The translations under genes were made by a program, and so were the position numbers. A stretch of 64,000 bases of DNA. It comes from Pseudaestuariivita rosea (GTDB taxonomy: Bacteria; Pseudomonadota; Alphaproteobacteria; Rhodobacterales; Rhodobacteraceae). Location of the stretch: NCBI RefSeq assembly GCF_017592335.1, contig NZ_JACNMP010000009.1, positions 62,001-126,000 on the forward strand, read 5' to 3'. Positions 1-64,000 of the stretch are shown in pieces (position 1 is the stretch's first letter; each line of letters starts with the position of its first letter). The notes beneath the pieces were generated by a model. That model saw only the letters and a list, made by a program, of their open reading frames with translations, made no database searches and had not been told where the DNA came from.

Positions 1-158
1 TTTGTACGGACAACGCAGCGATGATTGCCTACGCTGGGGCCGAACTGTTTCAGCTTGGCCATTCTGACGATCTGACCTTGTCGGCCCGGCCGCGCTGGCC
101 GCTTGATCAAAGCAGCGCGCCGATGCTGGGGTTCGGAAAGAAAGGTGCCAAGGCATGA
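1..158 (+). CDS. tsaD: tRNA threonylcarbamoyladenosine biosynthesis protein TsaD, C-terminal end (5' truncated by window)
   Basis: The frame from base 3 is open and ends in TGA at 156-158. It encodes about 51 residues that match the C-terminus of TsaD (Gcp/YgjD): a [10 protein letters not shown] motif followed by a tail with RPRWPLD. TsaD, with TsaB and TsaE, transfers the threonylcarbamoyl group to A37 of ANN-decoding tRNAs in the cytoplasm. The stop overlaps the gpsA start (ATGA), so the two are translationally coupled. The metal-binding and ATP-binding parts lie outside the window. Identity rests on this short conserved tail plus the common tsaD-gpsA order in Rhodobacteraceae. Confidence 0.85.
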
Positions 159-1111
159 ATGTCGGCGTAGCAGGTGCCGGGGCCTTCGGTACGGCGCTGG
201 CCATCAGTCTGTCTGCGCGTGGGCCTGTCACGCTTTGGGCACGTGATCCGGGTGCTGCCCAATCGATGCTTGAAAACAGGGAAAACAAACGCCGGCTGCC
301 CGGCGTCAAGCTGCCAGATAGCGTTCATATCACCGGCGACCCCGAACGGCTTGGTCAATGCGACACCATCCTGGTGTCAGTCCCCACACAAAAGCTGCAG
401 GATTTTGTTCAAAGCCATCAAGCTGTTCTGAAGGATCGGCAGCTGATTTCGTGCTGCAAGGGGGTCGACCTGCAAACCGGACGCGGCCCGGCGTCCATTC
501 TGGCTGAATTGTGCCAAACACCGGCAGTCCTGACAGGCCCCAGCTTTGCCACCGATATCGCGACCGGACTGCCGACAGCGCTGACGCTAGCCTGTGCAGA
601 CGCCAGCGTCGCGCAAGCACTGCAAAAGGGTCTATCGACAGACACACTTCGGCTTTACGTTACCGATGATGTAACCGGCGCCGAATTGGGCGGGGCATTG
701 AAGAATGTGATCGCCATCGCCTGTGGCGCCACCATGGGCGCAGGTTTTGGCGAAAGCGCACGGGCCGCGATCATGACCCGCGGCTTTGCCGAACTGCGTC
801 GCTTTGCACTGGCTTTGGATGCGAGATCTGACACATTAACCGGGCTGTCGGGCTTTGGGGATCTGGTGCTGACCTGTACCTCGGACAAATCGCGCAACTA
901 TCGCTTTGGCCAAGCCCTTGCCCGTCAGACATCCTGGACCAGCGATGAAACCGTCGAGGGTGCAGCGACTGCCCAGGCCGTCGCAAAAATTGCAAAAGAT
1001 AAAAACATCGATATGCCCATCACGCAAACAGTGGCGGCAATGATCAGGAACGATCTGACCGTCCAGGATGCGATGCTTGCCCTACTGAACCGCCCCTTAA
1101 AAAAGGAATAA
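155..1111 (+). CDS. gpsA: NAD(P)-dependent glycerol-3-phosphate dehydrogenase
   Basis: Cytoplasmic enzyme that reduces dihydroxyacetone phosphate to sn-glycerol 3-phosphate, the backbone of phospholipids. The 318-residue protein is of normal family length. It has an N-terminal Rossmann motif GAGAFGTA (residues 7-14), a TGPSFA segment near residue 127, and the conserved [12 protein letters not shown] block near residues 179-190 that carries the catalytic lysine. [12 protein letters not shown] segment lies further on, in the C-terminal helical domain. The ATG overlaps the tsaD stop by four bases, and the YciI-like gene follows after 3 bp, so this is one operon. Confidence 0.96.
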
Positions 1112-1114
1112 GAA

Positions 1115-1387
1115 ATGGCCTACGCCCTGATCGCCCTTGATAAACCAAATGCTCTGGACCTTAGGATGCAAACACGAACCGCCCATCTTGACTATGTCGC
1201 TGAGACGGGGATTGTTCAGCAGGGCGGACCCTTCATTGATGAGGCCGGGGATATGTGCGGATCGATGATTGTTCTGGATGTCGATACCCTGGCCGAGGCA
1301 CGGGAATGGGCCGATAATGATCCCTATGCCAAAGCAGGGCTGTTTGCTTCGGTACAACTGTTTCGGTGGAAGAAAGTGATCGACTGA
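1115..1387 (+). CDS. YciI-like family protein
   Basis: A 90-residue cytoplasmic protein of the YciI/YCII domain family, a small ferredoxin-like alpha/beta fold. The family's conserved His is present in the RTAHLDYV segment (about residue 24), followed by GGPF. Biochemical roles are uncertain across the family; some members have dehalogenase-like or muconolactone-isomerase-like folds. It starts 3 bp after gpsA and its TGA overlaps the next gene's ATG (TGATG), so it belongs to the tsaD-gpsA operon. I infer no specific reaction. Confidence 0.88.
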   Translation: MAYALIALDKPNALDLRMQTRTAHLDYVAETGIVQQGGPFIDEAGDMCGSMIVLDVDTLAEAREWADNDPYAKAGLFASVQLFRWKKVID

Positions 1388-1800
1388 TGGCGTACTGGCT
1401 TTTCAAATCTGAACCTGATGTCTGGTCGTGGGACGATCAGGTCGCCAAGGGCGACGCGGGCGAAGAATGGGATGGCGTGCGCAACTACCAGGCGCGGAAT
1501 TTCATGCGTGAGATAAAGATCGGCGACCGCGGTTTTTTCTATCATTCTCAATCGGATAAAGCGATTGTGGGCATTGTGGAAGTCATCGCCGAGGCACATC
1601 CAGACAGCACAACCGATGACGACCGATGGGAATGTGTTGATATCAAAGCCATCGAACCGCTTCCCAAACCTGTGACACTGGCCATGTGCAAAGATGACAG
1701 CCGGCTGTCTGATATGGCCCTCGTCAAACAGGCCCGCCTGTCGGTGCAGCCAGTGACCGAGGATGAATGGCGGATCGTTTGTGAGTTGGGCGGGCTTTAA
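1387..1800 (+). CDS. EVE domain-containing protein
   Basis: A 137-residue protein consisting of one EVE domain, a PUA/YTH-like fold that binds modified bases in nucleic acids. The start YWLFKSEPDVWSWDDQ and the RNYQARNFMR and GDRGFFYHS segments are typical of the thymocyte-nuclear-protein-1-like bacterial branch. I chose the ATG at 1387, which overlaps the upstream stop and starts directly at the conserved YWLFKSEP, rather than an in-frame GTG-type start seven codons upstream. It is the last gene of the tsaD operon and is followed by a hairpin. The ligand in bacteria is not established. Confidence 0.93.
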   Translation: MAYWLFKSEPDVWSWDDQVAKGDAGEEWDGVRNYQARNFMREIKIGDRGFFYHSQSDKAIVGIVEVIAEAHPDSTTDDDRWECVDIKAIEPLPKPVTLAMCKDDSRLSDMALVKQARLSVQPVTEDEWRIVCELGGL

Positions 1801-1833
1801 AGCATGTAAGCTTTGAGCGGGTCCAGAAAACAA

Positions 1834-1860
1834 AAAGGCGCACCTTGGTGATGCGCCTTT
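1834..1860. terminator. bidirectional hairpin terminator between EVE gene and quinoprotein gene
   Basis: A 9-bp perfect stem, AAAGGCGCA (1834-1842) with TGCGCCTTT (1852-1860), encloses a 9-base loop. A-rich and T-rich arms let it work on both strands. It sits between the stop of the EVE-domain gene (1800) and the stop of the convergent dehydrogenase gene (1880). Confidence 0.8.
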
Positions 1861-1879
1861 CCAGCGATATAACGAAGGA

Positions 1880-3646
1880 TCAGTTCGCGTCTGCCATCTG
1901 CCGCGGCAGCTTGAAAGTCCACAGCATACCGCCCTGGTTCAGATAGTTGACCTTGCTGGCCACCTCACCGCCCCAGAGCGGAACGGCCCCGCCCCAGCCT
2001 GAAATCACGCTGACGTATTGTTCGCCATCCTGTTCCCAGGTCACCGGCTGACCTACGATGCCGGACCCGGTCTGGAAGCTCCAAAGCTCTTCCCCGGTTT
2101 CGTCATCAAAGGCAATAAAGCGGCCTTCGGGTGTGCCGGTGAACACCAGACCACCCGCTGTTGTCATAACGCCAGCCCAAAGGGGTGCTTCATTCTTGTA
2201 TTCCCACTTGATTTCGCCAGTGTCGGGATCAATCGCCTTTAGACTTCCGATATGGTCTTCGTAGTTGGGCTTGATCGTAAAGCCAGACCCAAGATAGGCC
2301 GCACCTTGTTTATAGGTGATCGGCTCGTTCCAGATATCCATGCCCCATTCGTTGGACGGCACATAGAAGTTGCCCGTGCGCTGTGAAAACGCCATGGGCA
2401 TCCAGTTCTTGCCACCCAGGAAGCCCGGCGAAGAAAACACAACCTGCCCCTTGTTGCCATCGGCAGATTCAGCCGGATCACCAGGGCGGTTTTCTTCGAC
2501 AAAGACCGGTCGGCCATTTTCATCAATGCCACTGGCCCACGTGATGTCTTTCACAAAAGGCACCGCGCTGACAAAGGCCCCATCTTCACGGTTCAGCACA
2601 TAGAAATAGCCGTTCCGGTCTGCAGTGGCATAGCGCATATTGCCATCGCGGTCGGTATAGGACACCACTTCGTTGGTGCCGTCATAATCCCAACCTTCAC
2701 GCGGGGTGGTCTGGAAATGCCACTTGATTTCACCGGTGGCCGGATCAATGCCCAAACGGCTGGCCGCATAAAGGTTGTCGCCTGAATTATCGTCCAACGG
2801 TTGCCCCGCATTGCGCAACCAACTGTTCCAGGGCGCGGGGTTGCCCGTGCCGAACACCAGCGTATCTGTATCGGCGTCGTAAGATCCGCCCAGCCACGTT
2901 GCACCGCCACCGGTTTTCCACATATCGCCCGGCCAGGTCGCGTTCAGTTCACCGGTCATGGTGCTTTCTTCACCGTTCAGCGTGCCCATATGCCCTTCGA
3001 TCACGGGACGGGTCCAGACCAGATCGCCAGTTTCGGCATCGCGCGCCTGCACTTCGCCCACAATCCCGAATTCACCACCGGAATTACCTGTGATCACCAA
3101 CCCGTTGACGATCAGCGGAGCTGCTGTATAGCTGTAGCCCGCCTTGTAATCTGCAATCTTCTTGCGCCAGACCACATCGCCGGTGTCCTTGTTCAAGGCC
3201 ACAATCCGCGCGTCGAGGGTGCCGAAGTAGATATTGTTGCCATAAATCGCGGCACCCCGGTTGACGACATCGCAGCAGGGCAGAATACCTTCGGGCAGAC
3301 GTGCATCATACTGCCAGATTTCGCGACCGGTTTCGATATCGATGGCATAGACACGGGAATACGACCCGGTGATATACATCACGCCATCGTGGACGATCGG
3401 CTGCGTTTCCTGGCCGCGCTGCTTTTCGCCGCCAAGCGAAAAGGCCCAGGCGGGCACCAAATTCTGGACGTTATCTTTGTTCAACGTATCTAGCGGCGAA
3501 TAGCGCTGCAGATGTCGCCCCATCCCGTTTGTCAGCACATCGCCAACAGTCGCTTGATCATTTGCAAGATCGGCTTCAGTGACCTCGGCCTGCGCGACAC
3601 CTGTCGCCAAAAGCCCAACGGTTACAGCCAAGACAAACCTGTTCAT
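1880..3646 (-). CDS. PQQ-dependent alcohol dehydrogenase, lanthanide-type (ExaF/PedH-like)
   Basis: Periplasmic quinoprotein oxidising primary alcohols (and often aldehydes), passing electrons to a c-type cytochrome. The 588-residue protein has a signal peptide cut after VAQA (residue 20), an eight-bladed propeller with repeated tryptophan-docking segments, and the vicinal disulfide pair Cys124-Cys125 that packs on PQQ. Metal ligands can be read as Glu192 (GGEFG), Asn269 (GTGNP) and catalytic Asp320 in the WDYD motif. The additional Asp322, two residues after the catalytic Asp, is the known signature of lanthanide-dependent enzymes (XoxF, ExaF, PedH); calcium enzymes have Ala, Ser or Thr there. 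The N-terminal [14 protein letters not shown] segment is more ExaF/PedH-like than XoxF-like, suggesting ethanol or broader substrates. It is transcribed away from the NitT/TauT-type binding-protein gene. Substrate is inferred. Confidence 0.93.
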
Positions 3647-3770
3647 CGGTTTCCTCCCCTTCTAATTTGCAAGGCTGGGCCGGGACAACCGACAGCAATC
3701 AGCCCGTTTTCAGTATTCGCGGAATGCCCGGATGCCGGTATTGAACAATGGTCGTACGACCTAAAAACGC

Positions 3771-3798
3771 TTGACAGCGCGCCCACTGTGCTTTGGTC
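3771..3798. promoter_or_regulatory. possible promoter/regulatory segment in divergent quinoprotein-importer intergenic region
   Basis: The gap between the dehydrogenase start (3646) and the importer start (3854) contains a consensus-like -35 TTGACA at 3771-3776 on the plus strand. About 15 bases downstream is the 8-mer CTTTGGTC (3791-3798). The same 8-mer forms part of the left arm of the strong inverted repeat at 10242-10269. No good -10 is visible at the right spacing, so the promoter call is weak. The shared 8-mer is the more interesting feature. Confidence 0.3.
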
Positions 3799-3853
3799 GC
3801 GGTTCACCTGCGGCGGCGACTTGTTAACATCCCCCAACACTGGGAGGCGTGCC

Positions 3854-4828
3854 ATGTCATTCATGAAATCAATCGCCGCGGCGTTGGCTGCGGCCCTACT
3901 GACAACAGCATTGGCCTGGGCCGAAACACCGACCCTGCGGGCCTCGGTTCTGAAGTTCGGGACCGTGAACTGGGAATTGGATGTGATCAAGCACAACGGT
4001 CTGGACACCGCGAATGGTTTTACGCTTGAGGTTCAGGGCGTAGCCAGCGGATCAGCTGCAAAAGTGGCGTTTCAGGGGGGCGAGGCGGATGTGATTGTCA
4101 GCGACTGGTTGTGGGTCGCCCGTCAAAGGGCGGCGGGGAAAGACTATGTTTTCATACCTTATTCCAAATCCGTGGGCGGTGTCATGGTGCCTGCGGACAG
4201 TCAGGCGCAGTCACTGGCTGACCTAAGGGGTGGCAAGATCGGCATTGCGGGTGGGCCATTGGACAAAAGCTGGCTGATCCTTCAGGCATATGCGGAACAG
4301 GTTCATGGCATGGACCTGAAGGCTGAGACCCAACAGGTATATGGCGCGCCCCCGTTGATCTTCAAAACCGCCCTGGGGGGTGAGCTGCAGGGCGCAATCA
4401 ACTACTGGCACTTCGCGGCCAAGATGGAAGCCGCTGGTATGCGCAAGTTGATCGACGTTGATACCGCCGCAACTGCATTAGGGCTTGATCCCAATACACC
4501 GTTGCTGGGCTATGTCGTCAAAGGCGAGCTGCTGCGTGAAAACCCAGACTTGGTGAACGGTCTGGCCGCTGCATCCCGTGCCGCGAAAGACATCTTGGCA
4601 ACAAATGATGCAGAGTGGGACAGACTACGCCCCAGAATGAATGCCGATACTGATGCGCAGTTCGCAGCGCTCAAGGCAGGTTTTCGCGCAGGTATCCCAG
4701 ACGCGGCCCCCGTTGATGAAACCGCGGCTGCCAAGATGCTGGAACTTATGGTATCATTGGGTGGAGAAGAGCTGCTGGGTCAGGCCAAGACCCTGCCAGA
4801 CGGGGTGTTTTTACAAAGCGGAAGCTGA
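3854..4828 (+). CDS. NitT/TauT-type ABC transporter substrate-binding protein
   Basis: Periplasmic binding protein of 324 residues in the NMT1/SsuA-like class. A signal peptide ends near LAWA (about residue 23), followed by a two-lobed domain with RASVLKFGTVNWELDVIKHNGL at the start of the mature protein. The ATG at 3854 is preceded by GGGAGG at 3842-3847; an in-frame ATG three codons later is possible. The ORF is open further upstream, but that extension lacks a signal peptide and would span the promoter region. Its stop overlaps the ATPase start. The matching permease is not adjacent; the only NitT/TauT-type permease in the window is at 14979-15749, at the other end of the quinoprotein locus. 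The ligand cannot be read from sequence. Confidence 0.85.
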   Translation: MSFMKSIAAALAAALLTTALAWAETPTLRASVLKFGTVNWELDVIKHNGLDTANGFTLEVQGVASGSAAKVAFQGGEADVIVSDWLWVARQRAAGKDYVFIPYSKSVGGVMVPADSQAQSLADLRGGKIGIAGGPLDKSWLILQAYAEQVHGMDLKAETQQVYGAPPLIFKTALGGELQGAINYWHFAAKMEAAGMRKLIDVDTAATALGLDPNTPLLGYVVKGELLRENPDLVNGLAAASRAAKDILATNDAEWDRLRPRMNADTDAQFAALKAGFRAGIPDAAPVDETAAAKMLELMVSLGGEELLGQAKTLPDGVFLQSGS

Positions 4829-5520
4829 TGCATCTAAAATTGGTTGATACTGGAACATCCGGACCGCTGCTGTCGGTGCAGCTGTCAGGCTGGTCTGCAG
4901 CCGAGCGGCGGGTTCTGGGGTCAATCGATCTGATAGTACAACCTGGTGAAACACTGGCACTGGTGGGTCCATCAGGTGTTGGCAAAACAACGCTGTTGCG
5001 GATCATCGCGGGGCTGGAGGTGGACTATCAGGGCCATCTGTCCGCCCCTGACAAGATCGCGATGGTGTTTCAGGAACCTACGCTTTTGCCTTGGCGCACG
5101 CTTGCCCAAAACATCACAATCACAACCGGCCTGTCCGATCATCAGACCAGCCATTTACTAGCCGAGGTCGGGCTTGGCGGTCGTGACACTGAATTCCCCA
5201 ATCAGCTTTCACTGGGGGAACAGCGCCGCCTGGCACTCGCGCGTGCCTTTGCGGTCAAGCCGGATCTTTTGCTTTTGGATGAACCCTTTGTCTCGCTGGA
5301 CCCGCCGCTGGTGAAAGAAATGATGCGCCTGTTCGCCGTTTTGCGGGCAAAGTATTCCGTCACAACGATCTTTGTCACCCATGTCGAAGACGAAGCCAAA
5401 AAACTGGCCAGCCGCATCGTCGAACTGCGCGGGAGTCCAGCCCAGATTGTCTCGGACCGTCAGAATAAGGGCGCGTACTTCCAGTTGTCGGCGTCTGGCG
5501 TGACCTCATCCAGATCATAA
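4828..5520 (+). CDS. NitT/TauT-type ABC transporter ATP-binding protein
   Basis: Cytoplasmic ATPase subunit of 230 residues, close to the SsuB/TauB class. Walker A is GPSGVGKTT, the Q-loop is VFQEPTLLPW, the signature is LSLGEQRR (an LSxGE variant of LSGGQ), Walker B is LLLLDEP, and the H-loop His is in FVTHVEDEA. The ATG overlaps the upstream stop (TGATG), so it is coupled to the binding-protein gene. Its 3' end overlaps the convergent Sel1-like gene by 61 bp. It presumably pairs with the distant permease at 14979-15749, which is an inference from family match. Confidence 0.9.
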   Translation: MHLKLVDTGTSGPLLSVQLSGWSAAERRVLGSIDLIVQPGETLALVGPSGVGKTTLLRIIAGLEVDYQGHLSAPDKIAMVFQEPTLLPWRTLAQNITITTGLSDHQTSHLLAEVGLGGRDTEFPNQLSLGEQRRLALARAFAVKPDLLLLDEPFVSLDPPLVKEMMRLFAVLRAKYSVTTIFVTHVEDEAKKLASRIVELRGSPAQIVSDRQNKGAYFQLSASGVTSSRS

Positions 5521-6005
5521 TCAGCGCCCTGCAGACGTTTGGCAATCGCCAGGCCATCGGCTGCCGCCTGATCCACATATTGCTGACCTAGTTCTGTGTC
5601 TTGCGGCACGCCATGACCACGCATCAGATCCAAGCCATAGTTGAACTTGCCCACGGGATCACCAGCTTCGGCCGCGCGCCTGTCCCATTCAGCGCTGGCA
5701 CCCGGATCATAGTCACCACCAAGACCGTTGTTTTCCATCTGGCTCATCCAGGTCATCGCACCGGGATACCCGGCTTCGGCGCATTGCTGAAAAAACTTCC
5801 GCGCCAGATCATGATTGCCCGACTTGGTGACGTAATATCCCATTGAACAGGTCACCATATCAGTCATCCCCAACTCGATCTTGCGTTTCAACATGTTCAA
5901 CCCGGTGTCTTGCGGATTAAGAGTTCCTGCGTCGTCTTCGATTGTCTCAACATCAGCAAACGCAGGCCAAGTAAATGCGATAAGGACCAATATTATTACA
6001 CGCAT
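5460..6005 (-). CDS. exported Sel1-like repeat protein of the quinoprotein locus
   Basis: A 181-residue protein with a signal peptide cut after TWPAFA. Two to three Sel1/TPR-like helical repeats follow, seen as alternating A-E-A-G and Y-G motifs (AEAGYPGAMTWM, AEAGDPVGKFNYGLDLMRG, AAADGLAIA). Sel1 proteins usually act as periplasmic scaffolds. I chose the ATG at 6005, preceded by AAAGGAGA and leading straight into the signal peptide; a longer reading to 6107 has neither. Its last 61 bp overlap the 3' end of the convergent importer ATPase. The specific role in alcohol oxidation is unknown. Confidence 0.78.
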   Translation of the reverse strand: MRVIILVLIAFTWPAFADVETIEDDAGTLNPQDTGLNMLKRKIELGMTDMVTCSMGYYVTKSGNHDLARKFFQQCAEAGYPGAMTWMSQMENNGLGGDYDPGASAEWDRRAAEAGDPVGKFNYGLDLMRGHGVPQDTELGQQYVDQAAADGLAIAKRLQGADYDLDEVTPDADNWKYAPLF

Positions 6006-6116
6006 GGATGTCTCCTTTCGGTGCAGTCTAACAGAAGTTACATAATCTGACAGTCTGCCAATGGTCGTAAGAACCAGCCGCCTCGGGCGAGAGCATTTAA
6101 GGAACAATAAACCCGT

Positions 6117-6908
6117 TTAACCTTTTCGACGGATCAGACTACGCGCCGGATCATACCCCCACAGGGCGAGTGCCATGAAGAGCGCTGTTGCAAGCAGCGT
6201 CCAGATCAAAGCAGTCAGGTTGAACTGCCCATAAAGCGCAAAGCGGACCAGTTCAACAGCATGGGTAAACGGGTTCACCGAACAAATCTGATACAACAGA
6301 ACCGAGCTTTCCTGCATCTTCCAAAGCGGATAAAGCGCCGATGACAGGAAAAACATCGGAAAGATGACAAAGTTCATCACACCCGCGAAATTCTCCAACT
6401 GCTTGATAAAGCTGGACAGTGCCAGACCCAAAGCACCTAACATCAAACCCGCAATCAACAGCGCTGGAAAGACATAGATATAGCCAAGTGGGTCAAAGGT
6501 GATGTCAAACAGCCAGGCGATGAACAGGAAAGTATAAACCTGCAGGATCGAAATCATCGTGGCCCCAAGCAGTTTGCAGGTCAGCAGCCACCACCGGGGC
6601 AAGGGCGCCGTCAGCAAAAGCCGCATGGAACCCATTTCACGGTCATAAACCAAGCTGAGTGAGCTTTGCATGCCATTGAACAGCATGATCATGCCGCACA
6701 GACCGGGGACGATGTAAATCTCGTACGTGATATAGGTCTGATAGGGCGGTGTGATGGACAGCCCCAATGCCGCGCGAAAGCCGACTGCAAAGACCAGAAG
6801 CCACACCAGCGGACGGACAAGTGCCGCAACAAACCTTTCGCGTTGATGGATGAACCGCAGCGCTTCGCGTTTCACGATGGCGATTAGGGCGATTAGAAAA
6901 TGGCTCAT
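6117..6908 (-). CDS. ABC-2 type permease, PQQ-alcohol-dehydrogenase-associated (PedC-like)
   Basis: Inner-membrane permease of 263 residues with about six hydrophobic segments typical of the ABC-2 (DrrB/NodJ-like) fold. It contains YDREMGSMRLLLTAPLPRW, the cytoplasmic coupling region, and a periplasmic loop near the C-terminus with VNPFTHAVELVRFALYGQ. It overlaps the ATPase gene by 4 bp and is last in an operon of binding protein, propeller, small protein, ATPase and permease. That order matches the ABC set often found with PQQ alcohol dehydrogenases. The transported substrate is unknown; ABC-2 permeases generally export. Confidence 0.88.
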   Translation of the reverse strand: MSHFLIALIAIVKREALRFIHQRERFVAALVRPLVWLLVFAVGFRAALGLSITPPYQTYITYEIYIVPGLCGMIMLFNGMQSSLSLVYDREMGSMRLLLTAPLPRWWLLTCKLLGATMISILQVYTFLFIAWLFDITFDPLGYIYVFPALLIAGLMLGALGLALSSFIKQLENFAGVMNFVIFPMFFLSSALYPLWKMQESSVLLYQICSVNPFTHAVELVRFALYGQFNLTALIWTLLATALFMALALWGYDPARSLIRRKG

Positions 6909-7654
6909 GCAGGTTGGCCTGTCAGCTGCAGAAAACGGGTCTCAAGCGGGCTGCCTTGCGCGATTTCATCAGCCTGCCCATCGACCAGAACCCGGCCCCG
7001 ATGCAGGATCACAACCTGATCGGGCGATGTGATCTCATCCGTTAGATGCGTCGCCCAAAGCACTGTTATGCCATCCTGATCGGCCAGTTCATGGACATGA
7101 TCCGTGATGGCCCGACGTGTCGCCGCATCAAGTCCAACCGTTGGTTCGTCCAGTAACAGGATACCGGGGGCATGCAGCAATGCGCGTGCGATTTCAGTTC
7201 GGCGTTTGTGCCCGCCGTTCAGTGTACGCGCCTTTTCATCAGCACGATCGGACAATTGAAGACGGTCCAGAACAGCATCGATACGAACGGTACAATCGCG
7301 GCCCGATATTCCGTGCAGCGCTGCAAAATACCGCAAGTTCTGACGGATCGTCAGATCCAGGTCCAACGTCGTTTGCTGAAAGACCACCCCCATTTTGGCA
7401 AGGGCCGCACGGGGTGTCTTGGCCAGATCATCACCACCGATCAGAATCTGGCCTGTCGGGGTCGTAAATAGCCGCGTCAGCAGCGAAAACAGAGTCGACT
7501 TGCCAGCGCCGTTTGGTCCAAGCAGCGCGCAGAATGTGCCAGGCGCAACAAAGAAAGATACATCGTCCAGGGCCAGCTTACGTCCAAAGGAAAAGCTGAG
7601 GCTCTGAACCGAAAGACCGTTATTCAATTGTGATTTCAAGGCGTTGCGTTTCAC
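6905..7654 (-). CDS. ABC transporter ATP-binding protein, PQQ-alcohol-dehydrogenase-associated
   Basis: ATPase of 249 residues for the ABC-2 permease that follows. Walker A is GPNGAGKST, the Q-loop is VFQQTTLDLDLT, Walker B is ILLLDEPTVGLD and the H-loop is WATHLTDE. The signature reads LNGGHKRR rather than LSGGQ, a variation also seen in this PQQ-linked ABC subfamily. The start is a GTG at 7654 that overlaps the upstream gene by 35 bp; a TTG a few codons later is an alternative. The 4-bp overlap with the permease shows coupling. Confidence 0.88.
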   Translation of the reverse strand: MKRNALKSQLNNGLSVQSLSFSFGRKLALDDVSFFVAPGTFCALLGPNGAGKSTLFSLLTRLFTTPTGQILIGGDDLAKTPRAALAKMGVVFQQTTLDLDLTIRQNLRYFAALHGISGRDCTVRIDAVLDRLQLSDRADEKARTLNGGHKRRTEIARALLHAPGILLLDEPTVGLDAATRRAITDHVHELADQDGITVLWATHLTDEITSPDQVVILHRGRVLVDGQADEIAQGSPLETRFLQLTGQPA

Positions 7655-8054
7655 CGGTTGAGCCAGGTATCTTCATGTAATAGCGGCCGGGCTTGATGGC
7701 CAGAAAGCCGATCTCCATCTCGCCGGCTTCGTCAAATTCGATGGAATCCAGACCAAGCGGGCGGATTTCCAACCCTTCCACGACGATCTCATCTATCCAG
7801 ATCGCGCGAAAAAACTCAGGTCCAATCAAGGCCAATTCCTGGCTGCCGTCGCCTTGGATCTCGAATTCATAATATGTCCCGGATTTCAGGACCCAAGGGG
7901 CCGAGGTCAGCGGCATACCCGCACTCAGTTGAACCGGCTCAAGATCCTCTTTGTTTTTTGCCGACAAAATACCTGCCAATCCGAAGCCAGCATCATCTGC
8001 AAAGGCGGTAAACGGCAAAGCCAAAGCCAGCATAAGTGACAGAACGTATTTCAT
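7620..8054 (-). CDS. small exported beta-rich protein of the quinoprotein locus, function unknown
   Basis: A 144-residue protein with a clear signal peptide (cut after PFTAFA). The mature part of about 125 residues alternates hydrophobic and polar residues like a small beta-sandwich, possibly cupredoxin-like, but no full copper-ligand set is visible. Three consecutive ATGs occur at 8060, 8057 and 8054. The last is best spaced from the GGGGG Shine-Dalgarno run. It sits between the propeller gene and the ATPase gene and overlaps both reading frames' ends, so it is co-translated with the PQQ-associated ABC set. I do not recognise its function. Confidence 0.75.
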   Translation of the reverse strand: MKYVLSLMLALALPFTAFADDAGFGLAGILSAKNKEDLEPVQLSAGMPLTSAPWVLKSGTYYEFEIQGDGSQELALIGPEFFRAIWIDEIVVEGLEIRPLGLDSIEFDEAGEMEIGFLAIKPGRYYMKIPGSTGETQRLEITIE

Positions 8055-8056
8055 CA

Positions 8057-9028
8057 TCATCCCCCTGATTGATCTGTTGGTCGGAAAGCCGCCCCCCAAG
8101 GGAAACGACCCACCTTGATTGTTTTCACCGGTTTGCGGCTGGCCACGTCAATGACTGTGACATCGCCCGACACACCATTCGTTGTGAAAAGCTGCGACCG
8201 GTCAGCGTTGAAATCCATATGCCAGACACGACGACCGACCAGGATATAGTCCTCAACTTCGTAGGTTTCGGCGTTCACAACGGCCACATGGTTTGACGGG
8301 CCAAGTGCGACAAAGGCATGCGTATCGCCGGTCGTGAACTCAAAACCAACCGGCTGAACACGGTCAGGATGCACGCCGGTGACCTCAAAATCGATCTTTG
8401 CGATTTCGGACTGATCCGCGACACTGAACACCGTAATTGTGCCACCGATTTCCGAACTGACCCAAAGTTCGCTGCCCTCTTTGGCGAATTCGGCGTGTCT
8501 GGGACGGCTGTCGACAAGCGTATTGGCAAAAAGCTGTTGTGTGCTGGTATCGATCCAATGGGCCATGTTTGTCGTTTCAGATGTCGTGATGGCGATTTTG
8601 CCGTCGGGTGACACGGCCATGCCTTCGGGTTCGATGCCCACATCGATTTGGGCGACAACCTTGCGGGTTTCAGTATCGACGACGGTTGTGATCGCATCAT
8701 CTTCATTAGCGATGTAAAGGTGCCTGTTGTCAGGGTGCAGAACGAACTGTTCAGGGTCTTCGCCCGAGGGCAGTTCAAACAGAATTTCCCCGGTGTTCGG
8801 GTCCATGACCTGAACGGTATCACTGTCGGACGCACAGATATAAAGACGGCTGTAGTCCTTGGAAAAGGTGATGCCGCGGGGCCGTTCGCCCGTCGGATAG
8901 GTCTTGATCACCTCAAGGGTTTCAACATCGATCACGCTGATCGTGTCATCCTTTTCGTTCGACACCCAGATTTCGTCGGCAAAAACAGGACTTGCTGTCA
9001 GGGTTAATGCAACCATCAGACGTATCAT
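8057..9028 (-). CDS. PQQ-associated periplasmic beta-propeller (YVTN repeat) protein
   Basis: A 323-residue protein with a signal peptide ending SPVFA and seven YVTN/NHL-type blades, each with a D-x-x-T-x-x-V-x-V core (for example NEKDDTISVIDVETLEVI and GVSGDVTVIDVASRKPV). It belongs to the propeller family found with PQQ alcohol dehydrogenases; such proteins are periplasmic and of unproven function, perhaps assembly or protein contact. The ATG at 9028 overlaps the upstream stop (ATGA); an in-frame ATG six codons earlier is less likely. It is the second gene in a five-gene operon. Confidence 0.87.
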   Translation of the reverse strand: MIRLMVALTLTASPVFADEIWVSNEKDDTISVIDVETLEVIKTYPTGERPRGITFSKDYSRLYICASDSDTVQVMDPNTGEILFELPSGEDPEQFVLHPDNRHLYIANEDDAITTVVDTETRKVVAQIDVGIEPEGMAVSPDGKIAITTSETTNMAHWIDTSTQQLFANTLVDSRPRHAEFAKEGSELWVSSEIGGTITVFSVADQSEIAKIDFEVTGVHPDRVQPVGFEFTTGDTHAFVALGPSNHVAVVNAETYEVEDYILVGRRVWHMDFNADRSQLFTTNGVSGDVTVIDVASRKPVKTIKVGRFPWGAAFRPTDQSGG

Positions 9029-10188
9029 TGGGCAAACTCCGTGCAATTGCTTTCAGGTTCATCAAGGCCAAGTGTGTCCAACTCGGTCCGTTGGTGTAGG
9101 AAGCCTTCCAACGGGGCTTGGGCGACCAGAGCACGCGGATGAACCAATGGGATCGGTTGGCGTAGTTGACCGTTCCATGCGCGAAATGTCAGCGGACGCC
9201 CCTTGAAACCTGCCAATTCAAATTGATCAGACAGCATGTAGCTGCGTAACGTCGCCGCATCGGCGCTGTTGGTTCGAGTGACAGCTTCACCCAAGGCGCG
9301 GACGGCGGCCCAAGCTGCATAATCTTTCGGTGCCATATCGCGCCCGAATTCATCGGTGAACCGGTTTTGCAATTGCACCGCACCCCATTGTTCAACAACA
9401 GGTGCCCATGTTGCAGCCGCCAGCCCTTCGGACCCGACTATCGGACGGGCCTGCCAGGTGTTGTAAAGGATGTAGCGCCCGAAATCCCCCAACTCATCCG
9501 CAACGATCAAAGCATCGTAATCGCCAAATTCCTGAGTGAACAAGGGAACCTCTTGCGCTGCATTACGACGCATGTCAGCATCAAAGGCCCATGTTTTCTG
9601 TGCACCCAATTCAAGCCCGAATTTCTGCAAAGATCGCTGCATGGCGTTGGCATAGGCTACATCGTCGGCGTGTGTTCCGGCGATCATCACCAGATCGTCC
9701 CATCGTTTTGTGACAAAAAACTGCGCCAAGGCATCGGTCCGCATAGCCATTGACGAGACGGTGTGCAGAACATTTGCCCGGCAGTCGTCACTGCGCAACG
9801 CGGCATCCGGTGCAGCGACATTCAGCAAGATTGCACCGTTTGCCTGTGGCAGATCAGCGATTGCCGTCAGCGCCTCAGCAGGTCCGTCGATCAAGACGAA
9901 AGCCGTTTCTGAAAGCGCTTGTTGCGCGGCAGCGATCGGATCATCCCCATCTGCAACACGGGCCAGTTCCAACGTATAGTTATGCCCCAGAAAACGACCC
10001 GTAGTGATGTTGTCTTGCAGACCAACCTGCGCGCCATCAACCCCCAAAGACTCCGGCAAAGGATCAAGGTTTGACAAAGTGGGCGGGCGCGGCTGTTCAA
10101 TCAGCAGATAGCGAATGTCCAACGTCAGCTCGGCCATGGCGGTGCTGGCGCTTAACCAACCGGCAAGCATTGCGTAGATCAAACGCAT
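9025..10188 (-). CDS. ABC transporter substrate-binding protein, PQQ-alcohol-dehydrogenase-associated
   Basis: A 387-residue periplasmic protein related to branched-chain amino-acid binding proteins (type I fold), of the subfamily found with PQQ alcohol dehydrogenases. The signal peptide ends STAMA. LDIRYLLIEQPRPPTLSNL opens the mature protein and is characteristic of the subfamily. The ATG at 10188 is preceded by GGGAGGATTTCG, much better than the upstream in-frame start at 10278, which would cross the promoter region. It is the first gene of the operon with the propeller, small exported protein, ATPase and permease. Its pairing with an ABC-2 permease is unusual but standard for this locus type. 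Confidence 0.86.
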   Translation of the reverse strand: MRLIYAMLAGWLSASTAMAELTLDIRYLLIEQPRPPTLSNLDPLPESLGVDGAQVGLQDNITTGRFLGHNYTLELARVADGDDPIAAAQQALSETAFVLIDGPAEALTAIADLPQANGAILLNVAAPDAALRSDDCRANVLHTVSSMAMRTDALAQFFVTKRWDDLVMIAGTHADDVAYANAMQRSLQKFGLELGAQKTWAFDADMRRNAAQEVPLFTQEFGDYDALIVADELGDFGRYILYNTWQARPIVGSEGLAAATWAPVVEQWGAVQLQNRFTDEFGRDMAPKDYAAWAAVRALGEAVTRTNSADAATLRSYMLSDQFELAGFKGRPLTFRAWNGQLRQPIPLVHPRALVAQAPLEGFLHQRTELDTLGLDEPESNCTEFAQ

Positions 10189-10241
10189 CGAAATCCTCCC
10201 ACCTTGGTACGCTACACGGTAGAAGGGAAAAGGCGCAGTCC

Positions 10242-10269
10242 GACTTTGGTCTAAATTGAAACCAAAGTC
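10242..10269. promoter_or_regulatory. inverted repeat, candidate operator in divergent promoter region
   Basis: GACTTTGGT (10242-10250) and ACCAAAGTC (10261-10269) form a perfect 9-bp inverted repeat around a 10-base AT-rich spacer. It lies between the divergently transcribed PQQ-ABC operon (start 10188) and the cytochrome c-550 gene (start 10333). The two-turn dyad spacing suits a dimeric regulator. No terminator is expected here, because both flanking genes start from this region. The regulator is not encoded in the locus. Confidence 0.55.
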
Positions 10270-10332
10270 CAATACCACTCCAAAATTCAGGCCGCTAGAA
10301 AAGGAAAAAGTTCAGGCACAGGGGATCACGCG

Positions 10333-11028
10333 ATGACACTTGGAATGAAAATGACATGGGGCGCCAGCGCTGCAATCTGTCTGGCCGCAACGATGGCATT
10401 GGGTCATGGCGATGTTGCACCGCAAGCCGTTGACACCAGCGGGCTACCTGAGCTTGGCGAAGAATGGTTGATCGAAAACCCCTATCGCGCGGAAACGGCC
10501 GGGCAGGATGTCTGGGCCCGCGCGGTCGAGATCGGCGCATCTGGATACAACCAGAACTGCGCGCGCTGCCATGGGCTAGAGGTGGTGTCCGGCGGGCTGG
10601 CGCCCGATCTGCGGTTTCTTGAGGCCGAAGAATATGGCGATGAATGGTATGCCGAACGGTTCCAGACAGGATATACTCAGAACGGGATCACGAAGATGCC
10701 TGCTTTTGGGGAACTATTGGGGCAGGAAGCTGCTTGGGCGATCCGCACCTATATCGAAACTCGTCCCGACGATGCCGCCATGGAAGAGGCCAGTGAGACA
10801 TTGAAGGGCCTGCGGGATCAGTTGGCCGGTTTGGCAAATGGTGCCGATGGGGATGGTGAGGCTATTCAAGACCAATTGTTTGAAATCGCAGTCGAAATCG
10901 AAACCCTGTCAGGCGCACCCGTCGCAGACAGCGTGGCGTATCGTGCGGCCAACCTGTTGGAAAAGCGCCCCGATGCCTATAAGGAAGCGGCCGAAATTCT
11001 GACCATTGGTCTGTCTGCTGCGAACTAA
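10333..11028 (+). CDS. cytochrome c-550, PedF-like electron acceptor of the quinoprotein dehydrogenase
   Basis: Periplasmic monohaem cytochrome c of 231 residues. A signal peptide is followed by HGDVAPQAVDTSGLPELGEEW, the hallmark start of PedF-type cytochromes linked to PQQ alcohol dehydrogenases. The haem site is Cys76-x-x-Cys79-His80 (CARCH) and the likely distal ligand is Met122 in ITKMPAFG. A C-terminal helical extension of about 80 residues is present. The ATG is preceded by AGGGGAT. It would take electrons from the dehydrogenase at 1880-3646 and pass them to the terminal oxidase. The XoxJ-like gene follows after 4 bp. Confidence 0.92.
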   Translation: MTLGMKMTWGASAAICLAATMALGHGDVAPQAVDTSGLPELGEEWLIENPYRAETAGQDVWARAVEIGASGYNQNCARCHGLEVVSGGLAPDLRFLEAEEYGDEWYAERFQTGYTQNGITKMPAFGELLGQEAAWAIRTYIETRPDDAAMEEASETLKGLRDQLAGLANGADGDGEAIQDQLFEIAVEIETLSGAPVADSVAYRAANLLEKRPDAYKEAAEILTIGLSAAN

Positions 11029-11032
11029 GCCC

Positions 11033-11932
11033 ATGAAAAGGCGCATTTTCTATGGCGCTTTACTGGCCAGCCTTTGGGCGGGCCAAACTGTTTTGGCCAA
11101 TGACCCCTGTGCCGACCATATACCCCAGGCAAAGCCACAAAACGCGTCCCGCGATATCGTCGGGCAGGAACTGGATCAGATCGTTGATCAGGGCCATATG
11201 CTGTTTGCGGTTTACGAAGACTTTCCGCCCTATTCGTGGGAAGAAGCGGGCCAGCCCCGCGGTGTCGATATTGAAATCGCCCGGCTGATCGCAGACTACA
11301 TAGGGGTCGAGGCCCGGTTTAACTTTGTGGATGCGAGCGAAACGCTGGAAGCTGACCTGCGCAACAACATCTGGAAGGGTCCAATTATCGGTGGCCGTGT
11401 GTCGAATGTAATGATGCGTGTGCCTTACGATTCCGCCTTTGCATGCCGGGTTGAGCAGGTGGTTTTCACAGGTCAATACGCGGCCGAAAGCATCGCTATT
11501 GCGTATCGCAAGGATCAGTATCCAGATGAAAAGCCCGTGCCTGCCTACTTTCGCTATGACACGGTTGCGGTTGAAAATGACTCGATTTCCGATTTCTATC
11601 TTAGCTCATTTGCTGGTGGGCAGATGCGATCGAACGTCCAGCACTACACCACGATGGCCGATGCGATGGCCGCCCTTGCCAATTCCGAAAGCATGGCCGC
11701 CATGGGTCCGCTGGCGCAACTGGAACATGCGGGCACGGAGGATATCGGTATTCATCAACCCCCACTGCCCGGCTTCGCAGTTGGTAAATGGACCCTAGGC
11801 GTTGCTGTGAATTTCCGCTATCGGCCGCTGTCCTATACCGTTGACGATGCGATTTATGCTGCGCTGCAAGATGGCCGGATTGAGCAGATCTACAAGGATT
11901 ACGGGCTTAGTTTTCAACCGCCTGAGCGGTAA
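11033..11932 (+). CDS. quinoprotein-associated periplasmic solute-binding protein (MoxJ/XoxJ-like)
   Basis: A 299-residue type II binding-protein fold with a signal peptide ending TVLA. LFAVYEDFPPYSWEEAGQPRGVDIEIARLI is the classic ligand-entry segment of family 3 solute-binding proteins. The branch is that found with quinoprotein dehydrogenases, where XoxJ/MoxJ is thought to help activate or mature the dehydrogenase rather than serve an ABC importer. I chose the ATG at 11033, 4 bp after the cytochrome stop; the longer frame to 11006 overlaps the cytochrome gene. No strong Shine-Dalgarno is visible, so translation may depend on coupling. Its 3' end overlaps the convergent apbE gene by 26 bp. 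Confidence 0.88.
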   Translation: MKRRIFYGALLASLWAGQTVLANDPCADHIPQAKPQNASRDIVGQELDQIVDQGHMLFAVYEDFPPYSWEEAGQPRGVDIEIARLIADYIGVEARFNFVDASETLEADLRNNIWKGPIIGGRVSNVMMRVPYDSAFACRVEQVVFTGQYAAESIAIAYRKDQYPDEKPVPAYFRYDTVAVENDSISDFYLSSFAGGQMRSNVQHYTTMADAMAALANSESMAAMGPLAQLEHAGTEDIGIHQPPLPGFAVGKWTLGVAVNFRYRPLSYTVDDAIYAALQDGRIEQIYKDYGLSFQPPER

Positions 11933-12803
11933 TGGTCTGCACATCACCATTTTGATCAACCAGAATAACGCGACTGATCTGGGGCAACCGCGCCATAATG
12001 CGCCGGATCTGCGGTTTGCTGGCCAAAACCATCGCCGTTGAAACACCATCCGCCACAACGGCGTCGCGCGCCATAACTGACACAGTGGACCAACGCGGTT
12101 GCGCCAAGGGATGCATAATATGCGCGCGACCGTTGATCAGCGTAGCCCTTGGACTGGATGTTGCAACAGCCTGATCCATCAATGTGATCTGTCCCAGAAC
12201 CCCATGATCGGGATCCTCAAGGCCAAGCCGAAACGCACCACCGATGGCCGCATGTTCACCAATATTCACCAAGGTTTGCTGAACGCCGTGCGCGCGCAGC
12301 AGGTCACAAACCGCATCCGTCGCAAAACCCTGTGCGATGCCATTAAAACTGATGCTTTGCCGCTTGGCCAAAAACAGATCGCGCTGCTGGCGGTTTCGTC
12401 TTGCCCAACCCAAATCGCCCGTCACATCATTGGGTGGGCGACCATCGGCAACGGCCTGCCACAGCATCTGAACGGTCGGGTCGAAAAGGCCTTCGGTCGC
12501 CTGATGCAGATGATCCACCTGATCTAACAACGTCAGCCATTCGTCGGGCATATCGCGCAAAAAGCCGGTCTGATTAAGCCTGACCAGCCAGGAATTCTGG
12601 TCATACAAACTGAACAACATCTCAATGTGGCGTAGTTTTTGCTCAATCTGACGTGTCAAATCGACGGCATCGCTGTGGGGCATATCCAGGATCAATTCGA
12701 CATCCGTTCCCAAGGCAAAACACCGCCAGCGATGTGCATGTGTCAGGGACGGTGTCACCGTAACCGACGCCGCAATCATCAGAAATCGACGTCGTGATAT
12801 CAT
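11907..12803 (-). CDS. apbE: FAD:protein FMN transferase ApbE
   Basis: Periplasmic flavin transferase of 298 residues that attaches FMN covalently to a threonine or serine of target proteins, using FAD and a divalent metal. An SRRRFLMIAA twin-arginine-like signal starts the protein. FALGTDVEL, a GIAQGFATDAV segment and the NIGEHAAIGG block are typical ApbE regions. The ATG overlaps the stop of the NosR-like gene directly upstream, whose FMN-binding domain carries a matching Thr acceptor, so that protein is the obvious substrate. This coupling is inferred from adjacency and motif. Confidence 0.92.
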   Translation of the reverse strand: MISRRRFLMIAASVTVTPSLTHAHRWRCFALGTDVELILDMPHSDAVDLTRQIEQKLRHIEMLFSLYDQNSWLVRLNQTGFLRDMPDEWLTLLDQVDHLHQATEGLFDPTVQMLWQAVADGRPPNDVTGDLGWARRNRQQRDLFLAKRQSISFNGIAQGFATDAVCDLLRAHGVQQTLVNIGEHAAIGGAFRLGLEDPDHGVLGQITLMDQAVATSSPRATLINGRAHIMHPLAQPRWSTVSVMARDAVVADGVSTAMVLASKPQIRRIMARLPQISRVILVDQNGDVQTITAQAVEN

Positions 12804-14890
12804 CGGGCCGCCACCCCGCGGGTCTTTTTGCGCCTAGCCAGGATCAGCGGCACGCATTGTTCGGCATCGTCGTGGATCTTCACACAGTCCAGGCAACCAA
12901 AGCATTCAGAATACTGCACCTTGCCTGACTTTTCGATGGCCTGATAGGCGCATTTCACCTTGCATAGCTGGCATGGCGTTCCGCATTCCTGCCGCCGTTC
13001 AATCCAATTGCGCCTACGGATCAAACCCCCGATCGCCATCAAAGCGCCCAACGGGCAGACGTATCGGCAAAAGCCTTTGAACAGGACCATAGACAAAACC
13101 AGCCAAAAGACCGCATAGACAACATAGTACCATTCGCGGATGAAAAAGGTCGTTATGGCGGTTTTGAAGGGCTCGACCTCGGTCGCTTTATCAACGTGAT
13201 CGGGCGCAATGAAAACCACCAGAACCAGGGATAGCAAGACAACATACTTGAGCCATTTCAGACACGCATCCCAATCGCGTGACGGTTCGATCTGTGGCAA
13301 GCGGACCATGCGCCCGATATAGCTGGCAAATTCCTGCAACGCGCCAAAAGGGCAAAGCCATCCGCAGAACAGCGCACGTCCCCATAGGAAAAAGCCGATG
13401 ATAGCCGCGAACCAGATCAACAATGAAAACGGATCATATAGCAAAAAGCTGTAACTGCCGCCGTCGACCGCGGTGCGAAGCGTGGCCAATGGCGTGACAA
13501 TAGACAACTGGCCCTGCCCCCACCAACCGACGAAACCGGTCATAAATGCCAGAATGGTTAACCTTATGGCGGTGAAGTTTGGATGCGCCGCCAAGGCATT
13601 CATTCCGAAGGCAAGTATTCCCACCAGCCCGGCCAGAAAAACGGCCAGAGTAATCAGATCAGACGACCGCGCGCGCAATGCCTCTAACCAGGGCGGCGCG
13701 GGTTGAATCACCTCGGGTCTGGTGAAAAAGCGATCATCTGTGACATGCGTTGCTGAAAGCGTCACCGAACCGATGTCAGGGTGGAACATCCCATGTTCGC
13801 GCACGGCCTGAACTTTCAGCGTCCATTCAGTTGCGGGGTCGAAACCCAGCCTGCGATCCGTTCGTAAAATCAGCGCGACCCCATCATGCAGTTCAATCGG
13901 CAGGTCATCTGACAACTCGACAAAAAGGTCGCTGTCACGCAACGCGATCGGGAAGCCGTTTTGTTCAGCACTGATCCAATCGGGCGCAGTGTTTCGGACA
14001 AAGTCGTCAGACACCAGCCCATGGCGTGCCGTTTCAATGACCAGGATCGGTTCATCATCGCCCGAGATTTCAAGGAACCGTTGCAGATCATCATAGCTGT
14101 CGCCATCCAGAACGGCGCGCGCAATCGCGGGTGGGCCCAGATCGACAATCCACAGGTCAAGATATTCCGCGTCAGGCTCGGTCAATGCAATCGGATCATC
14201 ATCTGCCCAGACCGTTCCGGAAAATTCCGCCTGGACCTCGCTGTTCAGAACAGTCTTGCGGGTCACAAGCCCCTGCTGAATAAGGTCATCCCATGTCAGG
14301 TCTTCCTCATACGCTTTATTCGGAAAAGCCGGTGCGCTGACGGCGACACCGCCCATCTTTTCCCGCGCGACCTGCAGGGCCGCAGCCAGAACGCTTTCAT
14401 GGGCGATCCGAACGCTGGCGGTCGCCTTGGTGACGCCATCAAGATAAATCAAAGCACTGCTATCTGAACCCGACCCATAGGGCGATCCGACAACCAGAGT
14501 GTCAGAAATCGAATGGCCCCGATATTGTTCGAAAAATTTATGAAAAGGTGCCGGACCCAACCCGGATACGAAAATAGGTTCATTGTGTGAAATCAGTCTG
14601 ACATCCAGAAAGCGCCCCTCCAGATCCAGCACGACCAACACATTTACCGGCGCGCCGGAAAAACCCGGCAAGGGCGCCATTGGTTCTGTTTCAAAGACAT
14701 AGCCTGCGTGGGCACCGCCGGAATTCAGCAGTTCATAGACACCCTTATCATTGACAGCGGCACCCAGCTCCATCGGTGGAGCGACAAATCCGGCGATAAC
14801 ATCGCGATCAAGCGGTTCAGCAACAGCCATACCGCCCGCGCAGATCAGTAACGCGGCAAACCAGCAAAATATGCTGCGCAAACCCTTCAT
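12800..14890 (-). CDS. NosR/NirI-like flavinylated 4Fe-4S membrane protein
   Basis: A 696-residue membrane protein. A signal peptide and a periplasmic FMN-binding domain come first; the acceptor is probably Thr157 in D151-GVTKAT, a variant of the D-x-x-S/T-G-A-T flavinylation motif with Lys in place of Gly. About 250 further periplasmic residues follow, then several membrane helices from about residue 410. The C-terminal polyferredoxin part has GWLCPFGALQEF, CRYVCPLGAL, CGTPCQLCKVKC and CFGCLDC. NosR proteins move electrons across the membrane to N2O reductase. No nos gene is present here; the gene sits in a quinoprotein locus and is coupled to apbE. I chose the ATG at 14890; the upstream start would be TTG. 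The electron donor and acceptor are unknown. Confidence 0.85.
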   Translation of the reverse strand: MKGLRSIFCWFAALLICAGGMAVAEPLDRDVIAGFVAPPMELGAAVNDKGVYELLNSGGAHAGYVFETEPMAPLPGFSGAPVNVLVVLDLEGRFLDVRLISHNEPIFVSGLGPAPFHKFFEQYRGHSISDTLVVGSPYGSGSDSSALIYLDGVTKATASVRIAHESVLAAALQVAREKMGGVAVSAPAFPNKAYEEDLTWDDLIQQGLVTRKTVLNSEVQAEFSGTVWADDDPIALTEPDAEYLDLWIVDLGPPAIARAVLDGDSYDDLQRFLEISGDDEPILVIETARHGLVSDDFVRNTAPDWISAEQNGFPIALRDSDLFVELSDDLPIELHDGVALILRTDRRLGFDPATEWTLKVQAVREHGMFHPDIGSVTLSATHVTDDRFFTRPEVIQPAPPWLEALRARSSDLITLAVFLAGLVGILAFGMNALAAHPNFTAIRLTILAFMTGFVGWWGQGQLSIVTPLATLRTAVDGGSYSFLLYDPFSLLIWFAAIIGFFLWGRALFCGWLCPFGALQEFASYIGRMVRLPQIEPSRDWDACLKWLKYVVLLSLVLVVFIAPDHVDKATEVEPFKTAITTFFIREWYYVVYAVFWLVLSMVLFKGFCRYVCPLGALMAIGGLIRRRNWIERRQECGTPCQLCKVKCAYQAIEKSGKVQYSECFGCLDCVKIHDDAEQCVPLILARRKKTRGVAAR

Positions 14891-14978
14891 GTTGAAACGA
14901 TAAGGGGGTGTCAAATTCGGCTCTATGGGACAATAGTATCACTGGTATGTCGGCAACCCTGTAGCAATCATAAACACC

Positions 14979-15749
14979 ATGAAGCATAGAAAACGTACGG
15001 ACCAGATGCATCCGGTGATCTTTGCGACCTCGATCTTTGCACTGATCGCTCTTTGGCAAGTTGCAGCAATCTTGACAGCGGATCCCAGTATCATGCCGTC
15101 GCCTTTAGCTGTTTTGCAGATTTTTCAGGCCGAGGCGCTGAGTGGTGAACTTTGGGTCCACCTGATTGCGACACTGACCCGCGTTCTTATCGCGTTTTCG
15201 CTGGCGATGATCGCGGGCTGTCTGATTGGAATTGCCCTTGGCCTAAGCCACAAGGCCAATCTGTGGTTTGGACCCTGGATCGTGGTTTTTCAGAACATTC
15301 CAGCGCTTGTCGTCATAGTGCTATGCTATTTGTGGATCGGTCTAAACGAAACGGCTGCTATTTTGGCAGTCGCTGTAAATAAGACAGCTATGGTGGCCGT
15401 GACGCTGCGCGAAGGCGTACAGACCCTTGACCGCAAGATCGAAGACATGGCGCAGAATTTCAAACTGAGCAGGCGCGCCTGGGTTCGCCATATTCTGCTG
15501 CCGCAACTTACACCGTTTATTGCGGCCAGTACGCGAAACGGGCTGGCGATCATCTGGAAGATTGTTCTTGTCGTCGAATTTCTGGGCCGATCCAATGGCG
15601 TTGGCTTTCAGATACACCTATATTTCCAGCTCTTTGAAACCGGCTATGTACTGGCCTATGCGTTCAGCTTTATCACGATAATGCTGTTTATCGAATACGC
15701 GATTGTTCGATCATGGGAAAGAAAAGCAGTCCGATGGCGGCACGCATAA
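14979..15749 (+). CDS. NitT/TauT-type ABC transporter permease
   Basis: Inner-membrane permease of 256 residues with about six membrane helices and the BPD_transp_1 EAA-like loop (REGVQTLDRKIEDMAQNFKLSRRAWVRHILLP). The IMPSPLAVL segment near the N-terminus is typical of SsuC/TauC permeases. No binding protein or ATPase lies next to it. The orphan binding protein and ATPase of the same family lie at 3854-5520, on the other side of the quinoprotein locus and on the same strand, so together they probably form one importer. It is divergent from the NosR-like gene and convergent with a small lipoprotein gene 10 bp away. Confidence 0.9.
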   Translation: MKHRKRTDQMHPVIFATSIFALIALWQVAAILTADPSIMPSPLAVLQIFQAEALSGELWVHLIATLTRVLIAFSLAMIAGCLIGIALGLSHKANLWFGPWIVVFQNIPALVVIVLCYLWIGLNETAAILAVAVNKTAMVAVTLREGVQTLDRKIEDMAQNFKLSRRAWVRHILLPQLTPFIAASTRNGLAIIWKIVLVVEFLGRSNGVGFQIHLYFQLFETGYVLAYAFSFITIMLFIEYAIVRSWERKAVRWRHA

Positions 15750-15759
15750 GCCCATAGAT

Positions 15760-16056
15760 CTACTGAGCGACCGGTTCGCCCTCAATCACAATGTATCCCT
15801 TGGCCGCACTACCGTCGCATCGCGGGGTACCATCGCGGTTCAGCCGTGGCGTCATGTAACCTTCGAAGCCGTCGTCAATGTACCAGTGCTGACAGCCATC
15901 TGGATCAACCCAAAGCGCCGCAATACCATCGTTCAGGCGTCCGCCGTCAACACCCTGATCTGTCACGGTCGAGCGATCCGAAGAAACCTCACTACATGCA
16001 GCAAGCAGCGGAAGCGTCAGAAACAGCATTTTGCATGACTTAGACGAAGTAATCAT
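15760..16056 (-). CDS. small putative lipoprotein, function unknown
   Basis: A 98-residue protein with a lipobox-like LPLLAAC segment near residue 20, so probably anchored to a membrane by the following Cys. The mature part of about 75 residues contains WVDPDGCQHWYIDDGFEGYMTPRLNRDG, a short motif seen in small Rhodobacteraceae lipoproteins of unknown role. I chose the ATG at 16056, preceded by AGGTGT; an ATG at 16029 would also keep the lipobox. It is transcribed alone, after the TRAP operon terminator. Confidence 0.65.
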   Translation of the reverse strand: MITSSKSCKMLFLTLPLLAACSEVSSDRSTVTDQGVDGGRLNDGIAALWVDPDGCQHWYIDDGFEGYMTPRLNRDGTPRCDGSAAKGYIVIEGEPVAQ

Positions 16057-16144
16057 TTCTACACCTGTGCTTGATCCGTATATTGGCCTTAGCAGACCAA
16101 AGGTTTTCAATCAATTAAAACCCATTTTGTTTATGAAATCGAAG

Positions 16145-16172
16145 CATTTCGGGGGATGATACCCCCGAAATG
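16145..16172 (-). terminator. hairpin terminator of the TRAP operon
   Basis: CATTTCGGGGG (16145-16155) pairs perfectly with CCCCCGAAATG (16162-16172) around a 6-base loop. It lies 15 bp past the stop of the large permease gene on the minus strand. A long U tract is lacking, so it may depend on other factors or mainly protect the 3' end. Confidence 0.72.
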
Positions 16173-16186
16173 TCAGACGGCATGAG

Positions 16187-18541
16187 TCAGTTGCCGATCA
16201 GATTTGGAACAATTGTCACGATTTCAGGGAATAGAGCCAAAAGACCAAGCCCAAATACCTGTATCAGAACAAATGGGATAACGCCCTGATATATATGACC
16301 TGTGGTGACCTCTTTCGGGGCAACGCCCCTGAGGTAGAACAGCGCAAATCCGAATGGTGGCGTCAGGAAACTGGTCTGTAGGTTGACCGCAATCATGATC
16401 GTCACCCATTTCGGGTCCATCGTACCACCATAGATAACCGGGCCAACGATGGGGATCACGATGTAGATGATTTCCAGAAAATCCAGCACGAAGCCAAGGA
16501 TGAACAGCACCAGCATCACGATCAGGAAGACTGTGAATTCGCTGTCAAAACTGCGTAGGAATTGTTGGATATAGTGTTCACCACCAAAGGAAATCACTAC
16601 CAGGTTCAACAACTGTGACCCGATCAGAATGGTAAACACCATACTGGTCACTTTGGCCGTTTCGCGAACAACTGGTGTCAGAACACGGCCCGCAAATAGT
16701 GTCCAGCAGGCGTATAGAATACCGAAAATCGCAAACAGGTAGGCGCCGTAAGCCACCATGAAAGCAAGTCCGTTTTCGACACTGACATTTTCCTGATTGA
16801 TCCGCAGGTCAAAATTCACCCCGACCAGGATCATGATGATGATCGCAAAGGTTGACATGATGATGATCTTGCCGGACCGGTTCTGATCGTGAAGCTTGCG
16901 ATAGGCGGCCAACATAATGGCCCCACCGGCGCCCAGTGCCGCCGCAGGGGTAGGATTGGTAATGCCGCCAAGAATTGAGCCCAAAACAGCGACGATCAGG
17001 ACAAGCGGCGGGAAAACCACCCGCAGCAGTTCATTCTGGCCCAGCATTTGCGTGGCATGCCAACAACCATAAAGCGTCAGAGCAAGTGGCAGTGCCATAA
17101 CCAAGACTGTGGCGCCGGGCGATGTCAGCGGACCAATGAACAGAACGTCAAACAGCAACGCCAGTGCAACACCCGCGCCCCCGATAATCAGGGGCATTGC
17201 ATCTGCAGTCGGGCGTACACCGCGGGCAGTTGTCAGCATCAGCGCCAGCAGCAGGAACCCGATTGCGATACCATCGCCAATCGGCGCGGCGTTCTGCACA
17301 AGTTCAGCCCGTGCCGCAACGCGCTCTTCCAGCGTCAGTTCACGACTTTGCTGAACACCGCCGGCGGCAACAATTGCAGCGGTTTCGGCAACGGCCTGAT
17401 CCCAGGCTTCTTGCCCATGCAGATCAATCATTGCCTCCTGACACTGGGGCGATACATTCGTGCGCAAGCTGGCTGTCTGACCGGCATCGGTGAAGCTATC
17501 AACGATAATGACCTGATTGCCGATCAGGCCGACCTGACCCATTAACAGCACACCGCCGATCAGGCCAACCGGGGCCGCGACGAACCAGCCAAGTGCCTCG
17601 TTCCGAGTAATAACTTCGGAATTTGCAGCACCCATTTCGACCGCAGGGGCTTTGGATGGATTGAACAACGCATAGCTGAAGGCATAAAGCCCGTAGAGGA
17701 ATGCCAGCATAATACCTGGCAAAAGTGCCGCCTGGAAAAGTGTACCCACGGAAACGACCGCAGGCTCGCCCAGATAGGTCAACGCGTCAGAGCATCCGAC
17801 AAGCTGCGCGCGCTCTTCCTGGGCGGCCGAATAAAGATCCCCGGCCAGCGTACCCAGCAGAACAATCACGATCGAGGGCGGAATGATCTGCCCAAGCGTC
17901 CCCGAGGCCGCGATAACCCCCGTGGCCAACTGAGGTGAATAGTTGTTTCGCAGCATTGTCGGCAAGCTCAGTAGCCCCATTGTGACCACCGTCGCACCAA
18001 CGATGCCGGTCGATGCCGCCAGAAATGCGCCAACAACGACAACCGATACCGCCAGACCACCGGGCAGCGGGCCAAAGACGCGGGCCATGGTCTGCAATAG
18101 ATCATCGGCGATTTTGGATCGCTCTAGCGTGATGCCCATGAGGACAAACATCAAAACCGCCAGAAGTGTTTCGATGGACTGCCCCGCCAGAACCCGTTCG
18201 TTCATACGCAACGGGAAGCCAGAGATCGTCTTTCTAAGGGCGTCTTCAACGCCGCCAACAAAAACCGGCTCTTCTATCCTTGGTAACTCCGGGTATCGGA
18301 ATATTGATACCGCATCCCTGGGCACACCTTGCGCCAATAATTCGGCGTATTGCGCGGAATTCGTATCAATGGCCTGGTGTATCAACAGGCCCGAGCTATC
18401 CAGTGCGGCAATAATCGCAAAGGAAATAACCGCTGACCCGCCGATTGAAAACGCCACCGGAAAGCCCGACAGAATACCGGCAAACAGGCACAGGAAAACA
18501 ATGATCAGGCCAATTTCTACGCCATCAAGTCCGAAAAGCAT
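16187..18541 (-). CDS. TRAP transporter large permease subunit (DctM family, extended form)
   Basis: Inner-membrane subunit of 784 residues, nearly twice the roughly 430 usual for DctM. The N-terminal GIPVAF-like region reads SGFPVAFSIGG, and GVGATVVTMGLLSLPTMLRNNYS and IPPSIVIVLLG match DctM core helices. The C-terminal DLEIIYIVIPIVGPVI and TSFLTPPFGFALFYLRG segments match the DctM end. In between, roughly residues 280-500, lies an insertion with extra membrane helices and a soluble loop. Such long forms accompany TakP-type binding proteins. It follows the small permease gene by 15 bp. It drives sodium-coupled uptake, probably of a 2-oxo or hydroxy acid. Confidence 0.9.
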   Translation of the reverse strand: MLFGLDGVEIGLIIVFLCLFAGILSGFPVAFSIGGSAVISFAIIAALDSSGLLIHQAIDTNSAQYAELLAQGVPRDAVSIFRYPELPRIEEPVFVGGVEDALRKTISGFPLRMNERVLAGQSIETLLAVLMFVLMGITLERSKIADDLLQTMARVFGPLPGGLAVSVVVVGAFLAASTGIVGATVVTMGLLSLPTMLRNNYSPQLATGVIAASGTLGQIIPPSIVIVLLGTLAGDLYSAAQEERAQLVGCSDALTYLGEPAVVSVGTLFQAALLPGIMLAFLYGLYAFSYALFNPSKAPAVEMGAANSEVITRNEALGWFVAAPVGLIGGVLLMGQVGLIGNQVIIVDSFTDAGQTASLRTNVSPQCQEAMIDLHGQEAWDQAVAETAAIVAAGGVQQSRELTLEERVAARAELVQNAAPIGDGIAIGFLLLALMLTTARGVRPTADAMPLIIGGAGVALALLFDVLFIGPLTSPGATVLVMALPLALTLYGCWHATQMLGQNELLRVVFPPLVLIVAVLGSILGGITNPTPAAALGAGGAIMLAAYRKLHDQNRSGKIIIMSTFAIIIMILVGVNFDLRINQENVSVENGLAFMVAYGAYLFAIFGILYACWTLFAGRVLTPVVRETAKVTSMVFTILIGSQLLNLVVISFGGEHYIQQFLRSFDSEFTVFLIVMLVLFILGFVLDFLEIIYIVIPIVGPVIYGGTMDPKWVTIMIAVNLQTSFLTPPFGFALFYLRGVAPKEVTTGHIYQGVIPFVLIQVFGLGLLALFPEIVTIVPNLIGN

Positions 18542-18556
18542 GTCTGTCCCTGCCCC

Positions 18557-19552
18557 TTAGTGAATATTCGCCGCGAGTTCAGCCTCGGGGTCGCCCAGTT
18601 TATCTTTATCAAGGTGCTTGCCTTCGCTGGCGGGGCCTTCCTTGAACTCAAGGTAAGACCGGTAGAAAAAGGCGATTGCCTGCAGAAAGATCATCGCGGC
18701 AAAAGTGACCAAAAGCACTTTGAAGATGAAATACCCCGTGAAGCCATTCGGCGAAAAGCCGATGGTTTCGACATTCCAGCGCAGTGCCCGGGCACGGTTC
18801 AGCAATACGTCCAGATCATAGTTCCAGGCCGCGACATTCGGTACGACCAGATGCCGCCACATGTAATACCAGCCATAAAGCCACGTCACGACGGCAACCG
18901 GCATCATGAACAAAAGGCTGCCCAGCATATCGATTACCCGTTTTTTGCGATAGCTGATCGCTGAATAAACCAGATCAACGCGTACATGGCCGCCTTGAAC
19001 AAAGGTATAGGTACAGCAAAGCGCGACAACCAAGGCGTTATAAAGCTTTAGTTCTTCGGACCACCAGCTGATGTCAAAAGTAATCTGTTTACCAAATCCG
19101 ATCGAAATTTCAGATGCCGCAAAGATCCTTTGCATAAACACAATGACGATCTGCTGGATCACCATGATCAGACCAGCCCAAGCAAAAAAGCGACCGACCC
19201 AGTTTGCAAAGAACTCAAGCCCGATCACACATCCCCACATGATCTTATTACGGATCACGCCAGCGATTGTGACAAGAAGAAAAATCGTAAAAACAACAAA
19301 GAAAAATTCAACCGAGCCGCCGTAGAATATAAAGCGCATCATGGATTGTTTGTCTTCCAGGGTGGTCAGACCGCCCATCCATGACAACCACGATCCTGGG
19401 TTCAGTACGGCGTATCCAAAGCTGTAAAAGGCTTCCAGGATATTGCCCGCGACCCACTGTATGGCACCAGAGTTCTGAAAACGTTCAAGGCAGCTGATCG
19501 TATCTTCCATACGGGCTGCGAAAAAGCCTGAGCAGGCGGTTTGCTCTTCCAT
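18557..19552 (-). CDS. TRAP transporter small permease subunit (DctQ family, extended form)
   Basis: A 331-residue membrane protein, larger than the usual 160-200 residues of DctQ. It shows an N-terminal extension with extra hydrophobic segments (IFYGGSVEFFFVVFTIFLLV), then the DctQ-like core around ALVVALCCTYTFVQGGHVRVDLVYSAISYRKKRVID, where HVRVD is the conserved small-subunit motif. The ATG at 19552 follows GGAGAG. It lies between the binding-protein gene and the large permease. The hairpin at 19596-19616 separates it from the binding-protein gene. Confidence 0.88.
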   Translation of the reverse strand: MEEQTACSGFFAARMEDTISCLERFQNSGAIQWVAGNILEAFYSFGYAVLNPGSWLSWMGGLTTLEDKQSMMRFIFYGGSVEFFFVVFTIFLLVTIAGVIRNKIMWGCVIGLEFFANWVGRFFAWAGLIMVIQQIVIVFMQRIFAASEISIGFGKQITFDISWWSEELKLYNALVVALCCTYTFVQGGHVRVDLVYSAISYRKKRVIDMLGSLLFMMPVAVVTWLYGWYYMWRHLVVPNVAAWNYDLDVLLNRARALRWNVETIGFSPNGFTGYFIFKVLLVTFAAMIFLQAIAFFYRSYLEFKEGPASEGKHLDKDKLGDPEAELAANIH

Positions 19553-19595
19553 GGGGCGCTCTCCGACGATTGGCCGATCAAGTACACGGCGAAAG

Positions 19596-19616
19596 CCCGC
19601 CCGAAAACCGGGCGGG
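19596..19616 (-). promoter_or_regulatory. intercistronic hairpin after TRAP binding-protein gene
   Basis: CCCGCCCG (19596-19603) pairs with CGGGCGGG (19609-19616) around a 5-base loop. It starts 24 bp beyond the stop of the TRAP binding-protein gene and just before the small permease gene. It probably lets part of the transcripts end here or stabilises the upstream message, giving more binding protein than permease. Confidence 0.65.
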
Positions 19617-19640
19617 TCAAGTCATTTGAGTAGAAGTCTG

Positions 19641-20723
19641 TTAGGCCAGAACGCGATCGCGCTGTGTACGATAGACGCCCTCGGACTGTGTCAACCAACC
19701 GGACGAAGAGCGCATGGACGCCATCGCGCTGTCGTAGATCTTGTCGTAAAGATCACCATCACGGTTTGCCTCCAGCGTTTCCATCGCAGCGGCACCCATC
19801 GCATCCCAGACGCTGTCAGGGAATTCCAGAACCTTGACACCACCCGACTGCAGGCGCTGCAAAGCAGAGCCATTGTTGGCCAGGAATTGGGCCAGGTTCC
19901 ACTGGTGCGCCTCGGCTGCGGCAATCTCGATGATCTTCTGATGCGCAGGGCTTAGATCATCAAAGACTTCGCGGTTTGTGGCCAGCGAAAGGCCTGCACC
20001 GGGTTCATGGAAGCCAGCTGTGTAATAGAACTTGGTGATTTCCTGGAAACCGGCTTTTTCATCAGCCCATGGGCCGATCCACTCGGTTCCGTCAATCGCA
20101 CCGGATGCCAGTGCCTGATACACCTCGGCACCGGGCAGGTTCTGAACCGATGCCCCCATGCGACCAAGGGCTTCACCACCCAGGCCAGGCATACGGAATT
20201 TCAGACCCTGGAAATCCTCTGGGCCGTTGATTTCCTTGCGATACCAACCACCAGCTTGTGCGCCTGTGTTGCCGGCCAGGAATGATTTCAGGTTGAATAT
20301 CTCGCCCAGTTCATCATGCAGTTCCATACCACCGGCGTGATAGTACCAGTTTGCCAATTCCTGCGCCGTCATACCGAAGGGCACTGACGTAAAGAACGCA
20401 TAACCAGGATGCTGACCCACAAAGTAGTAGTCGGCCGCGTGATACATATCGGCCTGACCCGAGCTAACAGCGTCGAAGACTTCGAATGCGCCAACCAGTT
20501 CACCGGCTGCCTTAACGTCGATGGTCAATTGGCCGTCTGACATGGCAGTGATGCTGTCGGCTGCGCGTTGCGCGGCATCAAACACACCAGCCAGGCCGCG
20601 ACCCCAGCTTGTAACCAGTGTCAATGTGCGATTGCCCTGTGCATAAGCAGGTGCGGCAAGGGTGCTGGCCGCGGCGACTGTACCACCAACGGCGGATGTT
20701 CTTAGAAAAGAACGACGATCCAT
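19641..20723 (-). CDS. TRAP transporter solute-binding protein, TakP-like
   Basis: Periplasmic binding protein of 360 residues with a twin-arginine signal (DRRSFLRTSAV) cut near APAYA. The mature chain matches the 2-oxo-acid (TakP) branch of DctP proteins: GELVGAFEVFDAVSSGQADMYH, YYFVGQHPGYAFFTSVPFG, GNTGAQAGGWYRKEI and GTEWIGPWADEKAGF. The ligand Arg of DctP proteins is present in LKFRMPGLGG. TakP homologues bind 2-oxo acids such as pyruvate, or lactate-like acids; the ligand here is inferred. The gene is divergent from a Cache-domain two-component system, which probably senses the same acid. Confidence 0.92.
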   Translation of the reverse strand: MDRRSFLRTSAVGGTVAAASTLAAPAYAQGNRTLTLVTSWGRGLAGVFDAAQRAADSITAMSDGQLTIDVKAAGELVGAFEVFDAVSSGQADMYHAADYYFVGQHPGYAFFTSVPFGMTAQELANWYYHAGGMELHDELGEIFNLKSFLAGNTGAQAGGWYRKEINGPEDFQGLKFRMPGLGGEALGRMGASVQNLPGAEVYQALASGAIDGTEWIGPWADEKAGFQEITKFYYTAGFHEPGAGLSLATNREVFDDLSPAHQKIIEIAAAEAHQWNLAQFLANNGSALQRLQSGGVKVLEFPDSVWDAMGAAAMETLEANRDGDLYDKIYDSAMASMRSSSGWLTQSEGVYRTQRDRVLA

Positions 20724-20823
20724 ATGGTTATCCTCCCAAAACTTATGGATGCCCGCCTCGTTTCAGTCGGGCGGATCGTTGCAAGTGCAGTGAACCTAAC
20801 GTCACTTGGCCCGTGAAGAAATA

Positions 20824-20838
20824 CCTACTAATGCGTAG
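20824..20838. promoter_or_regulatory. candidate regulator box upstream of TRAP operon
   Basis: CCTAC (20824-20828) and GTAG (20835-20838) form a short dyad, CTAC-6 bp-GTAG, about 100 bp upstream of the TRAP binding-protein start. It lies in the 231-bp region divergent to the histidine kinase. NarL/LuxR-type regulators use short dyads like this. The assignment to the neighbouring response regulator is inference. Confidence 0.3.
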
Positions 20839-20954
20839 AGCGATAAATTTTGCGCCGAAAAGCCTGATTTTACTGCAGCAACACATTTCATGCGACACGC
20901 TGTGACACAGCAAAAGCTTTGCTTTACCGCGATTCTTTCGTATCGAATCATGTC

Positions 20955-22370
20955 ATGCGTTTCAGGATGCCATCACTCCAGATCAGCTATAGCCAGAAAA
21001 TCTTTCTTCTGGCGACCGTTCCGCTTGTATTAGCGGCCACCGCTATCGCGATACTTGTCGCTGTACAGTCCCGGCAATTGGCTGAGCGTGAGATCAAGGC
21101 CCTGGAAACACAATTGATCGAAGCCAAGCGCGCCGAACTGAAAAACTATATCTCAATCGCGCGCACGGCTTTTGTGAATACATACGGTCGTGCCGCCCCT
21201 GATGATCGTGCTGCTCAGACCGAGGTGATGCAAACACTGGCAGCCATGTTGTACGGTCAGGACGGCTATTTTTTCGTGTTTGATTATGATGGTACAAATC
21301 TGGTGTCGCCGCGGCAGACCTATCTGATCGGTCGCAATTGGAGCGGACTGGAAGACGTGAACGGCGTTCCGATCACAGACGAATTGATACGCCTTGCACG
21401 AACCGGCGGCGGATATCACAGTTTTGTCTGGCAAAAGCCATCAACGGGGGAAAACGCACCTTTTGTCACCTATGTCGCGGGCTTGCAAGATTGGCAGTGG
21501 GCGATTGGCACGGGGATATTCATCGACGATGTCCTGGACACCGTTGCAAACGCACGCGCCGATGTCGAAGCGCGGGTACGTCGTACTTTTGTTTCGATCA
21601 TCGCAATCTCGGTCACGGCTTTGCTGATCGTTTTCATATCAGGACTGGTGATCAACGTGCGCGAACGGCGATTGGCAGACGCAAAATTGAAAGAGCTTAC
21701 GCAGCGCATTTTTGACACGCAGGAAGAGGAACGCGGGCGCGTTGCACGCGAATTACACGACTCGATCAGCCAGATGCTGGTGGGTGTGAAATACGCGCTG
21801 GAACTGGCACGCAGGCGTGTGCAATCGGGTGACGTGCGCGCGTCCGACCATATGGACAAAGGTATCGACAGCCTGAACAGCGCCATCATCGAAGTGCGGC
21901 GGATCAGCCGCGACCTGCGTCCTGGCGTGCTGGATGATCTGGGGCTTGGACCGGCGCTGCAGGCATTGACCGATGACTTTAGCGCGCGCACCGGTATCGA
22001 AACGGAGTTCCAGACCGTTGTCTTCCGAAACCGACTGGATGAGGAAGCCCGCATCGCGCTTTACCGGATTGCGCAGGAAGCACTCACAAATATTGAACGG
22101 CATTCCGGCGCGACAGAGGTCAAGATGGATTTGAAGGGTCATAAGAAAGGCGCCACATTGCGGATTGCTGACAACGGTCGAGGTCTTGACCACAAAGGTG
22201 GCAATCAGGATGGACGGCGCGGCCTTGGTCTGCGCAATATGCAGGAACGGATCGAACAACTGAACGGCGCGCTTAGAATACTGTCGACCAAAAGTGGCAC
22301 GGTGATTGAGGCCCAGGTGCCCCTTAGCCACATGTTGCCGCCAGAAGGAAAAACAAAGGTGCCTGCATGA
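20955..22370 (+). CDS. Cache-domain sensor histidine kinase (HisKA_3/NarX-like)
   Basis: Membrane sensor kinase of 471 residues. One membrane helix (about residues 18-36) is followed by a periplasmic single-Cache domain (about 45-205, with GYFFVFDYDGTNLVSPR and FVTYVAGLQDWQWAIGTGIFIDDV), then a second helix (about 211-234). The DHp part has GRVARELHDSISQML with phospho-acceptor His268, and the C-terminal ATPase has a DNGRGL G-box. The Cache type binds small carboxylates in related kinases. I took the ATG at 20955; ATG 20967 is possible and the longest frame would need TTG. The stop overlaps the regulator gene (ATGA). Confidence 0.92.
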   Translation: MRFRMPSLQISYSQKIFLLATVPLVLAATAIAILVAVQSRQLAEREIKALETQLIEAKRAELKNYISIARTAFVNTYGRAAPDDRAAQTEVMQTLAAMLYGQDGYFFVFDYDGTNLVSPRQTYLIGRNWSGLEDVNGVPITDELIRLARTGGGYHSFVWQKPSTGENAPFVTYVAGLQDWQWAIGTGIFIDDVLDTVANARADVEARVRRTFVSIIAISVTALLIVFISGLVINVRERRLADAKLKELTQRIFDTQEEERGRVARELHDSISQMLVGVKYALELARRRVQSGDVRASDHMDKGIDSLNSAIIEVRRISRDLRPGVLDDLGLGPALQALTDDFSARTGIETEFQTVVFRNRLDEEARIALYRIAQEALTNIERHSGATEVKMDLKGHKKGATLRIADNGRGLDHKGGNQDGRRGLGLRNMQERIEQLNGALRILSTKSGTVIEAQVPLSHMLPPEGKTKVPA

Positions 22371-23008
22371 CAGCGATCAAAGTCGTCATCGTAGATGATC
22401 ATCCCATGGTGGCCGAAGGAATTCAGGCCATTCTGGAAACCTATGACGATCTTGACGTCATCGCCACGCTGGTCAACGGGCAGGAAGCCATTGATCAGGT
22501 CGAAGCTCTGGCCCCCGATGTCATGCTGCTGGATCTGAATATGCCGGGTGTAAACGGTCTTTCAGCAACTGAAATCATATTGGAACGGCGCCCGGAAACG
22601 CGTATTCTGATCCTGTCAATGCATGACAGCCCCGAATACATATCATCCGCGCTTAGCCATGGGGCCAAGGGCTATGTTCTGAAGGATGTACCGACTGATG
22701 AAATCAAGACGGCCATCGATACAGTGATGCAAGGGCGGCAATATCTGTGCACCGGCGCGAAAGGATCGCTCAGCCCCAAGATCGCAGATGGGCGTGAGGC
22801 GTTGACAAACCGTGAACAGACAATCCTGCTGCAACTGGCGCAGGGTAAGTCGAACAAAGAGGTCGCCGCCGAACTGGATATTTCAGTACGCACCGTCGAA
22901 ACGCATCGCAAAAATATCAAACGCAAACTGGGGATCAGCAGTACAGCAGGTCTGACGCGCTATGCGCTAGAACATGGTGTGCTGCAGGGCACCGGGCTGC
23001 CCTCGTAA
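22367..23008 (+). CDS. NarL/LuxR-family response regulator
   Basis: DNA-binding regulator of 213 residues. The receiver domain has acidic residues Asp10-Asp11, phospho-acceptor Asp56 (MLLDLNMPG), and the conserved Lys in KGYVLKD. The C-terminal HTH (ALTNREQTILLQLAQGKSNKEVAAELDISVRTVETHRKNI) is a typical LuxR-type module. It is coupled by a 4-bp overlap to the Cache kinase. It is likely to control the divergent TRAP operon. Its stop abuts that of the convergent LacI gene with no gap. Confidence 0.94.
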   Translation: MTAIKVVIVDDHPMVAEGIQAILETYDDLDVIATLVNGQEAIDQVEALAPDVMLLDLNMPGVNGLSATEIILERRPETRILILSMHDSPEYISSALSHGAKGYVLKDVPTDEIKTAIDTVMQGRQYLCTGAKGSLSPKIADGREALTNREQTILLQLAQGKSNKEVAAELDISVRTVETHRKNIKRKLGISSTAGLTRYALEHGVLQGTGLPS

Positions 23009-24016
23009 TCAATTCCTGCTGGTCGCCAACTGCAAGATAGGCGCAATTTCGATCAGCGCAGCATCTCTTTCCCGGTTGTCGTATAATTGGAAAAGGCATT
23101 CCATCATCTGGGGTACATTCTGCCGAACCATGTGAATGTTATGCGCCAGAACTTGCACGAACGGATCCCAATCAAAACAACCGATACTGACCACTGATCT
23201 TGAGACATCGGGTCTATCGCCCAGAAAACGAATGACGCCCTCAAGCGAAATCGTGGAATTCACGAACAGCCCACTGGGTAGTGTTCCGGTCTGATCAAAC
23301 AAATCGGCCATCGCACGATAGGCCTTATCAGCAGCATAACCGCAGGTTTCGATCCGCGTTTCTATCTTGGCCTTGCTGGCATCGTTAAAGCCACGAAGTC
23401 TTTCCTTTGTGTTGTGGTCGGTGTGCCTGCCGCCAACGAACGCCAATTCCCCATGCACGTCCAAGTCTTCAAGATCGCGAATGATCTGGGCCGTCAGATG
23501 ATAAGCACCTGTATAATTGTCCGAGATGACAGACGGCGCCTTCGTTCCAGGCAAATCAAGGTTCAGACTTGGAACGTCTTCTTCGGCGCAAAGATCGTGG
23601 ATCTGATCAGGTGCCGTTGTGCCAGCGCAGACCAGATATTCAACACGATAGGACAACATGGCGCGGGCGGCCTCAGCCTCCAGCTCAGGATCACGACGCG
23701 TGCTGGTGATCACCGGCAGCAGCCCACGATCACGGGCCATCTGTTCAAAATGCTCGGCGATCGATCCGAAATAGCGGTTGTCATACATAGGCAGGATCAT
23801 CCCGATGATCCCGGACCGATCCTTGCGCAGGGCACGTGCCTGCCTGTTCAGTGCATATCCCTGCTCATGTGCAAGTGTTTTGATAGAGCGCGCCAGTTTT
23901 TCGCTGATACGGCGCTTGCGCCAATTGCCGTTCAGAACACTGCTGACCGTACTGGGCGACGTCTTTGCCAGCCGGGCCAGGTCATAGATCGTTGGGCGTT
24001 TGTTCTGTCGCATCAT
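23009..24016 (-). CDS. LacI-family transcriptional regulator
   Basis: A 335-residue regulator. The N-terminal HTH reads PTIYDLARLAKTSPSTVSSVLNG, followed by the hinge helix with ALNRQARALRK, then a periplasmic-binding-protein-like effector domain (GIIGMILPMYDNRYFGSIAEHF, FVGGRHTDHNTKERLRGF). Both ATGs at 24016 and 24013 are possible starts. It is the last gene on the same strand as the carbohydrate operon that starts at 31039, only 30 bp after the kinase gene. It probably represses that operon through the palindrome at 31116-31137 and is released by the imported sugar or its phosphate. Confidence 0.93.
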   Translation of the reverse strand: MMRQNKRPTIYDLARLAKTSPSTVSSVLNGNWRKRRISEKLARSIKTLAHEQGYALNRQARALRKDRSGIIGMILPMYDNRYFGSIAEHFEQMARDRGLLPVITSTRRDPELEAEAARAMLSYRVEYLVCAGTTAPDQIHDLCAEEDVPSLNLDLPGTKAPSVISDNYTGAYHLTAQIIRDLEDLDVHGELAFVGGRHTDHNTKERLRGFNDASKAKIETRIETCGYAADKAYRAMADLFDQTGTLPSGLFVNSTISLEGVIRFLGDRPDVSRSVVSIGCFDWDPFVQVLAHNIHMVRQNVPQMMECLFQLYDNRERDAALIEIAPILQLATSRN

Positions 24017-24045
24017 GTTTCGCCAATCAGTATACGTGCGCGATA

Positions 24046-25623
24046 TTATTGGGCGGCGGCGGTCTGCAAGGCTAGAAACCGATTATACCTTTCGTCGTGT
24101 GAACCACGATCTGAGTGCGGATAAACCACTGCACCATCCGACGACATATTTTCCATTGCATCAGGCACATCACGATAAAACCCGGATGCCGTTGCCGCCA
24201 ACATCGCACTGCCCAGAAGCACAGGCTCGGGTGATGTGGGCAGAACCACCTGAACACCAGTTGCATCGGCAATCGCTTGTCGCACAAAAGGATGCGCGCC
24301 TGCACCACCACTGATGACGATTTCATCGACTTGTATGCCATTTACCGCCTGCGTCTCGATAATCTGGCGCAAGCCGTAACCAATACCCAAAAGACCAGCA
24401 GCATAGAGCGCGCGCAAACTCTCGATGTCTGTATCAGTCGATAGTCCGGCGATCACCGCACGAGCATGCGGATCGGCATGGGGGGAACGATTTCCGTTGA
24501 AGTCAGGTACAACTGTTAAATCCCCCGCGATAATCAGCGTATTGCGGTTTGTCGGCATCGTATCGGCAAGCCACTTTGCCACGGATTTCCCTGCGTCCTG
24601 TGCTTTTTGCTTTGCTTCCCTGTGACCGGGATGCAGATCAATCAGCCGCGCAATAGCCGCGCCTGCCGCTGACTGGCCGCCTTCGTTCAGCCAAAGCCCC
24701 GGCACCATCGCACTAAAGTAAGGCCCCCAGACACCCGGAACAAAAGCGGGTTCAATGGTCGATGTCATCGTGCAGGCCGAAGTACCAAAGACATATGCCA
24801 TTCTGTCCGTGGCACGCCGCCCCCCGACGGTGCCGACACCGCCCGCATGGGCATCAATCAAGCCAATCGCAACGGGTGTTTCGGGGGTCAACCCCATATC
24901 GCCCGCAGCACTTTGACCAAGACCGCCGGGGATGGCACGGCCTGGCTCAAGCACACTGGAACCTATCCGCGCAAAGCTATCCACTGCCAGATCCCCCAGA
25001 CCTAACTGTTCGAAGTACCCGGCATCCCATCGGCCTTCGTGCGCAAGATACGTCCATTTGCAAGTCACAGTACAGGTTGAGCGTGTCGTCTGACCCGTGG
25101 CGCGCCACGTCAGGTAATCAACAAGATCAAAAAAATGCGCGGCCTGTTGATAGCTGTTGGGTAGATTTTCTTTCAACCACAGCAGTTTTGGGGTCTGCAT
25201 TTCAGGCGAGATACGCCCACCAACGTATTTCAGAACATCATGATCTTGATCGTTGATCCGCTCGGCCTGTTCGACGGCACGATGGTCCATCCAGACAATA
25301 ACGTCCCGCGCGGGATCACCCGAACTGCTGATAGTGACAGGATCATCTCCAGGCCCGACGACCACCATGGAACAGGTTGCATCAAAACCAAGGCCGGCGA
25401 CACGTTCAGCGGTGACGCCGGCTTTGTCCATCGCGGCGCGAACCGACGCGCAGACAGCGCGCCAGATATCTGCGCTGGACTGCTCTGCAATACCACCAGC
25501 CATCTGAAACAACTGAATATCGGATGAAGCATGGGACAGATATGTGCCCGTCTGATCAAACAATCCTGCACGCGCACTGCCAGTGCCGACATCAATACCA
25601 ATGAATACAGGATCAGCCGACAC
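24046..25623 (-). CDS. FGGY-family pentulose kinase (ribulokinase-like)
   Basis: Cytoplasmic sugar kinase of 525 residues. The two actin-like domains show the phosphate-1 motif FIGIDVGTGSARAG, the catalytic-base segment GLIDAHAGGVG, and GGQSAAGAAI plus the C-terminal ISGGAGAHPFVRQAI (adenosine site). The WMDHRAVEQAERI and MQTPKLLWLKENLP segments match the D-ribulokinase/5-carbon FGGY branch more than xylulokinase or glycerol kinase. The start is GTG at 25623, preceded by AAGGGGGAACGAG. It follows the epimerase gene by 11 bp. It probably phosphorylates the ketose made by that epimerase; the exact sugar is inferred. Confidence 0.9.
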   Translation of the reverse strand: MSADPVFIGIDVGTGSARAGLFDQTGTYLSHASSDIQLFQMAGGIAEQSSADIWRAVCASVRAAMDKAGVTAERVAGLGFDATCSMVVVGPGDDPVTISSSGDPARDVIVWMDHRAVEQAERINDQDHDVLKYVGGRISPEMQTPKLLWLKENLPNSYQQAAHFFDLVDYLTWRATGQTTRSTCTVTCKWTYLAHEGRWDAGYFEQLGLGDLAVDSFARIGSSVLEPGRAIPGGLGQSAAGDMGLTPETPVAIGLIDAHAGGVGTVGGRRATDRMAYVFGTSACTMTSTIEPAFVPGVWGPYFSAMVPGLWLNEGGQSAAGAAIARLIDLHPGHREAKQKAQDAGKSVAKWLADTMPTNRNTLIIAGDLTVVPDFNGNRSPHADPHARAVIAGLSTDTDIESLRALYAAGLLGIGYGLRQIIETQAVNGIQVDEIVISGGAGAHPFVRQAIADATGVQVVLPTSPEPVLLGSAMLAATASGFYRDVPDAMENMSSDGAVVYPHSDRGSHDERYNRFLALQTAAAQ

Positions 25624-25634
25624 CTCGTTCCCCC

Positions 25635-26483
25635 TTAAATCAGACGATACTGGCTGGCTTTGTTCCGCAGAAAGGGCAGACCTTTATCCATGACTTCCTG
25701 ATGGCTTTCTGCGACGGGACGCCAGACCGACAGACCATAGGCAATCTCGGGCGGCATATTGATAAAGCTTTCCATGGCCAGACCACCCTTAAATTCTATG
25801 GCAGACAACGCCGCAAAAATCTCATCCCAGTCGCAACATCCCTCGCCCGGCGTGCCGCGATCACTTTCAGACAGATGAATATATCGAAGGTGTTCGCGCG
25901 CGTCCAAAATACCATTCGCTGCGCCTTTTTCTTCGATGTTCATATGATAGGTATCAAGATGGATAAAAATATTATCCGCTCCGATCCGTTCGATCATATC
26001 GCGGGCCTGCCAGCCGGTGTTGATCAGATGGTTTTCATAGCGATTGACGGGTTCTATCCCGAAACCAAGCCCCAAATCAGCCGCATAGCGCGCAGCCGCT
26101 TCAAGGGTCTTGGCGACATTTGACAGTTCTTGTTCGGTCGGCGGTTGCCCCGTGCGTTCGCCGATCCCGCCGTAAGTCACACCGCTTAGGGCCTCGGCCC
26201 CCATTTCCCTGGCCTTATCAAGGGCCAGTTTCAGATGATCGACTGCTCCGTCAGGGTTGACGGATGCCCAAACAGACTGCGGCAAACCAAGGGAACACAC
26301 AGCCCGCAAGCCATGCTTTTCCAACAGGTCGCGCGTATGTTTCGCATCGACCGACGGCGCATCAAGCAGGGCTATTTCGATAAAATCCATGCCGTATTCA
26401 ACAGCGCCCGCAACCGCTTTTTCGGCACCTTCCCGATCCCAGGTCATCGTCCACATGCTGGTATGTACGCCGAACCCTTCCAT
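25635..26483 (-). CDS. sugar 3-epimerase/xylose-isomerase-like TIM-barrel protein
   Basis: A 282-residue TIM-barrel of the AP_endonuc_2 family, resembling D-tagatose/D-psicose 3-epimerases. Metal-site segments are visible: GIEPVNRYENHLINT (Glu), HLDTYHMNIEEKG (Asp, His) and a later LAMESFI (Glu). I chose the ATG at 26483, which overlaps the upstream permease stop (ATGA) and has GGGGGAT seven bases ahead; longer starts at 26498 and 26531 lie inside the permease gene. With the FGGY kinase it suggests a route from a rare hexulose or pentulose to a ketose phosphate. The substrate is not readable. Confidence 0.85.
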   Translation of the reverse strand: MEGFGVHTSMWTMTWDREGAEKAVAGAVEYGMDFIEIALLDAPSVDAKHTRDLLEKHGLRAVCSLGLPQSVWASVNPDGAVDHLKLALDKAREMGAEALSGVTYGGIGERTGQPPTEQELSNVAKTLEAAARYAADLGLGFGIEPVNRYENHLINTGWQARDMIERIGADNIFIHLDTYHMNIEEKGAANGILDAREHLRYIHLSESDRGTPGEGCCDWDEIFAALSAIEFKGGLAMESFINMPPEIAYGLSVWRPVAESHQEVMDKGLPFLRNKASQYRLI

Positions 26484-27469
26484 CACATGATCCCCCATTT
26501 TCGTGTGCGCGCCAGCCACGAAACCAGCCACCGCAAAGCCATGACGCCAATCAGGAACAAGCCCCAGACAGCGATCGACAGAAACTGATTGGCGCCCAAT
26601 AAATTCAAGCCCGAGGACAGGACCTGTAATATCACAAGCGCGATCACAACTGGCAACACGCGACCGAAGCCGCCAAAGGGGTCAATGCCGCCCAGGAAAC
26701 ACGCCAGAACCGTCACCAGCAACAACGCCTCACCATGACCGACACGAACCGAATTGAACTGCGCTGCCATTACGATGCCAGCCACAGCGCATATCGCGCC
26801 CGAGATTGTGTAGATCAGCGTCAAAGTGCGTTTGGTCGGTATGCCGGAATACTCGGCCGCCTTGATATTTGACCCGATCATGTAGACCGAAAAACCATGG
26901 CGCGTGCGCTTTAGCATGATATGCCACAGGATTGCTGCCGCCAGAAATATGATCAACGGTACTGGGATACCCAATAGCGTACCGTATCCGATGGTGTTCA
27001 TGAAATCGGGAAAGCCGGATACGTCGCCGCCACGTGTCAGAAATTCACCCACGCCGCGCAGGAAAATCATCATCGCCAGTGAAACGAGAATGGGGTGGGC
27101 GCCGACATAAGCGATCACAAGCCCCATGATCAGGCCAGACAACGCGCCGACGATAATGGCCGCGACGACACCAAGTGCGAATGCGCCATAGCCGGCCTCG
27201 ACCCCACCAAAGGCAATCAGAATCCAGGCCAAGGTCAGCCCCGACAGGTTCGCCTGAAAAACAATGGCCAGGTTCAAACCGCCAGACAGGATCGGCACGA
27301 GCATCGCCAACGTCAATAATCCCAAAACAGGCAACTGCGACGCCATCGAGCCAAAATTGGCCCCGGTCAGAAACCGTGGACTGGCGAATGAGAAAACAGC
27401 GATAATCAGAACCAAAACCGCAATCAGTGGTAATGTCTCGGGGCCTAGATGACGTTGTAGCTGCTTCAT
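26483..27469 (-). CDS. carbohydrate ABC transporter permease (RbsC-like), second subunit
   Basis: Inner-membrane permease of 328 residues with eight to ten hydrophobic segments of the BPD_transp_2 fold. Landmarks are FASPRFLTGANFGSMASQLP near the N-terminus, GLIMGLVIAYVGAHPILVSLAMMIFLRG, and the GSNIKAAEYSGIPTKRTL loop that contacts the ATPase. It overlaps the first permease gene by 4 bp and the epimerase gene by 1 bp. It pairs with the other permease (27466-28473) as a heterodimer in a ribose-type importer. Confidence 0.92.
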   Translation of the reverse strand: MKQLQRHLGPETLPLIAVLVLIIAVFSFASPRFLTGANFGSMASQLPVLGLLTLAMLVPILSGGLNLAIVFQANLSGLTLAWILIAFGGVEAGYGAFALGVVAAIIVGALSGLIMGLVIAYVGAHPILVSLAMMIFLRGVGEFLTRGGDVSGFPDFMNTIGYGTLLGIPVPLIIFLAAAILWHIMLKRTRHGFSVYMIGSNIKAAEYSGIPTKRTLTLIYTISGAICAVAGIVMAAQFNSVRVGHGEALLLVTVLACFLGGIDPFGGFGRVLPVVIALVILQVLSSGLNLLGANQFLSIAVWGLFLIGVMALRWLVSWLARTRKWGIM

Positions 27470-28473
27470 TTCGCGGCCTCTTGCAGTACGGCCCGCCTTG
27501 ACGGTCGAATGTCGAATGAAAGGTTTGAGGATGAGATCGCGATTAGGATCGCCGCCCCGATGATCATGTTGAAAGCAAAGGGTGAGATGCCCAATAAATT
27601 CAGACCATTCTGTGTAATGGCCACGAACATGACCCCCAAAATACAGCCCAAGATCGACCCGCGCCCGCCACCCAGACGCGCACCACCCAGAACGACGGCA
27701 GCCAGAACCTCAAGCTCTCGGCCGTAAAGAGCATTTGGGACGACCTCTTTCACGATATTGACCTGCATCAGCCCGCCGATACCGGCCATCATACCCATCC
27801 ATCCAAAGGCCAGGGCCTGCATCAATGCGATATTCACACCCGCCCGACGGGCCGCTTCGGGATTGTCGCCAAAGGCATAAAGCTGACGCCCTAGGTTCGT
27901 AAACCGGATCAAAATCCACGTCACCAGAACACAAGCAACCATGACACCCACGGCCAGATTAAGTTCAGACCAGACACCGCTTGCGGATTGATGTTCAAAT
28001 ATGAAAATCCGATCCGTCCACCAGTCTGGCAACAGATAAACCGACCGACCACTACTGAAAAACATCAAAAGGCCAAAAAACGCGTTAAAGGTCGCAATGG
28101 TTATGACGATCGAGATAACTCGAAATCCATGGATCAGAACCGCATTGATCAGGCCAAGCCCGATGCCGATGACACCGCAAACAACAAAGCCAAGAAACCA
28201 GTTGCCGCCACCCATCAATCCGAAAACATAAACGGCAAGATATTGCACGACAGAAGCGGCAACAGCAAAACTGATGTCGATCCCGCCTGCAATCAGCACA
28301 ACCAGCAGCCCGACAGCCCAGATCAGATTGACGGCATTGTTGTTCAGCAGCGACGTCAGATTCGCCAGCGTCAGAAAGCTGTCGGTACTTAGGCTTAAGC
28401 CAACGAACATCAGGATTATGACGAACAGCAGACGACCCTCGACCGTTCCTAATTCGCGAAGCACCCTAGGCAT
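27466..28473 (-). CDS. carbohydrate ABC transporter permease (RbsC-like), first subunit
   Basis: Inner-membrane permease of 335 residues of the ribose/AI-2 importer class. It has the same topology as its downstream partner, with GLLVVLIAGGIDISFAVAASVVQ, a GDNPEAARRAGVNIALMQ coupling loop and GGGRGSILGCILGVMFVAITQNGLNLLG near the end. It overlaps the ATPase gene by 8 bp. Two different permease genes, rather than one, is typical for LsrCD- or RhaPQ-type systems. Confidence 0.92.
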   Translation of the reverse strand: MPRVLRELGTVEGRLLFVIILMFVGLSLSTDSFLTLANLTSLLNNNAVNLIWAVGLLVVLIAGGIDISFAVAASVVQYLAVYVFGLMGGGNWFLGFVVCGVIGIGLGLINAVLIHGFRVISIVITIATFNAFFGLLMFFSSGRSVYLLPDWWTDRIFIFEHQSASGVWSELNLAVGVMVACVLVTWILIRFTNLGRQLYAFGDNPEAARRAGVNIALMQALAFGWMGMMAGIGGLMQVNIVKEVVPNALYGRELEVLAAVVLGGARLGGGRGSILGCILGVMFVAITQNGLNLLGISPFAFNMIIGAAILIAISSSNLSFDIRPSRRAVLQEAAK

Positions 28474-29980
28474 AGATTTGCACCTCTAACGCATCGACCG
28501 AGGTCTGTCTTGGGTCATATTCATTGACAATCCGGCCACCGTTCATGTGCAAAATACGATCCGAGTTGAACAGCACCTCGGTGACCTCATCGGAAATCAG
28601 CAAGATCGCCAGCCCATTTTCGGCCAAATGCCGTATAATACGAAAGATGCCAGCACGCGCACCGACATCGACGCCGACCGTAGGACTATCGAGGATCAGA
28701 AGCTGCGGTTCCGTTGCCAGCCACTTGGCCAGAACCACCCGTTGCTGGTTTCCCCCTGACAGTGTCGATACGGCATCATCTGGATCACCGATCTTGATCG
28801 ACAATTCATTGATCCAGTGCCGGACCATCTGACCTTGCTTATCAGGTGACAAAAGACCGATCTGGTTCAGCAAGGACTTCAGAACTGAAATTGAGCTGTT
28901 ATCCGAGATTGACTGCGGCTGGATCAAGCCAAGTGACAGCCTGTCTTCAGACACATAGGCGATGCCCAGATCAATGGCTTGCCGGATCGACTGCGGCTTT
29001 ATCTGGCGACCTTGCAGGTAAATTGCGCCCTGATCCGGCTTGGTCATACCGATCAGACTATGTGCCAGTTCAGTTCGGCCTGAACCGATCAACCCTGTTA
29101 ATCCAAGAATTTCGCCAGCGCGAATTGTGAATGAGATATTTTCGAATTCACCGTGTCTGGTCAGATTTTCTACGGCCAACACGGGTTTTGCGGCACTGCG
29201 ATCACGGGCAGCAACCGTTTGCTGCAAAGACGCACCTGTCATCAGCTCGGTCAGGCGTGCCTGGGTCATGCCTTCGGTCGGGAAAACCCCCACCATCTTT
29301 CCGTCACGCAACACGGTCACACGCGACGAAATCTCTAGAACTTCAGCCAGCCTGTGGCTGACGAAAACCACAGCAACCCCTTGGGCCGACAGATTGCGCA
29401 CAATCTCAAGCAGGTGATCTGTTTCCGACTGTGTCAGCGATGCGTTGGGTTCATCCATGAAGATCAGTCTTGCGTCACCCATCAGCGCGCGGGCAATCGC
29501 CACGATCTGGCGTTGGGCGATAGGTAAGGTATTCAGAGGTGCATCCAGATCAAGCTGAACACCAAGTCGGTCCAGAATGGATTTCACCTGATCCAGCCTG
29601 CTGCCGACCCGAACAAAGCGGGGCAGATTACCAACCATCTGATCAAATGCGATATTTTCGGCCACCGACATATGCGGAAATAACGCCAGATCCTGCCAGA
29701 TCACGGCGATGCCCATAGCGCGGGACTGCTTGGGGGACATCGACCTGATGGATTGGCCAAAGCATTTGATATCCGCGCTTGGCTCGGGCGTGTAAACACC
29801 GGTCACGATCTTGATCAAAGTGCTTTTACCGCAACCATTTTCGCCGGCAAGACAATGCACTTCACCTTCACGGACCTCGAATGACACATCGTCAAGGGCC
29901 CGAACACCACCGAAAGTCTTTGAGACCGAAAACATCTGCAGCACATAGGGCGTACCGGCATCTTGCGCGCTGGATTGCAT
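28466..29980 (-). CDS. carbohydrate ABC transporter ATP-binding protein (RbsA-like, two ABC domains)
   Basis: ATPase of 504 residues with two fused nucleotide-binding domains. The first has Walker A GENGCGKST and Walker B LIFMDEPNASL. The second has GLIGSGRTEL in place of Walker A, as in RbsA, MglA and XylG, with signature LSGGNQQRV and LLILDSPTVGVDVGA. It follows the binding-protein gene by about 70 bp, an interval holding a hairpin. It energises the two permeases that follow. Confidence 0.94.
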   Translation of the reverse strand: MQSSAQDAGTPYVLQMFSVSKTFGGVRALDDVSFEVREGEVHCLAGENGCGKSTLIKIVTGVYTPEPSADIKCFGQSIRSMSPKQSRAMGIAVIWQDLALFPHMSVAENIAFDQMVGNLPRFVRVGSRLDQVKSILDRLGVQLDLDAPLNTLPIAQRQIVAIARALMGDARLIFMDEPNASLTQSETDHLLEIVRNLSAQGVAVVFVSHRLAEVLEISSRVTVLRDGKMVGVFPTEGMTQARLTELMTGASLQQTVAARDRSAAKPVLAVENLTRHGEFENISFTIRAGEILGLTGLIGSGRTELAHSLIGMTKPDQGAIYLQGRQIKPQSIRQAIDLGIAYVSEDRLSLGLIQPQSISDNSSISVLKSLLNQIGLLSPDKQGQMVRHWINELSIKIGDPDDAVSTLSGGNQQRVVLAKWLATEPQLLILDSPTVGVDVGARAGIFRIIRHLAENGLAILLISDEVTEVLFNSDRILHMNGGRIVNEYDPRQTSVDALEVQIYA

Positions 29981-30015
29981 GAAGAAATGAACCTGTCTGA
30001 ATATGTTCTGTGTAT

Positions 30016-30045
30016 GGATCGCGCCCGCGAATGCAGGCGCGATCC
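30016..30045 (-). promoter_or_regulatory. intercistronic hairpin after sugar-binding-protein gene
   Basis: GGATCGCGCC (30016-30025) pairs perfectly with GGCGCGATCC (30036-30045) around a 10-base loop. It begins 7 bp past the binding-protein stop, ahead of the ATPase gene. The 10-bp GC-rich stem without a U tract suggests message protection or partial termination. Confidence 0.68.
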
Positions 30046-30052
30046 CTATAGC

Positions 30053-31039
30053 CTACAAACCTTTTGCGGCCAGTTCGTCGACGGTATCGGTGTTGATTTC
30101 CAGTAGGTTATCCGTGATGATATTACGTGTCTCAACATCCGGGCTGACAACACCTAGGCCTTCAATTTCAGTGCCCTCGGTGATCTCTTCACCATTCGCC
30201 AGCATATGGCCCAGCGTGACAAAAACACGGCCCGCTTCGGCGGGGTTCCACATATAGCCCCCCGAAATCACACCGTCTTTCAGCATGGCGCGCCCCTGAC
30301 CGGGTGAGAATGGACCAAGTACGTGAATTTCACCGCCCTTTCGGCGTTCCTCAACAGCGCGTCCGGCACCGATAGGCCCCTGACTGCCAAAGGCCAGAAA
30401 ACCCTTCAGATCTGGATGGGCGGCGATCAGGTCCAAGGCGGTGGATCGGCTGTCATCGACGCTTTCCGCCACGCCATACCGTTCGCCAACCAATTCGATT
30501 TCAGGATGGTTTTCCTGCATGTATGCAATAGCTGCGTCGGCCCAGGCGTTATGCAGCGGTACGGTCAGCGACCCGACATAGACGGCGTATTTGCCCGGCC
30601 CGTCTATTTTTTCAGCCAGAAGCCGCGCGTGCGCTTCGCCAAACCCGTCTGATGACGCCAGTTCGAAGTTCCAGTCGACATTTTGCAGTCCGGGTCCCTC
30701 GTGCGCGATCACCTTGATGCCCGCGGCCCGTGCTTTAGCCAGAACGGGTTCCAGCGCCGCCTCGTCATTGGGTACGACACCGATGATATCGACACCCTTG
30801 GCGATCAGGTCCTCAATCGCGCGGACCTGCAATGCGGGGTCTGCTGAGGTCGGGCCAATCATCTCGGCCTCAACACCCAATTCAGCGGCGCGTTCCTTGA
30901 TGCCCTCTTCCATCGCATTGAACCACGGAATACCACCGATCTTGACAACGACACCCATGCTCGTCGTTTCAGCCGCAGTTGTCATGGCCATGGCTGCAGA
31001 CATGGCGATACCTGTCGCAAACGTTTTGAATGCTTTCAT
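30053..31039 (-). CDS. carbohydrate ABC transporter substrate-binding protein (RbsB/LsrB-like)
   Basis: Periplasmic binding protein of 328 residues with a signal peptide ending near TTAAE. The type I fold is seen in VVVKIGGIPWFNAMEEGIKERAAELGVEA, GVDIIGVVPNDEAALEPVLAKARAAGIKVIAHEG and SRSTALDLIAAHPDLKGFLAFGSQG. It is nearest in style to LsrB/RhaS-like proteins, but the ligand is unknown. The ATG at 31039 is preceded by GGGAGGAAAATT; the longer frame to 31063 has no better site. It is the first gene of the operon and lies downstream of the LacI-type palindrome. Confidence 0.92.
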   Translation of the reverse strand: MKAFKTFATGIAMSAAMAMTTAAETTSMGVVVKIGGIPWFNAMEEGIKERAAELGVEAEMIGPTSADPALQVRAIEDLIAKGVDIIGVVPNDEAALEPVLAKARAAGIKVIAHEGPGLQNVDWNFELASSDGFGEAHARLLAEKIDGPGKYAVYVGSLTVPLHNAWADAAIAYMQENHPEIELVGERYGVAESVDDSRSTALDLIAAHPDLKGFLAFGSQGPIGAGRAVEERRKGGEIHVLGPFSPGQGRAMLKDGVISGGYMWNPAEAGRVFVTLGHMLANGEEITEGTEIEGLGVVSPDVETRNIITDNLLEINTDTVDELAAKGL

Positions 31040-31115
31040 AATTTTCCTCCCAGTTTTCAGCACCGTATAACCGGTCTAGCTGACGATCGTGCTGTTCTTT
31101 TAACGATGATTCTGA

Positions 31116-31137
31116 TTTGCACAATCGATGGTGCAAA
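31116..31137. promoter_or_regulatory. LacI-type operator candidate
   Basis: TTTGCAC (31116-31122) and GTGCAAA (31131-31137) form a 7-bp perfect inverted repeat. The inner ATCGAT extends the symmetry, so 20 of 22 positions are palindromic around a central CG. A central CG is a hallmark of LacI-family operators. It lies about 75 bp upstream of the sugar-binding-protein gene, whose operon includes a LacI gene. Confidence 0.65.
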
Positions 31138-31186
31138 GTATCCCAGACGATCCTGACGTCAAGACAATTGCGGATCAGAAATGACA

Positions 31187-31213
31187 AAAGCCGACGCAAG
31201 ATGCACCGGCTTT
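31187..31213 (-). terminator. hairpin terminator of the amino-acid ABC operon
   Basis: AAAGCCG (31187-31193) and CGGCTTT (31207-31213) form a 7-bp stem with a 13-base loop, 23 bp past the ATPase stop (31236). On the minus strand the 3' arm ends in four T residues, suitable for intrinsic termination. Confidence 0.7.
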
Positions 31214-31235
31214 CAAAACTGAGTATCCGAAGTTA

Positions 31236-32003
31236 TCAGTGACCTAGGATCTGACTTAGGAACAGTTTGGTACGATCCGACTGCGGGTTGTTGAAAAACT
31301 CTTCAGGTTCGTTTTGCTCGACGATCTGACCCGCATCCATGAAAATCACACGGTTGGCGACCTGACGTGCAAAACCCATTTCGTGGGTCACACACAGCAT
31401 CGTCATGCCCTCTTCTGCCAGTTCGATCATCGTATCCAGAACTTCCTTGATCATTTCGGGGTCAAGGGCCGATGTCGGTTCGTCAAACAACATAATCCGC
31501 GGGCGCATGCACAGCGATCGTGCAATGGCCACACGTTGTTGCTGGCCGCCCGACAACTGACCTGGATATTTGTCAGCCTGTTCCGGGATTTTGACCTTCT
31601 CCAGAAAATGCATCGCAGTCTCTTCCGCCTCTTTCCGCGGTGTCTTGCGCACCCAGATCGGGGCCAGCGTACAGTTTTCCAGAATGGTCAGATGCGGGAA
31701 CAGGTTAAAGTGTTGAAACACCATCCCGACCTCAGACCGGATTTTGTCAATGTTCTTCAAATCAGACGACAAACGTGTACCATCCACTTCGATCCGACCC
31801 GCCTGATGTTCTTCCAGTGCGTTGATGCACCGGATCAATGTCGATTTCCCCGACCCGGATGGCCCGCAGATCACGATACGTTCACCGCGATAGACTGTCA
31901 GATTGATATCACGCAGAACATGGAACGTACCGTACCATTTGTTCATCTGATCGATTGAGATTGCCACCTCATCCGAGACTTTCATTTTTGCAGCTTGGGT
32001 CAT
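31236..32003 (-). CDS. bztD: general L-amino-acid ABC transporter ATP-binding protein
   Basis: ATPase of 255 residues of the GlnQ/AapP/BztD class. Walker [11 protein letters not shown]-loop [10 protein letters not shown], signature LSGGQQQR, Walker [16 protein letters not shown] and H-loop CVTHEMGFA are all intact. It ends the operon bztABCD/aapJQMP and is followed by a terminator. In Rhodobacter the Bzt system imports glutamate, glutamine, aspartate and asparagine; in Rhizobium the Aap system is broader. An in-frame ATG at 31985 is an alternative start. Confidence 0.94.
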
Positions 32004-32018
32004 TTTATCAGCCCTCTT

Positions 32019-33560
32019 TTAGCGGTGGCCGGTCTGAAGCTTACGCTCCAACCATTGCGAATATTGCGAGATTGCATAGCAGATGACAAAAAACAGAAGT
32101 GCGGCAAAGCCGAACAACTCCCAATAGACCCCATTCCAGTCGGTCGAAGCCAGGATGGGTCCGCGGATCAATCCAACCAGGTCAAACATAGAGATAATCG
32201 ACACAAGCGTGGTGTCTTTGAACAAGCCCACAGCCACATTCACGATTCCAGGAATCGAGATTTTCAATGCCTGGGGAAGGATGATCAAACGCATGGCTTG
32301 TGCGTATTCCAAGCCCAAGCTATCCGCTGCTTCATACTGACCGCGCGGTAAAGCTGCCAAACCACCGCGCACTACCTCGGCGATATAGGCCGAGGCAAAA
32401 AGTGTAATCATGATCATGACACGTATAATCAAATCCGGATTGGATTCGGGTGGCAGGAAGTATGCAAGAACGACATTTGCAACGAAAAGAAGTGTAATCA
32501 GTGGTACACCACGGATAAACTCGATGAAAATTACACAAACCCACTTGATCAGCGGCAGATTAGACTGCCGCCCGAGTGCAAGCAGGATGCCAAGTGGCAA
32601 AGACAGTGAAACACACACGGTTCCCAAGATCATATTCAACATGAAACCGCCTAATTCGCGACTTGGCACAGACGCAAGGGACACCGACGATATCGTCGAC
32701 AAACCCTCAACCACATGAGCATTCAGCGGAAAGATATTCATCAGCCATGGATAGTTCTGCTCCATAACCGTCACCCACGGCAGTGCATTCTCAGCGCGCT
32801 GCCATCCCAAGAACGCCAGACTATTTCGACCAAACTCGGCTGCGTTGATAAGCATGGCGATGGGATCAAACAACAAAAGGATCAGAACAGCCAGAAAGCT
32901 GAGCGCACCTAAAAAGAATGAGCGGTTCACAACAAAACTGTAAGCAAAATATGCGATAGCAAGACTGGCAAGAATTGTGACGGGAACCCAGAGCGATCCA
33001 CCCCAAACCAGCCAGAACGCTGCAAACGGGTAAATGGCCGTTGTGATCAACATCTTTCTGGGTAACTCGGAAAACAAGACAGGTGCGATGGCAACAAATA
33101 GCAACACAAAGGCCAGAACCGGCCGCCAATAGCCAAAGAAGAACTCCTGGAAGAAATTGGTGTTTTCGCGGACCCCTCCGGGTGTAACCAGATCAGCCAC
33201 CGGTACGCCGGTCATTGTGCTCAGAAAAAACAGATCACGCGGATAAGCCGCCCCAAACAACAGTTGGTGCCAGCGATCCGTAATAACAGAAAAACACGCC
33301 CCTGTTTTACCCCCAAGCACTTCACGGCAGTTTGTCAGGCTATCAGCCCCCCAAACCCCGTTCCATATCCAAGGCACAACAAAGATTGACAGCCGAATGA
33401 TAAAATAAAGCGCAACGATGGTCAGGATACCACTCAGCACGTTTGGAAACAGGTTTTCCCGTACCCATTTGATCACCCCACCTTCGGTATCTGGCGGTAA
33501 GGATGGGGGGATTTCAGTGTTGCGGACGAAGGCTACGGATTGCGCATGGGTATCTGACAT
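32019..33560 (-). CDS. bztC: general L-amino-acid ABC transporter permease, second subunit
   Basis: Inner-membrane permease of 513 residues, corresponding to BztC/AapM. The N-terminal half contains extra helices and a large periplasmic loop. The C-terminal half carries the His/Glu/Gln permease domain with VCVIFIEFIRGVPLITLLFVANV and the EAA-type loop ADSLGLEYAQAMRLIILPQALKISIPG. It starts 1 bp after the first permease ends, with GGAGCGG within that gene as ribosome site. At over 500 residues it is longer than the roughly 380-430 of AapM/BztC. Confidence 0.92.
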   Translation of the reverse strand: MSDTHAQSVAFVRNTEIPPSLPPDTEGGVIKWVRENLFPNVLSGILTIVALYFIIRLSIFVVPWIWNGVWGADSLTNCREVLGGKTGACFSVITDRWHQLLFGAAYPRDLFFLSTMTGVPVADLVTPGGVRENTNFFQEFFFGYWRPVLAFVLLFVAIAPVLFSELPRKMLITTAIYPFAAFWLVWGGSLWVPVTILASLAIAYFAYSFVVNRSFFLGALSFLAVLILLLFDPIAMLINAAEFGRNSLAFLGWQRAENALPWVTVMEQNYPWLMNIFPLNAHVVEGLSTISSVSLASVPSRELGGFMLNMILGTVCVSLSLPLGILLALGRQSNLPLIKWVCVIFIEFIRGVPLITLLFVANVVLAYFLPPESNPDLIIRVMIMITLFASAYIAEVVRGGLAALPRGQYEAADSLGLEYAQAMRLIILPQALKISIPGIVNVAVGLFKDTTLVSIISMFDLVGLIRGPILASTDWNGVYWELFGFAALLFFVICYAISQYSQWLERKLQTGHR

Positions 33561-33561
33561 C

Positions 33562-35082
33562 CTACCGCTCCTTCAGCTTGACGGAATTGTTGTAGATATT
33601 CATGAACAGCGAAATGCTGAGGCTGATCGTCAGATAGAAGATCATCAGCAATAAAACAGATTCGATCGCACGACCTGTCTGGTTCTGGGTGATGCCACCC
33701 AACGTGCCTGTCACATCCATATAGCCGACCGCAATCGCCAGAGACGAGTTCTTGGTCAGGTTCAGATATTGTGAAATCAGCGGTGGTATGATCACCCGCA
33801 GCGCCTGGGGTAAAATCACCAGGTTCATGATACGGCCCGGACGCAACCCAAGCGACGCTGCTGCTTCTGTCTGACCCTTGCTGATGGCCTGAATGCCGGC
33901 ACGGACGTTTTCCGCGATGAAAGCGCCTGTGTAGATTGCCAAAGCAAACCAAAGCGCGATCAACGATCCACGGATTGTTAAGCCACCCGCGAAGTTAAAG
34001 CCGCGCAACGCCGGGTAATCCAGATATGCCCCTAAAAGATAGAATATCAGTATCAGCGGCACGAAGACTACACCAAGCCGCCAATACCATACCGTTGGAC
34101 GTTCGCCGGTCTGTTCCTGCGTTTTATCCGCCCAGTCCCGGATCAGCCGCGATACGTAAAGCCCCAGAAGAAGAACCAGCAATATGACGATCAGATTTAG
34201 GCTGAGCGAAAATCGCAGTGACGTTGCAGGCTGTGAACCATTCACATTCAAAAACAACGAATAAACGATGACAAACGGTGTGAATGCAATGATTGCATAA
34301 ACCAAAAGCCGCACAAATGCGGGCAACAATGCAAAAACCTCAACGTTGTTTGCTTTGATATATTTACCGGCTTGAATAGCAGCGTAGATCCCCCCGCCCA
34401 AAGCGAAAAGCACAAGCCAGACGGTTACATTGATATTAAACAGGCCAAAAAAGCTGAAACGTGTGGGGTCATCGAACACAGGCGGTATGATCGGGATGCT
34501 TTCGAACCCATTCGAAAATTGCACCCACGGGATATAGACGCCGCGGTTCGTTATCGCGATTGCATCAAATAGCATTGATGCAGACGGATCATCGCCCCTG
34601 AATGCACTTGGCGGCGGCGTCGCCGCGATCATTATGAAAAAAATGATCAGAATCCAGATCAGAACAGGCACGTTGCGGAAGGCTTCGACATAAACGGCCA
34701 TCAGCTTTGCAACCAGCCAGTTGTTAGACAAACGCAAAACACCTGCGAACACACCAAATATCGTCGCAGTAACGCACCCCAATGCGGCAACAATCAATGT
34801 GTTGATGATCCCGATCAGAGAGGCCCGCAGATGGCTGTCGTTATTTGAATACTCCAGGGGACGCTGATTGATATCATAGCCCGCGGGATTGCCTAAGAAG
34901 TCAAATGACAAAGTCAGACCTCGCTGTTCAAGGTTGGTGACCAGGTTTCGACCCAATAGGGAAATACAAAAAATTATGGCCAGTAGTGCAATGAACTGAA
35001 AGGTATAAGCACGATAACGCGTGTCGTTGATCAACATCGACAAACGAAACGACTCCGGCTGTGGGTCCGTCAGTGTCGTCAT
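33562..35082 (-). CDS. bztB: general L-amino-acid ABC transporter permease, first subunit
   Basis: Inner-membrane permease of 506 residues, corresponding to BztB/AapQ. The N-terminus has FDFLGNPAGYDINQRPLEYSNNDSHLRASLIGIINTL, typical of the family. The core has VYVEAFRNVPVLIWILIIFF, and the EAA loop is AASLGLRPGRIMNLVILPQALRVIIPPL. A long central region of extra helices separates these parts, making it about 100 residues longer than AapQ. It forms the heterodimeric channel with the next gene product. Confidence 0.92.
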   Translation of the reverse strand: MTTLTDPQPESFRLSMLINDTRYRAYTFQFIALLAIIFCISLLGRNLVTNLEQRGLTLSFDFLGNPAGYDINQRPLEYSNNDSHLRASLIGIINTLIVAALGCVTATIFGVFAGVLRLSNNWLVAKLMAVYVEAFRNVPVLIWILIIFFIMIAATPPPSAFRGDDPSASMLFDAIAITNRGVYIPWVQFSNGFESIPIIPPVFDDPTRFSFFGLFNINVTVWLVLFALGGGIYAAIQAGKYIKANNVEVFALLPAFVRLLVYAIIAFTPFVIVYSLFLNVNGSQPATSLRFSLSLNLIVILLVLLLGLYVSRLIRDWADKTQEQTGERPTVWYWRLGVVFVPLILIFYLLGAYLDYPALRGFNFAGGLTIRGSLIALWFALAIYTGAFIAENVRAGIQAISKGQTEAAASLGLRPGRIMNLVILPQALRVIIPPLISQYLNLTKNSSLAIAVGYMDVTGTLGGITQNQTGRAIESVLLLMIFYLTISLSISLFMNIYNNSVKLKER

Positions 35083-35160
35083 AAGTATCCCTGCAATTGG
35101 TCTGAGTTGTCCCCTGGCGGATTTTTCCGCTCTTGTGGCTCAGGTCTTTATTTTAATGGA

Positions 35161-35192
35161 AAGAGGGCGCAGATGATGAACTGCGCCCTCTT
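35161..35192 (-). promoter_or_regulatory. intercistronic hairpin after amino-acid-binding-protein gene
   Basis: AAGAGGGCGCAG (35161-35172) pairs perfectly with CTGCGCCCTCTT (35181-35192), 12 bp with an 8-base loop. It begins 10 bp after the bztA stop. Strong stem plus a short T run on the minus strand suggests partial termination, leaving most transcripts as bztA only. Confidence 0.75.
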
Positions 35193-35202
35193 CAAGATCA
35201 GC

Positions 35203-36219
35203 TTAACGGAAGGGTGGCGAATAGATCAGACCACCTTCGGTCCATTGTGCATTCAGACCGCGAGCCAGACCAATCGGTGTATTTTCACCAATGTTCTTTT
35301 CAAAGATCTCGCCGTAGTTGCCGTTTGCCATAATAGCATTTTTCGCCCAGTCCGCTTCCAGACCAAGCATTTCGCCCAGATTGCCTTCGGATCCCAACAG
35401 ACGGTTCACCTCTGGGTTTTCTGTTCCTTCAGCCAGTTCTGCAACATTGGCCGATGTCACGCCCAGCTCTTCGGCTGCGATCAGGGCGTTCAGCGTCCAG
35501 CGGACGACATCGCCCCATTCTGGATCACCATGACGAACCAATGGACCAAGAGGCTCTTTCGAAACGATCTCAGGCAGGATGATGTGATCATCAGGGTTTT
35601 CGAAAGTTGCCCGTGTGGCAGCCAGGCCCGATGCGTCTGTCGTGTAAACGTCACAGGCGCCTGCCAGATACTGTTGCTGTGCTTCAGCATTGGTTTCGAT
35701 TGGAACGGGTTCGTATTCCAGGTTGTTCTCTTCAAAGAAGTCAGCCAGGTTCAGTTCGGTTGTCGTACCGGTCTGGATACAAACTGTAGCGCCGTTCAGC
35801 TCCTTGGCGGACGATACGCCAAGTGATGCAGGCACCATAAAGCCCTGACCATCGTAATAGTTGATGCCGATGAATTCGAACTTCAGATCCACGTCGCGTG
35901 AAAATGTCCAGGTCGTATTCCGGGCCAGCATATCGATTTCACCCGAAGCCAGCGCAGTAAAGCGTGTTTTACCGGTTGTTGGTATAAATTCGACCGCAGT
36001 CGGATCACCAAACACAGCGGCAGCAACAGCACGGCAGACTGAAACGTCGAACCCCTGCCACTGGCCATTAGCGTCTGGCGCACCGAAACCGGCAAGACCG
36101 GTGACAACACCACAGTTCAGTGTGCCGCGCGCCTTGACATCGTCAAGCGTTCCCGCAGCAGCTGCGCCGGCCACAAGACCGACGGCTGTCAGTGTGCCAA
36201 GAAAAATGGTTTTTTTCAT
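35203..36219 (-). CDS. bztA: general L-amino-acid ABC transporter substrate-binding protein
   Basis: Periplasmic binding protein of 338 residues. The signal peptide ends near AGAAAAG. The mature start TLDDVKARGTLNCGVVTGLAGFGAPDANGQWQGFDVSVCRAVAAAVFG is the AapJ/BztA signature, and two Cys in the mature chain probably pair. The ATG at 36219 follows GGAAGAGGTAAAC. It is the first gene of the operon. It supplies polar and acidic amino acids to the BztBC permease. Confidence 0.95.
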   Translation of the reverse strand: MKKTIFLGTLTAVGLVAGAAAAGTLDDVKARGTLNCGVVTGLAGFGAPDANGQWQGFDVSVCRAVAAAVFGDPTAVEFIPTTGKTRFTALASGEIDMLARNTTWTFSRDVDLKFEFIGINYYDGQGFMVPASLGVSSAKELNGATVCIQTGTTTELNLADFFEENNLEYEPVPIETNAEAQQQYLAGACDVYTTDASGLAATRATFENPDDHIILPEIVSKEPLGPLVRHGDPEWGDVVRWTLNALIAAEELGVTSANVAELAEGTENPEVNRLLGSEGNLGEMLGLEADWAKNAIMANGNYGEIFEKNIGENTPIGLARGLNAQWTEGGLIYSPPFR

Positions 36220-36438
36220 GTTTACCTCTTCCTGATTATCCACCCCTGTCCAGGGCGGTTCATTTCCAGACCCTGTCAGTCCAGACGTGATCCGTTGAAG
36301 GGCCTCACCCCTTCGGCGTCACAACATTGGGCAAATTCATTGTCAATCGTCAAGTCCGCTTCATGGTCCGATGCATAACTTTTGAGCATTTATTTCGCTT
36401 ATGCAAAAACAATCTGCCGCAACACTGTGCAATTGGGA

Positions 36439-37149
36439 TCAATTCTGCGTCAAATTGTAAAAACGATGGGCATGCAGGAAGGCGTTGCGTTTGTTTTGGG
36501 CAGTTTCGGCGGCTTCTTCATCAACGCCCCATTGTTCGATCTGCCAGTCTTCATCGATTCTTGACAGCTGCCAAAGGGCCGACGGATCGAAATGATCATG
36601 CGTTGCAGCCAGTCCAATAACAACCGATCCGGTCAGGCTGACCAGATCGTGAACTGCCGTCAGCGCAAAATCGTCGAAGGAATGCACCTTATCTGACAGT
36701 ACCCTGATCGCATCGGGTGGCTGGGTGTGATACATGACCCCGCTAACAGGCTGCAAACGCGCACCATAGGTTTCTGCGGCCCAATCCAGCAGTGGGTCCC
36801 AGCCATTCATTTGCCGGTCAATCAGACCCACTGGTTCAGCCGCGCGGTAGCACAGCAAATCCGTTTCCGCATAGGCTGCGATCAGGTCGGCGACCTCTGA
36901 CTTCTGACTGGCAACCTTGTCGATTGCAGCATTGGCCGACCGCGTAAACGGCATTGAAAGCGGGTCGACAAGGTCATTCTGGCGCTGCCATTCATCAGCG
37001 ATAGCTTTGGCCAATGCTTCGGTCGGAACGACCAATGGGCGCTTTGCTGGTGTCTTTAGATGCCGGCCATCCAGTACGACGGTAAAGCCCGCGCCATCAG
37101 CCACAACATCAGCTGACGTCCAGAACCGTTTCTGTTTCCACTCGCTCAC
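36439..37149 (-). CDS. ATP12-family F1-ATPase assembly chaperone
   Basis: A 236-residue protein of the ATP12 family, which in mitochondria binds the F1 alpha subunit before assembly; alphaproteobacteria carry a cytoplasmic homologue. Typical segments are KRFWTSADVVADGAGFTVVLDGRHLKTPAKRPLVVP, AIADEWQRQ and the PFTRSANAAIDKV block. The Asp/Glu-rich C-terminal part (GWDPLLDWAAETYGA) is conserved too. The ATG overlaps the HAD phosphatase stop, so it ends the RluC-HAD-ATP12 operon. Confidence 0.93.
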   Translation of the reverse strand: MSEWKQKRFWTSADVVADGAGFTVVLDGRHLKTPAKRPLVVPTEALAKAIADEWQRQNDLVDPLSMPFTRSANAAIDKVASQKSEVADLIAAYAETDLLCYRAAEPVGLIDRQMNGWDPLLDWAAETYGARLQPVSGVMYHTQPPDAIRVLSDKVHSFDDFALTAVHDLVSLTGSVVIGLAATHDHFDPSALWQLSRIDEDWQIEQWGVDEEAAETAQNKRNAFLHAHRFYNLTQN

Positions 37150-37823
37150 GCGACCCTCTTTTCAAGCGCTTCCGCCAAGGATTGATAATCGGAAACAATG
37201 GTACCTGCACCCGCCTGCCGCAGATGCTGTTCCGGGTGACAGCCCCAGGTCACACCAATTGTGTCCACCTGCGCGGCCCGCCCCATTTCCATATCAAAGC
37301 TTGTGTCGCCAATCATCACAGTCCGCTCGGCCATCGCGCCAGTTTCTGACAAAGCCGTCAGGATCATAGACGGATGGGGTTTTGAAGGATGATGATCGGC
37401 CACCTGTTCGGTTACGAAATAATCGCGCAGATCATGACCATCCAGCAGCACATCCAAACCACGGCGCGACTTTCCCGTGGCAATGCCCAACAATACATTC
37501 GGACGGTCGCGCAGATCGTCCAAAACCTGCTGAGCACCGGGATAAAGTGGCGAGGTCATCTTGATATCGCCTTCGGATCGCAGGCGGGCATAGGCGTCTT
37601 TATAAGCCTCGACCATCATCACCTGCTGCTGGTCTGATGTACCCGCCGCCAGCCGCGCCATCGCAACGGGTAACGAAAGCCCCACAATGGACAGGATCTG
37701 GCCCCGCGTCGGGACAGGCCGTTCGATTGTTTTGAACGCAATCGTCATTGCAGCAACGATATCGCCCTGACTGTCAACCAATGTTCCATCGACATCAAAA
37801 AGGATCAGGTAGGGATCCGACAT
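37146..37823 (-). CDS. HAD-superfamily hydrolase (phosphoglycolate-phosphatase-like)
   Basis: Cytoplasmic phosphatase of 225 residues. HAD motif I is FDVDGTLVDS (nucleophile first Asp), motif II is the GIATGKS region, and motif III/IV is KPHP plus MIGDTSFDMEM. The helical cap is of the small alpha type found in Gph. I chose the ATG at 37823, which overlaps the RluC-like stop; the upstream in-frame codon is GTG. Its substrate is not certain; phosphoglycolate is one option. It is often found next to the pseudouridine synthase in this family. Confidence 0.88.
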   Translation of the reverse strand: MSDPYLILFDVDGTLVDSQGDIVAAMTIAFKTIERPVPTRGQILSIVGLSLPVAMARLAAGTSDQQQVMMVEAYKDAYARLRSEGDIKMTSPLYPGAQQVLDDLRDRPNVLLGIATGKSRRGLDVLLDGHDLRDYFVTEQVADHHPSKPHPSMILTALSETGAMAERTVMIGDTSFDMEMGRAAQVDTIGVTWGCHPEQHLRQAGAGTIVSDYQSLAEALEKRVA

Positions 37824-38866
37824 CACACAATATCCTCAAACGGATCGGCGGGTACGTCAGACGGGCTCCAACCGAATGTGTCCCACGTGCGCGCCATATG
37901 ATCGGGCAACGGCGCCGTCAGTGACAAACGCGCACCTGTCACGGGATGGGTCAGCGACAAAGATCGCGCGTGCAGGTGCAATTTGCGAGAGATATCCCCG
38001 CCCAGTTGCGCGCCCCATCCATCGCCCAGATTTTCCTGACCCGAACCACCGTATTTTCCATCACCAACAATAGGATGGCCCAGTTCAGCCATATGCGCGC
38101 GCAACTGATGGGTACGGCCCGTAACCGGCACCAGGGCAACCCAGGCCGCCCGTTTGGCAAGGCTGCTGAGCACGGCATAATCGGTCGTCGCATATTTTGC
38201 GCCGGGTGTGTCATCGACCTGGTCGGGGTGAATACACAGCATCTTTTCAGCCTCACCCTGTCGACCATGCCCCGGCGCCTTGACCAGACCATAACGCACC
38301 GTGCCCATATTTGGGCTGGGGACACCGGCGACGATCGCCCAATAGATCTTGCGGGTATCACGGGCGCGGAACGCTTCGGTCAACGCACCCGCCATCGCGC
38401 GGGTCCGGGCCAGCAGCAAAACACCGGATGTGTCTTTATCCAACCGGTGGACCAGCCGCGGCTTATCCTCAAACCCGAATTTCAACGCCTCTGCCATACC
38501 ATCGATGTGCCGGACCTGTTTGCTGCCACCCTGCGTTGGCAGACCCGGCGGTTTGTTCAAAGCTATTAGGTGATCATCGCGGTAAATCACGCAGGACCGG
38601 ATTAGTTCAGCATCAGCATCATTGACCGTAGGCTTCGGGTTTGATGTGACCTGCCCCGGTTCCGGCAATGGCGGCACGCGCACCGACTGCCCCACTACGA
38701 CCCGGGTTGAGGATTTGACGCGACCACCATCGACCCGCAATTCGCCCTTGCGACACATCTTTTCGATCCGGCTTTGCGCCAGATGCGGAAAGCGTCGGCG
38801 CAACCAGCGATCCACACGCTGATCGGCCTCATCCTCGGTCACGGTCAGGGTCTGCACGCCACTCAT
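37823..38866 (-). CDS. RluC-family ribosomal large-subunit pseudouridine synthase
   Basis: RNA-modifying enzyme of 347 residues. The N-terminal S4 RNA-binding domain (DEADQRVDRWLRRRFPHLAQSRIEKMCRKGELRVDG) precedes the catalytic domain with RLVHRLDKDTSGVLLLA, where the Asp of HRLDKDTSG is the nucleophile. PVTGRTHQLRAHMAELGHPIVGDGKYG is the second family motif. It probably isomerises uridines in 23S rRNA in the RluC/RluD manner. The stop overlaps the HAD gene start, and it overlaps crcB by 4 bp. Confidence 0.93.
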   Translation of the reverse strand: MSGVQTLTVTEDEADQRVDRWLRRRFPHLAQSRIEKMCRKGELRVDGGRVKSSTRVVVGQSVRVPPLPEPGQVTSNPKPTVNDADAELIRSCVIYRDDHLIALNKPPGLPTQGGSKQVRHIDGMAEALKFGFEDKPRLVHRLDKDTSGVLLLARTRAMAGALTEAFRARDTRKIYWAIVAGVPSPNMGTVRYGLVKAPGHGRQGEAEKMLCIHPDQVDDTPGAKYATTDYAVLSSLAKRAAWVALVPVTGRTHQLRAHMAELGHPIVGDGKYGGSGQENLGDGWGAQLGGDISRKLHLHARSLSLTHPVTGARLSLTAPLPDHMARTWDTFGWSPSDVPADPFEDIV

Positions 38867-39240
38867 GCAAACGCCCCCCGTCCGATCATCACGCCGACAA
38901 AAAGTGCCAGCAACGAAACTACAACCGATCCCAGGACATAGCCTGCTGCTGCGGCCATGTCGCCGCGTTCATAAAGGCTGAAAGCATCCAGCGAAAAGGC
39001 AGAAAACGTCGTGAACCCGCCCAGTAGACCAATCATGACGAAAGGACCAAGGTGGGTTGCTGCACGTTCAGCCGCATAGACGACAAATACACCCATCAGA
39101 AATGATCCAAGACCATTTACCAGCATTGTTGCCCAAGGGAAGCCGGGGCCCACGACGCGCAGCATCGCAATGCCTGTCAGATACCGGCAACCTGCACCAA
39201 TCGCGCCACCGGCAGCCACTTGTATCAGGGTCATCCACAT
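38863..39240 (-). CDS. crcB: fluoride efflux channel CrcB (Fluc)
   Basis: A small membrane protein of 125 residues with four helices. GGAIGAGCRYLTG and the signature GGFTTFSAFSLDAF, which lines the fluoride pore, are clear. Fluc channels are dual-topology dimers that export fluoride. The start is ATG 39240 or 39234. It is the third gene of the RarA-CrcB-RluC block and overlaps the next gene by 4 bp. Confidence 0.95.
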   Translation of the reverse strand: MWMTLIQVAAGGAIGAGCRYLTGIAMLRVVGPGFPWATMLVNGLGSFLMGVFVVYAAERAATHLGPFVMIGLLGGFTTFSAFSLDAFSLYERGDMAAAAGYVLGSVVVSLLALFVGVMIGRGAFA

Positions 39241-39272
39241 GCGCCCGTCTGTCCACGGTTAGGCCAGCGATG

Positions 39273-40580
39273 TCAACTCTGGCGCTTAGTGCGCAGCTTG
39301 ACAAAGTAATCCAGCCGACGCTTCAGTTCACGCTCAAACCCGCGTTCCACCGGGTGATAGAACACGGGGCGCTTCATACCATCGGGAAAATAATCCTGAC
39401 CCGAAAAGCCATCCTCGGCATCGTGGTCATAGTCATACCCGGCACCATATCCCTGATCTTTCATCAACGCGGTTGGCGCATTCAGGATATGCTTGGGCGG
39501 AGGATTTGAGCCGGTTTTCTTGGCGGACTTCATCGCCTCTTTATAAGCCACATAGCCCGCATTCGACTTTGGCGCCAAAGCCAGATAGGCCACAGCCTGC
39601 CCCAAGGCCAGTTCACCTTCAGGGCTGCCAAGACGTTCGTAGATCTCCCAAGCCTGCAAGCAAAGCGCCTGCGCTTGCGGGTCGGCCAGCCCGATATCCT
39701 CAATCGCCATGCGCGTGATCCGACGGGCCAGATAACGCGGGTCTTCGCCGCCGTCCAGCATCCGCGCCAGCCAATAAAGTGCTGCGTCCGGGTCCGACCC
39801 GCGCACAGATTTATGCAAGGCCGAGATCAGGTTGTAGTGTGCATCGCCTGATTTGTCATATTGTGCGGCGCGGCGCATCAATCGTGTGGTTAACGCATCT
39901 GTGTCAAGCTTGTCGGTCGCGTTCCAGGCCATGACCTGTTCAGTCAGATTTAGCAGCGCCCGTCCGTCGCCATCAGCCATATTCAACAGCGCCTCACGGG
40001 CCTGGCCTGTAAGTGGTAATGGTTTCTGCAGCTCTTTTTCCGCCCTTTGCGCCAACAGTTCAAGATGCGCGGGCGTCAACCGCTCAAGCACGATAACCTG
40101 TGCCCGGCTCAGCACCGCTGCATTCAGCTCAAAAGACGGATTTTCTGTTGTGGCCCCAACCAGAAGAATCGTTCCATCCTCCATATGAGGCAAGAAACCA
40201 TCCTGCTGTGCTTTGTTGAAACGGTGGATTTCGTCGACGAACAACAGCGTCCCACGCCCTTGGGAACGGCGCAGCTTGGCGGCCTCAAACACTTTGCGCA
40301 GATCAGGAACACCGGTAAAAATAGCACTGATCTGGACGAAATGCAGGTCGGTTTCATCGGCCAGCAGACGGGCAATGGTCGTTTTACCCACGCCGGGCGG
40401 CCCCCACAGAATGATCGATGATAGCGCACCCGAAGTCAGCATCGTACCAAGCGGACCATCGGGCCCAAGCACCTTGTCCTGGCCAATGACCTCAGACAGC
40501 GCTTTGGGCCGCAGCCTATCCGCCAGGGGGCGCGGGGCGGTGTCGGGCGTTTGAGCCGCGGTATCGAAAAGATCAGCCAT
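39273..40580 (-). CDS. rarA: replication-associated recombination protein A (RarA/MgsA AAA+ ATPase)
   Basis: Cytoplasmic AAA+ ATPase of 435 residues that acts at stalled replication forks, interacting with SSB. Family landmarks are RPLADRLRPKALSEVIGQDKVLG, Walker A GPPGVGKTT, Walker B LLFVDEIHRFNKAQQD, the sensor GATTENPSFELNAA, and the C-terminal domain with SVRGSDPDAALYWLARMLDGGEDPRYLARR. It is full-length. It begins the RarA-CrcB-RluC-HAD-ATP12 run on the minus strand. Confidence 0.96.
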   Translation of the reverse strand: MADLFDTAAQTPDTAPRPLADRLRPKALSEVIGQDKVLGPDGPLGTMLTSGALSSIILWGPPGVGKTTIARLLADETDLHFVQISAIFTGVPDLRKVFEAAKLRRSQGRGTLLFVDEIHRFNKAQQDGFLPHMEDGTILLVGATTENPSFELNAAVLSRAQVIVLERLTPAHLELLAQRAEKELQKPLPLTGQAREALLNMADGDGRALLNLTEQVMAWNATDKLDTDALTTRLMRRAAQYDKSGDAHYNLISALHKSVRGSDPDAALYWLARMLDGGEDPRYLARRITRMAIEDIGLADPQAQALCLQAWEIYERLGSPEGELALGQAVAYLALAPKSNAGYVAYKEAMKSAKKTGSNPPPKHILNAPTALMKDQGYGAGYDYDHDAEDGFSGQDYFPDGMKRPVFYHPVERGFERELKRRLDYFVKLRTKRQS

Positions 40581-40633
40581 AGGGTATAGTTACGTCTTAT
40601 GCCGCGCGGGTAAAAGGGCTGGTGTATCTTGCG

Positions 40634-41452
40634 CTAAATCAGCACCCTGTGTTCCGGTTGTCCCGCGACATCAATTTCTATGCAAAATGTCTTGCCGTCA
40701 TGGTCTTGCGGGTCTTTCAGACCAATCGTAGCCGATGTCGCAAACAGTTTGTCATCGGCCAGCGCGGGGCAGGAAATCTGACTGGCTGGAAATTCGACTG
40801 CCCTTAGAAACGAACCATCCTGATCATAGGCCGCAACCCGCGACACACCCCATTGCGCGCACCACAAGACCCCATCCTGATCCACCACTGCGCCATCGGG
40901 GTTCAATCCCTTGCCCCGCAGATCAATATGCGCCCTGGGCGCATCTTTGGGCCAACCATCATAGTCTAATGGTTGACGCATGATCCGCTGTGTCGGGGTG
41001 TCGGTGAAATAGGCGTAATGCCCATCCGGCGTAAAGCAAATCGCGTTCGAGATCGTGATGGGGGCAAAAAGCTGACGCAACTCACCCTTATAATATCGGT
41101 AAATCGCGCCCGCATCCGGTTCAGCGTTTTTGCCCATCGTGCCGATCCAAAACCCACCCCAGGGGTCAGAACGCCCATCGTTTGAACGCGTAATTGGGTT
41201 TTGGGCCTCAAGATCACAAACATGCACGCGATGGCCCGTCGTTAGATCAAACGTGAACAGCGCGGTTTCCGACGCCACGAGTAAACGATCCTGATCGACC
41301 CAACCGGCGGCAGAGACATGTTCGTCAAACTGCCACTCTTGCCCTTTGGTTAGCAACTTTTTCGATAGAATATCAAACCAGAACAATTGGTTACGCTTGG
41401 GGTGCCAAAGCGGTCCCTCACCCAGTTTGCACGAACGGTCATCGTAGATCAT
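40634..41452 (-). CDS. SMP-30/gluconolactonase family lactonase
   Basis: A 272-residue six-bladed propeller lactonase. LGEGPLWHPKRNQLFWFDI at the N-terminus carries the metal-ligand Glu, and NPDGAVVDQDGVLWCAQWGVSRVAAYD and TRSNDGRSDPWGGFWIGTM carry the Asn and Asp ligands. In this operon the likely substrate is galactono- or arabinonolactone, giving the free aldonate for the IlvD-type dehydratase. The ATG overlaps the aldolase stop (ATGA). It is the last gene of the galactose catabolic operon. Confidence 0.9.
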   Translation of the reverse strand: MIYDDRSCKLGEGPLWHPKRNQLFWFDILSKKLLTKGQEWQFDEHVSAAGWVDQDRLLVASETALFTFDLTTGHRVHVCDLEAQNPITRSNDGRSDPWGGFWIGTMGKNAEPDAGAIYRYYKGELRQLFAPITISNAICFTPDGHYAYFTDTPTQRIMRQPLDYDGWPKDAPRAHIDLRGKGLNPDGAVVDQDGVLWCAQWGVSRVAAYDQDGSFLRAVEFPASQISCPALADDKLFATSATIGLKDPQDHDGKTFCIEIDVAGQPEHRVLI

Positions 41453-42051
41453 CTGACCAGCGCATCATAAGTGGCCACCAGATCATGCGCCCGTGTCGCA
41501 ATATCACCAAGACTCATTCCCGGTTTATAAAGCGCAGATCCGATACCAAAGCCATCCGCTTCAGCATCGATCCAGTCGGCCAGTGTATCGGCACTGACGC
41601 CCCCAACGGCATAAACCTTTGTGCCCACTGGCAAAACCGCACGCAAAGCTTTCAGGCCAGTAATGCCTGCCAGATCACCAGGGAACAGCTTCAACCCATC
41701 AGCCCCGGCCCTAAGCGCCGCAAAGGCCTCGGTCGCCGTAAAAATCCCAGGATAGCTCAGCATCCCCACATCTTTGGTCGCATGTATCACATCGGGGTCG
41801 CAGTTGGGCGATACGATCAGCTTTCCCCTGACACGCGCAACCTGCTGGACCTCATCCACGGTCAGAACGGTGCCCGCACCAATCAGCGCATGGTCCTCGA
41901 AAGCATCCACAAGTTTTCCGATACTGATCAAAGGATCAGGCGAATTCAACGGCACTTCGATCTGGGTGATACCCGCATCAATCAGCGCCTGCCCCACATC
42001 AATAGCCTGATCCGGTGTCAGTCCTCGCAGAATGGCAATGAACGGGCGCAT
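41449..42051 (-). CDS. dgoA: 2-dehydro-3-deoxy-6-phosphogalactonate aldolase
   Basis: Class I aldolase of 200 residues that splits KDPGal into pyruvate and glyceraldehyde 3-phosphate. AILRGLTPDQAIDVGQALIDAGI and TQIEVPLNSPDPL are typical of the DgoA branch of the KDPG/KHG aldolases, and KLIVSPNCDPDVI and LKLFPGDLAGI hold the Schiff-base and phosphate regions. The start overlaps the kinase stop by one base. It is the last chemical step of the De Ley-Doudoroff route here. Confidence 0.93.
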   Translation of the reverse strand: MRPFIAILRGLTPDQAIDVGQALIDAGITQIEVPLNSPDPLISIGKLVDAFEDHALIGAGTVLTVDEVQQVARVRGKLIVSPNCDPDVIHATKDVGMLSYPGIFTATEAFAALRAGADGLKLFPGDLAGITGLKALRAVLPVGTKVYAVGGVSADTLADWIDAEADGFGIGSALYKPGMSLGDIATRAHDLVATYDALVR

Positions 42052-42968
42052 TATCCAGTGTCCTTCATAGTCATATAAGCCTTTGTTAATCCACCCAAAG
42101 TCATCCGGTCTGCATTCGTCACAGTGGCCTCAACGCCTTGTGCCCGCAGGGCGGCGGCATAGCGCCCGGAAATACTCGAAGAACCGATAATCGCTATCTG
42201 CTGCCCAAGCCAATAAGGCCGGGCCGCTGCCAGTTCTGCCCCGATCAGTAACCCTGAGAGATAGGCACAGGCTTGACCTGGCGCGCGGTCGTGCAGCAGA
42301 TCATCGGCGCGAATGGAAAATAGCCGCGCGGCGATGGCTTCGGGTCGGGAAATTGCCTCCGACACGGCGGTTTGAAAGGCGTCATCGTCCCAGCCATCGG
42401 TATCAATGGAATGACGCAGCACGCTGTGATGGGTTAGCAGATCAAACAGCTCGCCCGTCAGAAAGGTCTTGAAACTGATGATCTCATCCGCGCTGATCTG
42501 CACCCATTTCGTGTGTGTTCCGGGCAGGCAGATAACGCCATCCCAATTTTTGTTCAGGCTTAGGAAACCGGCGATTTGCGTTTCTTCGCCGCGCATCACG
42601 TCTGCGGGATCTTTTTGGCAGACGCCGGGGATGACATACACCTGAAGACGGGGATCTTGCAAAAAGTTGACAGCTGTCAACTGATTAACAAAAGGTTTAC
42701 AAGGGGTTGTCTGATACGGCGCTTCGACCCAGCCCTGACGCGCGCCGACCATGCCGCAGGCGATCACCGGTGTTGTACCAGACCCAAGCCAATCGCCGAT
42801 CAGATTCAGCAAGGCAGGCTCAAATCCATCGCGGGTCAGTTTGCCCATGCCTTGATCAGACACCGCCTGATCCAGAACCGTTCCACTGGCGGTCATTACC
42901 CAGACCCGCAGGTTTGACGTGCCCCAGTCGACCGCGAACCAGTCGGGATATGATTTATCCTGTGACAT
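42051..42968 (-). CDS. dgoK: 2-dehydro-3-deoxygalactonokinase
   Basis: Kinase of 305 residues that phosphorylates 2-keto-3-deoxygalactonate. FAVDWGTSNLRVWVM is the ATP phosphate-1 motif, VIACGMVGARQGW is a DgoK hallmark, and GVICLPGTHTKWVQI precedes the substrate site. The family is compact compared with FGGY kinases. It overlaps the SDR gene by one base, within a tightly packed operon. Confidence 0.94.
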   Translation of the reverse strand: MSQDKSYPDWFAVDWGTSNLRVWVMTASGTVLDQAVSDQGMGKLTRDGFEPALLNLIGDWLGSGTTPVIACGMVGARQGWVEAPYQTTPCKPFVNQLTAVNFLQDPRLQVYVIPGVCQKDPADVMRGEETQIAGFLSLNKNWDGVICLPGTHTKWVQISADEIISFKTFLTGELFDLLTHHSVLRHSIDTDGWDDDAFQTAVSEAISRPEAIAARLFSIRADDLLHDRAPGQACAYLSGLLIGAELAAARPYWLGQQIAIIGSSSISGRYAAALRAQGVEATVTNADRMTLGGLTKAYMTMKDTG

Positions 42969-43732
42969 CAGCCCGTTACCACCACGCCGCCATCGATGAC
43001 CAATGCTTGTCCTGTCATCATTTTCGATGCCTTTGAGGCAAGAAAAAGTGCGCCGCCGACAATATCATCAGGCTCAAGCGGGTCTTTCAGACATTGACGA
43101 TCCAGATGGGCGGCCAGACCTTCTTCGGTCACCCACATATCCTTTTGCTTCTGCGTCAACACCCAACCGGGGGCCAGCGCATTGACGCGTATTTTGTCGG
43201 GGCCGAATTCACGGGCCAGACTGCGCGTCATGCCGTTGATCCCGGAATTCGCGGTGGTATAGGCGGGATAGCCGGTGTTGCCCATCATATAGCTGATCGA
43301 TGTGAAGTTGATGATCGACCCGCCGCCTGCGTCGCGCATGCCACCGATCACGGCCTGACAGGCAAAGAAATAGGCTTTCAGATTAATGGCTTGGGACCAG
43401 TTCCAGAAATCCTCGGTCACCTCTTCGGTGGTGTGGCGTTTGTCGTTGGCGGCGTTGTTGACCAGCGTAGTGATCGGTCCATGGGCCTGCGCGGCCTTTG
43501 CGATGGCATGTTTCAGCGCGGAGATATCAGTGATGTCGCATTGGATGAACAGGGGTCTGACCCCATGTTTCTGTTCCATCTCATCACAAAAGGTGGTGGC
43601 ATCCGAGCGCCCGACAAACGCGACCTTGGCGTCTTGTTTCAGGAAACCTTCGGTCAGGAACGCACCGATGCCGGATCCGCCGCCGGTGATGAAAACGGAT
43701 GTATCTTTCAGATCAGGGAAAACAGCGGTCAT
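42968..43732 (-). CDS. SDR-family oxidoreductase, catalytic lysine replaced
   Basis: A 254-residue short-chain dehydrogenase. The cofactor motif TGGGSGIGAF (residues about 16-25), the NNAAN motif and the catalytic Ser145-Tyr158 pair are visible. The usual Tyr-x3-Lys reads Tyr158-Thr-Thr-Ala-Asn162, so the lysine is Asn (codon at 43247-43249). Otherwise the length and C-terminus (VLTQKQKDMW, MTGQALVIDGGVVVTG) are normal for the family. From context it should be a galactose or arabinose 1-dehydrogenase or a related sugar-acid dehydrogenase. The lysine loss leaves activity uncertain. One-base overlaps on both sides tie it to the operon. Confidence 0.88.
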   Translation of the reverse strand: MTAVFPDLKDTSVFITGGGSGIGAFLTEGFLKQDAKVAFVGRSDATTFCDEMEQKHGVRPLFIQCDITDISALKHAIAKAAQAHGPITTLVNNAANDKRHTTEEVTEDFWNWSQAINLKAYFFACQAVIGGMRDAGGGSIINFTSISYMMGNTGYPAYTTANSGINGMTRSLAREFGPDKIRVNALAPGWVLTQKQKDMWVTEEGLAAHLDRQCLKDPLEPDDIVGGALFLASKASKMMTGQALVIDGGVVVTG

Positions 43733-45438
43733 CAGTGGCTTTCCCGTGTGACAGGGCGTGTGTCTTTGCCGACAAGGAAATCCAGATCGGCCCCCTGATC
43801 AGCTTGCAGAACATGGTCCACATACATCTTGGCATAGCCTCGCGTATAGTGCGGCGGATCAGGTTGCCATGTGGCGCGACGGCTGCTCAGTTCGGCCCCA
43901 TCCACCAACAGATCCAGCGTGCCGTTGCTGGCCGATACACGGATGCGGTCGCCGGTTTTGACCAGTGCCAGCGGGCCACCCGCCTGGGCTTCGGGGCTGA
44001 CATGCAGGATCACGGTACCATAGGCCGTCCCTGACATCCGCGCGTCAGATATCCGGATCATGTCGCGGACGCCCTGCTGCACCAGCTTTTTCGGGATCGG
44101 CATATTGCCGACTTCGGGCATGCCGGGGTAGCCTTTTGGACCGCAGCCCTTGAGCACAAGGATTGTGTCTGCAGTCACTGGCAGATCATCGCGGTCGATG
44201 TTGGCTTTCACGTCTTCGATATTTTCGAAAACGTAAGCCTCACCTTCATGTTCGAGAAGTGCATCAGTTGCGGCTGAGGGCTTAATGATGGCCCCATTGG
44301 GCGCAAGGTTGCCACGCAGCACGCGCAGGCCCGCAGCGGGTTTCACCGGGGCATCAAAGGCATGGATTACGTCCCGGTTAAAGCATTCAGCACCGTCGGC
44401 GTAATGGCTGATATCGCCGCTCAGAATGGTGTTTGCGGGGCGCAGATGGTCTTTCAATTCGGCCAGAACGGCGGGGACGCCGCCTGCGTAACAAAAATCC
44501 TCCATCAGGTATTTGCCGGAGGGCATGCAGTTGACCAGCAAGGGGATATCGCTGCCGATTTCGAAATCGCTCAGCGTCAGATCAACACCTGCGCGGCCAG
44601 CCAGTGCCAGCAGGTGAACAACCGCGTTGGTTGACCCGCCGACAGCAGCATTCGCAATGATCGCGTTTTCGAACGCAGGTTTCGTCAGGACCTTCGATAA
44701 TCTCAGGTTTTCCTCAACCATCTCAACTATGCGCTTGCCGGTCAGATGGGCCAGCGCCATGCGGCGCGCGTCTACGGCGGGCAGGGCGGCGTTGGTGGGC
44801 AAGGACAGACCCATCGCTTCGACAATAGACGCCATGGTCGACGCGGTGCCCATGGTCATGCAGACGCCCGCGCTGCGCGACATACCGGATTCGGCGCTCA
44901 TGAAATCCTGCAGGGTCATTTCGCCCGCACGAACCGCTTCGGAAAACTTCCAGACGTCGGTGCCGCTGCCGATATCCTGACCGCGATATTTGCCGTTCAG
45001 CATCGGGCCTGAGCTGACGACGATACTGGGCAGATCAACGCTGGCCGCACCCATCAACTGGCCAGGTGTGGTCTTGTCGCAGCCACCAAGAAGGACAACG
45101 CCATCAATGCCGTAGGCGCGGATTGATTCCTCAACATCCATTGCCAACAGGTTGCGGAATAACATCGCCGTGGGCTTCATCTGTGTTTCACCCAGGGACA
45201 TGACGGGGAATTCGACGGGAAAGCCGCCCGCCTCCCACACGCCGCGTTTGACGCCTTTGGCCAGGTCGCGCAGGCCGCTATTGCAGGGGGTCAGTTCGGA
45301 CCATGTATTGCAAATGCCGATGATCGGGCGGCCATCGAAGGCGTGATCGGGAAAGCCTTGATTTTTCATCCAACTGCGATGGATGAAGCCGTCTTTGTCC
45401 AGTTTGCCGTACCAGGCTTTTGATCTGCGGGTGGTCAT
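43732..45438 (-). CDS. IlvD/Edd-family sugar-acid dehydratase (arabonate/galactonate type)
   Basis: A 568-residue Fe-S dehydratase of the IlvD/Edd family. The cluster-ligand Cys residues are in ELTPCNSGL, LLGGCDKTTPG and SAGVCMTMGTAS; ARMSGTAYGTVILHVSPE is the C-terminal family motif. It resembles L-arabinonate dehydratases rather than dihydroxy-acid dehydratases. With the lactonase, KDGal kinase and KDPGal aldolase it would convert galactonate (or arabinonate) to the 2-keto-3-deoxy acid. It overlaps the SDR gene by one base. The real substrate is inferred from the neighbours. Confidence 0.9.
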   Translation of the reverse strand: MTTRRSKAWYGKLDKDGFIHRSWMKNQGFPDHAFDGRPIIGICNTWSELTPCNSGLRDLAKGVKRGVWEAGGFPVEFPVMSLGETQMKPTAMLFRNLLAMDVEESIRAYGIDGVVLLGGCDKTTPGQLMGAASVDLPSIVVSSGPMLNGKYRGQDIGSGTDVWKFSEAVRAGEMTLQDFMSAESGMSRSAGVCMTMGTASTMASIVEAMGLSLPTNAALPAVDARRMALAHLTGKRIVEMVEENLRLSKVLTKPAFENAIIANAAVGGSTNAVVHLLALAGRAGVDLTLSDFEIGSDIPLLVNCMPSGKYLMEDFCYAGGVPAVLAELKDHLRPANTILSGDISHYADGAECFNRDVIHAFDAPVKPAAGLRVLRGNLAPNGAIIKPSAATDALLEHEGEAYVFENIEDVKANIDRDDLPVTADTILVLKGCGPKGYPGMPEVGNMPIPKKLVQQGVRDMIRISDARMSGTAYGTVILHVSPEAQAGGPLALVKTGDRIRVSASNGTLDLLVDGAELSSRRATWQPDPPHYTRGYAKMYVDHVLQADQGADLDFLVGKDTRPVTRESH

Positions 45439-45446
45439 TTATGGGT

Positions 45447-45480
45447 CCGCCTCCGGCGGGAGTATTTTGGGAACAATGAA
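45447..45480. repeat. short GC-hairpin intergenic element (CCGCC-TCC-GGCGG type)
   Basis: The 45-bp gap between the GH4 gene and the dehydratase gene holds CCGCC (45447-45451), TCC, GGCGG (45455-45459), then GGAGTATTTTGGGAACAATGAAG-like sequence. From memory, this pattern (CCGCCTCCGGCGGGAGTATTTT) recurs between genes in many Rhodobacteraceae genomes as a small dispersed element or terminator. Only one copy is seen in this window, so repetition within the genome cannot be shown here. Confidence 0.45.
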
Positions 45481-45483
45481 GGG

Positions 45484-46824
45484 TCAGGCGGCTTTGCGGG
45501 GGCGGGCCCAGTCAGGCAGCCAGTCGGCATGTGCCGCAAGCAGGTCAGTGATCAGGTCGCGGATCTGTCGCAGGTCCAGCTCGGCAGCAGTGTGGGGGTC
45601 CATATAGGCGGCGTGATAGATGTGGTCGATGTTTTCATCAAGAAGTGCGCGCACGGTCAGCTCTTGCACATTGATCTGGCTGCGCATGATCGCGGTCAAT
45701 TGCGGGGGCAGGTCGGTGACGGTGGTAGGCTGGATGCCGTTTGCGTCGACCAGGCAGGGAGTTTCGACCACGGCGCCCAGTGGCAGCGCGGGCAGTTGGC
45801 CGGTGTTGGGCAGATTGCCGTAGATCACATAGGGCGTGTTGGTGAGTTGTGCGTTCATGATCTCGGCCGCGAATTCGTGGCTTTTGGGCACATCGATGCT
45901 AGCCGCGGTCTTCAGGGTTTCGGCCTGGGTGGACCAGTTAGCGATCTGTTCTTCGCAACGTTTGGGGTATTCGTCCAGCGGGATACCGAATATTTCGATC
46001 AGGTCGGGGCGGTCTTGTTTGATAAACCAAGGCACGTATTCGGCCAGATGTTCCGAGGATTCAGTGCAGAAATAGCCAAAGTGATCCATCACCTCGTAGC
46101 GGACATGGTTGGGACAGCGGGGCATTAGCAGCGGCGGCTTGGGCAGGCGGCCGGTATGATACCCCGTGCGCAAATCGGGATACAGATCACGGCCCTGATG
46201 GGTGAGATCAAGGAAAAACGCGACATGGTTCACACCTGCGACGCGATAGCGGATTTCATGTTCGGGCAGATCCAGATCATGGGCGATTTCCTGAACGGTA
46301 TTCTGGACCGAATGGCACAACCCCACCTGTTTGATATCCGGATAGCGTTCCGCCAGCGCCCAGCAATTGATCGCCATTGGGTTGACGTATTGCAACAGCG
46401 TCGCGCCCGGACACACAGCGCGCATATCTTCAGCCACTTTCCACAGATGCGGGACCGTCCGAAGACCGCGCATGATACCCCCCACGCCGAGCGTATCGGC
46501 GATGGTCTGGCGCAGGTCGTATTGTTTGGGGATTTCGAAATCGGTGACGGTGCAGGGCTTATAGCCCCCAATCTGAAAGGCTGTGACGACAAAATCAGCG
46601 CCATTCAGGGCTGCGCGCTGATCAGAGTGGGTTTCAACCGTCGCATCGGTGTCCATCGTCGCGATCATCTTGCGGGCAACCAGCGCACTTTCCTCAAGCC
46701 GGGTCGCGTCGATGTCCATCAGGGCAAAGGTGGCATCACGCAGCGCATCGAAGTGCAGGCAGTCGCCCACGATGTTCTTCATGAAGATGGTCGAGCCAGC
46801 CCCGATAAACGCGATCTTGGTCAT
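45484..46824 (-). CDS. GH4-family alpha-galactosidase (MelA-like)
   Basis: NAD- and metal-dependent glycosidase of 446 residues. IGAGSTIFMKNIVGD is the NAD-binding start. LCHSVQN (Cys170, His171) and GVNH (His200) provide the metal site and the CHS motif characteristic of alpha-galactosidases in GH4. GH4 enzymes oxidise C3 of the sugar, eliminate, then re-add water. It is cytoplasmic, so it would cleave imported alpha-galactosides such as melibiose. The ATG overlaps the permease stop (ATGA), placing it directly after the importer genes. Confidence 0.93.
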   Translation of the reverse strand: MTKIAFIGAGSTIFMKNIVGDCLHFDALRDATFALMDIDATRLEESALVARKMIATMDTDATVETHSDQRAALNGADFVVTAFQIGGYKPCTVTDFEIPKQYDLRQTIADTLGVGGIMRGLRTVPHLWKVAEDMRAVCPGATLLQYVNPMAINCWALAERYPDIKQVGLCHSVQNTVQEIAHDLDLPEHEIRYRVAGVNHVAFFLDLTHQGRDLYPDLRTGYHTGRLPKPPLLMPRCPNHVRYEVMDHFGYFCTESSEHLAEYVPWFIKQDRPDLIEIFGIPLDEYPKRCEEQIANWSTQAETLKTAASIDVPKSHEFAAEIMNAQLTNTPYVIYGNLPNTGQLPALPLGAVVETPCLVDANGIQPTTVTDLPPQLTAIMRSQINVQELTVRALLDENIDHIYHAAYMDPHTAAELDLRQIRDLITDLLAAHADWLPDWARPRKAA

Positions 46825-47669
46825 TTGACTGCCCCCAGGGTTAGACCCGCGATGAAGTGCCTTTGCATCAGAAAGAACATCAAAACAGGCGGCAGGGCAG
46901 CCACAATACTGCCCGCTGACAGCATGTTATAGGCCACGCCGAACTGCGCGTTGAAGCTGGTGATGCCGGCGGTGACGGGCTGCGCACCAGGGCCTTGGGT
47001 CAGCACCACGGCCCAGAAATAATCGTTCCAGATGAAGGTAAATATCAGCACGCTGAGCGCGGCGATGGCTGGACGCATAATGGGCAGGACGATGTACCAG
47101 AAAATCTTGATTTCGCTGACCCCTTCAACCCGCGCGGCCTCGATCAGTTCATAGGGCAGCGCGCGGATGAAATTGCGCATGAACAGCGTGCAAAATCCCG
47201 TTTGGAACGCGACATGGAACAGGATCAGACCGGCCTTGGTGTCATAAAGGCCCAGATCAATCGTCAGATCGCGCACGGGCACCATCAGAATCTGGAAGGG
47301 CACGAAGTTCCCCGCGATGAACATGAAAAAGATCAGGAAGTTACCGCGGAATTTATAGACCCCAAGTGCGAAGCCCGTCATGCAGGACAAGGCCAGCGCG
47401 CCCAGAACGGTGGGGATGGTGATCAGCACCGAATTCAGCAGATAGCGCGGCATGTCGCTGTCAAAGAAGACGCGGGTATAGTTTGTGACCCCTTCGAAGG
47501 ATGAGGGCCAGCCCCAGTAGTTGCCCGTCGTGAAATCCGCCGCAGGTTTGACTGAGAAGATCGCGACTGCAATCAGCGGCAAAAGCCACAGGATCAGAGA
47601 GATCGGCAGAAGCGTTTTATATGTGATCTGCGCTGCGGGTGACGCTTTTTGTATGGGTCGCGGAAACAT
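46821..47669 (-). CDS. carbohydrate ABC transporter permease (MalG-like)
   Basis: Inner-membrane permease of 282 residues with six membrane helices. The EAA motif is YELIEAARVEGVSEIKIFWYIVLPIMRPAI. The N-terminus (KTLLPISLILWLLPLIAVAIFSVKPAADF) is typical of MalG/AraQ-type subunits. It pairs with the MalF-like permease at 48027-48968. The YjbR-like gene lies between the two permease genes. Confidence 0.93.
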   Translation of the reverse strand: MFPRPIQKASPAAQITYKTLLPISLILWLLPLIAVAIFSVKPAADFTTGNYWGWPSSFEGVTNYTRVFFDSDMPRYLLNSVLITIPTVLGALALSCMTGFALGVYKFRGNFLIFFMFIAGNFVPFQILMVPVRDLTIDLGLYDTKAGLILFHVAFQTGFCTLFMRNFIRALPYELIEAARVEGVSEIKIFWYIVLPIMRPAIAALSVLIFTFIWNDYFWAVVLTQGPGAQPVTAGITSFNAQFGVAYNMLSAGSIVAALPPVLMFFLMQRHFIAGLTLGAVK

Positions 47670-47670
47670 G

Positions 47671-48030
47671 TTAGCCCCCCTGACGCCCGGGAAGGGTGTC
47701 GCGCAGCTTTTTGGGCAAGGACTTACGGATGATGTCGTAGGATGCAGTCAGGCGGTGGGTGACCTCGTCAATATCAGTATCGGAAAACTGCAGCCGCACC
47801 CAGCTTTTGTGGAAATAGGGCGCGCGGATGGCTGCGGTGGTTTCAATCAGCATCTCGGCTGTAGCAACGTCCTGACATTTGACCGATACGCCGTTCATTT
47901 GACCGTCACCCCCAAAGCAAGCAAACATCTTGCCGCCGACCTTCCAACTGACCAATTCGGGCGGATGCGCCAACGTCGTACCGGTCAGGCCCGTGCAAAT
48001 CTGATCAACCTGATCGCGCGTCACGCTCAT
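47671..48030 (-). CDS. MmcQ/YjbR-family protein
   Basis: A 119-residue cytoplasmic protein of the MmcQ/YjbR family, a double-stranded-DNA-binding-like fold with no settled function. Typical features are LAHPPELVSWKVGGKMFACFGG and the YFHKSWVRLQF segment. I chose the ATG at 48030, overlapping the upstream permease stop (ATGA); a longer reading to 48060 lacks a site. It lies between the two permease genes and ends one base before the MalG-like gene starts. Confidence 0.85.
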   Translation of the reverse strand: MSVTRDQVDQICTGLTGTTLAHPPELVSWKVGGKMFACFGGDGQMNGVSVKCQDVATAEMLIETTAAIRAPYFHKSWVRLQFSDTDIDEVTHRLTASYDIIRKSLPKKLRDTLPGRQGG

Positions 48031-48968
48031 CCTGCGCGCTCCTCTTTGTACATAGACCACAGGAAATAGGCGATGAAGACCAGCATGATCAGGAACAGGA
48101 CCACCGCGATGGCCGAGGCATAGCCATATTGAAAGCCACGTTCGCTTAGGGATTTTTCCCAGACATAAAAGGACAGAACACGGGTGCTGCCAAAGGGGCC
48201 ACCATTCGTCATGATGCTGATCAGGTCAAACGACCGCAGCGCGCCGATGATCGTGACCACGAAGGCGATAAATGTCGCGGGTTTGAGTTGTGGCAGGATC
48301 ACATACCACAACATACGCGTCCCCTTGGCACCATCCAAACGCGCGGCCTCGACCTGTTCAGGATCAACAGCATTCAGCCCAGTCAGGTAGAGGATCATAC
48401 AATAAGCCGTTTGCGGCCACAGCCCCGCGACGATGATACCATACGTTGCCAGATCTGGGTCACCCAGCACGTTCAGTGGCCCCAGGCCGACCAAGCCCAG
48501 CATACTGTCCAAAAGGCCGTTGCTGGGCAGGTAAAACCACTGAAAGACCAGCCCCACAACCACCTGGCTGATCACGAACGGGAAGAAAAATAATGACTTA
48601 TAGATGCGAATGCCTACGACATTCTGGTTCAGGAACAAAGCGATGAACAATCCCGCTGGAATGGCCAACAGATAAAGCACCAGCCATTTCAGGTTGTTCC
48701 ACAGCGATATCTCGAAATTCCGATCACCCGCCAATTCAACGTAGTTCTGCACGCCGACATAGGTGCCTTGTTCGTGAATATCGCCCAGTCCGTTCCAGTC
48801 GTAAAGCGAGATATAAAAGCTCTGCGCGATGGGCCAGATAACATAGATCAGGAAAAACAGAATGCCCGGCAACAGAAACAGCCATGGCGCCAGCTTTAGC
48901 TGATTACGCTGGAACCATGATCTTTGGACCGGTTGATATGCACTTTGGGGAACGGCCGGCGTTTCCAT
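48027..48968 (-). CDS. carbohydrate ABC transporter permease (MalF/UgpA-like)
   Basis: Inner-membrane permease of 313 residues. An N-terminal cytoplasmic stretch is followed by APWLFLLPGILFFLIYVIWPI, and the EAA loop is VDPEQVEAARLDGAKGTRMLWYVILPQLKPATF. This class forms heterodimers with MalG-like subunits for oligosaccharide import. It follows the binding-protein gene by 65 bp, which contain a hairpin. Confidence 0.93.
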   Translation of the reverse strand: METPAVPQSAYQPVQRSWFQRNQLKLAPWLFLLPGILFFLIYVIWPIAQSFYISLYDWNGLGDIHEQGTYVGVQNYVELAGDRNFEISLWNNLKWLVLYLLAIPAGLFIALFLNQNVVGIRIYKSLFFFPFVISQVVVGLVFQWFYLPSNGLLDSMLGLVGLGPLNVLGDPDLATYGIIVAGLWPQTAYCMILYLTGLNAVDPEQVEAARLDGAKGTRMLWYVILPQLKPATFIAFVVTIIGALRSFDLISIMTNGGPFGSTRVLSFYVWEKSLSERGFQYGYASAIAVVLFLIMLVFIAYFLWSMYKEERAG

Positions 48969-49000
48969 CGGCGTTTATCCTGCCTGATTGCGGGTATGGG

Positions 49001-49024
49001 GGAAGGCGACCAATGCCGCCTTCC
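49001..49024 (-). promoter_or_regulatory. intercistronic hairpin after alpha-galactoside-binding-protein gene
   Basis: GGAAGGCG (49001-49008) pairs perfectly with CGCCTTCC (49017-49024) around an 8-base loop, starting 9 bp past the binding-protein stop. It lies upstream of the permease genes and probably raises binding-protein output relative to permease. Confidence 0.65.
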
Positions 49025-49033
49025 GGGTTTGGT

Positions 49034-50302
49034 TTAATAGATCGACTGACGCGCGGCTTCTAGCCGCTGCAGAATGTCCTCAAGATTGTCAGGGATGACC
49101 ATGAATTCCTGAAATCCCTCCATCGCGACACTGGCCATTTCGGCTGGTGCGTCGCGGTCAAAGAATTGCGCGATACCACCTGGGCTGTTGCTGCTGAGCA
49201 TTTCAAAACCCTGCTCCAGGAATTCATCCTGATCGATTGAGGATGACGCATTCACAGGCAGTTGGCCCAGATTTTCACCGTTGTTGATGATCGTTTGCTG
49301 TTCAGCCGAAACGACAAAGCGCAGGAATTCGCGCGCTGCTTCCTTGTTTTCAGCCTGTGAGGGGATGTGGAATGTATCGGTCGGCGCATCCTCGGCCTTT
49401 TCCAGTCCCGGGGTGATTTCAACGAACTGATAGAAGTCGATCTGATCGTCGGTCAAACCAGCCTCACGCATGTGGGCCACCGCAAAGTTACCCATCAGAT
49501 AAGCCGTTGCATCGCCATTGATCATAAAAGGCAATGCCTCTTGCCAGCTATAGGACTGGTGGTTGTCGATAAAGGCGCCCATATCGATCAGCTCGCGCCA
49601 GTTGGCAAAAGTCTGTTTCACACGGTCATCCGTCCAGGCAATTTCGCCGTTGGCCAGGGCCATGTGGAAATCAAAGCCATTCGTCCGCATGTTCAGATAG
49701 TCGAACCATCCACCGGCGGTCCACAGGAACTTGCTGCCGATGGTGTAGCACTTGCGACCGGAATCGAGGATCACCTGGCAGTTGGCCTTTTCCTCTTCCC
49801 ATGTAGTGGGTTCGGTCAGGCCAAGTTCGTTGAAGATATCTTCGCGATAATACACACCCCACTGATAGTAGGTGTAGGGCACGCCCCATTGCTTACCATC
49901 AATGGTCAATGCGCCTTTGGTTGAGGCAAGGTTTTCCGCAATCGCGGGTTCGGCCCACAGGTCAGATATATCCTCGAACAACCCGGCCTCGACATAAGGG
50001 CGCATGCGGTTGGCGGCGTACCATGTGGCCACATCGGGGGGATTTGCGGTCAGAAAGTTACGGATTTGCGTCTTGTAAGCCTCACGATCAATCACCGTTG
50101 TTTCAATGTTCAGATCAGGGTGCATTTCCTGAAACCGCGCGATCATCTCTTCCATCGTCGCGCGCGGTGCGGGGTTTGAGGTATCAAGGAAGATCCGCAG
50201 ATCACCGGTCAGTTTGTCGTCATGACCGCCAGCAATCGCCGACCCAGCCATAACGGCGGTCGTCGCCAGCGCAGCAATGGACGCTTTGAACATGGAATGC
50301 AT
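49034..50302 (-). CDS. carbohydrate ABC transporter substrate-binding protein (family 1)
   Basis: Periplasmic binding protein of 422 residues. The signal peptide ends GSAIAGG. The family-1 pattern includes APRATMEEMIARFQEMHPDLNIETTVIDREAYKTQIRNFL and WGVPYTYYQWGVYYREDIFNELGL. The ATG at 50302 is preceded by AGGGAGGATACC. It heads the operon with two permeases, YjbR, GH4 and the galactose catabolic genes. An alpha-galactoside ligand is inferred from the GH4 enzyme. Confidence 0.93.
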   Translation of the reverse strand: MHSMFKASIAALATTAVMAGSAIAGGHDDKLTGDLRIFLDTSNPAPRATMEEMIARFQEMHPDLNIETTVIDREAYKTQIRNFLTANPPDVATWYAANRMRPYVEAGLFEDISDLWAEPAIAENLASTKGALTIDGKQWGVPYTYYQWGVYYREDIFNELGLTEPTTWEEEKANCQVILDSGRKCYTIGSKFLWTAGGWFDYLNMRTNGFDFHMALANGEIAWTDDRVKQTFANWRELIDMGAFIDNHQSYSWQEALPFMINGDATAYLMGNFAVAHMREAGLTDDQIDFYQFVEITPGLEKAEDAPTDTFHIPSQAENKEAAREFLRFVVSAEQQTIINNGENLGQLPVNASSSIDQDEFLEQGFEMLSSNSPGGIAQFFDRDAPAEMASVAMEGFQEFMVIPDNLEDILQRLEAARQSIY

Positions 50303-50330
50303 GGTATCCTCCCTAGATGCTTGCATTCTG

Positions 50331-50347
50331 GTTTCATTATTTGAAAC
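50331..50347. promoter_or_regulatory. IclR-type operator candidate in divergent promoter region
   Basis: GTTTCA (50331-50336) and TGAAAC (50342-50347) form a perfect 6-bp inverted repeat with a 5-base spacer. It lies about 30 bp upstream of the binding-protein start and about 100 bp upstream of the IclR gene. A further TGAAAT half-site occurs at about 50362. Small A/T-rich dyads of this type are used by IclR-family regulators. Confidence 0.5.
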
Positions 50348-50447
50348 TTAGTTTTGTATATTGAAATCATAATGCCGACTCGCCTAGTGTTGTCAACAGG
50401 TCCAAAGCGAACCGGTCACAAATTCGCCGGACCTAAGGGAGGAACAG

Positions 50448-51251
50448 ATGACGACAGCCCAGCCGGGCGACGGCACCGTTGGAAAGGCATTGCAGGTTCT
50501 GGATCAGGTCGCGGGCTTTGGCCGCCCCGTGCGTTTTGGTGAACTGCTCGAAGGATCTGAGTTTCCCAAGGCCACGCTTTACCGCTTTGTCCAGACGCTG
50601 ACCAATCAGGGCATGCTGATGTTTGATCCTGACCGTCAGACATATGCGCTTGGGGTGCGGCTGGTGCGGCTGGCCCATGCGGCCTGGCAGCAATCCAGCC
50701 TGGCCCCGATCGCGCGGCCGCATCTGGATGCGCTCAGCCGGGACGTAGGTGAAACCGTCCATCTGGCACAGATCGACAATGCGCATGTGCTTTATGTCGA
50801 CAAAAGAAATGCCGCCGTACCGATTGAAATGTACAGTCAGGCAGGCAAGATAGGCCCCGCCTATTGCACCGGTGTCGGGAAGGTGATGCTGGCCTATCTG
50901 GCCGAAGATGAATTGCAGAAGATTTTGCCGCTTCAAGCGTTTCACCAATTCACGCCCACAACCTTGACGAATGAAACCGATCTGCGCGCCGAACTGCAGA
51001 ATATTCGCTCCAACGGCTATGGGTTCGACCGGGAAGAACACGAACCCGGAATCATATGCGTCGCCGTCCCGATCCTGTCAGCCCGCGGGCGGCTTTTAGG
51101 GGCCCTGTCGGTCACAAGCTCAACGGATCGAAGCTCACTGGCCACACTGGAACGGTGGGTTCCAAAAATCAGACAGACAGCCGATATGATCGCGGATGAA
51201 GTCCAGACCTGGCGCTTTCCCGATCAGACGGAAATGGAAACAAGGGGGTAG
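50448..51251 (+). CDS. IclR-family transcriptional regulator
   Basis: A 267-residue regulator. The N-terminal winged helix (GTVGKALQVLDQVAGFGRPVRFGELLEGSEFPKATLYRFVQTL) is followed by the IclR effector domain (YVDKRNAAVPIEMYSQAGKIGPAYCTGVGKVMLAYL, EEHEPGIICVAVPILS). A strong AAGGGAGGAAC precedes the ATG. It is divergent from the alpha-galactoside operon and co-directional with the transporter ATPase 4 bp downstream. It probably controls both, with a galactose-derived sugar acid as effector; the effector is inference. Confidence 0.94.
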   Translation: MTTAQPGDGTVGKALQVLDQVAGFGRPVRFGELLEGSEFPKATLYRFVQTLTNQGMLMFDPDRQTYALGVRLVRLAHAAWQQSSLAPIARPHLDALSRDVGETVHLAQIDNAHVLYVDKRNAAVPIEMYSQAGKIGPAYCTGVGKVMLAYLAEDELQKILPLQAFHQFTPTTLTNETDLRAELQNIRSNGYGFDREEHEPGIICVAVPILSARGRLLGALSVTSSTDRSSLATLERWVPKIRQTADMIADEVQTWRFPDQTEMETRG

Positions 51252-51255
51252 GTCG

Positions 51256-52311
51256 ATGTCCGGTGTGACGCTGAATAACGTGATCAAGCGATACGGTAAT
51301 GTGCAGGTGGTCCACGGCATTGATCTGCAGATCGATGATGGTGAGTTTTGCGTTTTCGTTGGCCCCTCGGGCTGCGGTAAGTCGACGCTGCTGCGGATGG
51401 TTGCGGGGCTTGAGGAAACGACCGAAGGTCAGATCAACATCGGCCCCCGCGATGTGACGCATATGGACCCGGCCCAGCGCGGCGTTGCGATGGTGTTTCA
51501 GACCTATGCGCTTTACCCGCATATGACGGTGGAACAGAATATGGGCTTCGGCCTGAAAATGAATGGCCATCCATCGCGGGAAATCCAAGAAAAGGTGCGC
51601 GAGGCCAGCAGTATTCTGAAACTGGACGATTATCTGGACCGCAAGCCCAAGGCCCTGTCAGGCGGGCAGCGCCAACGGGTTGCGATCGGTCGTGCGATTG
51701 TACGGGGGCCTGAGGTGTTCCTGTTTGATGAACCGCTTTCGAACCTTGACGCCGAACTGCGGGTCGAGATGCGGGTCGAGATTGCCCGCCTTCACAACGA
51801 AATCGGCGCCACAATGATCTACGTCACCCATGATCAGGTCGAGGCGATGACGCTGGCGGACAAAATCGTTGTCCTGCGGTCGGGTCGGATCGAACAGGTC
51901 GGTGCGCCGATGGATCTGTATCGCGACCCGGACAACAAATTCGTCGCGGGCTTTATCGGTTCGCCAGCGATGAATTTCCTCGACGGCCAAGTGGCAGGCG
52001 GTGCAGTGACCGTGCCGGGGCTGGATCAGACCGTGCAAATGAACCTTACCCTACCCGCTAATGAGACGCGCGTTTCATTAGGCCTGCGCCCCGAGCATCT
52101 TGAAATCATTCCTGGCGAGACACACCAGGTCGAACTGACCGAAGCGCTTGGTGGTGTGTCCTATGCCTATCTTGTCGCTTCGACCGGCGAACGCTTGATT
52201 GTCGAAGAACGGGGCGACCAACGCTCAAAAATCGGCGATACTGTCGGCCTGCAATTCGACCCCGCCCGAGCGATGCTGTTTGACACAGAAAGCGAAGCCA
52301 GGATCAGGTGA
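51256..52311 (+). CDS. carbohydrate ABC transporter ATP-binding protein (UgpC/MsmX-like)
   Basis: ATPase of 351 residues in the CUT1 class. Walker A GPSGCGKST, Q-loop VFQTYALYPHMTV, signature LSGGQRQR, Walker B VFLFDEPLSNLDAELR and the C-terminal OB-fold regulatory domain (LGLRPEHLEII) are present. I chose the ATG at 51256, 5 bp after the IclR stop; the longer reading overlaps the IclR gene. It should energise the divergent importer at 46821-50302, since no other ATPase is encoded there. Confidence 0.94.
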   Translation: MSGVTLNNVIKRYGNVQVVHGIDLQIDDGEFCVFVGPSGCGKSTLLRMVAGLEETTEGQINIGPRDVTHMDPAQRGVAMVFQTYALYPHMTVEQNMGFGLKMNGHPSREIQEKVREASSILKLDDYLDRKPKALSGGQRQRVAIGRAIVRGPEVFLFDEPLSNLDAELRVEMRVEIARLHNEIGATMIYVTHDQVEAMTLADKIVVLRSGRIEQVGAPMDLYRDPDNKFVAGFIGSPAMNFLDGQVAGGAVTVPGLDQTVQMNLTLPANETRVSLGLRPEHLEIIPGETHQVELTEALGGVSYAYLVASTGERLIVEERGDQRSKIGDTVGLQFDPARAMLFDTESEARIR

Positions 52312-52426
52312 CAAATACCCGATATGATACGCTTAGCCGACATCGCACCAATAAAGTCGCGCGAAATTCATTGTTGCCCAAATACTCACGACGCATTACC
52401 TGCCATCGCTGTCCTGCAGTCAGGAC

Positions 52427-53299
52427 CTAGCGAATCCCATAATATAGGCCGACAACATGTTCAGCCTCGGCAAAGAACAGCCACCGGGATGCAAGGACGC
52501 CCGCCAAATGGCTTAGAACGGCGACAGCCGCCAATGCGTGCGAGAATGGCAAAAGCAACAGCAGGACGGGCAAAACCACCATCAGGGCAAGCGAGATGAT
52601 CCGCAGTTTCCTGCTATGCTTACGACCGACCACATGGACCATTTCTTTCAGCAAATAGTTTGTGCCCGTATGTGGTGGTTCGAATGCGGTGACCTGACCG
52701 ATATTTCCAAGACCCGTCGCCGTTTCCATCGTCGTGCCGCGCTCCGCAAAGCGCTGATCGCCCAGATACCAGACCACAGCCTGCAAAACCCCGGACAGCG
52801 CTAGCAGACCAATGGCATAGGTCACTTGACCCGCCAACAGCGCCCCGCCCGAGACAGACAGTAGCAAAAACAGTGCGGGCGTTGTGGGATGGTTCCAGCG
52901 CGGTACGGTTTTCAACTGACCATAGATCATCGACGTGGCATAGACTGTGGCCAGCGCAAGTGCGCTGCCGATCCAGCCAAGGGGCGCGATGCGCGTCGCG
53001 AAAAACACAGCACCAATGGCGTATAACCCCATGAACGTCAGGGCAAAAACGGACAGCCACGCTTCGCGGCTAAGCCAGCTGGTTTGCCATTGCGTAAAGG
53101 CCTTGAGCGCACGTTGCGGATTGCCCAAGTGAAAGGTTGAACTGATCAGCCCGCCGATGGCCAGCAGGTAAGCGATTGTAAAGAAAGCAAAAGCTGAAAA
53201 CCCAGTGACGGGCGGAAAGCCAAGGCCCAGCCAGAACAGCAGGCCAAATCCAAGGCCGGACAAAACGGTGAACAGAATAATTGATGGGGCTGGATGCAT
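52427..53299 (-). CDS. soeC: SoeC, membrane anchor subunit of sulfite dehydrogenase (DmsC-like)
   Basis: Inner-membrane quinone-reducing anchor of 290 residues with about eight hydrophobic helices of the DmsC/NrfD type. TFHLGNPQRALKAFTQWQTSWLSREAW is a conserved loop. It would pass electrons from sulfite oxidation to the quinone pool. It starts 3 bp after the Fe-S subunit gene. The DmsABC alternative is less likely given the SoeA-like catalytic subunit and the roseobacter context. Confidence 0.85.
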   Translation of the reverse strand: MHPAPSIILFTVLSGLGFGLLFWLGLGFPPVTGFSAFAFFTIAYLLAIGGLISSTFHLGNPQRALKAFTQWQTSWLSREAWLSVFALTFMGLYAIGAVFFATRIAPLGWIGSALALATVYATSMIYGQLKTVPRWNHPTTPALFLLLSVSGGALLAGQVTYAIGLLALSGVLQAVVWYLGDQRFAERGTTMETATGLGNIGQVTAFEPPHTGTNYLLKEMVHVVGRKHSRKLRIISLALMVVLPVLLLLLPFSHALAAVAVLSHLAGVLASRWLFFAEAEHVVGLYYGIR

Positions 53300-53302
53300 T
53301 TT

Positions 53303-54049
53303 TTACAGTTTTTCCAATGTCTTATCGAGCCAACCCAGAAAACCCTTGGGCTCTTCCGCGACGGGGTCCAGAAGGGGGGCCAGAATGTCGATCTGGTCCC
53401 ATGTATCCTTGGGGCGCGGGGGCAGGTATTTGTTGACAGGTTTTGTGCCCTGTTCCGGCATCAGATCAATGCCGCCGCGTTCGGCGACTAACTTACTGAC
53501 ATCGCTTTCAGAATCCGCCAGATCGCCAAAGTGGCGGGCATTTGACGGACAGGTGCGGACACAAGCCGGTTGACGGTCTTCTTCGGGCAGGTTTTCGTTA
53601 TAGATACGGTCGACACATAGGGTGCATTTCTTCATAACCCCTTGATCTGCATCCATTTCTCGCGCGCCATAAGGACAGGCCCAGGCACACAGGCCACAGC
53701 CGATACAGTCGCTTTCATTCACCAGAACTATGCCGTCTTCGACCCGCTTATAGCTGGCCCCGGTTGGGCAGACGGTCACGCAGGGCGCATCGTCGCAATG
53801 CAAACAGCTTTTGGGAAAGTGGATAAGCTGCGCAACCCCTTGATCTGGTTGAACTTCATAGGAATGGACGCGGTTTAGGAATGTACCTGTTGGGTCGGCG
53901 CCATAAGGATCCTGATCAGATAATGGCGCACCGTAATTTTCGGTATTCCAGCCCTTGCAGGATACAACGCAGGCATGACAACCAACGCAGGTATCTAGGT
54001 CGATCACAAGGCCCAGTTTCTTTTCGGTATGGGTGGGAAGTTGGGTCAT
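53303..54049 (-). CDS. soeB: SoeB, four-cluster ferredoxin subunit of sulfite dehydrogenase
   Basis: Cytoplasmic electron-transfer subunit of 248 residues with four [4Fe-4S] motifs: CVGCHACVVSC, CLHCDDAPCVTVC, CIGCGLCAWAC and the CTLC...CVRTC pair. The pattern is that of DmsB/PsrB/SoeB. The ATG at 54049 is preceded by GGGAGGCC. It is separated from soeA by 156 bp that contain four copies of a TTTTGTAC-like sequence. Confidence 0.9.
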   Translation of the reverse strand: MTQLPTHTEKKLGLVIDLDTCVGCHACVVSCKGWNTENYGAPLSDQDPYGADPTGTFLNRVHSYEVQPDQGVAQLIHFPKSCLHCDDAPCVTVCPTGASYKRVEDGIVLVNESDCIGCGLCAWACPYGAREMDADQGVMKKCTLCVDRIYNENLPEEDRQPACVRTCPSNARHFGDLADSESDVSKLVAERGGIDLMPEQGTKPVNKYLPPRPKDTWDQIDILAPLLDPVAEEPKGFLGWLDKTLEKL

Positions 54050-54070
54050 TTTATGGCCTCCCGTGTGAAG

Positions 54071-54118
54071 TTTTGTATATTTTGTACACGGGTTTTGTAC
54101 TTAAATTTTTGTACAAAA
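54071..54118. repeat. four TTTTGTA(C) copies between soeA and soeB
   Basis: TTTTGTA occurs at 54071, 54080, 54093 and 54107, the last three followed by C, giving starts 9, 13 and 14 bp apart. The last copy runs into GTACAAAA, making a TTTTGTACAAAA palindrome (54107-54118). The stretch is far more AT-rich than its surroundings and lies in the soeA-soeB gap. It may be a regulator or promoter site; function is unknown. Confidence 0.45.
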
Positions 54119-54205
54119 CTGCATTTGCATTCTCATAGGAAAACGCGGGGGCGATCCTTGGGTCGGTCAGGGCTCTGTGATGCTTTTTATAATACAGAAC
54201 AGTTA

Positions 54206-56980
54206 TCATTTGCCCACCTTCCACGTCAGCTTGTCCGGGCCCTGTCCGACCGGGGATTTTTGCGGTGGGAATTCGGGTTGGGCTTCGGCGGGGGCATCGA
54301 CTTTTTCGATCTTCACTTTCAGGTCGAACCACGCGGCCTGGCCTGTGATGGGGTCCGAATTAGACCAGCGTAGGCCGTCGCCTTTGGGGGGCAAGAGTTC
54401 GTGAATGATGTGGTTGAGCAGAAAGCCCTGGGTGGCCTCGGGCGCGTCTTTGTCCAGCGCCCAGGCGCCTTTGCGTTTGCCAATGGCGTTCCATGTCCAG
54501 ATGGTGTGATCGTTCAGCGCGGCCATATGTGCGACGGGCACAGTGATGGATCCGTGGGGCGAGGTGACGCGCGCCCAATCACCGGTGTTAAAGCCGTTGG
54601 CTTCCCAAAGTTTGGTCGGGATATACATCGGATTACGACCATGGATCTGGCGCAGCCATGCGTTTTGCGTACCCCAGCTGTGATACATGGCCATAGGCCG
54701 CTGGGTCAGGGCATGGATGGAGAATTCATCGGACCCTTGCTGGTCCTCTTCATTCACATCGTACCAAATCGGCAGCGGGTCCATCTTTTGTCTAATCTGG
54801 TCGCGCAGATGATCCGGGGGCTGACGGGTGCCGTGCCCGTCGGCGGCCCGTTGGAACTTGCGCATGGGTTCGACATACAGTTGAAAGATGTACGGTTGCA
54901 CACTGTCGTAAAAACCCTTGGCCACGGCCCAATCCTGATACGCCTTATTCCATGGTTTATAATACAGCGCTTCGTCTGGGATATGTTCCATCCAGAAGCC
55001 GCCGTTTTCGATATAGCGGTCGATCTGATTGGGGTTTGCATCACCCCGGCTATCACCACCCTCGCGCCATCCGGCCAGTGGGCCGATGCCCGGGCGGCGG
55101 ATGTGGTGGGTCATATAGTCAGCGTAGTCTTTGTATTTGGCGCTGCCGTCTTCATTGACGAAACCTGGCAGTTTCAGCCGTGCGCCCAGATCGACAAGAA
55201 CAGACTGGAAGCCGCGCACATTGCGATCTGGTTCGATCACGGGCCAGCGGATGGCGTCGGCCACGGCATCGGCCTCGCATATCGGGCGATCCAGCAGACT
55301 GATGCAATCGTGGCGTTCCAAATAGGTCGTATCGGGCAGGATCAGATCGGCATAGGCCACCATTTCCGAGGAATAGGCATCGGAATAAATGATGTGCGGA
55401 ATAACATAATCGCCGTTTTCATCCGTATCGGTCAGCATATCCATGACGCCAGCCGAGTTCATAGACGAATTCCACGACATATTCGCCATATACAAAAACA
55501 GCGTGTCGATCTGATAGGGATCGCCCGCGTGGGCATTGCTGATGACCATATGCATCAGGCCGTGGGCGCTCATCGGGTTTTCCCAGGTGAAGGCCTTGTC
55601 GATGCGGGCCGGTGTGCCGTCGTCGTTCAGGCACAGATCTTCGGGGCCGTGTACAAAGCCCAGATGCGGGCCGTCCAGTGGTTGGCCCGGTGTGACGCGG
55701 CAATGGGGTTTGGGATGCGCGGTCGCAGGCTTGGGATAGGGCGGTTTGAAACGGAAGCCGCCTGGAACCTCGACACTGCCAAGAATGATCTGCAAAACGT
55801 GCAGAGCGCGGCAGGTCTGAAAGCCATTCGCATGGGCCGAGATGCCGCGCATGGAATGAAAGCTGACGGGTCGGCCGATCATTTTATCATAGGAATGACC
55901 GCGGAAATCGGTCCAGGGCTGGTCGATCTCAATCGCTTCGTCAAAGGCGACGCGGGCCAATTCGGCGGCAATCAGTTTGATCTTTTGCGCGGGGATGCCG
56001 CAGCGTTTGGCGACGGCATCGGGGGCATATTGCGGATCAAGATAGCGTTCGATCAGCTTGGTAAAGACAGTATCGGCCCCACGCAGATCGGGGATGATCT
56101 TTTGTGCGTCAAAAGGCACGGTTTCGCCAGTGGTGCGATCCCGAACCAAGGGGCGGCCTTCGCCGTCACGTTGAAACAAGCCGTCATCATCCAGCAGCAC
56201 GGGCGCGTTGGTGCGGTGGGCCAGATAGTCCAGATCGATCTTGCCTGCCTTCAGCAGTTCATGGATCAGCGCCAGAATAAGCAACCCATCGGTACCGGGC
56301 GTGATGCCCAGCCATTCATCTGCAATCGCGTTATAGCCAGTGCGGATCGGATTAACGCCAATCACCTTGGCACCGCGTTCTTTCAGCCGGCCCAGACCCA
56401 TCTTGATCGGGTTGCTGTCGTGATCTTCGGCCACGCCAAACAACATGAACAGTTTCGTGCGTTCCCAATCAGGTTGGCCGAATTCCCAGAACGCACCGCC
56501 CATTGTATAGATGCCAGCAGCGGCCATATTGACGCTGCAAAACCCGCCGTGCGCTGCGTAATTGGGGGTGCCAAAGCCCTGGGCCCAAAAGCTGGTAAAA
56601 CTTTGCGATTGATCGCGACCGGTGAAAAACGCCAGCTTTTCGGGTGCGGCTTCACGGATGGGGGCCAGCCAGTCGGTGGCGATGCCCAGTGCTTCGTCCC
56701 AAGTGATTTCTTCGAACTCACCCGACCCACGCGGTCCCACACGTTTCAGCGGCGCCCGCAGGCGGGATGGTGCGTTGACCTGCATGATACCTGCCGATCC
56801 CTTGGCGCAAAGAACACCGCGATTGACCGGATGATCGCGATTGCCTTCGATATAGGCGACCTTACCATCTTTAAGATGCACATTTATCCCGCATCTGCAG
56901 GCGCACATATAACAGGTCGTCTGTCGCACTTCATTAGAAACATGCGGCGACGTCTCAAGCACAGGCTGTTTCTGCAGCAT
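54206..56980 (-). CDS. soeA: SoeA, molybdopterin catalytic subunit of sulfite dehydrogenase
   Basis: Molybdenum enzyme of 924 residues that oxidises sulfite to sulfate in the cytoplasm (SoeABC type). The N-terminal cluster site is Cys23-x2-Cys26-x3-Cys30 (TTCYMCACRC) plus Cys58; HGGFCSVNM (about Cys148) is the probable molybdenum-ligand region. There is no twin-arginine signal, as expected for a cytoplasmic SoeA. I chose the ATG at 56980, preceded by GAGGAGGAGGG; a longer reading to 57055 adds an unlike N-terminus. It lies upstream of soeBC. A thiosulfate or polysulfide reductase identity is possible but less likely in this lineage. Confidence 0.87.
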   Translation of the reverse strand: MLQKQPVLETSPHVSNEVRQTTCYMCACRCGINVHLKDGKVAYIEGNRDHPVNRGVLCAKGSAGIMQVNAPSRLRAPLKRVGPRGSGEFEEITWDEALGIATDWLAPIREAAPEKLAFFTGRDQSQSFTSFWAQGFGTPNYAAHGGFCSVNMAAAGIYTMGGAFWEFGQPDWERTKLFMLFGVAEDHDSNPIKMGLGRLKERGAKVIGVNPIRTGYNAIADEWLGITPGTDGLLILALIHELLKAGKIDLDYLAHRTNAPVLLDDDGLFQRDGEGRPLVRDRTTGETVPFDAQKIIPDLRGADTVFTKLIERYLDPQYAPDAVAKRCGIPAQKIKLIAAELARVAFDEAIEIDQPWTDFRGHSYDKMIGRPVSFHSMRGISAHANGFQTCRALHVLQIILGSVEVPGGFRFKPPYPKPATAHPKPHCRVTPGQPLDGPHLGFVHGPEDLCLNDDGTPARIDKAFTWENPMSAHGLMHMVISNAHAGDPYQIDTLFLYMANMSWNSSMNSAGVMDMLTDTDENGDYVIPHIIYSDAYSSEMVAYADLILPDTTYLERHDCISLLDRPICEADAVADAIRWPVIEPDRNVRGFQSVLVDLGARLKLPGFVNEDGSAKYKDYADYMTHHIRRPGIGPLAGWREGGDSRGDANPNQIDRYIENGGFWMEHIPDEALYYKPWNKAYQDWAVAKGFYDSVQPYIFQLYVEPMRKFQRAADGHGTRQPPDHLRDQIRQKMDPLPIWYDVNEEDQQGSDEFSIHALTQRPMAMYHSWGTQNAWLRQIHGRNPMYIPTKLWEANGFNTGDWARVTSPHGSITVPVAHMAALNDHTIWTWNAIGKRKGAWALDKDAPEATQGFLLNHIIHELLPPKGDGLRWSNSDPITGQAAWFDLKVKIEKVDAPAEAQPEFPPQKSPVGQGPDKLTWKVGK

Positions 56981-57223
56981 ACTTGGTATGTCCCTCCTCC
57001 TCAAACTGCAAGGTAGACCAAGATCACCGGCCGCGAACAGGCTTTTTTGCGTCACTTAAGGGGTCAATTGCGGCCAAGCGCAGCGAGCACTTGTTTTATC
57101 ATTCATCTTATGGTTGTATTAACGAGTCAGTAATCCTGACATACGTGTCAACTGATCTGTCTTGTTCAGTTAGTAAACCACAAGCACGACAAAGCTTTTT
57201 TGAGTGAAGTTAGGAGACAGAAT

Positions 57224-58813
57224 ATGGAATGGACGAAAGTAGCCGCAAAAGCGATTGGCACTGCGGCCGTAGTAAGTGGATTGATTTTGTCAGCAACAGC
57301 TCAGGCTGACACAGTACGTCTGGTAAGTGTGCAAGATGGCGTCGACCTATCGGGACGGTTGCTAAGCTATAACAATGGCTTTTACGTTGTTGAAACAAGC
57401 GCAGGGCAAGTGACGGTCAACAGTGCATTTGTGGATTGCATGGGCGCCTGTCCTGAAAAGCCTCAAACCGATACCTCTACCACATTCTCAGTCGCCGGAT
57501 CTGACACCATCGGCCTTGAACTGATGCCACTGCTGATCAAAGGTCTGGCTGCGCAAGAGTATCAGGCCGTAAATGACAAGCGGACCAACAATGGTCATGT
57601 CATCAACTTGAACGTGATCGACGATCAGGGCAGCGGCGATACAGCTTTCAACGCCAACATCACGGCACGTGGATCAAGCACAGGATTTCGTGCGCTTTTA
57701 GACAAAAGCGCAGTTTTGGCCATGTCATCGCGCCCTATCAAAAATAGTGAAGCACAGCTTTTGCGTGACGCTGGCGCTGGTGACATGCGGGCGGCGTCAC
57801 AAGAACATGCCATCGCAGCAGACGGTATTGTCGTCGCCATCCATCCAAATAACCCGGTTGACAGCCTGACCGAACAGCAGATCGGTGATCTTCTGACCGG
57901 TAAAATCGCCAATTGGAGCGATGTCGGCGGCCCCAACATCCCTGTCAAAGTCTACACCCGCGATCCACGATCCGGCACAGCAGCGACGATCCAAAGCACC
58001 TTCTTTGAAAACGGGCGTTACTTCTCGACCAATGCAACCCTGGTTGAGGGAAACGGCGAAATGGCACAGGCGATTTTCAATGATCCGGGTGCAATTGGCT
58101 ATCTTGGTGTGGGGCACAAGGCCGATACGAAACCAGTTGCGATTAAAAGTGTCTGCGGCATTGCGACACCTGCGGACGCGTTCTTTATCAAAACAGAAGA
58201 ATACCCTCTTCAGCGTCGTTTATTTCTCTACAATCGTCAAGAAACCCTGCCGGAACCCGTGAAAGAGCTGGTCGCCTTCAGTTCGTCAAACCGCGCAAGC
58301 AGCGCGATTGAAAAAGCGGGCTTTGTCAGTTGGACGGTGTCAAGCCGCCCTCAGATAGATGCGGCAGTAAACTTACAGGCAAACATTCTGGAAATGCAAA
58401 GCCCGGCACAACTGCAACTGGCAGCCGATCTTTACATGGATATGCGCGACTGGGATCGCCTAAGCGCCACGTTCCGGTTCAGAAGCGGCACCAGCATTTT
58501 GGATAATGTGTCCGAAAACAAGCTGTTGCGGCTGGCAGAATACATAATCGGCCTGCCAGAAGGTGCTCAGGTACGGCTGGTCGGGTTCAGCGACTCAGAC
58601 GGCGCATTTGACGCCAACAAACGTCTGTCCGAAGCACGCGCCTTGGCCGTCGAGGAAAAACTGCGCCAGGTCATGGCCGGAACAAACGCCCTGGATAAAG
58701 TGCGCGTCAGCACAAAAGGGTTCGGCGAACTCAGCCCGGTCGCGTGTAACGAAGACTATAAAACCAAAGGCCTAAACCGAAGAGTTGAAGCCTGGGTCAA
58801 ACTTCCCGGCTAA
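57224..58813 (+). CDS. PstS-like phosphate-binding domain fused to OmpA C-terminal domain
   Basis: A 529-residue exported protein with a signal peptide ending ATAQA. A short N-terminal region with a CMGAC cysteine pair (about residues 30-80) precedes a PBP-like 2 domain (about 85-355; SVAGSDTIGLELMP, ARGSSTGFRALLD, TRDPRSGTAATIQSTFF) of PstS type. An OmpA/MotB peptidoglycan-binding domain follows at about 410-529 (FRFRSGTSILDNVSENK, NKRLSEARALAVEEKL, LNRRVEAWV). The ATG at 57224 is preceded by TTAGGAGA. It probably anchors a phosphate- or anion-binding domain to peptidoglycan. It has no Pst transporter neighbours. Confidence 0.87.
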   Translation: MEWTKVAAKAIGTAAVVSGLILSATAQADTVRLVSVQDGVDLSGRLLSYNNGFYVVETSAGQVTVNSAFVDCMGACPEKPQTDTSTTFSVAGSDTIGLELMPLLIKGLAAQEYQAVNDKRTNNGHVINLNVIDDQGSGDTAFNANITARGSSTGFRALLDKSAVLAMSSRPIKNSEAQLLRDAGAGDMRAASQEHAIAADGIVVAIHPNNPVDSLTEQQIGDLLTGKIANWSDVGGPNIPVKVYTRDPRSGTAATIQSTFFENGRYFSTNATLVEGNGEMAQAIFNDPGAIGYLGVGHKADTKPVAIKSVCGIATPADAFFIKTEEYPLQRRLFLYNRQETLPEPVKELVAFSSSNRASSAIEKAGFVSWTVSSRPQIDAAVNLQANILEMQSPAQLQLAADLYMDMRDWDRLSATFRFRSGTSILDNVSENKLLRLAEYIIGLPEGAQVRLVGFSDSDGAFDANKRLSEARALAVEEKLRQVMAGTNALDKVRVSTKGFGELSPVACNEDYKTKGLNRRVEAWVKLPG

Positions 58814-58818
58814 ACGAA

Positions 58819-58850
58819 AATGAGGTCCGGGACGTATCCCGGACCTCATT
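58819..58850 (+). terminator. strong hairpin terminator after the PstS-OmpA gene
   Basis: AATGAGGTCCGGGA (58819-58832) pairs perfectly with TCCCGGACCTCATT (58837-58850) around a 4-base loop. The 14-bp stem starts six bases past the stop. It also marks the edge of the conserved region before the variable stretch. Confidence 0.85.
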
Positions 58851-59237
58851 TGCCGAATTATCGATAATAGCCGCTAGAATAAACAAGGGCACCATCATAT
58901 CAGTCCTTAGTCCTTAGTCCTTAGTCCTTAGTCCTTAGTCCTTAGTCCTTAGTCCTTAGTCCTTAGTCCTTAGTCCTTAGTCCTTAGTCCTTAAAATTTT
59001 TAATCTCTATCGACACTATACAAACGTTTGGGGCTTTTCTAATCTCTGAATAGTGATTTTACGCCATTTGCTGAGCAACGATATCTTGTTTGGCAGTCGA
59101 GTTTTTAGGTTCACATGCAAACCAGTGTCTAAACTTTACAAGATTTTTTAGTTACGCTACGCACATATATAAATAGAATACATAACGCCGCTCTCAACAA
59201 ATAGTTGTTGACTTACGGATTGCTTGAAAGGTGGGAT
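58851..59237. other. non-coding AT-rich stretch with heptamer array
   Basis: No reading frame of note is seen here. The stretch contains the 13-copy heptamer array (58902-58992), an A/T run after it, and an AT-rich segment of about 150 bases up to the hypothetical gene at 59238, which probably holds its promoter. Base composition is clearly lower in GC than the 57 kb to its left. Confidence 0.6.
58902..58992. repeat. 13 tandem copies of the heptamer AGTCCTT
   Basis: An exact 7-bp unit, AGTCCTT, occurs 13 times in a row without a single mismatch (91 bp). It is followed by an A/T-rich run. Stops occur in every frame, so it is not coding. It lies between the PstS-OmpA terminator and the first gene of the glycan region, about 245 bp upstream of the ATG at 59238. 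Perfect short tandem repeats are prone to slippage. Confidence 0.97.
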
Positions 59238-59915
59238 ATGCTGCAAACAAGCAAACAATTGTGTGATTTGACAGATTTACTTGGTGCTCAGTTCAAACAG
59301 GCGCGTGACGCTTATGCACTTAGTTTGCGGTTGTCACAAATGCCGCATCCGATGGCACATCTTATAGAACTGTTTAAGAAAGACAGTTATACAGAATCCA
59401 AAGAGATCTCTATCGCGCCCTATGTTCCGATCGTTCCAAGGGTCTGGATGGGCTTTGAGAAAAAAGACGATATATCTTTGACACTTCGCCCAATTGAACC
59501 GCGGCTATCGAAAGATGCGGATGAATGTGATCTTGATATTGCAATCACAAATGCAGATCAGTCCAGATGGCTTACAATTGAAGTCGAGTTAGACTTTCAA
59601 TTTTTGCGTCCCGCAGAGTTTCTGACTGTTAGCATCTTTGGGTCTTTCATGCATGCTGCGACCGAAAATCAAGACGATCCACAGGCTGGCGTACAGATAC
59701 TTTATCATGACATGGATGGAACGCGGCACGACCTTTTCCCGCAGCAGGTGCCGATGAAGTTGCCATCTGGTTTTGGGCAGGCACGTGCCGATTTGAAAAC
59801 AGCTTTGCCAGTTGAGTCTCGTATCAATTTCGACCGGTCTGCAATTTTGGCGGTTTTCCTACCGACGAATATATCTTGTATCCAGATATCTGATTTCGCT
59901 GTCTTATTTGAGTGA
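59238..59915 (+). CDS. hypothetical protein of the glycan region, unrecognised
   Basis: A 225-residue protein I do not recognise. It has no signal peptide or membrane helices. The N-terminal 40 residues look helical (TSKQLCDLTDLLGAQFKQARDAYALSLRLSQMP); the rest alternates like a beta-sandwich (YVPIVPRVWMGFEKKDDISLTL, WLTIEVELDFQFLRPAEFLTVSIFGS). I chose the ATG at 59238, preceded by AAGGTGG; the longer frame would start at TTG. It lies 6 bp upstream of the glycosyltransferase frame, so a role in glycan assembly is plausible but unproven. Confidence 0.7.
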   Translation: MLQTSKQLCDLTDLLGAQFKQARDAYALSLRLSQMPHPMAHLIELFKKDSYTESKEISIAPYVPIVPRVWMGFEKKDDISLTLRPIEPRLSKDADECDLDIAITNADQSRWLTIEVELDFQFLRPAEFLTVSIFGSFMHAATENQDDPQAGVQILYHDMDGTRHDLFPQQVPMKLPSGFGQARADLKTALPVESRINFDRSAILAVFLPTNISCIQISDFAVLFE

Positions 59916-59921
59916 TGCGCG

Positions 59922-60971
59922 ATGCGTTCTCCCTCGGTCACCTATAATCAAACGGTCATTGAAGCGGCCGCTGTGGATTTGGCGCATCCTTTTTCGCCAG
60001 CGCGCGCAAAAATGTCGATCCATGTACCCATCATCATTTCGGTTATGAAGAATGAGCTGTCGATTTTACCTGATTTTCTTAGGCATCACCGAGAGCTTGG
60101 CGCAGAAAGGTTTATCATAATCGACAATGGATCGACGGACGGCTCGATACCCTATTGTGCGGCCCAAGCTGATATAGAGCTTCATGTTCTGAGACGACCC
60201 TTCGTATGGCCACGGAAACAGGGGTGGATTTCGCGCATAATTGCACAGACCGGCTATGATCGGTGGTACATTTACCTGGATGCGGACGAACAAATTGTCT
60301 TCGATGGTGCCCCTGAACGCAGTCTGGGCGATCTGGCTGCTTGGGCCGATCAGCAGGGCTTGCGTCGGGTTAGGGGTATGTTGCTTGATATGTATGCGGC
60401 TGGCCCAGTTCTTAAATTTTCGTGGGACGGTAAAAGCCCGCTGGCCAGCGCTTTTCAGTTCTTTGATAGCGACAGCTACGTCGAAGACCACTATCAGATG
60501 CTGATTTCGCGCAAAGGCGGACCGCGTCCACGGAAACTTTCTGCGAGCAATCCAAAGTTCCGGCCGGAAATGACAAAATACCCTCTCTTCAAACCGCGCC
60601 AAGGGGATATAATGGACAACCCCCATTATATCTCACCCCCTAAGGAAAATTTTCTCTCTGGCTGCATGATTGCCTTACAGCATTACAAGTTTCTTCCTGG
60701 TTTTGTGGCCAAAGCTGAAGCCGCAATTAAGAACAAGACATATTTTTCCGGCAGTGCCGAGTATCAAACTTATCTAGCCGCTCTGGCGCCTGAACCTGAG
60801 TTGACACTGCAATACGATGGCACGACCCGATACAACGGACCAAATAATCTGATTGAAGCTGGTTTGATTGATCCAATCGATTGGTCGAATGTCAGACAAA
60901 GGCCACTTTGCATGCCGCGCCGAAAAGCACGACTGCGCCTGATTGAGAAGGACGTAAACCGTGTTGCATGA
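59922..60971 (+). CDS. glycosyltransferase family 2-like protein
   Basis: A 349-residue cytoplasmic glycosyltransferase of the Glyco_tranf_2_4-like group. After about 30 variable residues it shows VPIIISVMKNELSILPDFLRHHRELGAERFIIIDNGSTDGS, then the metal/nucleotide motif YLDADEQIVFDG. YEVEDHY-like segments and a Cys/His-rich middle follow. It ends in a basic tail (MPRRKARLRLIEKDVNRVA). A later in-frame ATG near 60012 would also leave the domain intact. Its last 11 bp overlap the next gene's start, so they are co-translated. The sugar donor is unknown. Confidence 0.85.
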   Translation: MRSPSVTYNQTVIEAAAVDLAHPFSPARAKMSIHVPIIISVMKNELSILPDFLRHHRELGAERFIIIDNGSTDGSIPYCAAQADIELHVLRRPFVWPRKQGWISRIIAQTGYDRWYIYLDADEQIVFDGAPERSLGDLAAWADQQGLRRVRGMLLDMYAAGPVLKFSWDGKSPLASAFQFFDSDSYVEDHYQMLISRKGGPRPRKLSASNPKFRPEMTKYPLFKPRQGDIMDNPHYISPPKENFLSGCMIALQHYKFLPGFVAKAEAAIKNKTYFSGSAEYQTYLAALAPEPELTLQYDGTTRYNGPNNLIEAGLIDPIDWSNVRQRPLCMPRRKARLRLIEKDVNRVA

Positions 60972-63900
60972 AGCGCGTGTGACATACGATGGGCAGAAAT
61001 TCACATTTGTTCATTCTGATCAAGAAGATCATATTTTTAAAACTTTGCAGAACAGCCAGGAATTCTATGAACAAGCGCTTTTGGAGCGGTTGCGCATTTT
61101 GATCAATCCAGATGATCTGGTCTTGGATGTTGGCGCCAATATCGGCACGCATTCTGTTTTCTTTGCCGGTGTCTGCAAAGCGCAAGTCATCGCATTTGAG
61201 CCGAACCAAGCTGCATATGGACTGCTAGAACAGAATATCAAACTGAATCGTTTGAAAAAGCGTGTCACGATGCAGCAGTTTGCTTTGGGTCAGCACTATG
61301 CACAGGGGGCGATCGTCGACAATGACGCAAATAATCTTGGCATGGCAACGGTCGAAGCCGGTCAAGGTGATGTTCAGATTCGCCCACTTGACACAATTGA
61401 TCTGCCCAAAGCGCCACGTTTGATCAAGGTCGACGTCGAAGGGATGGAACGCGAGGTGATTGATGGCGCAATCAAACTGATCAAGCGGGATGCGCCAATT
61501 TTTGTGATTGAGAGTGCAACATTCAATGGTCTGGCGGCAATCACGCGGCGACTTGAACCCTTGGGCTATGATATTCTTGAGGTACATAACTTTACACCCA
61601 CCTATATCCTTGCGCCAAAGATTGAGCTTGAACGTTATATTCGCACGACATTAAGTCAGCTTTTGGCGGGGCAGGCATTTTCTCAACTGGCCGTCGACCA
61701 GCATATCAAAAACCTCAAACATAGCCTGGCGGGCCTGGCTTCATCCGCGGCGATCACCGCTTTGGATGATCGTCTTGTTGAGGGTGGAAAACAAGTTGCC
61801 GATTTGCATGGTACGGCTAAACAACTTCTGGACACGGACACAGCGCAACTACAGCAAATTTCAAATGTCATTGATGTGTTAAATGCGCTGAAGTTACAAA
61901 GTGCACAAAGCACCAGTGAACTAGGAACCAGACTTGATCGCGGACTTTCAGCTGTCGATCAATTGGCCGCACTTATCCAATCAAGCATTTCTGATCTGAG
62001 AGATGACTATCAGAGCGGCGCATCAGATGAACAAGTGCGTGACCTGAAAGACCGGCTTGAGGAGCGCGGCAAGCAGATCGAAGACATCTTAGTGGCGACT
62101 GGTGATCTGCTTAACCAAAGTAAGGATTATTCAGAATCTTCGGACCGATTGCTTGATCGCTTAACAACTGACATCGGTGGCCTTCAAGTACAGGTAGATG
62201 AGCTGGGAAAAACGATTGATCTTCAAAGCTCTGATAAAAAGATAATAGCCATTCAAACAGCTTTATCTGAGATCGAGACGCAAATAGATGCGCTTACACT
62301 GACGACTAAGGATATTCAGGCCACTGGTCAGGCACAAAATACGGACCTTTCAGATATTGCAAATGCCACTGCCGCGTTTTCCTCTGATCTGGCAGATCTG
62401 TACGTATTGAACGATGGTTTGCGGGAAGATGCGATTGTGTCTTCTCACACAAATCGACAACCGATGGAAATTCCCTATCTGGCAATGGCTTTGCACAAAG
62501 ATTGGTGTGACTGGCGACATCATCAGAAAGTTCGTCTTGGGTCCAATGGTCATTTCGAAATCCAGCAGGCAAACAGTACACCAGGTGTTCAGTCACCCAG
62601 GCTGCCTGTCCCGGGTCCAGGTCTGCATTCGGTCCAGATCGCCTTTGAAAATGAACCCGGTTCCAATTGGATATTGCAGATTCAAGCCGCCGTAACGGGT
62701 GAGGTTTTGCACCCCGATGTTCCACTGGTGAAGATAAAAAACGATATAAAGATCTATCTGCCGCGCCGGATATCTGAGATTTTGTTGAAAGTAGTATCGC
62801 GACGACCTTTCATCGGTCAGACCGCACAGTTGAAAGAAGTCATACTTTCAAAGGTGGACGATGAAGGCGTATATCGGCATCACGCGAAGATGATCGCTGC
62901 GCCAGTCATTGCTTCGATGGCTTCCATCCCGTCCCGTCGCGATATGCTTTACGATAGTGTTCATTCGATGTTGCCGCAATGTGACGAAGTAAGAATCTTT
63001 TTGAACGGCTACGGTGATGTACCAGACTTTCTGAACCATCCGCGCGTCCGCATTCGCCGATCCGAAGACTACGATGACATGGGCGATGCCGGAAAGTTCG
63101 GCTGGTTCGATGAGCCCGATCCGCCGGGCTATCGTGTCATAATGGACGATGACCTAGTCTATCCGCCTGATTTGGTCAAAAAACTTGTGGGGAAAGTGCG
63201 TGAAACGGGCGACCGTGCCATGGTGGGTTTGCATGGTGTGATCATCAGACAGCCCATCACAGAATACTACAAGCCCGAGAACCGTCGCGTTTTTCATTTT
63301 CAAAACCGTACCGATGCTACGATCCCAGTACACGTATTGGCCACATGTGTTATGTGCGCACATTCTGACCAGTTGTCCCTGTCACGCGCTGAATTCATGT
63401 TCCGCAACATGGGTGATATCTGGATTGCGAAACATGCAAAAGAAAACAGAATACCGCTTCTTGCAATGGATCGTCCGTTCAAGTGGGTCCGTGAAAACCA
63501 GCAAAACAGAAAGTATGAAACGATCTATGCAAATTCTCTTAAAAAGACAGGATCGTCTTTTGATAGCTCGTCGATACAGGACGCCGTCTTAAGGGGTGTC
63601 GGCCCGCTGAGTTTTCTGTCGATTGACAAATCGCTTGCCGTTTTCGTGCTTGCGGTCGGCGATGCACAAGATCTTAAGGCGGGCTTGGACAGTTTTTACA
63701 CCACTTGCGGCGATCATTACCGCTGGAAGCTGATTTTGCTGGCGATCCGACCCAACGAACACCTGTCTCGTGCATTAAATAGCGTCGAGCTTAAAACAGA
63801 AATTCATGTGATCGAGGCGCGCGACACAACTGATGCTCAGGCATCGCTGAACGCCTTGCTGGCAGATCTGCCGTTTGATGTTGGTCTTTATCTGGACGGA

Positions 63901-64000
63901 CGCTGGCGCTGCACCGATGAAACTTGGGCAAAAGAGGGTCTAGTAACCTTTTTGGGTAGCAAATTGCCAGGCATGGCATTGGCGCATTCCCATGGCCAGG
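60961..64000 (+). CDS. giant FkbM methyltransferase-coiled-coil-glycosyltransferase fusion protein (3' truncated by window)
   Basis: One uninterrupted frame of 1013 codons runs off the end. The start is GTG at 60961, with AGAAGGA at 60946-60952; no ATG fits better. Residues 1-220 form a FkbM methyltransferase: SAM site DVGANIG (56-62), FEPNQ, and IKVDVEGMEREVIDGA. Residues about 230-490 are rich in Gln, Leu and Asp with heptad spacing, a probable coiled coil. About 495-635 looks beta-rich. About 645-860 resembles a GT-A glycosyltransferase: MASIPSRRD (653) and a DDD metal motif at 729-731. From about 885 a second glycosyltransferase-like Rossmann part begins (SLAVFVLAVGDAQDLKAG). It overlaps the preceding glycosyltransferase by 11 bp. 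It likely builds and methylates a surface glycan; the substrate is unknown. Confidence 0.85.
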   Translation, partial: MLHEARVTYDGQKFTFVHSDQEDHIFKTLQNSQEFYEQALLERLRILINPDDLVLDVGANIGTHSVFFAGVCKAQVIAFEPNQAAYGLLEQNIKLNRLKKRVTMQQFALGQHYAQGAIVDNDANNLGMATVEAGQGDVQIRPLDTIDLPKAPRLIKVDVEGMEREVIDGAIKLIKRDAPIFVIESATFNGLAAITRRLEPLGYDILEVHNFTPTYILAPKIELERYIRTTLSQLLAGQAFSQLAVDQHIKNLKHSLAGLASSAAITALDDRLVEGGKQVADLHGTAKQLLDTDTAQLQQISNVIDVLNALKLQSAQSTSELGTRLDRGLSAVDQLAALIQSSISDLRDDYQSGASDEQVRDLKDRLEERGKQIEDILVATGDLLNQSKDYSESSDRLLDRLTTDIGGLQVQVDELGKTIDLQSSDKKIIAIQTALSEIETQIDALTLTTKDIQATGQAQNTDLSDIANATAAFSSDLADLYVLNDGLREDAIVSSHTNRQPMEIPYLAMALHKDWCDWRHHQKVRLGSNGHFEIQQANSTPGVQSPRLPVPGPGLHSVQIAFENEPGSNWILQIQAAVTGEVLHPDVPLVKIKNDIKIYLPRRISEILLKVVSRRPFIGQTAQLKEVILSKVDDEGVYRHHAKMIAAPVIASMASIPSRRDMLYDSVHSMLPQCDEVRIFLNGYGDVPDFLNHPRVRIRRSEDYDDMGDAGKFGWFDEPDPPGYRVIMDDDLVYPPDLVKKLVGKVRETGDRAMVGLHGVIIRQPITEYYKPENRRVFHFQNRTDATIPVHVLATCVMCAHSDQLSLSRAEFMFRNMGDIWIAKHAKENRIPLLAMDRPFKWVRENQQNRKYETIYANSLKKTGSSFDSSSIQDAVLRGVGPLSFLSIDKSLAVFVLAVGDAQDLKAGLDSFYTTCGDHYRWKLILLAIRPNEHLSRALNSVELKTEIHVIEARDTTDAQASLNALLADLPFDVGLYLDGRWRCTDETWAKEGLVTFLGSKLPGMALAHSHGQ

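Follow-up and report, generated by a model that had tools for sequence, protein, structure and literature searches.

A 1415-codon protein with FkbM methyltransferase, coiled-coil and glycosyltransferase modules in Pseudaestuariivita rosea, and its possible role in capping a capsule chain

Can a single polypeptide that starts with an FkbM methyltransferase and continues into glycosyltransferase (GT) domains cap the glycan that it elongates, with a coiled coil as its ruler? The question is raised by a reading frame that starts at GTG 60961 of the window, i.e., the 64,000-nucleotide stretch of DNA analyzed here (positions 62001-126000 of its parent contig). The host is a marine-type bacterium. 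A preliminary description of this DNA had the frame open for 1013 codons up to the window end, and 60961-63999 indeed contain no stop. Reading the remainder of the gene from the parent contig, we found that it closes after 1415 codons, at contig position 127208 (window position 65208). A stop or frameshift would have spoken against a fusion; the gene runs uninterrupted through the contig, and neither occurs.

The stop of an upstream GT2 gene (60971) overlaps the start of the big gene by 11 bases. The operon probably starts with the gene for a 236-residue protein, 7 bases ahead of the GT2 gene. This small protein was considered as a second CBM and rejected, as hhalign showed no relation to the CBM-like domain described below. 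The big gene lies in an island of low GC content, close to a phage terminase gene, and no export genes adjoin it. KpsM-, KpsE-, KpsT-, KpsS- and KpsC-like proteins and a Wza-type exporter are encoded in the host genome, all on other contigs.

Modules of the protein

The domain order is FkbM, coiled coil, CBM-like domain, KfiA-type GT, decayed GT2-like domain and GT25, and the features are as follows:

59205..59915, + strand, 236-residue protein without an assigned family (unmatched in Pfam, NCBIfam and PHROGs)
59922..60971, + strand, GT2 gene adjoining the big gene (PF13704, E 1.9e-19)
60961..64000, + strand, in-window part of the 1415-codon gene (no stop; rest from the parent contig)
60976..61620, + strand, FkbM-family SAM methyltransferase domain, residues about 6-220 (TIGR01444, PF05050, Foldseek)
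61663..62400, + strand, coiled-coil region, residues about 235-480 (heptad periodicity, AlphaFold helices)
62476..62880, + strand, CBM-like beta sandwich, residues about 506-640 (alignment, AlphaFold, Foldseek, VIA-align)
62902..63540, + strand, KfiA/PmHS2-type GlcNAc-transferase-like domain, residues 648-860 (phmmer, profile, Foldseek)
63145..63153, + strand, DDD motif for metal and nucleotide sugar, residues 729-731 (no variation in the family alignment)
63613..64000, + strand, degenerate GT2-like domain, about residues 885/890-1060, running past the window (alignment A2, BLASTP, hhalign)
beyond the window, + strand, GT25 domain (PF01755), residues 1126-1390 (PF01755 profile)

The N-terminal domain is the full FkbM methyltransferase of the preliminary description. 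Both profiles scored above their cut-offs (TIGR01444, E 6.3e-27, 94.8 bits versus 37.7; PF05050, E 7.4e-16, 59.2 bits versus 22.7), a Foldseek match to 2py6 (E 3.2e-8) supports the fold, and the SAM-binding DVGANIG and KVDVEG motifs are both intact in the alignment. There is no kinase domain beside FkbM, since just about 15 residues separate it from the coiled coil; a plain methyl cap would need none.

The coiled-coil-like stretch reported after FkbM agrees with the 3.5-residue hydrophobic periodicity of residues 229-505 (24.7; the 500 shuffles averaged 9.8 and peaked at 20.4, so that none reached this value) and with the long helices, of low confidence (pLDDT mostly 40-57), that AlphaFold placed across this region. 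As the whole-window model had a pTM of 0.37, the arrangement of the domains is not readable from it. The next part, previously noted as beta-rich, is a beta sandwich (AlphaFold pLDDT 84.9) that resembles CBMs, with a Foldseek match to CBM35 (E 5.8e-5) and a VIA-align Z of 11.2 against CBM4. Its DWRHHQ...STPG motif is common to the relatives (alignment A4).

A GT-A-like domain with a DDD motif had been placed at exactly the right position, and we could assign it to the KfiA/heparosan synthase 2 family, which we take to be GT45 in CAZy. In phmmer, residues 648-860 matched 8vh7 (E 2e-27) and 5z8b (E 1.8e-14); the family profile matched heparosan synthase 2 (8vh7, E 7.9e-53) and KfiA (5z8b, E 1.5e-33), and Foldseek gave a fold match (E 1.3e-10). 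The conserved DDD and GDAGKF motifs are kept, and the domain is probably an alpha-GlcNAc or other UDP-HexNAc transferase. The lack of a GT fold after residue 640 would have counted against the fusion; this domain is one, and GT25 lies beyond it. Being past the window end, this third GT was invisible to the earlier reader. It scored above the PF01755 cut-off of 24 bits (25.8 for the whole protein, 29.8 for the domain alone), and it looks intact, including its Asp motifs.

The further glycosyltransferase-like start that had been described between these two domains is a GT2-like domain (BLASTP, E 6e-4; hhalign, E 1.7e-4), but one that has lost its catalytic motifs. Compared with the co-linear relatives, DDG reads IRP and DDD reads LDG, and the domain is short by about 80-100 residues (alignment A2). 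A Pfam search gave no match, PF00535 included, in residues about 890-1060. PmHS2 pairs its GlcNAc-T domain with an active second GT, and the notion of an active bifunctional heparosan-synthase-like polymerase in this protein is weakened by the missing Asp motifs.

The same losses could mean that the gene is decaying, its polymerase role lost, so that the protein would be left with a methyltransferase and one side-chain GT25, or with no function at all. Where the KfiA family has a conserved LGTG, this protein has LATC; the other rows of alignment A3 hardly vary at G-T-G. The KfiA-type domain, too, could thus be altered. The location in a low-GC island near the terminase gene fits decay as well, as does the finding that none of the 147 related genomes had a full-length relative. 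However, all 1415 codons are open, all other motifs are intact, and GT25 is 41-44% identical to that of relatives. The host paralogue also departs from LGTG (VATN), so the change need not mean decay, and LGTG is not known to be a defining catalytic motif. On balance, we regard decay as improbable.

Relatives and their loci

A contig search with the whole protein gave no match; relatives were found with the C-terminal alignment. One MAG (L096) contains a full-length co-linear relative with an intact GT2 module, next to a GT4-type gene and the genes for a polysaccharide ABC transporter (ABC-2 permease and ATPase). The C-terminus of L096 looks sulfotransferase-like, with no support from Pfam or NCBIfam. 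In three other MAGs (L097-L099) the C-terminal half is kept and the N-terminus is galectin-like instead of FkbM, which indicates that the methyltransferase is dispensable to the polymerase core. The search of 398 genomes of the phylum yielded no further large KfiA-bearing frame. Long FkbM-bearing frames from other genomes (L091-L095) had no KfiA match and were set aside as different fusions.

That the window ends inside the gene could by itself suggest an assembly or frame artefact that fused separate genes. Independent records share the module order (L096 and, for the C-terminal half, L097-L099) and the gene is continuous in its contig; given the co-linear relatives, we reject an artefactual fusion as vanishingly improbable.

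Fusions of FkbM, coiled coil and KfiA are also present at two Sinorhizobium meliloti K-antigen loci (L037 and L038), with 28-37% identity to the big protein in the shared domains. Like the big protein, they continue from the KfiA-type GT into a further GT-like part; in L037 this part matches GT4 weakly, and in L038 it is an intact GT2. In contrast to the big protein, neither a CBM-like domain nor GT25 was detected in them. We read neighboring ORFs at these loci as KpsM-, KpsT- and KpsE-like and as capsule-modification-like. The rkp-3 K-antigen region is strain-variable, and both loci share its organization (PMC5429615).

Transporter ATPases have 219 residues in the S. meliloti loci (219-221 when those of the host genome are included), and about 270 at the L096 locus if the start follows the permease gene. 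Judged by length only, ATPases of these sizes are too short for the cap-reading CBM of Wzt-type systems.

In a rival reading of the same polysaccharide-building protein, FkbM would methylate an internal sugar of every repeat during chain growth, with the coiled coil only as a tether and oligomerization element and no termination or length control. The KPS-type ATPases of related loci, in which a cap-binding CBM would not fit, speak for this reading. Some rhizobial K-antigens contain O-methyl sugars. In two phage-like contigs (L100 and L122), FkbM is C-terminal, after the KfiA domain; in L122 only about 50 residues lie between the two, which fits co-modification better than a terminator at a distance. 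On the other hand, in the cellular-type forms (P0002, L096, L037, L038 and L102) FkbM is always N-terminal and a long coiled coil precedes the GT modules, which is the layout of characterized terminators (PMC11231755). Internal methylation is a real possibility, though somewhat less likely than not.

Comparison with characterized systems

In known designs, terminator and GT modules occupy opposite ends of the coiled coil (PMC11231755). The big protein likewise has a catalytic domain at one end of its coiled coil and GT modules at the other. The capping and ruler comparison fits this rule, and the original idea of a capping machine is plausible and better supported than was stated at the time, with methyl capping (as opposed to internal methylation) and the ruler role both putative.

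The comparison system originally chosen, WbdD (Escherichia coli O9; Klebsiella pneumoniae O3, O5), resembles the big protein in its methyltransferase at the N-terminus and the coiled coil behind it. However, WbdD lacks GT modules, polymerization being the task of a separate protein, WbdA, and O3/O9 WbdD also has a kinase. A PDB sequence search (E up to 1) matched no WbdD chain. As the big protein lacks a kinase, has fused GTs and shows no sequence match, WbdD is not a direct relative; closer analogues are found in K. pneumoniae O7 ORF6 and O12 WbbB.

O7 ORF6 belongs to a glycan pathway that depends on an ABC transporter, and combines methyltransferase, kinase, CBM, coiled coil and two GT2 modules in a single-chain terminator/ruler/polymerase (PMC11231755). 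In common with the big protein, its one chain starts with a methyltransferase, ends with GTs and contains both a CBM-like domain and a coiled coil. It differs by its kinase, by its CBM before instead of after the coiled coil, and by its two GT2 modules in place of a KfiA-type GT, a dead GT2 and GT25. O12 WbbB, another single-chain terminator/ruler/polymerase (summarized in PMC11231755), also has its coiled coil between terminator and polymerase modules on one polypeptide; in WbbB the terminator is a beta-Kdo transferase, and the GT modules found families GT99, GT102 and GT103. Residues 648-860 belong, by sequence and fold, to the family of Pasteurella PmHS2 and E. coli K5 KfiA, but PmHS2 lacks a methyltransferase, a coiled coil and a CBM-like domain, and KfiA is a single-domain case. 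Single-chain machines of this kind are known, and the set of parts seen here appears to be undescribed (FkbM-GT fusions were not found in a literature search that covered subscription papers thinly).

A possible assembly and capping mechanism

We consider it about as likely as its opposite, or slightly less so, that the protein is a single-chain assembly enzyme for an ABC-exported glycan, with FkbM capping at the distal end of a rod that sets the length. A surface glycan would be built in the cytoplasm and exported by an ABC transporter of KPS/K-antigen type. The KfiA-type GT and GT25 would add the repeat sugars, and the neighboring GT2 protein (59922-60971) perhaps replaces the activity of the relatives' intact GT2 module. 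The CBM-like domain may hold the nascent chain. FkbM, at the distal coiled-coil end, would O-methylate the non-reducing end and so stop growth, and the rod would set the length at which the chain end reaches FkbM, as in O7 ORF6 and O12 WbbB.

This assembly reading is based on domain content and order, the co-linear L096 beside an ABC transporter, the S. meliloti fusions, the host Kps-like set, the characterized distal-terminator precedents (one with a CBM), the intact Asp motifs of the KfiA-type and GT25 domains, and the intact SAM motifs. Several observations argue against it: the lack of a kinase, unlike O7 ORF6 and O3/O9 WbdD; related-locus ATPases too short for a CBM; the lack of export genes next to the big gene; L097-L099 without FkbM; and LATC for LGTG in the KfiA-type domain. 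A bolder version seems rather unlikely: a self-contained machine in which FkbM terminates a KpsMTE-type capsule, so that length control by a coiled coil would reach a capsule class with a CBM-less ATPase, and in which the modules (FkbM, CBM-like, KfiA-type, GT2 and GT25) are swapped between lineages, with even a galectin-like module in place of FkbM.

If the ruler reading is true, capping, measuring and polymerizing of a capsule chain would all be testable on one polypeptide, and terminator/ruler proteins would extend from the characterized O-antigen cases to alphaproteobacterial K-antigens. An FkbM or galectin-like N-terminus on a common core of CBM, KfiA-type GT, GT2 and GT25 shows that such machines evolve through the exchange of end modules. 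The alphaproteobacterial K-antigen fusions are found in strain-variable symbiosis loci.

Domain composition of the large protein

The frame from GTG 60961, described preliminarily as open, has no stop up to the window end, and with the remainder taken from the parent contig (C87, of which the window is 62001-126000) the gene closes at contig position 127208 after 1415 codons. Its start overlaps the stop of the preceding GT2 gene (PF13704) by 11 bases. Both genes lie in a low-GC stretch (GC 0.44-0.51, versus mostly 0.53-0.59 across the 44-57 kb stretch), together with the probable first gene of the operon (window 59205-59915), which encodes a 236-residue orphan protein without family match. The large gene is followed by two small methyltransferase genes and then a phage terminase gene. 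Downstream of the glycan genes and near a contig end, a transposase-like start and the phage terminase TerL (PF03354) lie on opposite strands (L004:6350-7708, a host-genome stretch), possibly as a mobile junction of the low-GC island. At the nucleotide level the neighbouring stretch comes closest to Ruegeria plasmids (~75%), which makes a rhodobacterial host probable.

As anticipated, the N-terminus is an FkbM methyltransferase (TIGR01444, E 6.3e-27, and PF05050, E 7.4e-16, in profile searches; Foldseek fold match 2py6). The predicted coiled coil was also confirmed: the 3.5-residue periodicity of residues 229-505 exceeds 500/500 shuffles, with a peak at 270-390, and the region is helical, at low confidence, in the AlphaFold model. 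The CBM-like domain, modelled by itself with four relatives (pLDDT 84.9, pTM 0.80), gave CBM35 on top in Foldseek (5.8e-5) and CBM4 in VIA-align (Z 11.2, rmsd 2.6 across 127 residues).

The DDD motif of the glycosyltransferase domain was correctly placed at residues 729-731 and is invariant in 11 aligned sequences. The domain is of KfiA type (phmmer: Pasteurella heparosan synthase PmHS2 2e-27, E. coli K5 KfiA 1.8e-14; family profile: 7.9e-53 and 1.5e-33, respectively; Foldseek: 1.3e-10). The glycosyltransferase-like start reported after it does align with a GT2 module that is intact in four relatives; with DDG changed to IRP, DDD to LDG and 80-100 residues missing, however, it looks from its sequence like a dead GT2. 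The final domain, beyond the window, is a GT25 (PF01755 above cut-off; 41-44% identity to relatives) with intact LDDD motif. Partial decay of the protein as a whole seems improbable.

Related fusions in other genomes

No full-length relative was found among 147 related genomes searched; alignment-based scans recovered four MAG loci (L096-L099). The L096 protein (JALGYY010000044.1) is co-linear with the large protein at 30-42% identity (FkbM, coiled coil, CBM-like, KfiA-type, GT2, GT25 and an extra C-terminal part), and its gene neighbours are an ABC-2 permease, an ABC ATPase and a GT4-type gene. The ~240 additional C-terminal residues (L096:12812-13534) are sulfotransferase-like by eye, with no match in Pfam or NCBIfam. 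The alphaproteobacterial loci L097-L099 have the CBM-like, KfiA-type, GT2 and GT25 domains in common with the large protein, preceded by a galectin-like domain (PF00337 above cut-off) and a short linker.

Galectin-like multi-GT proteins (PF00337)
L097:4701-8534
L098:8248-11871
L099:9209-12880

Two distinct Sinorhizobium meliloti fusions (L037, L038) comprise FkbM, a coiled coil, a KfiA-type domain and another GT-like part, and an IMG/VR contig (L102) carries a similar one. The S. meliloti loci are organised like the rkp-3 K-antigen region, which is strain-variable, with strain-specific methyl- and glycosyltransferases that have only distant homologues (PMC5429615); surrounding ORFs were read as KpsM-, KpsT-, KpsE- and capsule-modification-like. 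The L038:7527-10958 coiled coil repeats a seven-residue unit (KLEADKA) almost perfectly, an arrangement that slippage could extend or shorten. Two phage-like contigs, L100 (402 kb) and L122 (139 kb), show the reversed order.

KfiA-type GT - FkbM fusions (frames >1200 residues)
L100:3312-7112
L122:1526-5440

A Roseivivax plasmid protein (L040) matches the CBM-like and KfiA-type pair only. Across these fusions FkbM, KfiA-type and other parts are thus recurrent modules whose order changes, FkbM and KfiA-type in a single chain being a repeated solution.

Candidate role and export

Terminator proteins of ABC-transporter-dependent glycan pathways carry the terminating enzyme at the far end of a coiled coil, which serves E. 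coli O9 and Klebsiella pneumoniae O12 as a molecular ruler; polymerase GTs share a chain with the terminator (O12 WbbB, O7 ORF6) or are separate (PMC11231755). K. pneumoniae O7 ORF6 contains methyltransferase, kinase, CBM, coiled coil and two GT2 modules (PMC11231755). The large protein has the same logic as ORF6 and WbbB, with different modules. On the strength of this shared logic it may, at not quite even chances, combine terminator, ruler and polymerase in a single chain, much as the preliminary capping and ruler idea held. Several points speak against a terminator: the kinase domain is missing (though a plain methyl cap needs none), the transporter ATPases are short, with no room for a cap-reading CBM, and some relatives do without FkbM. 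That FkbM instead methylates internally, with the rod as a tether, is conceivable, if on the doubtful side. The spacing between the FkbM SAM motif and the KfiA-type DDD differs among the proteins (419 residues in L102, 491 in L037, 493 in L038, 605 in L096, 673 in the large protein), a spread that a strain-set ruler would permit, though it is no proof of one.

All domain families are already known and single-chain machines of the same logic are characterised, so the large protein is a variant within a known design; the set of FkbM, coiled coil, CBM, KfiA-type and GT25 had no description in the literature searched, a scope that left out most subscription journals.

Host contigs C28 (KpsM-, KpsE- and KpsT-like genes) and C70 (KpsS, a KpsC-like protein and a Wza-type exporter) make a KPS pathway available to the host. 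These genes are unlinked to the large gene, whose product, we infer, feeds this pathway. Elsewhere in the host genome, genes read as succinate dehydrogenase flavoprotein and iron-sulphur subunits flank a stand-alone KfiA-type glycosyltransferase gene and a small methyltransferase gene (L005:4813-6418; G000:C58, about 116812-118417).
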